A stretch of 64,000 bases of DNA. Source: Mactra quadrangularis. Taxonomy: Eukaryota; Mollusca; Bivalvia; Venerida; Mactridae. Shown in pieces: positions 1 through 64,000 of the stretch (position 1 is its first letter; each line of letters opens with the position of its first letter). The DNA lies in contig CM046297.1 in the NCBI GenBank assembly GCA_025267735.1, positions 19,370,011 to 19,434,010 of the forward strand, read 5' to 3'. Both the position numbers and the translations under genes were made by a program. The notes under the pieces are model-generated. The model worked only from the letters and a program-made list of their open reading frames with translations. It made no database searches and was not told where the DNA came from.

Positions 1-2180
1 AAAATTTAGCATACTTACCCACAACACATGCATTTAATGGCAGTTAAAAGTTGGTGCTAAAGTTGCGCGTAATTTTTCCGCCATAAACAGAGTCCACGAT
101 TTACTGGGACACCCCTCGTAGATTTAATACCATTGTAATTTAATTTGATTCCTTTGCTATTACTAAATCAGTTTTCTGAAGTTACGATAAGCTTTTAACA
201 CAGTTATTCGAGCGTACCTGAGAGGTGCCATTTTGTTGAAAATGGTTTTACTTCTTTTAAATAATTTAAATAATAATTTTTTAAATACATGGTCAAAAGC
301 CGACCTTAAGAACGATCTTCAATACCCAAAAACTTTTCTGAAGGCTATGTCATAATATCTAAAAAACACACTTTAAAGATTTATTGAACAAAGCGTGTGA
401 CAACATGCTACGAACAGCAACAGTAAAACAAAAGATATTCTACACAGCCAAAACAATGCGGGGATGTTATATATGTTTGAACATATGATATTTTCAGAAC
501 ACCATTAACATATATCAGTAGTATTTCTTAAAGGCTTAAAAATACACTAAAAGATAATTCAAGATCAATTGTTTTGTTTTCTTTCAGACTTATTTACCCA
601 CGATTTGCTTCATATGTTTATGACATTGTTTTAAACATAAAAATTCATGTAAGAAGACCGGCTAGATTAGCTCAAACAAAACTAAATTGAAATTTTCATC
701 GTTATACACTACTCTAGAAATTGTTAATGTTAAATTGTCCTCATAATTTGGTCACCAAAATATCTAAGATTTCATTATCAACGATCTGGAAAATTATTTG
801 AATAAATATAACGCAATATGTCTTTGATTGAACTGGCATTGGTACTTGAAATTTCAAAAATAGATACTGTATTAATGAATGAACATAGTATGTAATTTTC
901 CATAAGTTATTGAGTTCAAAATTGTCAACATATCAATAACAGCTATACACACCATCCAGTGGTTTATCCATATTAAACAATTTCATTGTCGTATAAACAT
1001 AATGTTTAATACATTAAAAAACAAATTGTTGAAACAAACGTATTTGTTTGAATGTTTAATATGATGTTTGGGCTATTTGAAATGACTTCAGAAATTTATG
1101 TAATACATCCAGTAGAGTATATGATACAATATTGATATTTCAAAAGATTAAAGTTGTAAAAATAATATATCATTAAATTAAAACACCCTGTCATGTCTGC
1201 ATATTTCATGAGTTAAATTTTCTAGTTTGCATACCCGTCAAGATCAAAATTAATATTGTTAACAATAGAACAAATGAACGGAATAGTTGACACAAGACAG
1301 AATATATTGTCACTATCAAAGACTAGTTCTATTACGTTAAGTGTATTTTACGGCAAATTTATGGCCCGTTCATGCATAACTAATAGTCCATCTGTAACAC
1401 AGACTAGCTAATAAAATTAACAGAATCGTATTATCTATTCATGTTCTCAAGGTCAGAATTGTATTCATTTTGTTTAAGCTTCATCATTTACTTAGACAAT
1501 ATAGCAATACATCCCTTCAAAAAAGTAAATTAAAGGAGCATAGTTGCTCTTAGAGAGTGAAGTCTAGACTTTTACTTATTCCCATTTTCAGATATTTAAC
1601 ACTCTCTGACAATCTTTACAGCAGCGTCAGACACAAGACATATCAACTCAAGAATAGCTTTAAAGAACGTGACGCTTACCAGACTGACATTGTATAATAT
1701 TTCTTGGATAAAAATGCTTGTACTATTAGACACAACATTGACATTTATTAAATAAGATGTCAAAATATTGCAGACATGTTTAATATAGTTTAAATTTCTA
1801 AAACATCTGCTACTAAGATATACTGACATGATGTCTACATGCAAAATCGGAGATATAAAACAAGTTTCATAGCATTTTATCAAATTTTGACATTAAATAG
1901 TGTAATCAAGTACTCCGCTTAAGTATATTCAAAATTACCATTGTACTTTTGCATTGGTTGAAATAATATATTTTTGATTTTTTGTCGTATCACACAAAAT
2001 TATATTTATTAATGATTCGTCTATGTCAATATAAAAACAATGTTATTACAGTTCTTACAAATAGGTAGAAATACTTATTTCATATCAGCATATAAAAATT
2101 ACATGCTAATGAAGGTTAGCTAAATAATAGTATTTTATTAGGCAATACAAGTACAGTTCAATTTCTTACTAGATTTTTAC
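1..2180. other. AT-rich DNA, nothing recognised
   Basis: No repeat family seen elsewhere in the window, no coding frame above background and no RNA gene. Confidence 0.5.
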
Positions 2181-2458
2181 TGGGATTAACGCCGTGTCAA
2201 CAAACTTAAGGTCATTTGCAGGGTCTAGGGCACATAACCCAGCTTTCCTTGACCCTTGTCTATAACAAGTACTCACCTACCCTTCCAAAAGACCGGAAAC
2301 TTCTTCATATTATCTAGCTAATGGAGGAAAATTGACATTATTGTCAACTTTTCATTGAAGGAAATAGCCTTACCGGTCAGGATTCGAACCCGTACCCCCT
2401 TCGGGACACAACATTCTAAATCCCGGCGCCCTACTTACTGCGCAATCTATCCGGGTTA
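2181..2458 (-). mobile_element. SINE family A copy
   Basis: The tRNA-like head (minus strand, B box GGTTCGAATCC in diverged form near 2380-2390) is joined to a body with AGTACTCACCTACCCTTCC and a tail matching GCCGTGTCAACA. It matches copies at 7361, 13571 and 17163. Confidence 0.85.
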
Positions 2459-4620
2459 TCTAACAAGAAGTACGACTGAATATATCTCAGAAAATACTAA
2501 GCCAATAATAAATACATTGTACTTGGTGATATTAAATAAACCAGACATATTTCATTTAAATATTGTTTTCTATGTCCGCTGGTGTGTCTTTATTGTTAAC
2601 TAATACAATAACAGATAAGTTTTCAAATTGCTAGTCTGAATATTTGGTCTATTATAAGTGATATATATTTTTGTAACACTATATAACAATTTTTATTTCC
2701 ATCATTTATTATTTGAGAACATCACTACATTCCGATGAACAGTATAATTTACTTACATGCCTTGTCGAATTATATGTATTTATAGCAGTAAGTATTGCCT
2801 TGTTCCTATTCCCTTGACATGAAAGTTGTTATTGAGTTTTGAAATATTTTATCTGAATCATAGACACTCGCTATTAGACAAAAAAGAATGAAACTCTCTT
2901 TATCAACTACTTTGAAATAAAAGTATTTTCAACGATTTTGCATGTATCAATGATTTTTTTCTTTTTATGGCTTCCCTACAATAATTTTACTTGACAACAC
3001 TCTATAAGCCAATTTTCTATATCTAATTGAGGTTTACAAACTAGATTTCCTTGTTTAGCAGTTTTGCTATATACTTTTTATCAATTATTCTACAAGAAAA
3101 ATAGATTTTGGTAAGAGACATTATTTTAAATGATATGTTTCAGTAAATAAAAACAAAACGAGCACAGCTATTTTGTGAAATTAATGGTTTTTCTATATAC
3201 ATTAGAGTAGACAAATGTTAAAATTCCATTGTGTGTTATGTAATCTTCAGTACCATAAATGTCAAGTTCTTCATGTAATTACATTAGGATAACAATACTA
3301 ATATCTACAATTTTAGTATTTCTTTTTCTTGAAACTAACTACTAATTAAAATCAAATACAAGATATACACTAAAGTTAATGTTCATTTATCTTTGTGTAA
3401 GGCTTTTCTTTCCACGCATTGATTACAATGGAAGCAGAAAATATCTAATAAAATTACTAAAATTACGTATATGTTTTCTTTACAAAGCAATGTAGTTGAA
3501 ATGCACCAAACACATTCAAGTAAGAGACGTATTTAAATTAATGAATGTGTTTTAAACTTAGCATAAAAACGCATGTACATTAAAGCAAGTGCTAGGAAAA
3601 ACATCATTGAAATAAATGTAATCATGTCTTTCGTCCTGACATCTGTTATTGAATAATGTTTTACATTACTTTCTTGCCATTAGGAACTCAGCATTAGATT
3701 CGTATAAGTACTATAATGCAATTAAATTGATCTTGTAAATCAAACATTTGGAGATCGTGGAACATTACATGTTACTTAAGTACAAGTTAAATGGTATAAC
3801 CCATGCATGCAGTCACATATACATCTTCACAAATGTTGTGTTATGCTACTTATTTCGTCATTATTTTAATTTTAGTACAATATTTGTCTAAACAATTGTT
3901 CTACGTGACTTTTCTACGTGATTTTGACTATTAATAATGTCGTAGTTTGAAGTTTTGAACAATTTCTCAATTAAATTGAAATGCAATGATTTCAACTTGT
4001 AATGTAGATAAAGTAACCTTTACTCCATAAAACCACTAAAAATACTCATTTTCCATTATCTAGGTCAATGATTTTTCTGTAAATTCTATGAATTTAAATT
4101 TTGCTACCAGTATTTTAATTATCTCTTTGTCGCTGCACGTCTTCAAAAGCATAATTAAAACCTAACATTTTTTGCTACATCTTCAATCATTTTGTACAAT
4201 TTTTTAATTTGAATTTAACAAAATAACGTCAGCATTCCTTATAGGATTATTTTGTTGAAATTGATATTTTTCTATATTAAATATATCAATATGAAAGTAT
4301 CATTTCCATGTACAAACACAAAGTTTAGTAGCATAATTCTCAATTGTTCATATGGAATCATAACCACCAAATATGTAAATATTTAAATATGTCATATGTG
4401 AATTAAATTAAACTAAGTTTCTTAAATGTTGATAAGAAAATTCAACGTGACAGGTATAATATTTCTATTTTCTCCAACAAAAGAGATTTTTTCTATATGT
4501 ATTTTGTTTTATAAGTACAGGATAAACTTATGTAAAGGTAAAATTAATTTAAACAAAACAAAACAAAACTACGATATAATAAGTAATTTGAAAGTATGGG
4601 TGCAATATTACAGACTCCGT
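2459..4620. other. AT-rich DNA, nothing recognised
   Basis: Short frames only; intron-like or intergenic composition. Confidence 0.5.
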
Positions 4621-4634
4621 TTATTCATTGCTTT

Positions 4635-4854
4635 TTTTAGCGTCGTATTCAACACATATATAGGTCATATATACGACGGCCAGATTTTCCTACTATAGGT
4701 TTTCTGGACACTTTTCTATCACCAGTACTAACTTACCCTTCCACGAGGCCGACAACTCATGTATAGGGTATGACCTGCCGCGTCCGGGTTTCGAACCCGT
4801 GATTTCCGGATTCGAAGTCAGACATGCTAACCTCTACGCCACGACCACGGCTTT
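4635..4854 (-). mobile_element. SINE family A variant with a different tRNA-like head and clear target-site duplication
   Basis: It is flanked by a direct repeat TTATTCATTGCTTTT (4621-4635 and 4855-4869, the second copy with a mismatch near its end). On the minus strand the head reads GCCGTGGTCGTGGCGTAGAG with B box GGGTTCGAAACCC. The downstream body (GGAAGGGTAAGTTAGTACTG) is the family A core, so the same body carries a different tRNA-derived promoter. Confidence 0.85.
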
Positions 4855-4869
4855 TATTCATTGCTTTAA

Positions 4870-7360
4870 TTGCAATTGATACGTTATATTTTAAACTTCA
4901 AAATACTGAATTTTAAGGAACACAATAATTATTTATAATACTATAAAAATTGTGATAATGGTTGTCAACATTTAAATGGTTCCTTAGTCATGGTTTCAGA
5001 ACGATTAAAATTAATTGCCATGTGGGAATGAATTATTAATGATTTAAAATGTAACAAATAATATTTAAACTAAATGTCACTACATGAATGTTTAATATGA
5101 TAGTTAAGGTTTTTTGTACAGCTTGAAGCACTTGAGTTACTCATGTGATACATCAAGTATGATAAATGCTACACAGCTGACGTTTGAAAAAGACAAGTTA
5201 AACTATGTCAATGATTAATTCTAAGCACTCTGTTGTGTATGCATATTTCATTAGTTGACAATAAGCTAGCTTGCGCGTTGGATATCAGTTTACAAACTAA
5301 CTATTCTATGGGGATAATATTATAATGGATTTAAGCTTAATATGAATGTTTCAGCACTGTGGGATTTGACAACAAACTTACATTCGATAATGGGATTCAT
5401 TTTGTTTTCAAAATTTACAGTAATTCAAAATTCCAAAATGAAAAGCCATAATCGATATGAAATTAAAACAGTCGCGCATAATTATCCAAACTGTTATATT
5501 TTTGACGACGAATGCTATTGAAATGCTATCTGTTTAAGCTCAAAATAAATTTAGGTAAAATTGCAAATTGGTGTCAATTTAAGTCGTCAAGACACTGAAT
5601 TAGGTATTGCTAATTATGGCGCATCATATAAAGAATATGAACAGTATTATGACTAAACCGTGAATAAAGCAAGAAAAAGTTATCCCACCTTTTCAAAACG
5701 AGCAATTTGAAATATAAAGAAAGGAGCAATTTGAAATATAAATTCATTTATTATTCCAGTTTTGATTACAGTAATTTAGTAATGGTGTTGGTTGATGATG
5801 TCAATGATAAAAATTGTATAGTTTTACATAATAACATTCTGTATATCAACTATGCGTATGTAAACATTGTATGTATAGCAATTTATATTTTAATGATCAA
5901 ATATAGTTGAGCTATGTATAGCATACATGATATTAACAAATTATCTAAGAAACTTCATTTAGATATGAAAATGATAACATAAGTGAGTTTGATTCAATGC
6001 TTAGTGATGGAAACATTTACCATGTACAAATTGAATCAACAGTTGCTACATAAAAAGGAATAAGTAAATAGAGTTGTATACATCAGAAGCAAAATTTAGT
6101 CATGATCAAATGCCTTGTCTATTATCCTCAGTGTATCTATTAGAGGGGTAATGAGCTGTACATCCATAACAAATAGTTAATCTGTCTTACAAATTATTTT
6201 ATAAAATTATGCATTATCACATTATTCATTTATAAAATCAATGTCGTTAACAATATTTAGCTTAAGAGTACAGGTTATATCAAACTAACGGAATGGAATA
6301 TTTATTTAAAATTAGTTAGGCACAAACGATTTTAAGCGGAATTTGTCAAGGCATTAACATACTAATTTACGTACCAATCATCTGTAATTCTAGCCATTCT
6401 GTATAAAACGAAACTTGGAGGATTAGCCTTTTTATTTCAACATATTGCATTGTCCTTTTAAAATCGGTTAAATATCGAATTGCGATTTCAGTCATAGTAT
6501 GTGTACTGTGTACGTTTGTAGATGTAGATTTTTTGATTATCAAGAAAAGCCATAGAAAAGAAAAAGCACGTCACACAATTGTATTGGCTATCGTGTTTCT
6601 TCTGAAGAACATAGCGTTTTAAAGTACTTTTATTTTTTAGTTATACATATGTCTAGTTTTAAGGGAATATATGTGTTTAGCGTTTCTTCAAATCTTTGAT
6701 TAAATACGACGTGATACTGTTGCAGACGTTACTTATACTGATAATGTTTAATTTTCCAAAACCATGTTACTTTGCCAAATAATATGATGGCATTGTTTGA
6801 AATACTGATGATATAGAAAACACCACGTTGCTGTGTAAGTTGATTTAAAGAAGCTAGTAGTTTGCTTTCATCAGTGCAAGTGACATCGTCTCTCCCATCA
6901 ACTTGTTGGACCTTAACACCATTTTCATAGTCTGCTTAACCCGTCTAGGTTGTTCATTTTCTATGCAATATTTCTTAATTGTACAGCATTACTGCATCAA
7001 TATGATGTGAACGCTTTGAAAAAGTTGACAAAAACATGTACATTAAAGTCTATGTCAAACACGTATGCGACCATACATTTGGATGCATAAAAAAGAAATC
7101 AAAATAAACAAAACAAAACCCACTTCCGATCAGAACAAAGAAACAAAAATCCCAGGGCACAACAAAAACAAAAAATAACAAAACTCTCCTATCAATGATG
7201 TTAGTACAAGTATTTATCACGCACGAAGTGATCAAAAGCACAATATATATAATCATGTCTACAAAACTGGTTTTGTTAAGCGGTATACCATTGTGTGTCA
7301 AAGTTCTAGTGGTCCAGCAATGTTGTCAATAGTTTGTTTTAATGTTGAACTTTCTCAGAA
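4870..7360. other. AT-rich DNA, nothing recognised
   Basis: Contains only a small local duplication (AGCAATTTGAAATATAAA at 5701 and 5726). Confidence 0.5.
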
Positions 7361-7641
7361 CCGGGTCAATAGCGCAGTTGGTAGCGCGCCGGGATTTGGA
7401 ATCTCTTGCCCGAGAGGTGCGGGTTCGAATCCCACCCGGGGAGGTTATACCCTTCCATGAAAATTTGACAATAATGTCGATTTTCCTCCATTGATGAGAT
7501 AATATGGAGAAGTTTCCGGCCTTGTGAAAGAGTAGGTGAGTACTGGTTATAGACAATGATCCAGGAAAGCTAGGTAAGGTGCGCTGGACGCCGTAAAATG
7601 ACCTTAATTGCGTTGAAACGGCGTTAACTCTAGTAAAAAAA
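7361..7641 (+). mobile_element. SINE family A copy, best-preserved tRNA-like head
   Basis: A box TAGCGCAGTTGGTAGCGC and B box GGTTCGAATCCC in a head with a long variable arm, followed by the family body and an A-rich end. The short frame across it is a repeat artefact. Confidence 0.9.
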
Positions 7642-9072
7642 GAACTTTCTCAGGGATTCTGAATTGTAATCCTGATTCTTCGTATCTGTATCAAAACCTT
7701 TGATATTATGTAAATTAAACATATCTGATTAGGTTCAAGATGTCTAGATCCAAAGTATATTAATGCATTAATAGAATTACAAAAATTACATTGAATTCAA
7801 AAGTACAGAAACTTGTCGTCAAATTAGGGATGCAACTGAATTAAATTTACAATAATTGCCGCAGGACACCGTCGTCTCATGAGTAAAGTAAATTAATGTA
7901 TCATTGAATAATACATCGAATTAGCATGGCACGTCTAGAATTATCTATGGTTGCTTTGTCACCTTCTTGACATTCCAAATATATTCGAGGACGGAAACAA
8001 AGTTAATGAAAGTTAATAAAAAACGAAAGAAAGTTCATTCAAGGTTGTCGGGTGACACTTATGAAGTATCACGATAATTATTATAAGGAAACCCCTGTTA
8101 AATTGTTTAAACCTGTCTTATACAATATCATAATGATTCTGACATTGACAATAAAGAAACAACCGCGTACTAACTGAATGATGTTAGTATCCATCCTCTT
8201 TTAGCAATTGTATTATAAACACGACTCCAAACGTTTATTACAATTTGCTTACCAATCAAATAACTTATTTAAGTTAGTAATTAGTAACATTGATATTTTT
8301 ACACTCGTGTTTGTCAGACTGCTGTGAGTCATATACTCGACTGAAATCATACTACGTTTACGTTGATTAAATAAGCTGTTTTATCATTGTAAGACACATG
8401 TGTTTTATCGGATAACTCATTATATTCTATCGTAATGAGTTTATACCAATCAATGTTTGTTCATGCTACGTCTAGACTTATGGCAATAGATTACATAAGC
8501 ATAGTAATATACTTGTATATGTAATGAAGGTCGCCTTTACATGTCAATTGACTTTACACCGTTAATTTCATATTCAATTTATTTCATAATCCGGCAAATA
8601 ATGAAAGGATTTGCGTATACTTAGACAAACATAGTCGCATGCCTTTGGACACAAAGGATTACTTTGTTTAACATATTAGCCACTTGTCTTAGAGCGTGGT
8701 TAGAGTAGCCTCAGCGGCGTAATGTCAATTTTATTTGACAATACAAAAACAGATTGGTCTATTTTAATCAAAAATAATTGGCCAGAGACAACAATAAATG
8801 TATCGCACTTGCTAATATCATTACTTATACGTGTTTCAATAAAAAATGTTATGTTATACATGTATATTAAACGTTTTTCTCTGACTTGTCTTTATGATAA
8901 AAAGTATTACTTTTTCAGTGACGTGAGCAAATATCTGAGCTCAATTTTACTAACATTTTAAAACACTTGCCCGACTTAAACTAAAATAAAGGAACTATAA
9001 TTTATAATTTCCAACCAGATTGCCATTAGCTGCAAAAGGTTTCTATAGCATTGTTTTTTTATAATATCTGTT
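7642..9072. other. AT-rich DNA, nothing recognised
   Basis: The 79-codon frame at 8722-8961 has no recognisable motif and unremarkable codon content. Confidence 0.45.
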
Positions 9073-9084
9073 AAAGATAAGCTT

Positions 9085-9326
9085 TAGAGCATACTTTCGT
9101 GGAGCTTGGTCATGAATTTATTTTTACGACCATACTCCCTCCTACCAATGATTTTTAATTATGTAGGGCAGTTGTCAGTCACTGACGAAAGTATTTTCTT
9201 AATAGTTAGTTAACAGCTAAATGCAGAGATTTAGCCCATCCAGGAGGAGTGAGTAGGTTGACTGACCGCCGTTATATAACCTATGCAATGTGTTGCCACG
9301 GCGTTAAACCCAACAAACAAACAAAC
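9085..9326 (+). mobile_element. SINE family B copy (head lost or diverged) with target-site duplication
   Basis: The body runs from CTTGGTCATGAA to ACGGCGTTAAACCCAACAAACAAAC. AAAGATAA flanks it at 9073-9080 and 9327-9334. Confidence 0.85.
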
Positions 9327-9334
9327 AAAGATAA

Positions 9335-12300
9335 TCTTAACGTAGATTCTTGGTGTTAAGCAAATGTTTGTGTTATTGAGAACGTGTGTTATTCATACTT
9401 GATTATTTTCATCAATTAAATTCGTAATGTTAGTATGAAGGGCTTGATTAATACCATGCAATCATCTTACACTGTTTATATAATGTCCATTTATCTTCTT
9501 TGATTTAATCATTTACCTAAAATGCAATACCATTGGTAGTACTTAACAGTAATGAAGCCCGCTAAATGTCTCAACATTTAGATATTACGTGATTATCATT
9601 ACGTGTAAATGTGGCCCTGGACAATCGCTCATCAAATGATAGTGGAAACAAAATTATACTCGGTAGTATTGGAAAATGTAAGTGACTCAAAATGGTACAG
9701 TAGAACGTAAACGGATACGATAATAAAATTGATAAGTGACTGTTTATAAATATTCGTTCTTCTACTATAGTGCTTTACGTTAAGAATGATTTTTGCTAAA
9801 CAAGTTTAATATGAACAAAACTAGTTGTAAACTAACATGTAACTGTCTGTATTGAATCTTAGATAGTATATTGGATGCGTCTTTAAAAGTATGCATAATC
9901 ATTCGAGTATCTTAATCATATTAAAACAGTACATACTTTCCAACGTTTATTTCATGACAAAGTGACAATCGGATTATGTTACTTAGTAAATGGAAGTACA
10001 TTTGCCAAGTTTATTATCTTGTGATAAGTTACGATAAGCCTGTCTTTCCAAGACAAATAGTTTTGCTCATCAATTGTTTTAAATAAATACTTAAATTATG
10101 GATATTTTGTTAAAAGGCTAACAGTTAAATATATATTTCCAGTAAGATTCCAATTACTTATCATCCAAACACCAACCTAGGGGCCATATTCATCAGCTCT
10201 AGTATTAAGACAATAATACTCAACACAGTATCTACGTTCAATCGATTCAGTAAAGTTTCGACACCTGTTGTTTCAGCTAGATGAAAATGTCAATATTTTA
10301 ATTAAACCAGGTTTCAACTAGATCACTCAGACTTTAAATAAACCTTGTACATTTGCAACATCTTTAACAGTTAATTTGAAGCACCTTCTAGTGTTTCCAT
10401 ATTTTGTCATTTCTAAGCTTGAACTTTCTCTTAACTCCTATTATCATTTTTTTTGTGAATGCAGTGTCACCAAATAATGCTGAAACGTTCAGTTCAAGTA
10501 AGATGTTTTCATCTTATATCACACGTTACTGTCTATCAATCTTCCATTAAGCCAAACCCCTAGTGAGGACTTAGACTTTTAATACTGTCTGTTTGCACTT
10601 AAATTTGCTACATATTTAACAACTTGAAGTGGTTAAAGGTTTACCTAAAATATGGGGTAATGTTACAGGCGCGTGTCTGGCATGTTGTTGAAGTGAAATT
10701 TTAATACTTCCTTGAAATATACATGCATATGGATACCTTATTGTGGTTCTTTTGAGACGAAAAGACATAGATGGGGTATTTTTATCTTTCCAACCTTGTA
10801 TATTTACAGACAAATGTTAGTGTAAATTTTGTTTTCTTGACTTTTTAATGCATGCTGAATAATATAGCTTTGCATGACTGATGAAGCCGATTAAAGTAAT
10901 ATGACCTTTTACTAAGTTCAAACTATCAAAAGCTGAAATTGTATTTAGAACTGTTACATTATCTATTTTATTGAAGATTAAAATGCTACAAAGGTAAGTA
11001 AGTGTAATTCTTGTATGATACTGATGATGTAATCAACAAAATTAATAACATTACAATACCTAATACCTTAAGTAAAAAGTAAGTTTAAGCTCTTTGGACT
11101 TATTAGGTTCTGGACTTTTTCAATTCAATCATTTCAGCTCACGATTCCATTTGTTAAATTGACAACGCCTCACAAATGTGCTGAATTCTAAAATGAAAAT
11201 AAGTTTTTAAAGTCAATGGTAATGTCAGGTATAGTGACCCGAAAACTAATCTTAATTTTAGTAAAAGTTAAATATTAAGCTGTCTGTGCAGTAGATCAAC
11301 AATTATTACACAAAGGATGCTGAACACACCACCAATTGTCTGTTCAGTGCAAGTTCATACATCAGACAGTTGCCCCACAGACTTAAGCACGGCCTACTTT
11401 AGCAGGTCAAATCCTAGCACATCATAGCAATAATGGTGATAAGTCATATTGTTTACATTATGGAATAATACCCTTGTTTGTCACCGAGTTATAATTGATT
11501 GTGGAGTAATTGGTACATTTTATCAAAAGTTTCAAACATATTCTGCTGGAAAATCAAGATTTGCCCTTGGTCATTTCTACACTGGTTGTATCATTTGTTA
11601 CACTGCATTAGTCTCGCACAATTGGGCCTCGGGCTTAACATTTCCAAATGGCAAACACGAATACCATTACTTTTTATAGTATTGGCACAAGTTGGTACTG
11701 CTCTGATCTATGTAATGCATCAGATCAGCATGTTTTAAAATGATTAATAAGCTTCAAACGAACCTGGGTTAAGTAAGTTAAATTTAACAAAGGAAACCCC
11801 TTTGGTTGTTGTAAAGTGTATATTGTTATGTAATAGGTATACACATGAAACAAACAAGCTGTTTCAAAAAATAAATTTCTGAGTCCGAAAGCCAACATGA
11901 AATAATCTTGTAATGGAAACCAAATGAGACAGACTCTTGATCAGTCATTGTGGCTATTATGTAAATAAGACATTACTGATTAATTTTATGATGTCTAGAT
12001 TTTAGAGTGAATTAATGCATAAACAGAATAATAAATCTTAAATTTTCAATGCATTAAATACAGTAGACATTTGTCGTAAATTAAGAATTGCAAATAAATT
12101 AAACGTGAATATTTCCATTTGGAAATAACAGCAATGAAATTCCCTTGAGTACTTTGATGCATTCCTCAGGACTATGTATTGATAAAATTAACGCAAAACG
12201 TCGTGAACGATATAATAGCTCTTTTCCCCTTCAAATGCATATATTTCACCAAGCATAGGCGTACCAAAACACGACTAAATGTTTAAGTGAATATAGTTTT

Positions 12301-12390
12301 GTTTCAAAAACAGTTTGAACCCATTTTATAGTTTCCATGGCAATGTAGTGATAGAATAATGTACGGGTTTGTGCTATTGAACATTAGTAA
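9335..12390. other. AT-rich DNA with no supported gene
   Basis: Frames of 65-79 codons near 10616-10813 and 11449-11738 show no family signature, splice context or duplication. Confidence 0.45.
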
Positions 12391-12646
12391 TGTGCGTAAA
12401 GTTTGACCCCGACCTGAGCTTTATGCAAGAATATTCATTACATTGAATACAAATGTAGTATTAATGCTCGATTACGCCGTGGCCGTGAGGATTATGTGTT
12501 GAAATTTAACAAATAAACATACTTCTATAATTTTACAATCGCTGCCGAAGTGTAGAATAGGAGTTGTACTGATTTTCGTCGGGATATGCGTAGATAATTA
12601 TTAGATGCAACTATAAAAGGTCAGATCTGTGTCAAACTTTACGCAC
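12391..12646. mobile_element. MITE with GTGCGTAAA termini, copy 1
   Basis: Terminal inverted repeat GTGCGTAAAGTTTGACC... against ...GTCAAACTTTACGCAC. The roughly 250-base sequence is repeated at 13148-13390. Confidence 0.85.
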
Positions 12647-13147
12647 AAAGTATATGATAATGATAATAAATCACCAGCGATTTATCATTTATATATTTGA
12701 TACAAATATAGATAGGTAAGTATAGTCAGACAATATTAACTTGAGCTTGACCTTATTGCAAGTTTATTAAAATCAGTATTTACAGTCTTGTTTTGTCTTT
12801 GTTTAATAAACGCGCTTTGTCGTAAGTTTTCTGCAAAATATATGTACTAAACAATCAATTTTTTTCATAGGAATAAATACTTTAAATCTGTGCAACAACA
12901 TTGTGGACTTGCGTTTTTTCCCCACAAACGAATGCTTCCAAAATGAAAAGTACAATAACATGCCATGTTTACAAAATTTATATAATATAGTCTCATAGGT
13001 TGTTATAAACACGTGTATTACCGTATACTCGCATACGGAGACTCATGACTTAATGTAAGTGAAGTGTGTAATTATTACAATAAGGTAGTTCAAGCTCAAG
13101 ATAATTTTGTCGCACTATATATACCTTTGCCTACAAAAACCAAGTAT

Positions 13148-13390
13148 AGTGCGTAAAAAATGACCCCGACCTGACCATTATGCAAGAATATTTATTACAT
13201 TGAATACGAATGTAGTATTAAAGCTCGATTACACTGTGACTGTGAGGATTATGTGTATAAACATACTTCTATAATTTTACAATCGCCGCCGAACTGAGAA
13301 TAGGCGTGGTTCTGATTTTCGTCGGGATATGTGTAGATATTTATTAGATGCAAATATGATAGGCCAGGTCGGGGTCAATATTTACGCACT
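13148..13390. mobile_element. MITE with AGTGCGTAAA termini, copy 2
   Basis: AGTGCGTAAAAAATGACCCC at the left and GGGGTCAATATTTACGCACT at the right form a terminal inverted repeat of about 25 bases. TAT/ATA flanks are consistent with a TA-type target site. Confidence 0.85.
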
Positions 13391-13570
13391 ATATATGTGA
13401 TCAAATGTGCCAGGCAAATACAAACACAAACAAAACTATCGTCAAAGTTATTTTCAACTGTCAGCAGTGCATACAGTAAATAACACCTAAGATTTATATA
13501 CTAATTGCAGTAATCCTGTACTCGCCATCAATAAAACTAGTTACCCGTATCTATGCACGGTGACAACTTG

Positions 13571-13830
13571 TTTTTTTATCACCGTGTCAACACAATTTAG
13601 GTCATTTAAAGGCGTCCAGCGCACCTAACCTTGCTTTCCTTGACCCTTGTCTATAACCAGTACTCACCATCTATTCCACAAGGCAACTTCTCCATATATC
13701 TTACTAGTGGAGTAAAATTGACATTATTGTCAAATGTCATGGAAGATGTAACCTCCCCGGTAGGGATTCGAACCCGCACCCCCTTCGGGACACGAGATTC
13801 CACATCTAACTGCGCCACCGACCCGGGTTA
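13571..13830 (-). mobile_element. SINE family A copy
   Basis: Same body and head as the copy at 7361, in inverse orientation. The head ends in ACCCGGGTTA at 13821-13830. Confidence 0.85.
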
Positions 13831-14440
13831 CCATGAAACTTGATGCAAAAGGCAATTTAAGAAATCGTGTTTAGTTAATGACAATGTACGTATCTGCAAG
13901 AATTAAATTATTTTCTCAGCAACTGTCATCATAGAAATTATTATAACTAAACTGGATATTGATTTTTATTCCCTTGACTGTGATAACGATAATGCTTCTA
14001 ACAGATATTTTGTTGCCTTGAGACAGTTGTTTGTGAAACTTGTTGAGTTTACGCTAATTTGTTTTAGCTCGATTTTACTAATCGTTCTCATACATTGAGT
14101 AAATATATGTCTTTAAGACCAAACTAGTTGAACATTACACCCTATTTTATATTTATTCCTTAAAAGCTAAAACTCTAAATCTAAGAAGGAAAGTTGAAAA
14201 AAAACTGCAAATCTAAGCAAAATCGACGCTGTATCTGTATGTAATTACGGTTTTTAGGGGTTCGTGTTTCGCGCAAACTTCCTATACCCTCTTAGTCAAT
14301 CATGCTTGTAATGGTAGAACGCTTGACCATTACATCAACAAGACACTAATTTAACATGTTAAATCTATATACTATTTTATTGTCTTCATTGATAAGATAA
14401 AAACAATTATCTGTGCTCTCATAAGAATTAGATACTATAA

Positions 14441-14676
14441 CGGGGCATACTTTTGTGGAGCTTGGTCATGAAAATATTTCTACGGCCATTCTCCTGACGA
14501 CCACTGATTCTAAATCTTGTAGGGCAGTAGTCAGTCACTGGCGAAAGTATGCGCTCAGTAGTTGGTTAACAGCTAAATCCAGAGATTTAGCCTTTCCAAA
14601 AACAGTGAGTAGGTGGGCTGACCGCTGTGATATAACCTATAGTATGTTGCTACGGCGTTAAAACAAATAAACAAAC
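14441..14676 (+). mobile_element. SINE family B copy with 11-base target-site duplication
   Basis: Same body as at 9085. AGATACTATAA occurs on both sides (14430-14440 and 14677-14687). Confidence 0.9.
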
Positions 14677-15118
14677 AGATACTATAAAACTGTACTATAG
14701 TATTTCGGATGTGTGTTTCCCCCATTAAGGATGAGTTCAACACATGAAATGCAAAAAAAGCCATGTTTACAAGATATATTTATAGTGGCACATTACGAAT
14801 TTTTTCTATGACAATATATTATGAAGGTCATTAGTCGCCCTTGGTGTAAATCGGTTTTAAGTAGCATGGCCCTGAGTAAATATAGCAATTCATGACCTCA
14901 CGTGCTGAAAAAGAAAGATCTATTTCAAAATTGATGAATATTGTTTTCGTGTTTTTTTCTGAGCCCGGTCATATATTATATATTTTACAAAACAAATTAA
15001 CACTACTTCAATTCTCCTCTAAGATGTCGCCATTCACCTTTTAAATATAACTCTTCAGTAATGGAGGAAAAATATAGTCTTAACTTCACTACTCGTAAAA
15101 CGCAAACAGAAGAGATTT

Positions 15119-15426
15119 CATGGGCGGGTCTAGGATTTTTTCTAGGGGGGGTCCGAACTTTTCTAGAGAGGGGTGTCCGAACTTTTCTAGGTGGGGGGAT
15201 CCGAACCTCGAACCACTGCCACATTATACACATTTTGCAGAAAAAATGCAACATATTGATAATAAAAACTACATAACCATTAAATCTATGTTAAGCACCG
15301 AGAAAAAATTGCTTCATATTAATTAAAAATGACTTACAAGCAAGAAATACACTAATGGACATGTACATTTTCCAAATTCTAGGGGGGTCCGGACTCCCTG
15401 ATCTTCCGTTGGATCCGCACATGGAT
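15119..15426. mobile_element. hAT-like MITE, copy 1
   Basis: It has GGGCGGGTCTAGGATTTTT at one end and GATCCGC at the other, and shares its interior (GTTAAGCACCGAGAAAAA) with 17743-18040. G-rich internal triplications create spurious ORFs. Confidence 0.75.
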
Positions 15427-15741
15427 TTTATATTCTCATCGTACATTTTCAATGAAGTTCAACGCATTGCTTCGTAAAGCATTAATGAGCTTTGTACATT
15501 ATGTACATATATGTCTCTCTAATCATTTTCCATGTATAACAAAGAACCTACAGGCAGCCTTCTGCTTTACATGATTTATAGCACGCCGCGAGCAATGATC
15601 TCTGTGACGATGAGTTTTCTCAAAGCACACGCGATATGTTTTCTTTTGATCGTGCTGTAGAGCCTAAAGATATGTATTTTGAAATTGAAAATGTGAAAAC
15701 TACTTTTATATGACGAGAATAGTTAAAAGTAATTGTATTTT

Positions 15742-16024
15742 ATAGTCTAAGTTTCATGCTTACGCACGTTCACCGACTTTACAGCTATTACTCTTGGTCA
15801 TTGGGCTACTGGTATCTATCTATCAATCTCCTTGGGGAGTCTTTTTACTCCTCTTATTAGTGCAGCAAATTGGCGCAACGAAATTATACTACACTCGCAG
15901 GTACCCATTTACATATGGATGGAGTGAAGCAACCCCAGGTAAATTTCTTGCTCAGTGACCCTAGAGGGATTCGAACCCAGGACCTCTCGATCCCTAAGCG
16001 CGCTACCACTAGACTAGTGCTCCT
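15742..16024 (-). mobile_element. SINE family C copy
   Basis: The tRNA-like head on the minus strand starts AGGAGCACTAGTCTAGTGG, with B box GGGTTCGAATCCC. The body includes CATGCTTACGCACGTTCACC and GGGGAGTCTTTTTACTCC. Confidence 0.85.
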
Positions 16025-16216
16025 ACTTGAGAATAGTTCGTAATACTTAAGAGTATGTTTACATTATGTACGATTGTTCTAAGAGTCTGATAGTAGGTTA
16101 TGTGATGTTTAGTTGAATCAATTATTATTAATCTAGATGCACAGATTAAGTGATGTCTAGTTAAAACAGTTGATGATAATCTAAATACACAGTTAAGTTA
16201 CAAAGAAACTTAGACA

Positions 16217-16930
16217 GGTCTCCAATCTGATTAAAACCTGTAGCGTGTTCAATTACACAAAACGTTACAGAACGTAACATAACGAACTCCTCGGCCATTC
16301 GCTGCGAATAATCTAATCTAATACACAAATATGCGATCGTTAAGGCGATGAGTGATGTTTCAAAATTTACGGACTATAAACGAAACATCACTCAATGGCT
16401 AAACGATCATATATTTGTTTACTTCAACGCCGGAAGTTTCAAAATAGCGTCTAAAAATGTCCGAGATTAATCACATCGAATGGCCGAGGAGTTCCGAATG
16501 TATCGTTACGGAACGTTTTGTAACGTTCGCGGTAACTGAACGCAGGGCTGGTCTAATATTATCAGCACGCACACTCGCTTATTTTGGATCTGGCTACTTA
16601 AAATTACATGTTATGTTCAGCTGACCTTTGCTTTTATAATTTTCATGACGAAATAATTGCTCTTAGTGACTTGTTTACATCGATTACTACGTGACGTTAT
16701 GTACAAAAAAAACTGTCCAGTCACAGCATGTGAATAACACCACCGTCAAATAAACTCGCAAATCTCGGTCTAAAAATAGAAATTACGAAATCAAGATGCT
16801 ATTAATGGTGTTTCTATTAGATGAAAGCTACGCATTGATTGGTCGACAAAAAGGTCATCACGACGTGACCCTCGGAGAGACCCTAAGAGATCGTCTAAGC
16901 GACTACAAGATATCTGTTTACGAAGATTGA
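16217..16930 (+). mobile_element. Repeat family D copy 1, split by a nested MITE
   Basis: It starts CAATCTGATTAAAACCTG and resumes at about 16553, continuing to TATCTGTTTACG. It is homologous to 41312-41707 and 50477-50872, which are not interrupted. Confidence 0.75.
16236..16552. mobile_element. Hairpin MITE nested in repeat D
   Basis: Long terminal inverted repeats include GAACTCCTCGGCCATTCG and its complement CGAATGGCCGAGGAGTTC, with AACGTTAC blocks outside. An inner inverted pair is based on GAGTGATGTTTC and GAAACATCACTC. Confidence 0.8.
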
Positions 16931-17162
16931 TGAAAGTTGATGAAAATATAAACATCAGGCTAACAGGCTACGCATTTAAAATAATTAACATTCCAATTTT
17001 GTACAGCCGATTTTTAACTTGGCCTATCAATCAATCAAAGGAAGAGTCTAATTACAAGAAATAGGGATGGGTGAAAAGCTATTAGTTGTCATTGGTTTAA
17101 AAACCAGTATTTATAAATTAGATGATATAGAGCGATGATTTATTTATCTGTTTTATTTCTAT

Positions 17163-17430
17163 TGGGTTTAACGCCGTGATAACACAATTTTGGTCATTTT
17201 ACGGCGTCAATCGCACCTAACACAGCTTTCCTGGTCCTTGTCTATAACAAGTACTCACCTACCCTTCCACAAGGCCAGAAACTTCTCCATTTATCTTATC
17301 AATGGAGGAGAAAATTGACAGGGATTGTCAAATTTTCATAGAAGGGTACAACCTCCCAGGGTGGGATTCCCCTTTGGGACACGAGATTCAAAATCCCGAC
17401 GCGTTACCAACTGTGCAACCGACCCGGGTA
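17163..17430 (-). mobile_element. SINE family A copy
   Basis: The body and head match the other family A copies. The B box region is partly deleted (GGTGGGATTCCCC). Confidence 0.85.
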
Positions 17431-17742
17431 TATAACGATGAATAGTACTGTATGAACAATTGAAATAGTTTTCATAAGTATCATGCACTTTGAAACAGCA
17501 CCTTAACATTTAGGATTTACATTCTTCCTCCATAAAAGAATGAGTCCAAAATGAAAAGTACGATATAATACATGAATGATTTATACACACCAATCAGAAA
17601 ACAGAGATATTACTTACCAAAGACAAAACACAGCCGACGTGGGATCAGAATAGTGAATGAAATCGTGTGCGTTCTCATTAGAACGTAAATTGAAGTCATC
17701 AGCGTGTGAGTTCACAACAACATTCTATTATGACTACTTCAC

Positions 17743-18040
17743 AGGGGCGGATCCAGGATTTTTTAGGGGGGTCCAAGCCTTTTTTAGGGTGCGGGGTCCA
17801 AATTTCCGAACCACAACCACATTATTCACGATTTGTTGAATAATGCAACATATAATTATTGAAAGAACTACATTACCATTAAATATATGTTAAGCACCGA
17901 GAAAAATTGCTTCATGCTATTAGAAAATGACTTACAGTCAAGAAATACACAAATGGACAGGTACATTTTGGAAATTCTAGGGGGGGGGGGGTTCCAGACC
18001 CCCCTGAATCCCCCCCCCCCGCTAGACCCGCCTATGCTTC
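17743..18040. mobile_element. hAT-like MITE, copy 2
   Basis: Terminus CAGGGGCGGATCCAGGA, opposite end CCCGCCTATG, flanked by CTACTTCA and CTTCGTCA (6 of 8 bases alike). This fits the 8-base target duplications of hAT elements. Confidence 0.8.
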
Positions 18041-18548
18041 GTCAATAAGTTGTGAGATCAGTTTATAGTCCAACAGAATTAACCTGAACTTGACCTTTAT
18101 AAATTTAAAAAACTTATAAGTCTTACTATTTGTTATTAAAAACTACATTAAATTGGCACAAAGGGAGGCAACAATGGCAAGTGCTTAGATCCTATTTAAC
18201 TCCCTTGCCTATGTAAATCGTATTAGATAATTTAAAAATACGCCCCGGGGCATGTTTATGATTTTAAACACAGGGTATAGAAATATACAAACTATAATGC
18301 GTGACTGTATAAATTTTGTTTTTTAATAATTTGATAAGTCTTCAATATATTTTTGTAATAATATTTAAATATCTAGTTAAATAATAAACAAAGAATCTGC
18401 AAGCTTAAGAACGACAGAATTAGACACCAATTGAATTTAATTGACATAATAAACTGCTTTCTATGACAACCCATTCGTTAGTATTTAACTTGTGATAGAA
18501 AACATCACAGTTTTAATGTGTATGTCGTTATTGTGACTTAAATGTCAC
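18041..18548. other. AT-rich spacer, nothing recognised
   Basis: No repeats or frames of note. Confidence 0.5.
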
Positions 18549-18793
18549 ACATATAGCCAAGCGTTTGCCTCCTTTAAGCGAAGCATTTGACTGGCTCTGG
18601 TCGTTCCTAAACACCATGCCATTCCTTTTTCATAGAGAATGGAAATAAGGCTTGGTTACCAGAGCTGATAATGTTATGCTAGGAGTTGGCTTACGCTGTT
18701 GATTCTGGTGTTTGTCTCCGAATGGAGACTAACCGATCTGCATGAGTCGTGCATGTGGTCGCACGATCATGGCGCTTTATTTCCTGTCTCATT
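18549..18793 (+). repeat. Repeat family F copy 1
   Basis: About 235 bases shared with 39013-39249, with well-kept blocks ACTGGCTCTGGTCGTTCC, TGCATGAGTCGTG and CACGATCATGGCGCT. I see no terminal repeats or tRNA boxes. Confidence 0.8.
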
Positions 18794-19314
18794 TAATTCC
18801 CCTCAAATTATTTAAAGTAAGGCGTACTAAATTATTTAACTATCAGTTAAATAAAATTAGATCCTATTTACTGTAATTGACTGAAGTAACTAATATGTTA
18901 CACAATTACTATAGGTTAATTTATTTAGTTGGATTTTTCTCAAAATAATTGCCTATCTACATACGAATTCCTTTCCACTAATGCCTTACTTCTAACAATC
19001 ATATCACGAGGGGTTTTAATAGATAGGAAATGGTGCCAATGCAGTTTCACATTTATATATATCACATAATCTGCAAAATTACGTAGTTATACGTATGCAA
19101 ATTTCAAACCAGGTACGTGTACAAAATTACATTACGTGTAAGTGTTAACGTTAAAATAAAACAATCCAGTCCACTTCATCAATTTTCAAAACATGGCACA
19201 TGAGTCCATACTATTGTGGTACAGTGACAAAGTATTAATTCTTGTGAAAACGTAAGACTTAGGTCCATATTTTTCTGCATAAAATTGCAAATGACCAAAA
19301 CCAGTAGGGAATAC

Positions 19315-19633
19315 TTCCCGTTCGGGAAACAAGGGGATTCCCCTTCAGTGCTTCCCGATCGGGCAGCAAATGTCAAAATGTTTCCCGATCGGGAAGGATT
19401 TTGGCCTTTTTTGACGTACCTTACTAAAAGTGACCGCTGCATAAAAGTATTTAACCTACAAAAATATGAAAAACACCATCTGATACAGGAAAGATGTATC
19501 TAAAATCCTACCGAGTCGTTTTCTTTTAAAATGCCTATAATTAAAATAATCCGAAATTGAAATTCAGAAAAAAATATGACTTCAAAGAAAAAAGTTGTTT
19601 CCCGTTCTGGAAACATTGCTTCCCGATCAGGAA
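19315..19633 (+). repeat. Cluster of five TTCCCGATCGGGAA-type palindromes (left arm)
   Basis: Fourteen-base palindromes TTCCCGNTCGGGAA or one-off variants lie at 19315, 19352, 19382, 19599 and 19620. They are mirrored in the right arm at about 21704-22027. Regular palindromes inside terminal repeats suggest binding sites for a dimeric protein such as a transposase; that is inference. A short frame crossing them (to 19503) is present in both arms only because the arms are duplicates. Confidence 0.75.
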
Positions 19634-19681
19634 GCAAGTTATACTACTTTTAATCATGTTAATATAGTTTGTATGTAATCC

Positions 19682-21665
19682 AAATTAAACTTCAGCTATA
19701 GGCATCTTTTTTTGTAAATGGAAATATTGCATTGATTCCAATGCATGTGTTAGAAACACCTTTCACAAGTACCATTCGTAGTAATTTATAGTAATTTAGC
19801 TGTCCCTTAAAGGGAATTGTATAGAAATTTAATCACGTTTTTCAATTTTATATGTATTAAATCATAACATCCCGAAAGATATTCCAATAAGTTTACTTAT
19901 TATCAATTTAAAGGTTTGACATGAGTATAAATGTTAAGTATCATTGATTGGGTTTAACAACGTAGCAGCACATTGTTTATGTCATGTTTCATATTACAGC
20001 TGTAAGTCAACATATCAACTGTTTTGGAAAGGCTAATCTCTGAACTGAGCAGTCTACTAGTTACTAAGCAGTAAGCACATCTTTGGTCAGTCGCTGAAAG
20101 CTGCTCTACATGATTTAAAATCAGTGGTGAGAGGGAGAATAGTCGTAGAAAATATTTCATGACCAAGCTCCTTGAACCCTAAATCAGTAGATTAGTATGC
20201 TACCAGCCTAACAACTACATTTTGTAATATAGACCAGCGGTATACTTAACAATTTTTACAAAAATAAACTGATAAAAACTTGTCAATAAACACTAACATA
20301 AAATTTCAAAAGTGGTTCAATTCATTTGTTACAGTTTCCTATTATTATACATTAACTTGAATTATTGCATTTCCAGTAAAAATAGACTACATTGTATTAA
20401 GGAGTAAGCAATGACACCTGGCGGCCATAGGTATATCTTTTGCTATTAAAATTAAGTTTGAGCAGTATTGTAAAACTATTTTACAAGTTAACTAAGTGAA
20501 GAAATGGTTATCATATTTCCATCATGCTTGTTATGTTAAAATGGGCATAGGCCAAATGACTTACATAAATACAGCACATCTAAGGATATGTGTAATGTAT
20601 TCAATTTTCAAGGAAAATAATGTGAATGCTTAAAGCACAGTCAAATCATAATTTCTATCATTACTTCACAAGAAATAGACGACTAGAGGTCCAATAACCT
20701 TTTTACTGTATGTAATCCCATTTAAAGCATTTATTTGTTCTCAATTCATAAATGCTCGTTACATATTCTTTAAAAAAACATCATGCAAAACCCTTGCTTT
20801 TCCAATTGTTAGCTATGTATTTTTCAAAACTAGCAAACAATATTGAACCCAATATTCATTATTATTTTTTCCGTTTAGAATCTAAATAGTTTGTATTTAT
20901 TTTATGTAATTATATTTAAATTCATACTATAGAATTATCATGCATTGTATTTGAGTTTGGTCAAATTTAAAAAATAGAAATGTTGTTTAATGGTGATTAA
21001 GAAATTATGGATTCGTCAATAACCATTTCATACTGAATAGTAAAGAATTAGTTTCTTCATTTAACATATAGCAAAAATTTTATTCTTCAATCTTAAAAAT
21101 CTCCCTAATTAAAATACAAAACATATACCTGACAGGGAATGGCTCATATGTATTACAAAATAATTAATTATTTTATTAATTAATTAATGTCATTTTGTTT
21201 TCAAATATAGTGTAAGCTTTATTTTAAAATTATTATATTGCTTTTTGTTTTGATAGCTCGACTGGTTAGAATTATGTACATGTGTAGAGTAATGAAAAAA
21301 CATAGTAAGTCCAGCCATCTACAATCAATTAAGTACCAATATTTGACAACCAAGAAGAAGACTTTCCAGCCTTGGCTCATTATAATTTTCTGATAAAATT
21401 ATCATAAAATTACAGATTTAGGAAATGAATAAAATATTATGGTATTTGAATGTGAGAGTTCATATAACTAAATATATTCACAACTATGTACATAAATGAA
21501 TGTGTAATTGGACAATTAATTTTGTTTTGATCAGATTATTCTGGTAGAAAATCAGAATGTTTATTCAAAGCGTATGTGTTAGACTATTTGTTACTATCCT
21601 GACTGGACCATATAGCCTTAAATTCTTTACAAATAAATAGACAGGTCTCTCGCTGAAATTAGTTT
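19682..21665. other. Loop of the fold-back element, no gene seen
   Basis: AT-rich DNA without a frame above background. It contains a decayed family B SINE at 19948-20175 and otherwise nothing I can name. Confidence 0.5.
19948..20175 (-). mobile_element. SINE family B copy inside the fold-back loop
   Basis: It is recognised by GGGTTTAACAACGTAGCA at one end and TTTCATGACCAAGCTCC at the other, matching the copies at 9085 and 14441 in reverse. It is diverged. Confidence 0.8.
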
Positions 21666-22290
21666 TGCATTACATACAAACTATATTAAAATAGTATAAC
21701 TTGCTTCCTGATCGGGAAGCAATGTTTCCAGAACGGGAAACAACTTTTTTCTTTGAAGTCATATTTTTTTTTTTTGAATTTCAATTTCGAATTATTTTAA
21801 TTATAGGCATTTTAAAAGAAAACGACTCGGTAGGATTTTAGATACATCTTTCCTGTATCAGATGGTGTTGTTCATATTCTTGTAGGTTAAATACTTTTAT
21901 GCAGCGGTCACTTTTGGTAAGGTACGTCAAAAAAGGCCAAAATCCTTCCCGATCGGGAAACATTTTGACATTTGCTGCCCGATCGGGAAGCACTGAAGGG
22001 GAATCCCCTTGTTTCCCGAACGGGAAGTATTCCCTACTGAAAACAAAGCAAAGAAAATGCTGCAGAAACTGAAATTTTAACACTATTTCAAGAACGTATT
22101 CCTCTATGCTTTGATGATATAGGGTTGCATCAACTCTGAATTAGCGACCAGGATAGGGGTCACGTTTTTGGTACGTTTATAATTATGTTAAGTTGACAAT
22201 AGAAGAAGAGCTATAAACTGCTTACCTTTTGACACATTTGCAATGAACTCCGAGCAATGAACCAACGAAAATGTAATTAATGTAAAAATG

Positions 22291-22619
22291 TAATTACATT
22301 TTATAGTCTGAGTTTCATGCTTACGCATGTTCACCGACTTTACAGCAATTACCCCTGGTCACTGGTGTACTGGTATCTATCTATCAATCCCCCTGTTAAT
22401 CTCCCTGGGGAGTCTTTTTACTCCGCTTATTAGTGCAGCCGACAAATTGGCGCAGCGGAATTATACCACCCTCGCAGGTACCCATTTACACCTAGGTGGA
22501 GTGAAGCAATCGCAGGTAAATTTCTTGCTCAAGGAAATTAGCAGTGCCCCTGGTAGGATTCGAACCCAGGACCTCTCGATCCCTAAGCGCGCGTCCTACC
22601 ACTGGACCACTGCTCCTAC
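22291..22619 (-). mobile_element. SINE family C copy inserted in the left terminal repeat of the virus-like element
   Basis: The body and head match the copy at 15742. It interrupts a repeat that is continuous at the right end, so it inserted after the virus-like element. The ORFs crossing it are repeat-derived. Confidence 0.9.
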
Positions 22620-22749
22620 TAATCACAAGTGTTTTTCGGTTATTTCATGAATATTCGGTTTTTCTGGGGTTTTTTTATAAATACATTTACCCGAAAATGT
22701 CAACCTCCATGAACAATAGTAGTAGAGGCGTCTCTTTGGCATCACGGAC

Positions 22750-22761
22750 TGCGCATGCGCG
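22750..22761 (+). promoter_or_regulatory. NRF-1/Ewg-type site in left terminal repeat
   Basis: TGCGCATGCGCG fits the NRF-1 consensus YGCGCAYGCGCR at every position. It faces inward about 420 bases before the PC4-like reading frame and is mirrored in the right terminal repeat. Function is inferred. Confidence 0.5.
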
Positions 22762-22762
22762 G

Positions 22763-22945
22763 ATGATTTTGTTTTTATTGTCTTGTGTGAAGTATATAAT
22801 TCTAAAAATAAATAGATTATTTAATAAAGCCCACAGTGAATTTCTTAATCCGTCAACGTATTGTTTACTGATTAAATAGAGTTGAATTTGTTTTTATTGT
22901 CTGTTATTGTAAAGTTAAGTATTTGATTCTAAAAATAAACATAGA
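22763..22945 (+). repeat. Imperfect tandem subterminal repeat
   Basis: A block of about 50 bases in the left terminal repeat (TTTGTTTTTATTGTC ... ATTCTAAAAATAAA, 22763-22813) is repeated in diverged form at 22883-22945, just inside the repeat. Subterminal repeats can be protein-binding sites at element ends. Here this is only an observation. Confidence 0.6.
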
Positions 22946-23170
22946 AAATGTTTTGACCGTATAAAACACCTTTACATAGTATAACATAAACTACAGTATG
23001 TGACTTCATTTAAACCTCTACATTCAATTTAATCTCTTTAGTCAATAACTTCACCATCAATTGACTTCTTTTTGTTCACAGTCTCATGGTACAAATACTG
23101 GCCTTATGCAAAATGTTAAAGTCAAGTTTGTTATACATTCTCCTTAATTAATGTACACATATAGTCATGA

Positions 23171-23407
23171 TACCAAGGATTTAAGTGTGTGGACATAAGG
23201 CAATTTTGGCTACCCCAGTGTGGTAGTGAAATTCGCGCTACTACAAACGAGTTATCTTTAACATTGGAACAATATAAGGCACTGAAAAACGGTCACAGGA
23301 TTTTGGACAGTTTTATGCCAGAACTTCCAACAATGTTCCCTGCTATTCAAATCCTCAACACACACAATTTTTGTATTGCTTTTAAGTGTAAGTCTGAATG
23401 TATTTAG
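23171..23407 (+). CDS. PC4/Sub1-like transcription coactivator domain (degenerate or missing its start)
   Basis: The frame runs from after the TGA at 23168 to a TAG at 23405-23407. Near its start it reads VDIRQFWLP, then SEIRAT and SLTLEQYKALK. The PC4 family has the same order: a VDIR-aromatic beta strand, a G/K-rich turn, then an SL..EQW..LK strand-helix junction. PC4 proteins bind single-stranded DNA and assist RNA polymerase II initiation. No ATG precedes the domain in frame; the earliest start-like codon is GTG at 23189, so the 5' end is lost, frameshifted (an ATG lies at 23167 in another frame) or supplied by splicing. It is transcribed rightward, opposite to the other element genes. 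An AATAAA follows at about 23458. The assignment rests on motif spacing only. Confidence 0.5.
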   Translation, partial: YQGFKCVDIRQFWLPQCGSEIRATTNELSLTLEQYKALKNGHRILDSFMPELPTMFPAIQILNTHNFCIAFKCKSECI

Positions 23408-23911
23408 TATATGTGTATGTCATCTACATATTCTATATATCCAACATTTAAATATAAAATAAAATTTGATAAAAAAACATGATGCGATCTTGCGTCAATG
23501 TATCTACAATGTGTATCTATATAGATATTGAGTAGGTATCCTCTTCTTTCAACCACTAGCAGGCATAAGGTTTACTGCCGTGGTCTGTTGCGCTAGACTT
23601 AATTGCGCATGTAAAGGTAAAAAGTGTATGAGGTTTTACACCCCCATGCCCTCTGCGCTATTTTTTCAAAAACTCAGTAATACAGAATTACTATATATAA
23701 GTACTATTCAATGTATGATACTCACTCGAACATAAATAACAAACAAGAAATAACTGTTTTATTTTTATTTACAAAATATTATATATATATATACAGGACT
23801 TTAAATATTTTAACAGTTTTCAATACACCATCATATTAGTACTAACTATCCTTTATCTATCAATGGGTTAAAACCCGTGTGAATCACTTTCTGCAAAAAG
23901 TCACGCGATAT
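23408..23911. other. Intergenic region between convergent transcription units
   Basis: This region lies between the 3' end of the rightward PC4-like frame and that of the leftward array. It holds an AATAAA at about 23458 for the plus strand and TTTATT runs near 23757-23770, which serve as AATAAA-type signals on the minus strand. A GC-richer patch at about 23560-23645 has no recognisable coding content. Confidence 0.4.
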
Positions 23912-24193
23912 CTAAGATTTTCGTACACTATTTTGATAGGGTGTTCCTCTTTTTTCTTTGCGTTTATGCCGTCTCTTTTTCGTATTTTGCTTATCCCATA
24001 CCTGCGCGGCGACATGAGACCTGATGTCCTGTCTACCGCTATAAAACAACCAATCTCGTCGTGTATCCAAAGGATACTGACGTTTCCACCAGTTGAAAAG
24101 TGTTTGTGTATTTTTTACTTCCCTAGACCAATGAAATTGAGCTATTTCCGTTGCTGTTGCTAATGGTGTTACCCATTTCATGTATTCAGTCAT
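23912..24193 (-). CDS. Small basic protein of the virus-like element (last gene of the minus array)
   Basis: The open frame extends back to a TTG at 24265, but the first ATG is at 24193, giving about 93 residues starting MTEYMKW. The N-terminal part reads WVTPLATATEIA and the C-terminus is strongly basic (KKRRHKRKEKR), like a nuclear-localisation or DNA-binding tail. The WVTPLATATEIA segment resembles KLVSPVAQATEMA in the product at 26311-26661, which also ends in a basic stretch, so the two may share a module. The CGTAAGAA motif sits at 24351-24358, farther from this ATG than in other genes. A short frame beginning at 24300 stops just before the main frame, so the true 5' end may be frameshifted. 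The function is not recognised. Confidence 0.6.
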   Translation of the reverse strand: MTEYMKWVTPLATATEIAQFHWSREVKNTQTLFNWWKRQYPLDTRRDWLFYSGRQDIRSHVAAQVWDKQNTKKRRHKRKEKRGTPYQNSVRKS

Positions 24194-24350
24194 GATGAAC
24201 ACTCCCTCACTCTTTCTGGGTTTGTTGTTATATTGTATATAACTAGGTCGGGTGTTTGTCGTCAAATTAATGAAGCGTTAAGGTGACTTGCTCGTCTCAT
24301 ATGACTCTAAATGTTGAATTGAGTCCTAAAACAAACTAAAACTTTACCCA

Positions 24351-24358
24351 TTCTTACG
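24351..24358 (-). promoter_or_regulatory. CGTAAGAA octamer before the last gene of the array
   Basis: The octamer sits immediately downstream of the stop codon of the 24361-24726 gene. No ATG opens the next gene at the usual 28-29 base distance; the nearest candidate starts are at 24300 (short frame), 24265 (TTG) and 24193. Confidence 0.5.
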
Positions 24359-24360
24359 TT

Positions 24361-24726
24361 TTACTCATCTTCGGATTTTTCCGGAACAAGCTTCTCATTA
24401 AGAGTGTGTTTATATATTCGTATAGCCTCTGCAATCGCAAACGGCACAGATAGCTGCGAGGTTATGTGCAAACGTTCTGCCGTGTCCATTAAACGTCTAT
24501 ATAGAGGGCACCGGTCCAAGTAGTAGACAGATACTAAAATATCTTTTAAAATGTCCCTGGACGTTTTTCTTAACTCTGGTAGCATAGTATTGATTTGTTT
24601 GCGTTGTGCCAAGAGACTAGCACACTCTGGAAAATTCTCCGCGGCCTCAGTCTCAACAATCCTTTGATACATTTCGCCGAGTCTAGGGCGAATCAACGCT
24701 CGTAAAACGCACAAGTCATTGTTCAC
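24361..24726 (-). CDS. Conserved-looking alpha-helical protein of unknown function, overlapping the ATPase gene
   Basis: The frame of up to 121 residues begins at a GTG (24726) whose bases overlap the TGA stop of the ATPase gene (GTGA). The first ATG is at 24672 and would give about 103 residues. The sequence looks helical and soluble, with charged heptad-like stretches (LLAQRKQINTMLPELRKTS), no signal peptide and an acidic tail (EKSEDE). The overlap suggests translation coupled to the ATPase message, or a start at 24672. The stop codon abuts a CGTAAGAA motif (24351-24358) that would serve the next gene. I do not recognise a family; its place behind a packaging ATPase suggests a role in assembly or DNA packaging, which is inference. 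Confidence 0.65.
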   Translation of the reverse strand: MNNDLCVLRALIRPRLGEMYQRIVETEAAENFPECASLLAQRKQINTMLPELRKTSRDILKDILVSVYYLDRCPLYRRLMDTAERLHITSQLSVPFAIAEAIRIYKHTLNEKLVPEKSEDE

Positions 24727-25748
24727 AAAATTTGCTTTGCAATCGGCATGGTTTTCAATAGTGTTTGTTTAATTTTCGGCAGTCCCGGTGGTAAGGGATT
24801 TTTAATGACGTCAAGACACTTATCTCCTCCAGGATTATCAATTCCATCATCGGCACTATCATCATTATCGTCGCTATCAATGCTTATATTATCAATCTCA
24901 TCATTGTATTCCATAGCAATTCGTTGTTTGGTTTTATCGCCAAATTCTTTTTTATTTATTTTACTAACGACAGCCGAAGGCGGTTCGTCGTCATACGCTA
25001 GTTTCCGTTTGCTAGGTTTAGAAAATATGTCAGTACGTAAGCGATCTTGTTCCTGTGTATCCGATTTCAAGTCTACTACTAGGTAACCATATGGTTTAGA
25101 AATGGCGTGATGGAATCGTTTCATGAATACGTTGCTATTCTGAGGGTACATTCGCCTTGCCAATGTTGACACTTGCTGTCTATCGACCGGGTTGTTGAAT
25201 AGTACAATATACTGGGTGTTGAGCGCAATATCCCTGCAGGCCTTGCCTTGTGGGAATAAATTCTGAGTGAGATAAATGATTGATAGATTTCTGTGATGTC
25301 TTCCTTTAGTAAACAGATCAGCGATTCGTGTGTCACATTTGGCTTCAGACATCAAATCATCAAAAACGATCAAGTTCTTCTTTTCCGTGTCTATATATTT
25401 TGATTCGTTGATATAGTCCGGAATACCGTGAACAAACTCTATACGCGACAATTGTCGTTCCAACTCGGTATACAGAGGTTGCCATTGACCAAAACACCAA
25501 ATGATTCTCTCTACTGACGGACTAATCAGATTTGAAAATAAAAGGGTTTTAGTCCACTCGGTCTTTCCGCTTCCGCTAGGTCCAGATATTACCATCGAAA
25601 ATGGATGTTGGAAAGAAACAGCACCAAGAGTCGATGATTTTGGATGATTTTGCGTATCATCTATCACCGATCGGTGCATTTTCTGAATATGTCTAACCAT
25701 ACTGTCCTTTCTCGAGAAATTACGATTGCATACAGCGCACGTAAACAT
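24723..25748 (-). CDS. C2H2 zinc finger fused to A32-like (FtsK/HerA-type) DNA-packaging ATPase
   Basis: The product is 341 residues. Residues 4-25 form one C2H2 finger (C4, C7, H20, H25; C-X2-C-X12-H-X4-H). The ATPase domain follows: Walker A GPSGSGKT at 56-63, Walker B LIVFDDLM at 126-133, then GRHHRNLSIIYLTQN at about 149-163, where the conserved Gln of packaging ATPases is expected. Residues about 283-309 are acidic and low-complexity. Viral A32-type ATPases translocate genomic DNA into preformed capsids; this assignment rests on Walker spacing and the GRHH...TQN motif. The ATG at 25748 is preceded by CGTAAGAA with 29 bases between. All catalytic motifs are intact and the frame is open, so this gene may be functional even though the element looks decayed. 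Confidence 0.85.
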   Translation of the reverse strand: MFTCAVCNRNFSRKDSMVRHIQKMHRSVIDDTQNHPKSSTLGAVSFQHPFSMVISGPSGSGKTEWTKTLLFSNLISPSVERIIWCFGQWQPLYTELERQLSRIEFVHGIPDYINESKYIDTEKKNLIVFDDLMSEAKCDTRIADLFTKGRHHRNLSIIYLTQNLFPQGKACRDIALNTQYIVLFNNPVDRQQVSTLARRMYPQNSNVFMKRFHHAISKPYGYLVVDLKSDTQEQDRLRTDIFSKPSKRKLAYDDEPPSAVVSKINKKEFGDKTKQRIAMEYNDEIDNISIDSDDNDDSADDGIDNPGGDKCLDVIKNPLPPGLPKIKQTLLKTMPIAKQIL

Positions 25749-25777
25749 TTTTATATATAATTTTACAAAAACTCTCC

Positions 25778-25785
25778 TTCTTACG
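25778..25785 (-). promoter_or_regulatory. CGTAAGAA promoter-like octamer of the ATPase gene
   Basis: CGTAAGAA on the minus strand, with 29 bases to the ATG at 25748. The intervening bases are AT-rich (TTATATATAA). The same octamer occurs at nearly the same distance before two other genes of the array. Confidence 0.6.
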
Positions 25786-26068
<283 letters not shown>

Positions 26069-26310
26069 GTACTAGTTTTGTATATGGAGTATGTATAGGA
26101 AAAACATAATGCGTATTATTGGTAGACTGTATTATTCATAATCATTTTATTAACATTAAACTTCACAATATATTGAAATACTGCTTCCAATCATTCACGT
26201 TTAATGACAACAATTATATTACTATTTATACATTCTCTGGACAGCAATGGCGTATCTCAGGGAGGTGAAACAATCAAAGACAGTTGTTCTTGATGATAAT
26301 CTTCCATGTT
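26069..26310. other. Gene remnant or spacer upstream of the GT microsatellite
   Basis: No long frame is present. On the minus strand a short frame starts with ATG at 26309 (MEDYHQEQLSLIV) and stops after 16 codons. It could be the beginning of a lost gene. Nothing else is recognised. Confidence 0.35.
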
Positions 26311-26661
26311 TTAGAATTGATAGTTTGGAGTAACTGCGTCCACGTCGAATCTCTTTTGTTTGATGTTATGTGTCAAGATTGTATCGTTCTTACGCTTTTG
26401 TGAGCCCTTCTTACGTTTAACTTCAGACATGGCCATTTCTGTCGCTTGTGCAACGGGTGATACTAATTTTATTGTGGGTGTCTGTTTCATTTCTGTCATT
26501 TTTCTGAAGTGATTACCGCTGCCTACTATGTAACGACCTTTATGATCGGGTTTAACGTAACCGTCTCTCAAATCTTTAAAATGCTGATACCATTTCTCTG
26601 GGTCTGGTACATAAGGGACCCATTTTTGCAGCTTATGATTGTATACCTCCATAGAGCCCAT
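26311..26661 (-). CDS. Small basic protein with KWYQHFKDL...GRYIVGSG motif, virus-like element
   Basis: The frame is open back to an ATG at 26712, but the ATG at 26661 has the better start context (A at -3, G at +4) and removes most of the overlap with the preceding gene. From there it is about 116 residues. It reads EVYNHKLQKW, DPEKWYQHFKDL and KGRYIVGSG, then KLVSPVAQATEMA and a basic tail (KRKKGSQKRKN). There is no signal peptide or membrane segment. The basic C-terminus suggests nuclear targeting or nucleic-acid binding. It overlaps the gene at 26633-27082 by about 29 bases, which fits polycistronic or densely packed viral genes. Proteins of this sort accompany packaging ATPases in invertebrate virus-like elements; I cannot give a function. 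Confidence 0.65.
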   Translation of the reverse strand: MGSMEVYNHKLQKWVPYVPDPEKWYQHFKDLRDGYVKPDHKGRYIVGSGNHFRKMTEMKQTPTIKLVSPVAQATEMAMSEVKRKKGSQKRKNDTILTHNIKQKRFDVDAVTPNYQF

Positions 26662-27082
26662 CTTGTCTTTTAAAATGTAGAATACAGTGAAGGTCGTTGG
26701 ATTCAAATACAACAGGATATAGGTTTTCGTCTCTCAAGTAGAGATTCAGTGAGTTGAAGTGGTTATTATTTAGAGGTAAGTATATTGGACGGTTGTACTC
26801 TACCAATAAATACTTTTTGTATCTGGTTCCAACTTCGATGTTCCTGAGAACGGGTACTTGCGTGTTTCTTACGTATGTTTGCTGTACTAGATCACAGCAT
26901 AAGTACAGTCTTTTACTTCGAGGTGTAAAGTTACACGTCACAGAAATTTCTTTTAAAGCACAAGTCCAACGTCCATCCAATATATACGACTTTGGGAACT
27001 GAACGAAAAATTCGGCAGGATTATTGTTCTTACGTATGTTCTGAGAGTCCGCGCTGTTGAGATAAAGGTAAAATTCGGTCAT
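26633..27082 (-). CDS. Structural-type beta-rich protein of the virus-like element (unknown function)
   Basis: The 149-residue product starts MTEFYLYLNSADS and continues NNPAEFFVQFPKSYILDGRW, then an alternating hydrophobic/polar stretch suggestive of beta strands. It ends HCILHFKRQDG. There are no cysteine pairs of a zinc finger, no signal peptide and no membrane helix. CGTAAGAA lies at 27112-27119, with 29 bases to the ATG at 27082, and it contains the TAA stop of the preceding gene. A beta-rich virion component is plausible from composition but is inference; no catalytic motif is visible. The ORF is intact, and its last 80 bases overlap the open frame of the next gene. Confidence 0.7.
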   Translation of the reverse strand: MTEFYLYLNSADSQNIRKNNNPAEFFVQFPKSYILDGRWTCALKEISVTCNFTPRSKRLYLCCDLVQQTYVRNTQVPVLRNIEVGTRYKKYLLVEYNRPIYLPLNNNHFNSLNLYLRDENLYPVVFESNDLHCILHFKRQDGLYGGIQS

Positions 27083-27111
27083 GTTTATACAATAAATAAA
27101 ACATCTTTGCC

Positions 27112-27119
27112 TTCTTACG
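27112..27119 (-). promoter_or_regulatory. CGTAAGAA promoter-like octamer, overlapping the upstream stop codon
   Basis: CGTAAGAA with 29 bases to the ATG at 27082. The TAA within the octamer is the stop codon of the gene ending at 27115, so signal and coding sequence are interlocked. Confidence 0.65.
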
Positions 27120-27456
27120 CCTCTGTGGTGGTTAATATTTCGTCTACAATAGTGTCAATTAGGTGTGTCGTTCTTAATATTATGGGTACGATAGAGTGAT
27201 GTCGTCTGAGCATCATTTTTTTCCTTTTCAGAGACACATTTTCAGACTTCAGGGATCGTAGCAAAAGGCGTCTTTGTTCGAGTAACTGAACATCCCTTCT
27301 CGCAGGATTAATGATACCATTCACTAGTCTTTTGGCCACTTGCATGATAGTCTTCATTTGGCTAGTGTTCATGTTAGCTATCAAATCCCTCCTGACAGCC
27401 ACTGTGGCATCTTTAAGTTGGAGAAGATAGTTGAGATTTTGGTACACTCGAGACAT
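27115..27456 (-). CDS. Small very basic helical protein of the virus-like element
   Basis: The 113-residue product, starting MSRVYQNLNYLLQL, is rich in Lys, Arg and Leu. A central leucine-rich, coil-like part (QLLEQRRLLLRSLKSENVSLKRKK) is followed by a basic patch and a hydrophobic C-terminal stretch (IVPIILR). This composition recalls small basic core or packaging proteins of linear DNA viruses, but I see no diagnostic motif and do not assign a family. CGTAAGAA at 27485-27492 stands 28 bases before the ATG at 27456. The TAA stop lies inside the octamer of the next gene, showing how tightly the array is packed. The frame is intact. Confidence 0.65.
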   Translation of the reverse strand: MSRVYQNLNYLLQLKDATVAVRRDLIANMNTSQMKTIMQVAKRLVNGIINPARRDVQLLEQRRLLLRSLKSENVSLKRKKMMLRRHHSIVPIILRTTHLIDTIVDEILTTTEA

Positions 27457-27474
27457 GATTGCGTTCAGTTTATT

Positions 27475-27971
27475 TTAGTTTTCTTTCTTACGTGTGTAGA
27501 GTTCTAGTTCAATAAGAGTTGGACAGACCACTTCTTCCAATTGATTTGTTGATTTTAACCCCGTGATAATCACCTTTCCACTATATGAAAACAACAAAAG
27601 TTAACTCCAGAACATTTGAAATTGAGGCCTGGAAACAATTCTGGTTCATAAATGGAACCTCTATCCTGACTCAAAGTCAATAGATCTAAACCCGAACTTA
27701 GTGTATGACTGGCGGACATTGTGATACACTTTACATCCTTTAAACATACAGCATATCCAAGCTTCTGTAAACGTTTAGCATATTGACGAAGTCTCTGGCG
27801 ACCTTCTTTGAAACTCTTGGCTGCCCCGTTGCAGTTAATGACAGCGTTAGAAAACAATAGACAATTTCCTCCAATAGTTCTGTGTTGCCATATTAAACCT
27901 TGGAATTTTCTAGGATCGTAACGAACATTGACTGAACGATAACATAACTTTCTCAAGTCTATATAACTCAT
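27475..27971 (-). pseudogene. TATA-binding-protein (TBP) homologue with a frameshift near its end
   Basis: The first frame (27570-27971, 133 codons) shows the two-repeat TBP saddle pattern. Repeat 1 has YDPRKFQGLIWQ, LLFSN and LRQYAKRLQKLGY; repeat 2 begins YEPELFPGL, a signature of eukaryotic TBP. The frame then shifts at about 27583-27587 and stops at 27570. In the shifted frame the expected GKV.ITG strand appears, and coding continues to a TAA at 27475. Length from ATG to that stop (about 165 codons) approaches a TBP core of about 180. TBP bends promoter DNA to nucleate the polymerase II initiation complex. The gene is the most upstream in the array, next to the right terminal repeat, as expected for an early regulator. 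An unconventional frameshift or an assembly error could also explain the break. Confidence 0.8.
27485..27492 (-). promoter_or_regulatory. CGTAAGAA promoter-like octamer inside the tail of the TBP-like gene
   Basis: CGTAAGAA with 28 bases to the ATG at 27456. It lies within the last codons of the TBP-like gene's downstream frame, again interlocking a signal with coding sequence. Confidence 0.65.
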
Positions 27972-28014
27972 GAATGGTGCAACGCTATTAAATGGTATAC
28001 ATACTTGAGTACGA

Positions 28015-28022
28015 TGACGTCA
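28015..28022. promoter_or_regulatory. CRE/ATF palindrome upstream of the TBP-like gene
   Basis: TGACGTCA, a perfect cAMP-response-element consensus, lies 43 bases before the ATG at 27971. Another copy lies inside the ATPase coding sequence (24806-24813), so chance cannot be excluded. Confidence 0.3.
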
Positions 28023-28169
28023 TGAACAAGTTTAAACATGATTTCTCGTCCGCTCTATACTACTTCAATTATTGTGCAAAACAATTACTCATCCTTATAC
28101 GAGTCATTACAAAAACAAGGTATGACCTGAGACGCTTGTTGGGGCTAAAGTTTTCGCTGATATAGTAAT

Positions 28170-28406
28170 TTATTTTTAGAATTACATACTTCACACAGGA
28201 CAATAAAAACAAAATCATCCGCGCATGCGCAGTCCGTGATGCCAAAGAGACGCCTCTACTACTAACAATAATAAGCGAAAGTGAAATGTTGTAAAATTTA
28301 TGAAGGACGTTGGTTTTCGTTGTTTCATTGCTCGGAGTTCATTGCAAATGTGTCAAAAGCTAAGCAGTTTACAGCTCTTCTTCTTCTTCTATTGTCAACT
28401 TAACAT
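28170..28406 (-). repeat. Right inverted terminal repeat of the virus-like element (uninterrupted)
   Basis: About 237 bases are inverted relative to the left end. They share the NRF-1-like core, the block reading GTAGTAGAGGCGTCTC and the outer GTTAAGTTGACAATAG block. A short GAAGAAGAAG run is longer here than on the left. This copy shows the state before the SINE inserted into the left repeat. Confidence 0.85.
28220..28231 (-). promoter_or_regulatory. NRF-1/Ewg-type site in right terminal repeat
   Basis: This is the mirror copy of the left site, lying about 250 bases upstream of the TBP-like gene. It is a perfect match to the NRF-1 palindromic consensus, which in animals often drives TATA-less promoters. 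Its use here is inferred. Confidence 0.5.
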
Positions 28407-29487
28407 CTTTACAAACCCAAAGTAAATCCATTGAGTGGTAATACAATAAAAGTTATTCAAGCTTCGAAGCGAATGGAAATTTAAAGTTTAAAACTTTTAA
28501 GTGATACTGTGAATATAAACGAAGGACACATTTAGTAGGTACATGCGGTCGCAGTGATTCCGTGTGTAAACTTGGGTTTTCCCACTGATAAAAATAGAAC
28601 ACAAAGTAAACTGATCAAACGCAGCTTGTCTCAACACTGGTACAGTCCGAAAAAGGTCAATGCGTGATGTGTATATTCAAATGGACTTAGTATAAAAATT
28701 CCAATAAACTGGAATAAGTTGCAGTAAACTATATATACGAATAAATTCGTATAAAATGTAAATATACATTTGTATATATAATATATTCTCGTTATACGAA
28801 ACGGATAACTATTACTTTCGTATAAATCAATTTTATTTGCCGTCTTATAAAGACTAAACAATGGTGAAGTTATTTTTGTATGTTTGGCCACCTGACCAAA
28901 TTCATTTTAATAAAAATCCTACGCACATAACAGATGAAAACTTTAAATAGAAAAGACAGATCATCTTTTAGATTTTAATTATTGTCTTCACGTCACACGC
29001 AAGGGACTCGTTGTTAGCACCGCAGTATTTCACGAATTCCCCGACGTGGCCTCATTCATTATTGAGAAGCTGTTGCTTTTTATTAAAACAAAACTACTAC
29101 AAAGACGAATTGAACTAACTTATCGGTGTGATCATGTACGGAGCACTATTTACGACGCAGAAATTCATTTCAGATGAAAAGGGAAGTAATCATAACTGCA
29201 TATATCTAAAGACTCTATAAGATTAATCTCCCTTGAAAATGAGGAAAGCAGTTTTTCCGGAAGCTATTTGCATTGTACTATATAGATTTTAAAAATACAA
29301 ATCCAATTATTTTATACTGACTTTAATTGTTTAGATCTACTTATTCAGTAAAGATTTGCGATAAGGGCCATCAAAATTAATTATCTTGAATTCTGTACTT
29401 TATTCCGCAAAGCTTTTGTTACAATATATTATTTTATATTTTGGTTTGTAAACTTGCAGACTGGATGAACATGTATCAAAATACACT
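28407..29487. other. AT-rich flank right of the virus-like element
   Basis: Holds small AT palindromes around 28736-28800. No gene is seen, and no match to the left flank that would mark a target duplication. Confidence 0.5.
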
Positions 29488-30042
29488 TTAAGGTAGGTGG
29501 ATACAATGTTTCATACAAATCAAAAGTCAGTCAAAATTCACGAAAGTTGGTGTACATGTAGAGTCACAATTGTATTTTATGAATATGACAATTATTTCAT
29601 TTTTATCGCGACGTCACCATGGCAACGACGTTTAATCGTCACACGTATAAAACATGTGTTGAAAACGTTGCGCTAGTTAAACTGACGTTTTAATGTGTTA
29701 ACAAGCTCGAAACTTCTTTTAAAAAATACATCATTGTTTGCACAGTGAATTTTGCTTACATCTGATATTAGGTTTGCTAGAAAGCTACTTAACGACGACG
29801 TAACGTTTAGAAAACATTAAAAATCGTTGTAAACTCTAACGTCGTTTTATGTCTACACGCCGTCATATTTTTTAGCTTATCGTAAATATTAAGCCGGTGA
29901 CATATATTTTTATTTGAAAAATATATTTTGTATGTATGTATCAATGTTTATATGTAAAAAATCTGGGGGGTCGATCGTGAACAAATTGTCGAAATTTTAA
30001 GTTGAAAATCAAGTTATTGATTTTTTTCTTAAGTCGACGTCA
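29488..30042 (+). repeat. Dispersed repeat, left arm of a large inverted pair
   Basis: It starts TTAAGGTAGGTGGATACA and ends near CTTAAGTCGACGTCA. The reverse complement is found at 40162-40598. The arms are 10 kb apart and each is diverged, so these are probably two copies of one family in opposite orientation. Confidence 0.85.
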
Positions 30043-30388
30043 GTTTGAAACGTTATAATTTACAATGTCTAACAGCGTAATCATTATGGTAAAGCATTGT
30101 TTTGGAATAAATCAGATGTAATGATGACACTAAGACACACATATCATGGTACTGGACTAATATTACAAATTATCTATTTAAAAAATAAATAAAAAATGCA
30201 TATTGAAATATTTATTTTATATTTTAATAATTCAAAAAAATGATACATGATTGCGTAATTGTATAAGTCTAATACATGTACAGCTTAAAGTAACCATAAT
30301 AAAATGTAAACATAACACTATTCATTTTAAAATATTCATAAGATTATATATATATATCAATATGTCAATGTTACCTCTTAATACGTAA

Positions 30389-30513
30389 ATTTATTTCCTA
30401 GTTCGATCCTCTCAAACGGAAATAAATCATTTATCCCTTAATCAACAAACCATATAAATGAAAAAACAACAACAAAACATATATAGTTAGGAACAGCCCT
30501 GCATTGTGTATTT
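30389..30513 (+). repeat. Split direct repeat A, copy A1
   Basis: 125 bases essentially identical to 32205-32329. The start forms a hairpin stem, ATTTATTTCC with GGAAATAAAT. Confidence 0.9.
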
Positions 30514-32050
30514 ATTATAATATATTTGAGCACATGTACATTAGTTCTATGGTTATACATATCACAAAAGAATAATGTTTATAACTGTATCATTGAGCAA
30601 ATCACAAAAAGTATGCAGCGTGATTCATTATATTTATACATGTAAGATGTTAGTAATTGTATTTTTAAACTTTGATCATGGATGACATAATAATAAGTTT
30701 ACAGAACTTTAATTTACATGTTATGACAAATGATATGCATATATAAGCTAATAACAATAAGAATAAATAATCAGAAAGCTTTCAGTAACTTTGACTTACA
30801 ATTGTAGTGTAATGCGCATTGTTTTACGCGATAATGAAGTAAATGTCAATATTCAATTATATTTATTTAGTTGTTACATATATATAGGATGAGCCTATTT
30901 TTCTTTCAATTCATTTACCCAAACATACATTATCATAATTTAAATATAATAACATAGTCATGATAGACATGGTAGTATATAAACTATGTGAAATTCACAA
31001 TATGTGCATACATTAACAAATACGGTATATAATTTACATGCCTTGTCATAGGTAGTGGCATAATCTAATAATCATATTAATATCTTGTGAATAAGGGTAA
31101 AGACACACTTTCAATATCATTCTGCAGATGTGGTGGACTCGCCCAGGTAAAACCAGACACGTTGTGTCTGGAACCCTGTGCCCATTTGTCTGCTTCTAGG
31201 CATTCTTCAACACCACTAAATGTTGGACCTCATTTCGCAGAGTGATATAAAAGTGAATACAATTATAAGCTCGGACTTATTGTTTAATAATACAATTGGA
31301 AAACTAATTTACAATATTAAGATAGAAGATTATAATGTATAGCAGCAGTATGTTTAACAAATATACCTAAAATTGTTATCATGATAAGAATATTTAGTTT
31401 GGTCCTACTGATATTTTCGAGACATTAAATTTGGTTTGATATCTGACAAATACTAAATTGTACACATAATGTGTATTATTCAATACAACTGGTATCACAT
31501 TATATGATAATAATAGAGTCTTATTATGAATAAACGTGATTGGTATCTATTGTCCATCGATTAATTTAAACACATATTGTTCATGTAAACACAAAAAAGA
31601 GAATAGATGGTTTCACAAATTTATATCCACGAAATGACGTTGATGTGTTCATCTCTTGACGGAAAGAATAACAATCTTGAGAATAATAATAAACTCTCCT
31701 CTCTTATGTTGGTGACATACATGTACAACACTCTTTCTAAAACTACAAGCAAACAACATCACTTCAATAAATTGCTTCTGAAAATATATTGATAATATAA
31801 TAATACATGTTTTAAGTCTAGACAAAAGGGTGAGAGGGTTATAGTAACCAGCAAGTTAAATTACTTATACTAAACCTTCGAATGACAAATTACTCAGTTC
31901 ATGCGGTTTTTATATAAACCGCCAAACATGTGTATTACTATATATATTTGACACAATCGTGCAAAACCATAGATTACTACATAATGCTATATTAATTCAT
32001 TTGATATAAAATACCAATTTCAAACATATGGAGGGATGGGATAGGGTGGG

Positions 32051-32206
32051 TAATTCTCTAACAAACTTCTAACACAATGCAAAGACTTCGAATGACTAAA
32101 ACACACTAAGTAAGCTATATATATGGTGTGTAATCACACAAACTTCGTGCTAAAACTACACATAACTCACTATTGATATGGTTTACTGAACTATGGATAA
32201 ATTCAT
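32051..32206 (+). repeat. Split direct repeat B, copy B1 (abuts A2)
   Basis: 156 bases essentially identical to 37072-37227. Its last two bases are the first two of repeat A copy 2. Confidence 0.9.
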
Positions 32207-32329
32207 TTATTTCCTAGTTCGATCCTCTCAAACGGAAATAAATCATTTATCCCTTAATCAACAAACCATATAAATGAAAAAACAACAACAAAACATATAT
32301 AGTTAGGAACAGCCCTGCATTGTGTATTA
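32205..32329 (+). repeat. Split direct repeat A, copy A2
   Basis: Identical to A1 and directly adjoining B1, giving the order A1 ... B1-A2 ... B2. Confidence 0.9.
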
Positions 32330-32689
32330 TCGACATACAAAGAACGGGTCTTGAAATGAATTATGATAAACAAATAGGAATAAAATATTGATGTTTAAAT
32401 TTACATCATTCTCATAACATAAAAGACCATACTATACATAAAAATAGACTTAGATTATCACGCCTCCAAAGTAAAAAATCACAGTTTGATTTGATATATA
32501 CAATGTATATTACACATTAACCTATTTATTTTCAAAGCACTTTCAGTCAATGGCATCTCAAACTTAGTCTAGTCATATTACATTACCTTACACTTTGTAA
32601 CCATTACCATATTTATAGTAAAACAATGAACGGAAAGGAAATTTAATCAGAATCGTAAGATATCCAACATATAAAACTGGACAAATTAT

Positions 32690-33370
32690 ATATAAACACG
32701 CAATTGGGCTATAAACACACTAATTCGCTATAACATAACATTTTGGCTTTAAATGTAGCATTTGGGTATAACAAGCAATTGAGTTATAAATTCACATTTG
32801 AGCCATAAACAAACGGATTCTAACAGGCATTTTGGATAAAAACACACTTTGGATATAAAACAGACAGTCTGGCAATAAACATGTAATTGGGCTCTAAACA
32901 CAGCATTGGGCTTAATTCGGCAATTTGCTATAATTTAATCATTGAGCTTGAACAGGTAATTTAGCTATTAACATGCAATAAACATGCCATTCGGCCGAAA
33001 AACATGTCATTTTACTATAAAACATGCCATTCGGCCAAAGAACATGCCATTTGACTACAAAACATGTCATTCGGCTTTAACATGTAATTCGGCTATTAAA
33101 CATGTCATTCGGCTTAAAACATGCCATTTGGCTATCACATATGTCATTTGGCTTTAAAACATCCCATTCGGCTTAAAAATAAGCCATTCGGCTTTAAAAC
33201 ATGCCATTCGGCTATAAAACATGCCATTCGGCTTTAAAACATGCCATTCGGCTATAAAACATGCCATTCGGCTATAAAACATGCCATTCAGCTATCAAAT
33301 ATGCCATTCGGCTATCAAACATTCCATTTGGCAAAATATAAACAATTATATTTCACAAGCGATTCGGCCA
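32690..33370 (+). repeat. Degenerate minisatellite, unit about 21 bases
   Basis: The unit resembles AACATGCCATTCGGCTATAA. It is most regular at 33180-33320 and decays to both sides. A frame at 33241-33444 merely translates the repeat. Confidence 0.95.
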
Positions 33371-36300
33371 TAAACATTACGATTAGCTGTGAATATGTCA
33401 TATGTTTTAATAGGTGTCATTTGACTTTTCTGTATATCATGTAAGACCCACAAAAAATAAATATATAATTTTATTTTAAAGCATATATATGTATAATGTT
33501 CAACGACAACTTTGTTAAGAACAATGTCATCTAACTGTTATTACCTTACCAACAACTTATGTCTAGAAATTTACGTTTAATAATGATGTTTTCAAAATAT
33601 ACTTTTAGACTTAGAAAATTAAAGAATATTTGATATCTTTGCATTATTTTATTTAGTATTCCAAAATGTGCCTGTCGTTGGTTTTTATGTGCAAACAGCT
33701 TTGCATTTTATTGAATGATTTTTAACATAAGGGGCAAGATTTACGGACGGATTAGCCAATTACCATCTCTCTCTTATCAACTTATCCTCAACTTTAAATT
33801 CTCAGATCCTGGCGGTAAATCGTTTCAGTTGTTATTATAGATTATACAAATAGTATTAGATAACTATTAATAATCCATGAAATTTGAGAATTTGTTCGAG
33901 ACACCCCGATCAAACTATGCCTATGAATTTATTGAAATAATCTGTAACCTCGTAATTTTTATTTTTCTAATATTCCATTCATGATCTACGAAAAATGTCC
34001 TTAAATGGATGTAATGTGCAGTCAATTTGACCATTTCAAAAGTATAGAACCAAGTATATTGATTGACAGTATTGAGAACATAAGAAATCACTTACTAATG
34101 ACATTTAACCCTTATAATATTCAACTGAACGAATTAAACATGTGGCGTATACAGTAAGATACTGAGGGAATCACCAAGCTATTTACAGATTTGTTATATG
34201 TCGTAGTTGTTGAAAATGAAACATTTTCATTGGCTGTTTTATGTCTTTTCAACATTCTCAAGGATATTTATTTAATCGAATTATGCTTATGTAGTACAGT
34301 AACAAGCTCTAGTATCGTCCAATCATTAAATTCATATTTTAACACTAATCTATTTAGCTAACCTGACCCACGTGGATTTAGATAGGGAACAACCCCGAAT
34401 ATTAAGAAAATAATAGAAATATTTTACCAAGTAATATAACAGCTTGTCTGTATCAATCACAATTATAAAAATATGACACAGAACCATGAGATTTTTAACT
34501 GAAATTTTTGCCTTCTAATACCTTTGATACAAAAATTAAATTTTGTATAACTGTTTAATGTGAATTGGTCATAGAACTCCTCTTACCATTATACGCATGT
34601 AGTCTGATTTTATTCGAAGACTTCAGCTCAAATAGTACTTCTTGTCCTAGATCATTATCATTTATTATACAAATTAACATGCAATAAATTACTAGTCGTT
34701 CACGTAAACATTGCGTATATAAACACAGCCAGTCCCATAACACACCAATATCTAGGGTTGTATTATTTTAACATTTTTATATTTCAATAAGTTTACACTT
34801 GATTCATGAACATGTCATTTTATGAAATTTACAATGTGTTTACTCACTATTCAAAAAAGATCTTACATATAAATTTGTCTGTTTAAATCAGTAAAATGTT
34901 ATTCACGTATGAGCTTATTCACCGGTTTATAGGGCAAGATTATTGTACAAAAAGACGCTCGACCTAGAATACAACATGTAGCCTACATAATAAAACAAAT
35001 GAATAAACAAGAATTATATGTCAAATGAAAAAATAAGTAAATATGAATGTCATTTCATTATCAGTACACCAGTGCTATCTTTCGTGTCTTATCAAAAGAA
35101 AAAAGTATAAAATGAATATGACAAATTTTTCCATGTTAAACGTCTAATCTTTTTTTTGATGAGGGCATCTTTTCCGAATTTGGTCTCAACAATTTTCGGT
35201 GACACCACTATATATTGGACAAGAAATGTCTGAATAACAATTGACCGCTCCTGGAACGGGACTAGAATGAACACAGTTTTTGTTAAGATTTGATTTCTAA
35301 AATGACAAGTTTGTCAAACAGCCTGAAATTTGTGATATATCAAACACTGTATCCCTATTAGAGCTAGATTTAATGACTCTATACAAATTGTATGGACATT
35401 TATAAACAAAATATTCGAAAACAGTATTCATTTAAATGCATTTACGTGCAAATCTACTAAATTCTCTTCCTGTTAAAATGTACACTTCACTATAACACAG
35501 ACAGACTGACACTCTATTTAAAGCAACTATATGAAGATATTTTCATTAACAGTAGACTTGAAAACTGTATTACAACCATGAAGTTATTTAATTATATCAT
35601 GCATTATAGACACTATTAACCGTTCAAACCGTTCTGCTTTCTAAATCTGAGTTAGACAAAATGTCAAATTCTTAAAAAAGGGGGGTACTTTTATAAGAAC
35701 ACTATATTCACACTATATCCTGATCCAAAATATTTTAAAAACTTAATTATGTAATTCGGAGTAAGTTTTCTCTCTAATAAGACTTCATCTTAAAAAAAAA
35801 ATATTTTGATCAAAATAATTGTCTCAAGCATTGACAACCAAATTCCACCCTCGGTTTCGATCTACTTTCAGTTTAAAATAAACAAATGACATGAACATAT
35901 CTAGGCAATTTTTGCATATATTTAAAAATTCTTGTTCATAGGAGGTGATTGAAATATATAAATGTCTTTTTTCTTTGCCGTCAAAAAACAGAATAACTTT
36001 TGATATAAGGGCTTTAAACGTCGCACTAATGCACTTAAACATTAAAGGCCAAATCAATCTGATCCGTTCAATAATCTAAATTGGGATACAAATTGACTTC
36101 CTTTAAACTTATCAAAAAAATTGCATTGATTTGAACAACTATCTCTGAAAGTAAACATGATCTTGAAAAATCCTATATCTAACAATATTTCTGCAATAAA
36201 AAATCCACAATAAAAACTTTAACATTTATAAAAATAGTTATACGGTTAATATACAAATGTTCTACAAAGTTAAAACAATACGCCTATTGAATTTCTGTAT

Positions 36301-37071
36301 ACCATCTGTTCAAATAGAAATCTTAAAATATTATGCAAGAACTGAGAAAAATGAATGTGATAATAAGCCGAAGAAATGTCACAAAATAAACTCATTGGCT
36401 TAGACACAATTTTCAAATAAAAAAAAAGCTATTTTCTGTTAGATTTTGTACAATTAAATCTATAATGAGTCTGTTTTCTCGACATTGTTTACTGAAAACT
36501 GTTACAAAGTACAATTCTGAAGAATGAATGATAATATCAGAATATTCCGTACGAATTATTTTCCAAAAATAAACTATTTTGAAATTTTAAAATATAGTCT
36601 AGAACAACTTGAGTGAACATTGCTAAAGAGATATGTAATTGCAAAAACGTACTTTCATTATGAAAAAGTAAACATCTAAATTATAATCATTGTTACAACA
36701 AATTTATTCTAAGAATACTTATCTATTTCAAATTGTCACTGTGTAAAAGACTTCTTCTTCTTCTTACACCCCATGGTTTTGGCAGTTGTTTGTTGCTAGA
36801 ACAACTGAGAGCTTGACATTCCATGAACTCTAAATTTGACGACAATTATTTCTATTCTCCATGTAGCATAGTTCTGCAGCAGACGAAAAGTCCTTAAATT
36901 GTTCAAAGTCGGCATTGAAGTAGATTCTTCACATAAATTTCGTCGCAATAACTTCTCATATATTGGAACTTCTAAAATTGCGTACTTCTCTTGAGCCATT
37001 AGTAAAAGTCGCATTTAAACCCAACTGGTTGACCATGTGCTCCATAAATATATATAATTTTTGCCAATTTT
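33371..37071. other. AT-rich interval between A2 and B2 repeats, no gene
   Basis: No reverse transcriptase, recombinase or other frame is recognisable; all frames are short. Confidence 0.5.
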
Positions 37072-37227
37072 TAATTCTCTAACAAACTTCTAACACAATG
37101 CAAAGACTTCGAATGACTAAAACACACTAAGTAAGCTATATATATGGTGTGTAATCACACAAACTTCGTGCTAAAACTACACATAACTCACTATTGATAT
37201 GGTTTACTGAACTATGGATAAATTCAT
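37072..37227 (+). repeat. Split direct repeat B, copy B2
   Basis: Identical to B1 and closes the A1...B1-A2...B2 structure. No reverse transcriptase or recombinase frame is visible in the intervals. Confidence 0.9.
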
Positions 37228-37286
37228 ATATATAATACAAAATATAGATATATAATAAAAAATAAAATTAAAAAATAAAAATTTAT

Positions 37287-37372
37287 GCATTTGCTAGGTA
37301 TCGAACCAGCGACCTCTTCAACTTTTCATATGTTCTGTCCCTTCCCCTTAGCCGATTGCGCTATTTGGGTCC
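37287..37372 (-). repeat. tRNA-like sequence, probably a SINE head or tRNA pseudogene
   Basis: On the minus strand it has an A-box-like AATAGCGCAATCGGCTAAG and B-box-like GGTTCGATACC. The intervening part is too long and mismatched for a functional tRNA. Confidence 0.55.
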
Positions 37373-39012
37373 TAATGAACAGAGCATGTAACAATAGTTA
37401 AATACTATAAAAGGACATTAAATATGGGGAAGATAATTTTTGAAGATGAGTCCTAAATATTGCGAGCTGTTATCAAATACAAATAAACTACACTATCAAA
37501 TTAATCAAAGCACTGGAGTGCTGAAGGAACGATGTTCTGAACTGATGTTTTGATTAAAGAATATATTATTATGTATATTATCTATAAAATAATGTATTAA
37601 GTATCAATTAACAGAATTTAACAAAAGGATAGCACTAGACTTCTCAAGTGGTTTGCTCATGGCAAGGTTTATCTTACTTTATCAAACAAAATTTTAGGGT
37701 CATGTACAGCAGCAATCTCACCAAACCAAAGATTATTCTTGACTATTTTCTTTAACCAAAAGGAGCTGACAACTTCTCATTTTTGGTTATCAATGGGTAT
37801 TTTTAACGAGATCGTTGATATTTTCGTTAAAATTTTAAAGATTTGATGTGGAATGACAATCTGAATTTTTTCACAAAAACATCGACTTTCTAACAATTCA
37901 TTTAAGGTTTTCCCCAAGTACTAAGCTCTTTTGCATCAAGCTACATTTTTGTTCACGAATTTTAAGTCAAATTAAAGTTTTGCACTTGCAATTTATTCAC
38001 AATTAAAATTACTCTAAGAATCGTCTATTTCCTGTAAATATTTGTTTAAAATTCCGTACACACTTATACATATTCATTCTAAATTATAATCAAACTCTAT
38101 AACTTAAAATCGCTCAAGTAAACTTTTAATGTGACACTTTGAAGACGACAACGTCTTATCGCCGTATATTAAACATCCGGTAAGTATATTAGTCATATCT
38201 AAAATGGCGGGTGTAATAACAATTGGATAAGTCACGTCGGTAAATATTTGTTTATTTCGAGTAATAATGAATTTAAACAAGTTTTCCGACGTTTAAAAGT
38301 TGAAACATACGCATGTTATTTGACTTCCGTAACTCTAGCCAACCCTCAGGGTTGTCTACAGTTACGGAACTTCAGTAACTCTAGAACCTTGGTCTAGAGT
38401 TACGGTACCGTAACTCTAGCCACTGCTTAATATAATACGAACATTTAAAATTGTTTATTACTATCAAATGATGTAATTATGTTACGCATATAACAGGCAT
38501 TGTCAAATACATCGTATGCCCTTTTTACTCCAACAAGTAATCATTGCAGTTGTCACGGGTTGAGTTGTCTACGGGTTGAGTTGTCCCGTCTCTATTGCAA
38601 AATTTATATGTCCTGAGAGTAACCTCCCTTTTCCTGAAGAGTTTCAAGAACGACAACACAAGCCAGCGTTGTATTACATTTAAATGAGATGTTAATGAGT
38701 TTCACGCTTGAACTACGCCTCTTTGTCTATGTTGAAAATTGTTGAAGCGTGAAAAGAGTAATCTTATACTTTCTTGTTACCATTGGAACGATGCTAAATT
38801 AGCATCGTTCCAAAAAAGCAATTTAATTATGATGTGTAATTAACGTATTAATGCTAGTTATGAAATTTCAAGTGAAATAATCCCATGTACGATTTTTTGA
38901 CATACTGATAAATAATGTACAGCGGTATGATTAATCTAAAAACCTTGTAATTAATATTTTGTATATAGATCCATAGACTTTCTTGTAACAATCAGACAAG
39001 CTGTGTCTGTTC
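37373..39012. other. AT-rich interval with small hairpins
   Basis: Contains the GTAACTCTAG hairpins at 38323-38425 and the short tandem at 38549-38588. Nothing coding is recognised. Confidence 0.45.
38323..38425. repeat. Nested hairpins built on GTAACTCTAG
   Basis: The decamer GTAACTCTAG appears in both orientations four times, with CTCTAGAACCTTGGTCTAGAG forming one stem. A 16-base tandem (ACGGGTTGAGTTGTC) follows at 38549-38588. Confidence 0.7.
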
Positions 39013-39249
39013 ACTTTGTCAAACGTTTGCCTTTTTCTGGCGAAGCATTTTACTGGCTCTGGTCGTTCCCAAACACCAAGTCATTCCTTTTTCTTAGAGA
39101 AGGGAAATATGGCATGGTTAATAGAGCCGTTGATGTTTTGCTAGGGCTTGGTCTAACGCTTTATTTTCTGCGTTCGTTATCTTGAGATGACGAAACAACC
39201 TGCATGAGTCGTGTATGTGGTCACACGATCATGGCGCTCTATCCTGTCT
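39013..39249 (+). repeat. Repeat family F copy 2
   Basis: Direct copy of 18549-18793. The open frame across its first part (to 39185) is disrupted in the other copy and is not treated as a gene. Confidence 0.8.
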
Positions 39250-39477
39250 TGCCTCCCTATATTTAATTAAATAACTATATTGAAATTAATTTAATATTTC
39301 TTTCATCTTGAGGAAAATTTGAAAACAATATTAATGAATACATGTACACTTTAAAATGGATTAATTGGTAAATTTGCTATGTCCAGTTCATATATTTCTG
39401 TACTTATTACCCGTTCGAAAAAATCATAATGTTTTAAATCCAACCTCCTATAATCGAAGACAGGAAGAGTGCCATGG

Positions 39478-39555
39478 TCAAAATGCAGTATTATGATATA
39501 CAAACATATACTCAAAATGCAATATTATGATAAACAAACATATATTCAAAATTAC
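39478..39555 (+). repeat. Two-copy tandem repeat of about 37 bases
   Basis: CAATATTATGATAAACAAAC and its near copy lie in tandem. Confidence 0.8.
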
Positions 39556-40161
39556 ATAAAATGAATTTCTACTCACCCGAGTCACGTCAGTTTAATGAAT
39601 TGCCTCTCATATTTAAAATACGCAAACCATATAAAATAGTTTTGTAGGAAAAGTATTGGCATTTTGAGAGAGGTCGATCAAGCGAGTTATAACTTTACCA
39701 TCGGAACTATCTCGGCGATCTTCTACGCAGATAAATCTCAGATATCATAAGGTAAAAAAGTAGATTTACGAATTTGGTTTCTGTAGTAATGTAGTCTGAA
39801 CTGCACATAAATGACTTCTGAATGTTGTTTTATAGCTAATTAGTAAACTAGCATACATGTACACTTTTTTAGATAATATAGATTTTACATGTCGATGTTT
39901 AAACATTAATAGTACTACTTGGAGTTAATCGCCGGACCTTATAACCTGGTTGTATATTTACTACGTCTGATTTCAGAGGTATATCCTCGTAGATGATCGC
40001 CGAATGTTGTTCTGAATGATACTCTAGATGTGGCCAATGTTTTGTAGTAGACCTCAATGAAAATAAGTTTATTGAATTCATAACAAGCCGGATATTCCAT
40101 AAATAAATCATTTGTTGCCAAGATATAGGCCCGTGAGCGAATAAAGAATCGTTATGTCATT

Positions 40162-40598
40162 TTACGTCGACGTAAGAAAAAAATCCAAATCTTGATTTTC
40201 AACTTAAAATTTCGACAAATTGTTGACCCTTGATTTTTTTACATATACACATTGATACATACATACAAAATATATTTTTCAAATAAAAAATAATGTCACC
40301 GGCTTAATTTTTACGATAAGCTAAAATATATGAAGACATGTAGACATAAAACGACGTTTGTAATTTGAAGGAGGAAATAAAGATTATGATTATTACCATA
40401 TTAAAACGTTGTTTTAACTAGCGCGACGTTTTCTACACGTGTGACGATTACACGTCGTTGCAATGTTGACCTCACGATAAAAATGAAAATAATTGTCATA
40501 TTTATAAAATACAATTGTGACTCTACATGTACACCGACTTTCGTGAAGTTTAATTGACTTTTGATGTTTATGAAACATTGTATCCACCTACCTTAAAC
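40162..40598 (-). repeat. Dispersed repeat, right arm of the large inverted pair
   Basis: Inverse of 29488-30042, with about 100 bases missing in the middle. The end reads GTATCCACCTACCTTAA. Confidence 0.85.
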
Positions 40599-41065
40599 AC
40601 TTTGCTTATTGTGGAGATTATACTTGTAAAGGAACTGAACAGAACAAAACAGATATACTTTATTACAGGGCTTATGGTAATACTCATTACACAAAGGAAA
40701 GACATAGAAACAAATATGTTTTAGTAGAGCTTGTCGACGTAAAGAACTAGTATACATCTTTATACACAACTTAAAATCCAAATTCCTAAAAAAATAGTTT
40801 TATAATGGATATACCTTTAAACACGAGAGTATAATTTCAAAAATGATAAACCGATATATTGCTAAACAAATTATTCCTAGAGGAAAACTATTACAAAATA
40901 TTTCCTTGAAATATAATTTAATTGATTTAATCTGTTTTCCCATGGTTGTAGAATACATTCAAACCCAGACATCATATAAGCTATATTAAAAAGTGTATGA
41001 AACTAACAGTGCCTCCCAAATGTCATTGGAAAAAATCAAATTATTAGTATAAAATATATAGAGGA

Positions 41066-41152
41066 TATTTGTTTATTTCGGTGTAAGATCGATTTTTGTT
41101 TAACAAGTAAAATAAATAGATCTTACACCGAAATAAACACATTTGTTGCTTA
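41066..41152. mobile_element. Short hairpin MITE
   Basis: GTTTATTTCGGTGTAAGATC and GATCTTACACCGAAATAAAC are exact complements about 30 bases apart. Confidence 0.85.
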
Positions 41153-41311
41153 TTTTAATATATATGCTTCAAACTGGCTTTTTATCAGAATGGTGCATCC
41201 AAACAGTGAAATATAACAAAAAAGTTTTATTATACCTAAATAGCTTAATGCTAAAATTGAATTACGAACGTTTTTATTTCGATGACCAATGACATGTTTG
41301 TATGATTCCAC

Positions 41312-41707
41312 TCTCCGTAAACAGATATCCTGTAGAGCGTTGTCGTACAGGCTCTCTACTTTCTCCGTGAAAGGTCACGTCGAGATGAACTTTGTGTCGA
41401 CCAATCAATGCGTAGCTTTCATCTAGACGAAAACACTATTAAACGCATTTTGATTTCGTAATTTCTATTTATAGACCAAGGTTTGCATGCTTATTTAACA
41501 GCAGTATTATTCACAGTCTACGATTGGGCGGCTCATTTCAAATTGCGTGACGTAGACGATGTAAACAAGTTACGTATCATAACAATTTCGTCATGAATAT
41601 TGTGATGAAAAATGGTCACCTGAACGTGACCTTCGTTTGGAAGAAGCCAGATCTAAATTAGCGAGTATGCGAGTGTAAAATTTTAGATCGGGTTTTAATC
41701 AGATTGG
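41312..41707 (-). mobile_element. Repeat family D copy 2
   Basis: Inverse of the copies at 16217 and 50477. It is recognised by CCAATCAATGCGTAGCTTTC and GATCGGGTTTTAATCAGATT. Confidence 0.85.
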
Positions 41708-42470
41708 TATGATTCCAAATAACGTTTAATATATGATAGCGATGTCCGAGTCCAACGAACAGACACATATACGTCGTCTTGCTATCGAATTCTATCGGGG
41801 CCACCTATGCAAAATTTTGGGCTCTATGGGCGATAAGTCGAGTGATTAGATTGGATCCTTGTTCAAGCAGACGTTTTTAGAAATGTAGTTTGTCTGATTA
41901 GTTAACATAGGTTAAGCTGAAATCAGTTAAAAACACAAATCACCTGCTCATTGACTCTATATTAACCTATAGGACAGCGGTCTAGAGTCAGCCGATTATT
42001 GCGGGGATTGGTTTATTTATACAACCAAATTTTCCCTTGGTTTGATATATTGTGTTATTTACCTAACAAATGTTGAAATTACATCTACTTCGATGTTTAA
42101 ATATAATAAGCAATATACATTTTGTAAAAAAACATATTAAATAAAATTGATAAACTTTCAGTAAATGCAATACTATGCCGTTTCTCACGCTCCAAATCCC
42201 ATGGAACAGGAAAAGTCTCTTTTTTGTGGCAATAACAGATTAAGTACGGCTCATAAGATTTATATAATTTCAGAATATTTTCAAATTGCATGTAAATGTG
42301 ATGGTAAGAACAAAGGTTAGAACTCGGAGTTTCCATAGAATATATTCTTAGATATCTACAGGGTTTTCTAGATTTAAACTTTAGCAACTTGGAGCATAAG
42401 CCTAAACATATTCTAAACTAAAGATGAGGCCAACATTATGAAATCCATATCAAAACCCATTTGAATGCAC

Positions 42471-43064
42471 AGGCTGCCGGCATAAAATAGTCCCCCTTTA
42501 ATATACTGTACACACACACACATATATATAGTAAAGGTATGTAACTCGTCGCCTCAGAAACCAAGAAAAAATGACCTATCTCATTCAACGGGCTCGTGTG
42601 TTTTTATTTCTGGGTCGATTTTCAAAAACCTGGTCTTATTTATCAAAGAAATGGTTAATCTTTCAATTGCATATATAAGCTTATTAATGAGAAGCCAATG
42701 AAGAAAGTTATGTGACGTTGAACACGAAAAATCAGTTGGTCGTACGAGATCGGATCTAACGAACCGCCGTCTACTTCCCGAACGTAACTCAAAGATTTGT
42801 TCGTGGAACTCCAATAAAAATGAACTAAACACAGAGAAAATAACATTTAAAGTCACATGCCTCTCTCACAGTTGTCTAAGATAAATCATTTGATCACTAT
42901 CGTAAAATTTCCTCAACTCATCGTGTGTGTTAACATTGGCATTCATTTTGCGAAAGAAGTTTAGGATAAAACCGGAAACCGGACTAACACGTTTTCACGG
43001 GCGGTACAACTCCACCCGAGTACAGTATATTAAAGGGGGACTATTTTATGCCGGCAGCCTGTGA
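42471..43064. mobile_element. 590-bp MITE with about 42-base perfect terminal inverted repeats
   Basis: ACAGGCTGCCGGCATAAAAT at the left is mirrored at the right end, and the complementarity continues through AGGGGGACTATTT. Flanks TTTGAATG and AATGAATG agree at 6 of 8 bases. Internal frames are short. Confidence 0.9.
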
Positions 43065-46000
43065 ATGAATGTACAGGGGAAAGGATGCACTATGTTGAAT
43101 ATTCCAATATTTTTGTAAAATAGCGTGAATTGAGCTCACACTGATATTGTAGTGTATCCATATTTCAAAAACTCCCTTGTTAACAACGACCAGGAAATAC
43201 CAACTTTCACCCTAGACAAACTTTGACATAAACTGAAATATATTTTTGCAGTTGTAAAGTTTTATAGCATAAAGTTTGTCGTCTTTGCCTTTCAAAGGCG
43301 TTTCAGCAGAGCATAATATAAAAGTTTCTTATTAAGTGTCGAACAAGTCATTTTAAGAGAGTAACAATTTCAAAGACATTGTTTGCCTATTTAGTTAACA
43401 TTAAATTGCGTACAGTAAATTGCGTATTCTTGGTAAATGTAGTAATAGCTTTCAAACGCAAACACTTAAAATAAACTACCTCAAGAATTAGGTAACATCA
43501 ACCCACACCATAAATAAGCATACATCTTCTTTATTAGAACTCTTAAATTAGTTCAAAGAATAAAATATAGTAAACGAAATAAAACTTCTTAACTATTAAA
43601 TTACTTGATATAGATACATTTTAACTGGAAGTCTTGTTATAAAACTGTCATTTTTCACGAGAAGTACTAGGAAATAATACATAGTTATTGTTTCCACTCA
43701 CAGCTGTGACTGGCAATATATCAATTAATGATTATCTACCGAAAACTAGTACCGAAACTTAACTACCATACACATTGTATCATCATAACCCACATCGTAA
43801 ACAAACTTATCCTTTGTTAAAAATCTGAAATTAGCAATCATGGAGTGATTTATATCAAAAGAAACAGAACGTAATTGGTAATAATTGAAATCTAATTTGT
43901 ATTTGTAAGGATAAAATTGTTTCTCTTTCAGGAAGAATGGTTATAAAACTGTAATGTCATATTAGTAATATATTAAAAAACCCATATGTATATGAGAAAA
44001 CAAAACGTATTTATTGCTGTAATTCACAGCTGTGACTAGCAATAAAACATGTAACAAAGGATTATTAAATGCAAGAACATACTCAAATAGTTTAGAGGGG
44101 GGAGCTTTGCCAATTGAAATCTTATTTTTTCGCAGCGTAAAAGTTTTGACCTAAATAATTATGCCTGTATATGCAATGTGTTGACCATATCAAAACGTCC
44201 TTCCAAAGTCCATACATCGGCACCCGTTCTAGGAACAGTTTAACTCATTGTATTACATTTTTGTATATATTTTAATTTGTTACCACTACGTTACCACAAT
44301 GTACTGGGTTTATTGTTGAATACTTTTTCATCAAAATAGACGTTTCTATTTCACAAAATACATTATAAGTTGGGAACTCAAGGTATCTGCCACTGTAGCA
44401 TTATCTAGATTTTGATTTATAAATTAAATATCTTAACTATAGCAACATTAAATGAACTGATTCATTGAAATCTTATCTAAATCAGATAAATAAAATTGTC
44501 AGAATAATGTCCAGCAAAAGATATCTTCCAACCCTATTCTATCATAAAATAAGCATAAAGATTTTTTAAACACCATCTCTATATAAAGCCATAAAACGGA
44601 AATATTACTTCTGTTACAATGTTTATTGACCAATATATGACTTCGACAACTAAATCCTAGCATTTTGGACAATACTACAATTGTTAGAAATTGCTCTAAA
44701 CTTATACCAATTGACTATCTTGTTATTTCACCCCTTCTCTTAAATGTTTGTGTGTTAGTATACAATTTTATGAGCATTTACAATTCCCCATGTCGTCCTA
44801 CTTCAATCATCCGAAAGACAAATTAGTTCGATTTTATGAGTGCAATCTGCTTATTAGTTTTATAACTAAGGATTTAGAGCAGACAGTTGTAGGACACAAG
44901 AAATAAATGTAACACATAATTATTATTATCTTGTTGACGTAGAATAGCTCTCGTTTGAAAAATTCTTACCTACCAGACGTTAAAATTACTAGAACATGAG
45001 ATGAAATATTGTTGTTAACACATGCTTCAGAATTTATTACATAATGAATGAATCATCTAATGTAATACTAATTGTTCTCCAAACTAGTACCTTGAATAAA
45101 CTACCTCACAAATCGTCTTATATAAACCCACGTTGTACACAAACCTTTCTTTTGTAACGGATCTTAAATAAGAATACTCTGAGTACTTTTGAAAAAACTA
45201 ATTTCTAAAAATAGAACATGGCAATACTTGTAATCTATGTTGTATTGGTTTGTTTCTTTTCAGTAAGACTGGTTATAAACTGTCATGTTAAATTAGTAAT
45301 ATATAGAAAACAATATATAATTATGTGGTTACAAAAAAAGGTATTGCTGCATTTTACATCTCGACTACGTTGAACTAATATACTAGCATATAACTTTGAC
45401 AAACAGTAAAAAGACATGAGTTATGTAAGGTTTTTCGGAAATAGGCTTTGAATGTCCTTCCCGGGATCCAATTACTGTGTCCACCCCAGGAAAGTTGAAA
45501 ATTGTTTGAAAAAGTCGCTCAGTAACCTCACTATATTTCTTAGTTTTATTCTTGTTCAAAAAAGGTTTCTACCGAACTAAATGAATGTAAAACTCATAAC
45601 ATTTGTCTCAGTGGCATTATCTGGTTTGTGATTAAATAAAATAAGAATTAACACTGTAGCAATATTGAATTAATAAATCAAATGAAATAATATTACATTG
45701 ATTTAAAATAAACAGAATGGCAAGATAAATCTCTGAATGAAGTTATTTTGTCCAAATCTGCAATATGTTTTGGTTACAATTTGTGTTCTTATTGTAGAAA
45801 AAACTTATTAGAACCATGTCTTCTACCGTGAATGAGTAATGATACGCAATATCAAATGTCCCTGAACTCATAAATACACAATCAAAGTATCATACAAGGT
45901 TTCTACTATCAGTAGACTTCATTGGGAATTCAAATTTGTGGGTGATCACTTGTGGTACAAACAAACACGTGACGTTAAGACGTAACATATGCAGACAGAA

Positions 46001-46693
46001 GACAAAAAATAATTTAATACACGATTTGGGGCGAAAATGCATAAAGCTGTTAATCGTACAAGGTAGAACATGCACGGCCACATAACCCTAATAATTCTGA
46101 CAAAAAACGCATACTTTTTATGGTCAAACGTTAAAAGATGATCCTTGACAAACTTGCTAGTTCACCTTTCCTTTTCTCTTATTGAATGTATGTGTGTTAG
46201 TATACAAGTTGTATACGTACTTTCTATTCCCCAGATGCTACTCAATCTACAAATTTGTTTGACTTTATGAGTGCAATCCGCTTATTTGTCTTATTACTAA
46301 GGATTTAGAGCAGACAGAAGTAGGACCCAAGAAATAAATGTAACACAGAATTATTATTACCTTGTTGACGTAGAATAGCTTTCGTCTGAGAAATTCTTAT
46401 CTACCAGACGTTAAAATTACTAGAACATGAGATGAAATATTGTTGTTAACACATGCTTCAGAATTTATTATATAGTGGATGTCTCGTCGAATGCAAAGAT
46501 AATGGTTCTCATACGCTTGTACCTTAAGTAAACTACATCACTACCTGTCTTATATTTACCCACGTTGTAAACACATCCTTCCTTATTTGTGAATACTCTG
46601 AGTAATTAAAACTTAAAAAATAGAACATGGCAGATTTTGGTATCTTTATTGTATTGGTATAACCAAGAGTGTTTGTTTTATATGAAGACCGGA

Positions 46694-47010
46694 TATAAAG
46701 TTGCCATGTTATACACGTAATATCTTTAAAAAGCAATACATATGCAAAAACAACACATTTCTGTTGTATTTACAGCTTTGACTAGCAATGTAACATGTTA
46801 CACAGGGATATTAAGTTGCCATGTTATACACGTAATATCTTTAAAAAGCAATACATATGCAAAAACAACACATACACATACACAGGGATATAAAGTTGCC
46901 ATGTTATACACGTAATATCTTTAAAAAGCAATACATATGCAAAAACAACACATTTCTGTTGTATTTACAGCTTTGACTAGCAATGTAACATGTTACACAG
47001 GGATATTAAA
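46694..47010 (+). repeat. Recent tandem triplication inside the array
   Basis: AAGTTGCCATGTTATACACG with about 60-110 following bases occurs three times, almost without change. Confidence 0.9.
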
Positions 47011-47550
47011 TACATGGGCAGCAACTGCTGGAATGCCAATATGGGACTCGACCACGTTGAATGCTAATATACTAACATAAAACTTTAACAACACAGTTGA
47101 AATGTATGAGCAACGTGTATGTTATTTAGACAAGATACTTTACTGTCCTTTTCTTGATCGAATAACAGTGTCCGCCCCTAGAACAGTTAAATATTGTTTT
47201 GAGACTGTCGCTAAGTAACCACATTTTATTACTTAGTTTTCTTCTTGTTCAAACAAAGAAGTTTCTACCGAACTAAATCAATGTAGAACTCATAACATTT
47301 GTCATAGTGGCATTATCTGGATTTCGATTAAATAAATTAAGAATTTACGATGAAGTCATATTGAATGCATAAATCAAATGAAATAATGTTACTTAAATTT
47401 AAAATAAATAGAATGGAAAAAAGCAAAATCTCGAAATGAAATCGTTTTTGCCAAAGCTGCAATATTACTTTTGTATAATTTGTGTTACTTTGAAAAATAA
47501 AACTTATTAGAATAATGTCTTCTACAGTGAATGTGTATTGATACGCTATA

Positions 47551-47834
47551 TGTTTGTTTGTTTGTTGTTAGGTTTAACGCCATAGCAACACATTGTATAG
47601 GTCAAATAACAGCGGTCAGTCAACCTACTCACTATTTCTGGAAATGCTAAATCTCTGGATTTAGCTGTTAACCAACTACTAAGAGCTTTTGTCGATGACG
47701 GACCTACATAAATAAAAATCATTGGTAGTAGGGAAAATGGCCGTAGAAATTATTTCATGCCCCGCCCGGGAATCGAACCTACGACCCCTCGATCAGTGGA
47801 CTTTCGTGCTTCCAAATGTGCTAGCCGGGCGGCT
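47551..47834 (-). mobile_element. SINE family B full-length copy with tRNA-like head
   Basis: This is the only B copy with its head: minus strand AGCCGCCCGGCTAGCAC, then B box GTTCGATTCCCGGGCGGGG. ATACGCTATA and ATACCCTATA flank it. The empty site is visible in the neighbouring tandem unit near 45840-45865. Confidence 0.9.
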
Positions 47835-48440
47835 AATACCCTATAATAACTGTCTCTGAACTCATAAATACACAATCAAACTATTATTGAGTTGATAACA
47901 ATATACATGCACTTGCTATCAGTAGAATTCATATGGAATTCAAATTCGTGGGTTTTCTAGCGGTAAAAACAATCACGTTACGTTAAGACGTAAAATATGT
48001 AGACGGAATAAAATAATAATTTTTAAAACGTTATTTAAGGCGATAATGTCTAAAAAACATTTATTGTACAAGGTAGAACGAGTACAACCAATTAGCCATA
48101 ATACTTTTGACAAAAACATACCTATTTTGCACAAATGTTAGATCCGAAACAAATTTGAACAAATTTGCTTTTTTCCTGTATTATTGAATGTATGTGTGTT
48201 AGTTTACAAGTTATATAAGTTCTTACTATACCCCTGGTGCTACTCAATCTACAAATATGTTTGACTTTATGAGTGTAATCTGCTTATTTGTCTTATAACA
48301 AAGGATATACAGCAGACAGTTGTAGGACACAGGAAAAAAATGTAACACATAATTATTATTTTATTGTTGATGTTAAATAGCTTTCGTCTGAGAAATTCTT
48401 ATCTATCAGACGTTATGAAGAGTTAATTATGAGATCAAAG

Positions 48441-50190
48441 CTTGCTGTTAACAAATATTGCCGGTTTTAGTAATATGGCGTCTGTCAATGCACTTTCTCA
48501 GTTTTTAGGTGAATTTTGCATCCAAATTTTGCCTTGTGTTTTTTAAACACGAATTTTTGAAGAATTAGGAATTTAGAATTAAGCGCTATGAGTAGCTTTT
48601 GTTTTGCGCAGCTCTCTAAGCTGATTTTTCACCTATATTTCAACAAATTTAATTTGCTCTTTCATACCTTTATCGCCAATGGAATTGACTGTTAGTATAG
48701 AGAAATTGATAAAATATATCATGGTTACTTGTGATAAACAGATGCGTTTCACAGGCAATAGTTGCTGACTATTTACTCAGTGTAGTTTGCGTAACTCACT
48801 AAACTAATTTAATTACTCATTCGCCGTGTTACGCTCCTGGCGATATGACTGAACAACGAATAATAGCGAATCAAACAACATGAATCCTGCATAGCGCCGA
48901 ATATCATTTTAAAGATATTTCTTGCTACAATAGCAATAGCATCGTCTAATTGTATAAGCAATACAAATGTAACAAAACTAAAACTGAAGAAACCATTCTT
49001 TTGATTCAGTATTAAAATTCACCCTGGGTATCAACACCACACTCATTATACACATAGTGACAGTCTTATCTAATTAATTTTCTACACAGGTATCCATACT
49101 AGAGGTCACGTACCTTTTCTTTAGTTATCGAAATGTTCTTACTTTATAGAAGAAACATAATGCTTACTACCAATTTGTCAAGGATGTGATTCCTGTAGCC
49201 GAAAGTCTGGTCTCTGTGAAATCAACTACTACAAACTACTGTAATTTTGTTAACAATTTACAGGTATAGAGTAACATTCATTTGGCTGTTCTTAAAATAA
49301 TCCATGGAAAAAATGACCGTCAATGTAAAAATAATATATGTACGTATAAAATCAACCAGATAACTATCTAAATTGAATAGATAAGACTCAAACCCAACTA
49401 AGTGCGACAAAGGTTCAATTGGGAAATGTTTTTGCAGTGGCAAAAAATCAAAATTTCTCAATGAAAAGTACTTCAATGCGAAGTGTTAAGAATAATATGG
49501 TACCAGTGTCTAATAACGCTTCGTTGTCTTTAACTCCAGAGAGAAGAATTTCTAATACGAGATAAGTATTGTTCATTGTTATTCAGGACGAATTTGCAGA
49601 ATTATCAATAATTGGAGATTTTATAAGTTAGTTATGTTAAAAAGGCTATAATTGATGCAAAATTCGCTGAATGACAAATTACGAAAATTTTCTAAAATTG
49701 AAGTTTGGAATACTGATTAATTCTTTGTTTAATTTATAATGATGAACCATGGTTTTCAATTCACTTTATCCTGCTATCTTGCTAAGATCATCTTTCTGTT
49801 GATTAATCTGTATTTCTATTTTTTTTACAATTTTTAAAATGTTTCGTAGAAATTCATTATATCTCACATTGTATTCATAATTGATCGTAATTTGCAATTA
49901 TATTGGAGCTATCCTAATATATGAAACGCTATGTAAAAGTATAATCACTACATTTAATTTCAACATGGTATAATTACTAGAAAAATATCTTCACTGGCAA
50001 GGCTTTTTTCCAAAAGAAATACAATGATCTGTACATTATAAATGCACTGATCAAGGTATTATGTATAAAACATATATTAAAAAGAAAAACAATTGATGCT
50101 TTAAACACAGTGATTTGTGTGATTTACTATCTTTCTAATTGATTAACATTTTGTGTTTAATTAAAAGTAAGAATTCTTATAAGCTAAGAC
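48441..50190. other. Upstream region of the first duplicated exon
   Basis: Blocks here (for example TTGTTCATTGTTATTCAGGACGA near 49570) resemble those near 55300, showing that it belongs to the 5.6-kb segmental duplication. No further exon is identified. Confidence 0.5.
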
Positions 50191-50388
50191 ATGCATCAGT
50201 TTCACCATAACACAGGTAGAAATTCAATTGACATTGGATTTAAAGGTTTTGATACTTTGGCTTTACGGAAATTTGGACGAACATGTGCAAAATCTACACC
50301 AGTTGTTGGACTACAATTAAGGAAAATAAGAGAACCACAATTAATTATTATCAGAAATAAATATACAAAGGAGATTGTTGACTTAGAG
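50191..50388 (+). CDS. Candidate 5' exon, 66 codons, paralogue of 55783-55980 (unrecognised gene)
   Basis: It begins MHQFHHNT and ends KEIVDLE directly before GTAGGT, a good splice donor in phase 0. The middle reads FGRTCAKSTPVVGLQLRKI. A paralogous stretch 5.6 kb downstream has the same length, frame and donor. By eye the two differ at about six synonymous codons and five replaced codons, some conservative, while the bases immediately outside are much less alike. That pattern suggests selection on coding sequence. There is no signal peptide or membrane segment and the product is basic. I do not recognise the family and cannot place the following exons with confidence. It lies inside a diverged segmental duplication, so a small tandem gene family is likely. 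Confidence 0.5.
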
Positions 50389-50476
50389 GTAGGTCGATTT
50401 GTTTTATTTTGTGAAATATACCTAATGATACATTTCTGTTAACATTACATTAGTTCATTTGTATGTTTGTCTTGGC

Positions 50477-50872
50477 TCAATCTGATTAAACCCCGATCTA
50501 AGATTTTCCGCTCGCATACTCGCTTATTTAGATCTGGCCTTTTTCAAACGAAGGTCACGTTCAGGCGACCTTTTCTCATCATAATATTCATGGCGAAATT
50601 GTTATGATACGTAACATGTTTACATCGTCTACGTCACGCAATTTGAAATGAGCCACCCAATCGCAGACTGTGAATAATACCGCGGTTGAATTAGCATGCA
50701 AAACTTGGTCTAAAAATAGAAATTACGAAATCAAAATGTGATTAATAGTGTTTTCGTCTAGATGAAAGCTACGCATTGATTGGTCGAAACAAAGTTTATC
50801 TCGACGTGACCTTCCACGGAGAAAGTAGAGATCCTGTACGACAACGCTCTACAGGATATCTGTTTACGGAGG
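50477..50872 (+). mobile_element. Repeat family D copy 3
   Basis: Complete copy from TCAATCTGATTAAACCCCG to GATATCTGTTTACGGAG. It lies just downstream of the duplicated exon at 50191 and is absent downstream of the paralogue at 55783, so it inserted after that duplication. Confidence 0.85.
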
Positions 50873-53779
50873 TTGGTCTTGGCTCTAAATTGCTATAAAA
50901 ATAATTTAGTATTAACATTGATCAAACATTTCCGTACTTAGTAGAGCAGGTACACTATTCTTCTGAAATGGGATATTTGGACAAACATAGTCGCCCACAG
51001 CGTGTTTGGTAAACTGGATTTCAATTTCTCTGAATCTTGGACATGATAGCAGTCTGTGATGAGAGTACAAAAGTTTTATGAGACAAGCCATAGCTATTGC
51101 TGTTGAAATATAAATTATCATATACTCGATATACATGTGCTGTTGTGTTGTTTTTAGACCATATATGTGTTAAACCAACCGACTTAAGAATGATCAAGTT
51201 GCCCATGGAAATAGTTAACAGTTCCCTTATATTTACATCATGCAGATATTGTATATTATAGTTATGAAAACATCGTAAGATATGAAGTTGACTTTGGAAT
51301 AAATTCACAATTCATTTCTATTCATACCAGGCTTTGTTTATTGTATCTATGTAGACACACATAACACATTCATTAAATTGTCTTGTAAATCAGAGGCTAA
51401 TCTGGAACCTAGATTTCGTGAATGAAAATGCAGCAGACGATAACAATAACGCCCATTGATAAAACATTGTTCAAGGAAAACAAAGTGTACGACTGTCTAG
51501 AGCTCGTAAAAATAAACAAATACATACGTATGAACTTTTAAACCTTCCTTTGATTCCCATGCAATCCGAATCTGCATATTTTGAATGTATAAATTATACA
51601 TCATGTATTTCTGATGTCGATGCTATAAAACGACGGGTTTTCACAATGTAAACATTATTTTAGAAATTCGTTTGTAGACAGGAGGTCATGATAAGTGTTA
51701 TGCAACTAATGTATGATGCATTTAATTATGTTTTTTAAATTGTTAAATACTAGTAACACCTGTATATGACTGTAACGATGTAAACACACTTGATTAAAAT
51801 AGTTTACTAAGAACTTGCCTTGATTGTTCATAACGTATTGGAGATACTACTTTGATGTTGTTACACAAAAACATAATGTGCCAATTATTTCTATGATGTA
51901 ACCTGTTATTAAATGTCTTGGAGAGTTTGTCGATAAGAACAGACATGTGATAAATGATAAACTTTGGAGATCTTTAATTGGTTTGATATATTTATGATGC
52001 AATGGCTTGTCCTCAGCTGGATCCATTAAGGGATGGATTACCATTGTTCAAATATCATTTAAAATCCTCTGCGCTGTTTCCTTTAGCAAGGCATTTTATT
52101 CGCTAGTAACACAGTACTAAGTGTCAACAAGGCGGACTCAAAAGTGAGTTACATAAGTTGTAAAAACATTATTTAGTCTAATTAAAATAGCGCAATATTT
52201 TCTTCTTTATCTTTTATTGTGGGGTTACACAGTATTTAAAAACCACCGAAAGCCATGTTATGGGAAATCTAAACATTGAAGTCAATTTAACAATAGCGAG
52301 AGTTTTAGATTGTTAAAATGTAAAAATGAACTTTTCAAGGTAAATGCTTCACCTTTTTCATTACGTGTTTGCTAGTGCATTTATCTTCTTTCAAAGTTTA
52401 TCAGTACAAGCAATTACTGCTTTGTTGTGGTTTTGCAATCCTTGAGATTTTCAAGTACTGTTAATAACAGTTCACTTTAATTAATGATACAAACCAGACT
52501 CATTCTTAAAATACTAACTAGTACATTAACACTCTCGTTCATAGAATTGTGTGTATGAATCTACTGGATACTCTCTCTGTGTAATTTGGTAATTCAAATT
52601 TCCGGATAGTCAAAGGGGGATATCTTTTTAACGTCATCTGTTATTACGTCCTTTAGTTTATGTTTGAGGTCATTTAAGTTCAAAATAGCAATTACAAGGT
52701 ATATTCTACCTCGTCGATGTTTCGGTTAGAAAGTGTACTTCGAGTTACTGTTCTTCATAATAGATGATCTATGTTTATGATTCATGTTTTATAATTAGAA
52801 TTGTTTATAAAACAGATATTGCAGATGTTTACTAAAAAAGCACGTACCAAAATAATAAGAAAGAGAAACAATTAATTAGATCGAATAAAAACGTTGAATT
52901 TAGCTTGAGAATACAATATCTGGTTAATAATGGCGTGTGGAAGTTGAAAACTAAAGGCAGCATATTACCATTCATTGTAAGTTTACAATTATGGCAGATG
53001 CAACTGAAAAATACCGAGTTACTTTTGGTGTGTAGCTTAAGGATTATTTGCATGTTTAAAGGATACACCGTGTTCTTAGAATCATCACATTTTTTCACTC
53101 AAAAATAGTCCATGCATCTGTAGTATTATAGTTATCATGAAATCAAAATGATACAGCTTAAATTGTGTAATTAATAGCAAAGTATACAAAAAGCCACGAT
53201 GTTATGATCGATATCTTACAATGGTTATATAAAAACGTTACTATCATTCCAAATAGGCTTGTTATGGAATTCTCATAACAATTTCGTCACGTAATATTGG
53301 ACTTTTCCGTTTTATATTACATACACGGGTTATTGCCGTCATCAAGTTACAATTAGAAGTGTCTCTGATACACATAATGATTTTATAATACTAACTTAAT
53401 GACTTGGTGAATGTTTCATTGATTTAGAAACTATTAAATGTCATGGTATGGATAAAATTGCTTCTACAAGAGGAAGAAAAGTAATAAAATGTAATATAAC
53501 GGTCACGTTTATAAGCAATATATCTCAGAAATGATACATAAGCGGAAACAATAAAATGTATTGTTGTATTTCACAGCTGTGACCAGCTATACAACACGTT
53601 ACTCAAATATCACACATATTAAAACTCCAGACGGATTCATACCATATACAGTATTTTAGAATATGAATATTTACGACTGTCTGTGTCCGTCTGCTGAACA
53701 AATATCACCAACCAACAAATCAACGAGTTTGTTACATTAATAAGTATGTCGCTCAGGGTCAACATCAATATTTGTTTTT
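50873..53779. other. AT-rich interval, part of the segmental duplication
   Basis: GTGCCAATTATTTCTATG near 51880 matches AATGCCAATTATTTCTATG near 56745. The frames present are short and unrecognised. Confidence 0.45.
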
Positions 53780-53811
53780 ATGATCTTCGACTGAGCTAGC
53801 CGGGCGGCTGT
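53780..53811 (-). mobile_element. Fragment of a SINE family B head
   Basis: GCTAGCCGGGCGGCT matches the extreme head of the copy at 47551-47834. The rest of the SINE is missing. Confidence 0.55.
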
Positions 53812-55782
53812 CATTTGTACAGTGATTTGAAATGACTGTTACATTAAATAACCTCACGCAGACATTTTTCCTGAATAATAATGTCTTTGGTGAGCTTTAC
53901 CGAGTCAAATCACGTAGTGAAAGGTCAAACAACTCTCTGAAATATGTTTCTTTTGACCAACTTGTTTACCATTATGTAATCAGATTAATTCATTTATTGC
54001 TCCGGATTTACGGCAGACCATAGGATGACAAAGGAAATAAATGTTACAAATAATTATGGTCATGTTGATGTTAAACAGTTTTTGTCTGAGAGGTTCTAAT
54101 CTTCCCAAGTTACAATTACATGTGTTTGACATTTGATAGAAGCTTTGGATTCATTCACGTTTTAGCTTTTGTTGACCGATAAACGTTGTTATGTTTCTAT
54201 ATGTTTAGATGAAAAAAATTAGGCGGAAACTTTATTAGTATTTGGTTTTGATATTTACTTCAATGGCATAGGCGTTGAAGTAAGGATAAGCCATGATCTC
54301 AAAAGTTAGGAATGTATAGATTTACATAAAAATGACCACAGTGTGACTTAGGCAATATATTTTGTATTTGCATTCAGTCAATAGTTTACCAACATAGGTA
54401 GAAACGGAATACAAATGTGAGTATGTACAGCAATGCATTGTATAAATTATGCTACATGGTTCAAGAAGGAGGTCACAGTACATGTAATGTATTTGACTAA
54501 TTTTATCCCCCGAAAGTAAGTTATTTGGTATAACTCTTACAGCATTAGATTAATTCATATGATGCCATATAATTAAAGCTTATTCCTCTTGAACATCAGA
54601 TAGTAAACTCAACGATCAACGCACAAAGTTTTAAGAAATGTTCGTCCGTTTTATGAATCATGACTTCAAAACGAAGTATAAAAAACATTTCTAAAATCTG
54701 AAAGCATTTATTTATTCATTTCTGCTTTTCAATAGTCAGTGGTTTTACCTACGTAATGTTATAATAATTCAAATTCATACGTATCGATGACAACGTACAA
54801 ACACGTATATGAACTGTCACGTGTAAACTTAAAATGAACGTCCGTTCCAAGCAACAGTTGTGCTTGCTAATTAAATTTCAAATATTATAAAGAATTAACA
54901 ATAAGGTCTGTCTACAGAGTAAGAAATAACTTATAACATAATCACAGTACAAATAATGTAATGATTGAATCATAATTTGATATATTGAGAACATTTTCTG
55001 TCATCAATTATTTTACTGCTTATAATAAACACCTGGCAGTTACGTAAGAGTCTGCTGTATACATTGTATTATCTAATAACACGCCGAATGTAAGTATTTT
55101 GTAGTAAGACCGTTGTTTAACCATCATGTGACACAAATCCTTCTTTATAAAGTTTACAAACTACAGATCAACATAACTTTCCTGATTCTTCCCGACTTCT
55201 TCATTGCATAATGGCATAGTATAATTTATTCCCAGCGTATAATAGAACTATGTTGCCTTTAATTCCTGGGAGCAAAATTTCAATTTACGTATAAGAATTG
55301 TCTATTGTTATTCAAGACGATTTTGTTAGGATGCCAATATTTGCTTTACTCATGGAAACTTTGAGATTTTAACGAATTGGTTCTTCTAAAATACGTGATA
55401 AATACTACAGATAGTGTTGCATGTCAAAGTACACTGTTATGTTTAAATTTTAAACAATTAAATTTGTAATTGATTTGTTTTAGTTTTTGCTGCTAAGTGC
55501 TTAATCTTGATTGTATTATTTATTGCTAGTGAATGTATTATCATTTCAAATAATGACTTAAGGATTAAACATTAAGTCGATAATTTATTTGATTTGATAC
55601 CAGTTGAATAAGAGCGGATACATGCTTTAGGACTTTACACGTTAGCTATATGTAGCTTTGAAATATCTATTGTGGAATTTGAACTTAATAAAAATGAGAC
55701 TTCGTCAGATATGACACCATTTCACAAATAAATGTTAATACATGTAAGTTTAATAAATAAAGTGTAAGATAAATACAGAAAT
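53812..55782. other. Upstream region of the second duplicated exon
   Basis: Resembles the end of the tandem array and the region before 50191 (GTTGATGTTAAACAG near 54065 against GTTGATGTTAAATAG near 48365). No other gene is seen. Confidence 0.5.
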
Positions 55783-55980
55783 ATGCATCAATTTCACCAT
55801 AATACAAGTAAAGATTCTATTGACATTGGATTTAAGGGTTTTGATACTCATGCTTTACGGAGGTTTGGACGAACATGTGCAAAATCTACACCAGTTGTAG
55901 GACTACAATTAAGGAAAATACGAGAACCACAATTAATTATTATCAGAAATAAATATACAAAGGAGATTGTTGACTTAGAG
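55783..55980 (+). CDS. Candidate 5' exon, second copy of the 66-codon exon
   Basis: It starts MHQFHHNT and has the same length and the same GAG|GTAGGT donor as the copy at 50191. Replacements are confined to five codons (G to S, R to K, N to D, L to H and K to R relative to the first copy). Upstream and downstream flanks show only patchy similarity, apart from scattered duplicated blocks about 0.4-1.8 kb away. No obvious TATA box or intron acceptor is shared, so the ATG may be a true start. The identity of the protein is unknown. Confidence 0.5.
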
Positions 55981-57504
55981 GTAGGTCTTTTTTATGTTTT
56001 TATGTAACTTATGTTTCTAGATTACAGATGTAATTGGCTGTCGTAGAATAATTTTAGCCACAAATGAAAAAACTCATTTAGAACTCTATTGTTTTATTAT
56101 TCAATACTTACACTAGCAAAAATATGTATATATTCTTTACTTATATGTATGTATATCTGCACAATAAATCTTCTTTTTATTTTTAAACTTTGAATTGCTC
56201 TACAATGAAAATACATAGTTGCATATATTTTCTTCCAAGAACCCTAAATGTCAGAGTAAAAAAACTATATGCTTACTTAACCAAATGTCACAGACACTTG
56301 AAATGAACCAAACTTGTTCATGATTAGACCAACAACTTCTTTCCCCTTTGTTGAATGCGAATATCACACAACTCAGGCACGATAGCCAGATATCTGCATA
56401 CAACCATGTCTTCTGCCACTACGTCGTATATCCAAATTTCATACAGATTGGTTCAAACGAAAGACAGTCATAGACAACAATCCAAGGTAAGCATCTATTT
56501 TGATATTTCCGAAATGAGAATGCAGACAAAGGTTATATATTTTATGATCAGGTAAAATATTTCGAACATCTCTAGCTCAAATGATCCGAATGTTTTGTTG
56601 TTGTTCACCAAGGTTTCAACTTCACCTGCTTGTAACAGTAATAACTTGGCATCGAAAACAAATTATACGCACCAGACAACATAATGACATTTGTGTCTTA
56701 AACTATCATTGAATTCTTGAAAATGTTGTAATACAAAAACCAAATGCCAATTATTTCTATGTTTAAATTTGTTAAGAAATCTCCAGAGCATGATGTCTCT
56801 CTGTAATTCTATTATGATAATTACTTCATCCTGAATGACAGTTAATTCGCCAGATTTGTTTTGAATGTCCTGGCTTGTGGTTTGTATCGTTTTTAGATTT
56901 TTTATTGATGTTCACAGGAATACAACGACGACAGCCATTACTAGGCTGGAATTTCAACAGTTTGAATAAAATGTCAAGGTATAAAAGAAGAAGCTCTTTG
57001 ACGATATAATTCATCTATCTGAAGTAACTCATGAATGCTATCTGAGTGTTCCAAGAAATTAACTCGATACACGATAAATCGAAAGTAGAGCATTAAATAA
57101 TTCCTAACACTGAAATAGATGGTACGAGTACATGGCTTTTTGAAAGATAAAAGCCTGCAGAAGTCTTAGTAACTGTGAATACCTTGCCTCTGTGCAACGC
57201 TAATACTTGTATGACAAGTGCATGTTGTTAGTAATAGTATTTAGCATATTTGGAGATTTCAGTGAACAACCATAGACGCCCAAACCTTTAACTTGTTTAA
57301 AAGCAACAGTTTGAAAACAGGTGCATTTACGGCTGACAAGAACTTTTCAAAACAACAAAGTCTTGAAACATAGTATGCATTTGTGACACATATAAACTAA
57401 TTTGCATGTTATGTTTAATGTTGACAAATTGACTTTTATAACGTGTTTATGTTTAAGTGAAAATTCCATTTATTAACATTCTTTATCATTAGAAGTGTTT
57501 GGTA
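55981..57504. other. Downstream region of the second duplicated exon
   Basis: One short frame starting at ATG 56406 ends at an AAG|GTAAGC donor-like site (56485-56486), but nothing supports it further. Confidence 0.35.
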
Positions 57505-57580
57505 TTAGACATTTACAACCTAATCCGAATCGTAATTTGAAATCTACAATTGTAAAAAGTGTGGGGTTTTCTCAAACTAG
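57505..57580 (+). repeat. Left arm of a 1.75-kb inverted pair
   Basis: GACATTTACAACCTAATCCG and the following bases are the inverse of 59175-59248. The interior has candidate exons and no transposase. Confidence 0.75.
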
Positions 57581-57650
57581 TCAATACTGTGTTTATATAC
57601 TATTCATGGTCAACAGCACTGTTGTGTAGTTATCACGATCGCCCGTCTGT

Positions 57651-57793
57651 GGGCACGTTCCGCAAGGCAATCGCTAGCTAGCGATTCGTCCCCTGGTACC
57701 CTCGATTTGGTGTCACATAGTAAATACTTTTGGTGCAAGAAAGGTACCAGAGGACGAATCGCTATCTAGCGATTTCCTTGCGGAACGTGCCCT
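57651..57793. mobile_element. 140-bp MITE with about 50-base terminal inverted repeats
   Basis: GGGCACGTTCCGCAAGG at the left and CCTTGCGGAACGTGCCC at the right. The arms contain the palindrome TCGCTAGCTAGCGA. TGT flanks both ends, consistent with a 3-base target duplication. Confidence 0.9.
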
Positions 57794-58111
57794 GTATGTA
57801 TATGTATCGAAACTTACATGAAGCATGGGCGTATATAATGTGATTTCAAGGGGACATTTCCCACTGATGATACCTTTAAATTGATATTATCATTTAACTT
57901 TACCATTCATAATTAATTTATCTGTGTTCCACGTCCGTGTCACATGTAAATGAACATTTGATAACATTTATTCGACATAAAATGATGTTACTGTATTCAA
58001 TATTTGTTTCTCATGTTAAAATTGGAAAAAAGAAAGCTCCTTCATTTATAAACCACCACCAGAACACAAAGAAAAATCTTATTACCTAATGTACTTTTTC
58101 CGGCTGCTTAG

Positions 58112-58173
58112 GTATGGTGTTAATTCGTTTAAGAGTAAGAGACGCATTTGTTGACATTTCTGTAAAATCACAG
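58112..58173 (+). CDS. Candidate short internal exon
   Basis: Sixty-two bases lie between an acceptor (CGGCTGCTTAG) and a donor (CAG|GTAATA). Only one frame is open and it reads VLIRLRVRDAFVDISVKSQ, with alternating hydrophobics like beta strands. Its phase does not join directly to the exon at 50191 or 55783. It is a weak prediction without a homologue I can name. Confidence 0.25.
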
Positions 58174-58532
58174 GTAATACACAGGAATCTCTCTTTAATC
58201 TACCCAATTACATGAACTTTAAAGAACTAAGACCATGTTATCCAAGCAGAACCGTGTGTAATTGCATACAATTTTGTATTCTTTGGTTGAGATATTATCC
58301 TACGTAGAATCTGTTGTTAGCCATGTTCGTTTTTTATTGTTGTAGCGTTGGAAAACGAAATCAAAACTTTAAGTCTTATATTCCCGCCATAGTTTAATAA
58401 AATGGCCAACTAATGTGCGAGAAAATGTTATTATGCCATCCATACACATGTGGAGACACATTGTGTACATGTAATTCTAAATGAGACGGATTGGAACGAA
58501 TTTGAATTTTCCTGATACTTTTTATCTTTTAG

Positions 58533-58645
58533 GTGACAAATTGTATCCCAATCGAGGACCGATAATTACACTATACCACTGCACTGTTCGTCCAGAAACA
58601 TACAAGTTTGTGCCCGAAGTGTTTAAAATAAAAGTTAAAAGTTAA
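58533..58645 (+). CDS. Candidate terminal exon
   Basis: A pyrimidine-rich acceptor (TTTTTATCTTTTAG) is followed by a 36-codon frame starting DKLYPNRGPIITLYHC and ending in TAA at 58643-58645, if entered with two bases of the split codon. The phase-0 frame stops after ten codons. The amino-acid content looks protein-like, but the family is not recognised. Confidence 0.25.
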
Positions 58646-58649
58646 AGTG

Positions 58650-58890
58650 CGGTTTAAAGTCTGCTTCCATCTACATGTTCAGCCCACTTTACAATCTTGT
58701 ACTATAACTCCTGGTCACTGAAATCACCCTCAGGCAGGCGATCCCTCACAGTACCCATTTACTCCTCGGTGGAGTGGAACAATTTTAGGTTAATTCTTGC
58801 TCAAGGAAATAAGCAGTGCCCGTAGCGGGGATCGAACGCGTGACCTCTCGATCCCTAAGCACGCGTCCTACCACTGGATCACTGCTCCTA
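58650..58890 (-). mobile_element. SINE family C copy (diverged)
   Basis: Head (AGGAGCAGTGATCCAGTGG on the minus strand) and body as in the other C copies. It begins almost immediately after a candidate terminal exon ending at 58645. Confidence 0.8.
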
Positions 58891-59174
58891 AAACAAAATT
58901 ATACGTAAACGTCGTGAATACGCAGAACATATAATTGAGGTATTGGAATCTCTCATAATTTTACTCATAGCTTGAATACAATTTGTTGCGTATGATTACA
59001 AATACAAACGTTAACAACCTTATAAAACCCCATTTTAATATCAAGTAATCCCGAATTATCTTTGTCTGTAAGTAAGTGCAGCACATGAATTTAAACTCAT
59101 TCATATATACACCCAAGTCATATGTACACTTGATACGCAGCTGTAAGGCTTAATGTGTAATTACCAAAATTCGT

Positions 59175-59248
59175 TTGAGCAAACCCCCGTACTTATTCAA
59201 TTTTAGATTTCATATTCAACTTCGGATTAGGTTGTAAATGTCTACTAG
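59175..59248 (-). repeat. Right arm of the 1.75-kb inverted pair
   Basis: CGGATTAGGTTGTAAATGTC is the complement of the left arm. Similarity extends about 75 bases with mismatches. Confidence 0.75.
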
Positions 59249-59389
59249 TTCATACTTAATTAATATCAAAGTTATGAAAGCACTTGTAAATGTGGTAGTA
59301 GAGAAAAACATTAAAGCTTTATTACTCGATACCAGATATGTAAATTGTATGTCTAACACGTAAGAACTCTTCCATTAAGACAATTTGGC

Positions 59390-62300
59390 TTTCTGTGTTT
59401 TCATTACGTGTTAGCTTCCTGTGTGCACCATTAAACATACTTGTTAGGTGTAAGGAACATTTCTTCATCATTATTAGACACTCTACTTTATTGATAGCAC
59501 AAAGTAGTAATTAGACGTTTCTCTGTAAGACACAAACACTTATAATACCGACCTCTTGACATCGTGATAGTTACTATGCAATAAATACTAGGAACACGAT
59601 AGTATTAATGTCTTTGTACTATTGAACACCGATTATGACTTTTATAAAACATTCTTAAGAGCTAATTTCTCTTAAAGGTATTAGAATAATATTCAACGTC
59701 AAAATCAGAAAATGTTTATACACATAATTCTTATATATTTATTTTCTTTAGATTTTAGATATGCGAAAATAAGCTGCAAAACTCTAGTGCGTTTGGAGAT
59801 TATTTTTAGAGAGATTGCATCCAGTTTTGAATTTAGAACTGCAATCTATAAGCAACATATTTATGATCTATTTAAGTGTATTACCATTTTCAAAAACGTC
59901 ATTACATATGTTCTCGATTTGAAATACAAACTAGCGTAAGACGAGTATTAGGAACGTTTAGCGTTCAGGTTTTGTAGAAAGCATTGTATAGAACAGATTT
60001 ACAGAAAAGACATTTCCCTTGAGATGACGTTATAATATCATTAAGTATTACTGTAGAAACAAGATGTATCACATCTTACATTGCTAGAGATAATTCTGCA
60101 TTTTATCATAAATCATGAAATATAATGACAACCCAAGTCATACAATACCAAATGGGAGTGCGTAATAACACAGTTTACACTGATAATCTCTACTTTTAGG
60201 TAATCTTTTACGTAATACGACATATTCGAGAAAAAACATAGTCAAGTAAGTAGTGGTAAGGTTGAGCAATGTATTTATGCATAATTCGTGATTTTGATTG
60301 TGTACGCACTGTACTTTCATAATATTATTGTTTTTCACTGACTACTTGAGTATATGTGTGTTTGTCTTGTGCATCATACAACAGTGATAGTGAGAGTGAA
60401 CACATATCAGGAGCAGCAACAGTGAATATATACAGCTCAACAACAATATTTGACATTCATCTATATCAGGTCCTGTTATTAAAAATTGAGCTTTCACATT
60501 CTCTTGAAAGTTTCATGCTCGCATCAAATCATAGTATTATAGCGCCATTTAACAGGTTTGATTTGCTTTTATGTCAAGACCTCAGAAAAGCGTGATCCCA
60601 TCAGGGTATAAATGATATCTATGATTTTGATAATAATTTAGTAGTCACATGGCACATAACTTAAATTTATAGTCACATATTTCATAATTTCGTATTCGAT
60701 TATGTTTGCCATTATTTATGCATTTGCTCGAGTAATGGCATTTCGATTTTCATTTGGGGCTTATAACGCTCATAAAGTACTTAGATAATGTCTCCAACGA
60801 TCTTTCAACTTAATTGTTATTTAAGTGCTAGACAATATTGGCACATTTTACTGATGAGTTATTTTCATTGTCAGTTTGCTTTAGTTGTAAAATACATCTT
60901 TTGAGAAATGGGAATTTATTTTATTGTATTCTAACTACTTTTCAATTATATTATTATCATGTCAGTGTACGTTTGTTTAATATAAATGGTCATATAATTA
61001 TGTAATTATGAATAAAGAGAAACTTCTAATTGTTTTTAGTTCCATAAGAAACAAAAGTGGAGATAAACATTAAAAGAACAAGGCAGCGGTTTGGGTAATC
61101 AACAATCTGTTCTGAGGGCTCTTAAAGATTTTAGAGAAGCTTTATTGTTGCACTTTAGTTTGTGTGTATTTTTAAGCAATAACTTATTATACAATTGGAA
61201 GTACTGATCTGTTTGTTTGTTGTTGTTGGATCTACTCACAGTTCCTGGTTAAATTTTAAGCACTTACTTACGTTAGTGACTGACAACTGCCCTACATATA
61301 CTAATAAGTCATAATAAATATAATATTTATTGTATGCAAAATACGAACGATTAATTAAAGCAATTAACTCAAACTGAACGTGATTAGATCCATTCTTGGA
61401 ATCGTTCATTAGCTGCTCGGGCTGTTTCAGATAAGCAAGAATGTTGCATTGCATTTGTTGATATTTTTCATTCACAATACAATACTGCCGTCAAAACAAG
61501 GAAGTTTTATTTGATTACAAAGGAAGTTATATTTACGTGATTGCTAACTTCCAGACAATGTGACCATTGATGTTCTTTTACGTGTTAGCATCCTGTCTGT
61601 GTCGTTAACAACATTAGAAAGTAGTAGATAAATGTTTCTTCGACACAATAATTATTATATTACACTGACCTAATGACATGGTAGAACTTCCTAATGATTT
61701 AGGTACCGTATACAAGACACATACGTTTTCTGTTATTTGGGATATTCTATAATAGTGCTTGTTTTATTAATAGAATATATTTGTGGAAATATAAGTAAGA
61801 CCGATTGAAATTTCACATTGTGATATCAGAATATAGTTTAACAAAAGTAGCAAAGTTTGACTACAAGTACTTCAAAGTAAAAAAAATTAAACATAGCCAA
61901 GATTGAAAATTCGTTATTTGAGAAACGAACGATCGTTCTCCGATTGAAATAGATATATTGTAACGCTAAGGCTTTTTGTAACAGGAATATAATAACAATT
62001 ATCAAATGGCACCATCTTACATTAGTGTGGTACACGTAAGATATATTATGTTTCCATCGTATATTTCTTGAGATAACGTAGCAGTTTATCGTAAATTATG
62101 AAATAATATGACAACTCCAGTGATACAATGCCCAATTGGGATATGTGAGAGCATTTATTACACTTATTATTGCACTTTTGGGAGGTTTCAGTGGTAATAA
62201 AACCGACCCTTGAAGAATAATGTTAGCAATAACAACACATTCTTCGTCGAAATATTCATACATCTTTTGTATAGTACATATATACTAATCTTTATGTCAT

Positions 62301-64000
62301 TAAAGCTGACTAGCTTAGTAGTATTTTCATGATGGTAAATAATTCCTACTATGTTTTGTTTGAAGATATATCTGCTGCATTTTATTTGTAGTTTATTGGA
62401 GTTATTTCGATTCAAATTCAAGTTATTTTTATTGTCTCTTCTTAAAAATAGGTACTTGAATTTCAATTCATTATGTTTATTCAGGGTAGCATATTATATG
62501 AAATAAGCATGAATTACGATATAATTGCTTGTTAGTTTTTGTTTAATTTGGCTTTCAGATGAAGAGGATTCCAATATGTGTACTTTTCAACTCTATACGC
62601 CCGATTTATTAATTCATAGTTTGTTTCAATGTATATCAAACGTACATGGTTACATACAATTTACCAAAATGTACTTGATAATACGATACTTACAATAATT
62701 AAGGTTGCATGTATTTAAATCGTTAATACCTGGTGGGCGTTTGTTCATACCTCTACATACAATTGACAAGATATAGCTCGTTTAGGATAATTTGAGACAA
62801 AAGACAACGATATCATTTTTATACACAGGTGGATTTAAGTTTAGTACACGTAATTATCGACTATTATCAGTGTGTTTTTGATGTATTAAGTTTAGTACGA
62901 GAACACACGTTCCACGCATTAAGACATGTTCAATACTTTCATTACACAAAATTAGCTGACCTACCTGTTTTATGTAATACTTGAGTCCAAAATATGTTAA
63001 CAAACTGAGTCGTTTGTCTCAAGTTATCTTATACGAGCTATATGTTGCTAATGATGTTGCCTAATCAAGAACTCTGAACATATAGTTTACCGAGTTTCTA
63101 GAAGCAATGTTTCTTACATTACAAATATATAATTCATCAATTCATGTAATTGTGCTTTATATCACTATTGGGAAAAATTAATGTAAAACTAATTGCTTAA
63201 AGATTGTGTCCCATTTTCTTTAAACCTAATTCCTGAATTGTTATTTAAGTGTAAGACAGTACCGACAAACATTTTTTCTGAAGCAGAGATAGATGAAGTT
63301 ACTGTCAATGTCAGTTTGCGTAATTATAGGACATAAGATATGGTATGGGTCTTATATTACTGCGTTAATATAATTTATTTCTACGTTCGTCGTTTTTGAA
63401 TATAATAAAAATGTCTCATTTTTTTAATTATTATGTTAAAGTACGTCTCAGACAGCTGACTTTTTTAATGGAAGTGGTAAAATAATTGAACAATAAATAA
63501 CAGAAGAGAAACTTAAAACTGTAAATTGTTTCTTTACAAACCTAAAATATTACATACTAGTATTATTGTATGCGATGTACGATAAGAGATATAACTTACG
63601 AAATATAATTATAGGCATTGTTTAAAGAACAGTGGAGACACAATTCTTGCCATTCCCAAGTAAAGTTATATAGATATAGCTTTATCAAAGCGTTGTGAAA
63701 GGTCACGGCGTCTTAACATCCTTTCTGTATCATTAAAACACATCATTATCGTAGAAGAAAGTATCAATTAGATGTCTCTAAGGCAGTCAGAAAAGAAACA
63801 ATATATAATTTTAACACATTGACGAGTTTCATTGACTCAGGTAGTTGTGACTTTAATAACGTTCTTACAATCAGTTTTAACAGAATATATGTATACAATT
63901 TTAGCTTGGCAGACTTATCCTATTTACACATATCTTACAAGAACTATAGCTAGAGACAAGGGCTGCGAAGAGAGAAGACAATGAAAAATGACAAATTGAA
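59390..64000 (+). repeat. Diverged tandem duplication, unit about 2.1-2.4 kb
   Basis: Anchors recur: ACGTGTTAGCTTCCTGT (59407), ACGTGTTAGCATCCTGT (61580) and a degraded form near 63710; ATTGTTATTTAAGTG at 60814 and 63238; AAATCATGAAATATAATGAC at 60110 and a relative at 62095. No frame is conserved. Confidence 0.6.

Follow-up and report, generated by a model that had tools for sequence, protein, structure and literature searches.

A decayed Maverick/Polinton derivative in Mactra quadrangularis from a lineage encoding a TBP and a tandem-PC4 protein

Maverick relatives of an element in the Mactra quadrangularis genome jointly encode a two-lobed TBP and a tandem-PC4 protein, with a conserved octamer upstream of several genes. 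The copy in the window, a 64,000-nucleotide stretch of contig CM046297.1, is a defective, non-autonomous, decayed derivative of this Maverick/Polinton lineage. We lean slightly toward a joint reading in which the lineage has its own initiation factor, a TBP that would act through the octamer and host TFIIB.

Results

The element proper occupies 22718..28263 (5,546 bp) and has (AGT)2/(ACT)2 ends flanked by the target site duplication AACAAT (22712..22717 and 28264..28269). Its left terminal inverted repeat (22718..22813, plus strand) is identical at 95/97 positions to the right repeat (28168..28263, minus strand), which has 21 matches in the genome. The span of 22186..28406 given by the sequence-only reading was too wide, and the outer inverted repeat and a SINE-like repeat are part of the target locus, outside the element. 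Locus L021 matches the element at 98% over nearly its full length. Both terminal repeats were present at four loci (the window, L021, L023, and L024), and all four had the (AGT)2/(ACT)2 ends and a perfect 6-bp duplication, the features by which Maverick/Polinton elements are defined in PMC8097293.

Among the four core genes (polymerase B, integrase, C5 protease, and packaging ATPase), only the ATPase was found in 22186-28406, and the copy was therefore filed as a reduced derivative and not as an autonomous Maverick. A small element carrying its own initiation kit had been proposed. TBP, PC4, and ATPase frames are indeed present, but each is incomplete or split; because this copy is defective, it is the longer relatives that have the kit intact.

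The main part of the ATPase (24726..25757, minus strand) contains a weak C2H2 finger and an A32-type ATPase domain, and its packaging type was confirmed by Pfam (Pox_A32, 8.9e-9; Adeno_IVa2, 2.5e-6). A C-terminal piece of the same protein lies in a different frame (24361..24768, minus strand). Four further minus-strand frames have no assigned function: orfB (27115..27474) is conserved in six other loci, orfC (26633..27154) lies beside integrase or TBP in full-size relatives, orfD (26311..26733) immediately follows orfC in relatives, and orfE is located at 23912..24277. A (GT)n tract (25785..26064) separates orfD from the ATPase.

Full-size TBP-bearing relatives have the Maverick/Polinton core genes. 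All four were found in L027, where polymerase B is a 113-aa piece at the stretch edge, and L025 and L031 showed polymerase B (1.6e-24), rve integrase (5.7e-13), and the ATPase. The C5-type protease of the relatives scored just under the Peptidase_C5 cut-off (0.00042 and 0.00054). As to the double jelly-roll major capsid protein of Maverick/Polinton elements, L027 and L031 each have a frame in the capsid position (438 to 459 aa), for which Pfam, PDB sequences, and PHROGs gave no match of known function. When IMG/VR was scanned with the TBP, the capsid-position protein, the ATPase, and PC4, pattern matches were obtained and no relatives were confirmed. Prokaryote genome contigs were scanned for host-contaminated contigs, and none was found.

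The PC4-like frame (23171..23407, plus strand) retains the second domain only. Alone, it fell under the Pfam cut-off (18.6 vs 25 bits, E 0.0014) and reached only E 0.58 against PC4 in PDB; its assignment came through relatives, since a 66-residue alignment with the second PC4 domain of one complete relative shows 57% identity. Complete relatives scored 79.3, 48.3, and 44.5 bits against the same cut-off (1.5e-22, 6.9e-13, and 1.1e-11), and their protein has two PC4 domains per chain and a conserved Cys-His-Cys-Cys tail. Both of the refuting conditions set beforehand were checked, and neither went against the proposal: profile searches placed the relatives of both the TBP-like and PC4-like frames in the expected families, and loci with TBP nearly always had PC4 too.

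In the window, L021, and L023, a pair of matching terminal repeats encloses all three of TBP, PC4, and ATPase. PC4 was found at 11 of the 12 TBP-bearing loci examined and at 0/8 TBP-less loci, and the one TBP locus lacking it, L041, holds a 65-aa TBP remnant in a 6-kb stretch. The tandem-PC4 protein may nevertheless be the single-stranded DNA-binding protein of element replication, with TBP as its neighbor through gene order and not its partner, and we consider this an even call. Against it, polymerase B is present in L034 and L036, two Mavericks without TBP, but no PC4 was found in their stretches; therefore, PC4 tracks TBP rather than the polymerase.

The TBP frame (27570..28019, minus strand) was verified as a TBP homologue by Pfam (TBP, 9.6e-13) and by human TBP in PDB (1.6e-15). 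Its relatives are about 175 aa long; by comparison, its first strand is missing, and the second lobe stops short of its end. The relatives show the two-lobed TBP saddle and end right after the TBP core.

Residues were surveyed in 44 sampled members of the TBP family. The marks of a TBP, four bending phenylalanines and the TFIIB-contact acids, were found: F99, F116, and F190 in 44/44 and F207 in only 31/44, with E186 in 41/44 (D in the other 3) and E188 in 43/44 (D in 1). N69 and T215 were also retained. The TATA-reading residues of canonical TBP were replaced in most members, with N159 changed to T and V161 to S in 43/44 each, T124 to N in 39/44, and V122 to N in 38/44. By its residues, the element protein can be described as a TBP with an altered, polar floor, fixed across the 44 sampled members. 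No TFIIB-like family was detected by Pfam scan in 20 frames of L025, L027, L031, and L039, as expected if the element uses host TFIIB.

The repeated octamer reported before, CGTAAGAA, occurs eight times on the coding strand and not once on the other in 22186-28406. Excluding the GT tract, seven copies remained, against a mean of 0.22 and a maximum of 2 in 300 dinucleotide shuffles. Its supposed fixed distance before genes holds for only 3/8 octamers, all on the minus strand like the others: 27485..27492 (36 nt upstream of orfB), 27112..27119 (37 nt upstream of orfC), and 25778..25785 (37 nt upstream of the ATPase start). Four others lie within orfC (27027..27034 and 26866..26873) or orfD (26408..26415 and 26387..26394), and one lies past the ATPase piece, 165 nt upstream of the next start, that of orfE (24351..24358). 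Some window octamers are coding Arg-Lys codons. A splice signal was considered for GTAAGAA and rejected, since by eye no AG acceptor pattern was seen upstream of starts.

The octamer recurs upstream of genes in diverged relatives. It preceded 11/32 sampled starts (10/30 without L030), compared to a mean of 0.04 and a maximum of 2 in 2000 shuffles. At 30-50 nt it was missing from 21/32 sampled starts, including those of the capsid-position protein and protease in both L027 and L031, and the PC4 and TBP starts also lack it. It was upstream of 0/13 starts in L034 and L036, a control made up of these two loci only, with the compared lineages being related. L034 and L035 contain a few YGTAAGAA, none upstream of a start.

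A TATA box was seen upstream of PC4 at some loci. Because TATAWAW is frequent in the window (2.1 per kb per strand) and was missing at 2/7 other PC4 loci, this box is not claimed.

Discussion

Host factors would first transcribe PC4 and TBP, the genes with octamer-free starts. The element TBP would next bind the octamer and bend the DNA with its retained phenylalanines, while its retained EPEL loop would hold host TFIIB. Host polymerase II could thereby be recruited to a set of genes that includes integrase, orfB, orfC, and the ATPase. The tandem-PC4 protein may bind single-stranded DNA at the promoter bubble or in replication by the element's polymerase. The window copy, with its own TBP and PC4 incomplete, would have spread as a reduced element, presumably using integrase that others supplied.

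The earlier suggestion was that these factors redirect host polymerase II to the element's own late promoters. Its core, a TBP that would direct the polymerase to promoters of the element, gains indirect support from the kept TFIIB-contact residues, the herpesvirus-like DNA face, and the octamer in diverged relatives. A fuller version, which we hold tentatively and at somewhat below even confidence, is that an animal Maverick lineage has its own promoter code. Judged from residues and motifs, its TBP would keep the host TFIIB contact, present a rebuilt DNA-reading face convergent with herpesvirus late-gene TBPs at two residues, read YGTAAGAA, and shift host polymerase II away from early genes to late ones.

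It is possible, though we think it unlikely, that the element TBP serves as an ordinary TATA factor, or else boosts host transcription in general or acts as a decoy for it, and that host factors, not the TBP, read the octamer as an initiator or some other kind of signal. The retained bending phenylalanines, N69, and T215 and the mostly A+T-rich upstream stretches fit an ordinary TATA factor. The octamer also persists upstream of the ATPase in reduced copies whose stretches lack TBP (L024, L028, L029, L030, and L038), as a host-read signal would. However, N159, V161, V122, and T124, the base-reading positions in PMC12529657 Table 1, carry substitutions in 38 to 44 of the 44 sampled members, which argues against a TATA factor.

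Reading the TBP frames as genes of the host, or as captured pieces of host DNA, that do nothing for the element is very improbable: public annotation names one of them TATA-box-binding protein-like 1 of Mercenaria, but they form a single clade separate from cellular TBPs, share 25-35% identity with human TBP versus 47-81% with P0001 within the family, and at most examined loci sit between Maverick repeats or adjoin integrase. The L041 remnant was dropped as a host TBP, its residues being element-like. A source in the metazoan TBP-like factor (TLF) was unsupported, with 24-31% identity to human TLF vs 25-35% to human TBP; human TLF replaces 3/4 bending phenylalanines in that alignment, and the tree including TLF had long branches that did not resolve a TLF origin.

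If the joint reading is true, a bare-core Maverick TBP with host TFIIB contacts and a changed DNA face would be among the simplest polymerase II takeovers, and a single protein with a single 8-bp site would be enough to put Maverick expression timing to the test. Caution is also called for with bivalve annotations such as TBP-like or transcriptional coactivator, since the genes so named can belong to elements.

The lineage resembles known Maverick/Polinton elements in its ends, its 6-bp duplication, and its relatives' polymerase B, rve integrase, C5-type protease, and A32-type ATPase. It differs in having the octamer and genes for a TBP and a tandem-PC4 protein, and the window copy differs in lacking 3/4 core genes. 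The element PC4 protein shares the fold and Pfam score of PC4/Sub1, and its tandem arrangement resembles Pur-alpha repeats I-II; unlike both, it joins two PC4 domains and the Cys-His-Cys-Cys tail in one chain.

Virus-encoded TBPs are found in giant viruses and herpesviruses, often alongside a viral TFIIB or a larger viral complex. The giant-virus TBPs share a virus-encoded TBP fold with the element protein, and its best BFVD matches (35 with E <= 0.001) reached TM <=0.76 and identity <=22%. KSHV ORF24 and other beta/gamma-herpesvirus late-gene TBP mimics are similar in their polar base-reading floor and retained bending phenylalanines, and ORF24 shares the Asn substitutions at V122 and T124. 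However, these mimics are marked by loss of the TFIIB acids, as in ORF24, and by an extra C-terminal DNA-binding domain, whereas the element TBP retains the acids, is a bare core, has T/S and not N/N at N159/V161, and is associated with a different promoter motif. By analogy, therefore, the element TBP may resemble the herpesvirus late TBP mimics in its way of working only.

Co-occurrence of TBP and PC4

Relatives of the window element were collected as 21 stretches of 3–10 kb each; L021–L038 were searched with the window frames, and all 21 with the proteins of the relatives. Of the places examined, 12 carried TBP, namely the window, L021, L022, L023, L025, L026, L027, L031, L032, L033, L037, and L041, the last as a 65-aa remnant. 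TBP and PC4 travel together: among these examined TBP places, PC4 was present, whole or partial, at 11 of 12, with L041 as the exception, and at none of the eight TBP-less loci (L024, L028, L029, L030, L034, L035, L036, and L038), where absence means absence from a stretch of at most 10 kb. L024 was counted as TBP-less: its one match, of 38 aa, was to the beginning of the window TBP frame, a part that is not TBP-like.

Public proteins included 108 members of the TBP family and 24 of the PC4 family. The named sources were Mercenaria, Mytilus, Pinctada, Crassostrea, Saccostrea, and Mactra, and one member was filed under a Sedimenticola metagenome bin. Two public bivalve proteins within these element families, P0003 and P0229, are titled TATA-box-binding protein-like 1 and Transcriptional coactivator; they are probably not host genes. 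The tandem-PC4 proteins (set A5) displayed a conserved Cys-His-Cys-Cys pattern at their end, and this tail could be a zinc binder.

Full-size relatives

Together, the full-size relatives L025, L027, and L031 encoded tandem PC4 (1.5e-22, 1.1e-11, and 6.9e-13 for the three as a set), TBP (2.5e-27 in L031), integrase (rve, 5.7e-13 in L031), polymerase B (1.6e-24 in L025), C5-type protease (0.00042 in L031 and 0.00054 in L027, both slightly below the cut-off), and A32-like ATPase (0.00015 in L027, slightly below the cut-off). According to the accessible part of PMC3671162, the four Polinton core genes encode polymerase B, integrase, C5 protease, and packaging ATPase. The 438- to 459-aa frame at the capsid position showed no match of known function. 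In L025 and L040 (G000:C14:20621000-20633999), two inverted PC4-integrase-TBP-orfC copies are in facing orientation, separated by about 5 kb.

A different Maverick was present as dozens of near-identical copies at L036 (G000:C5:19990000-19999999) and many other places. Its ATPase frame is 229 aa long, and its polymerase B and integrase frames are open; TBP, PC4, and the octamer were all absent from the stretch read. Because the copies are near-identical with open frames, a recent burst is suggested.

No publication was found on a Polinton with a TATA-binding protein and PC4, or on a Polinton with PC4, in a search that many subscription papers lay outside; broader searches, the adintovirus founding paper excepted, also gave nothing on point, so an earlier description may exist. 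In one paper that mentions both Polintons and TATA-binding proteins, these proteins belonged to mirusvirus-like elements in the accessible part. Two adintovirus-related preprints mentioned neither TATA nor PC4, nor TBP in the one checked for it.

Octamer upstream of element genes

The octamer CGTAAGAA occurred eight times at 22186-28406, on the coding strand only, compared to two copies in the remaining 57,780 window bases with both strands counted. Without the GT tract, the element contained seven; 300 shuffles averaged 0.22, with a maximum of 2. The fixed distance before genes proposed by the sequence-only reading was confirmed for three copies, 36, 37, and 37 nt 5′ of orfB, orfC, and the ATPase, respectively; one lay 165 nt 5′ of orfE, and four fell within orfC and orfD.

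In the relatives, the octamer reads YGTAAGAA. It was analyzed in 32 genes from the window, L025, L027, L031, and L030, each gene being represented once per lineage, and started 30–50 nt 5′ of the start codon in 11 (mean 0.04 and maximum 2 when these 32 upstream stretches were mononucleotide-shuffled 2000 times). L030 (two genes, one match) had no TBP in its stretch, and leaving it out gave 10/30. None of 13 genes in L036 (10) and L034 (3), Mavericks without TBP in the stretch, had the octamer; L035, outside this count, carried octamers that precede no start.

The octamer was found before none of four TBP starts (one TBP shortened), none of three PC4 starts, 0/4 for the capsid-position protein and protease, and 0/4 for orfD at 30–50 nt; the capsid-position protein, protease, and orfD lie close behind preceding genes. 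Integrase was preceded by it in L025 and L027; in L031, it lay 70 nt upstream of this gene. In both the window and L025 lineages, the octamer 5′ of orfB is shared with the end of the TBP gene, where it encodes Arg-Lys. At this position, L027 reads into a stop codon and nevertheless keeps the octamer, and this persistence argues for selection on the DNA.

Damage and spread of the window copy

The element in the window is a damaged, reduced copy. Set against relatives of about 175 aa, its TBP frame is missing the first strand and the end. Its PC4 frame corresponds to the second domain of complete relatives, and the sequence upstream gave no convincing trace of the first one; its ATPase is split over two frames. 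Searches of the element detected neither integrase nor polymerase nor protease. The reduced form has been copied despite this damage, since L021 matched almost the whole element at 98% and six inverted-repeat pairs, the window's included, lay 5.5–7.7 kb apart (spacing derived from 21 repeat matches). The integrase was presumably supplied by other copies.

L024 resembled the ATPase half (91% over 23709-25796), and L025 and L037 the TBP half (89–97% from 26228 on). The switch lies near the GT tract, and the reduced subfamily may thus be a combination of two Maverick lineages. Between the ATPase of the window subfamily and that of TBP-bearing L027, identity was only about 37–38%. At the same place, directly 5′ of the ATPase gene, L021–L024, L028–L030, and the window (25785-26064) carry long simple repeats (GT or related).

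Element ends and target site

The genome holding the window comprises 979 Mb and is that of an animal, probably a bivalve on the evidence of the named relatives. The true ends of the mobile element are 22718 and 28263, so the limits first drawn did contain it and were too wide, taking in the target locus. To this target belong an outer inverted repeat (about 22175-22301 and 28284-28416; about 83–88%) and, on the left, a SINE-like repeat (22302-22620) with further copies at 15741 and 58743. The Maverick is inserted inside this older palindromic repeat.

Just left of the element, a second inverted-repeat pair (19302-19650 / 21688-22039), 98–99% complementary and about 2 kb apart, is another transposon-like unit. 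More long pairs with 9–11 kb spacing were observed at 29487-30040 / 40164-40597 and 41308-41706 / 50478-50876.

The termini of the element, AGTAGT and ACTACT, are bordered by a perfect 6-bp duplication, AACAAT. At three further loci that carry both inverted repeats, the ends were the same and each had a duplication of its own (ACTAGA, ACGGGC, and ACTATA), so that Maverick-type ends with a 6-bp duplication were displayed by all four such loci. For vertebrate Mavericks, the accessible part of PMC8097293 gives (AGT)2//(ACT)2 ends and 6-bp duplications, and the end structure of the window element is the same.
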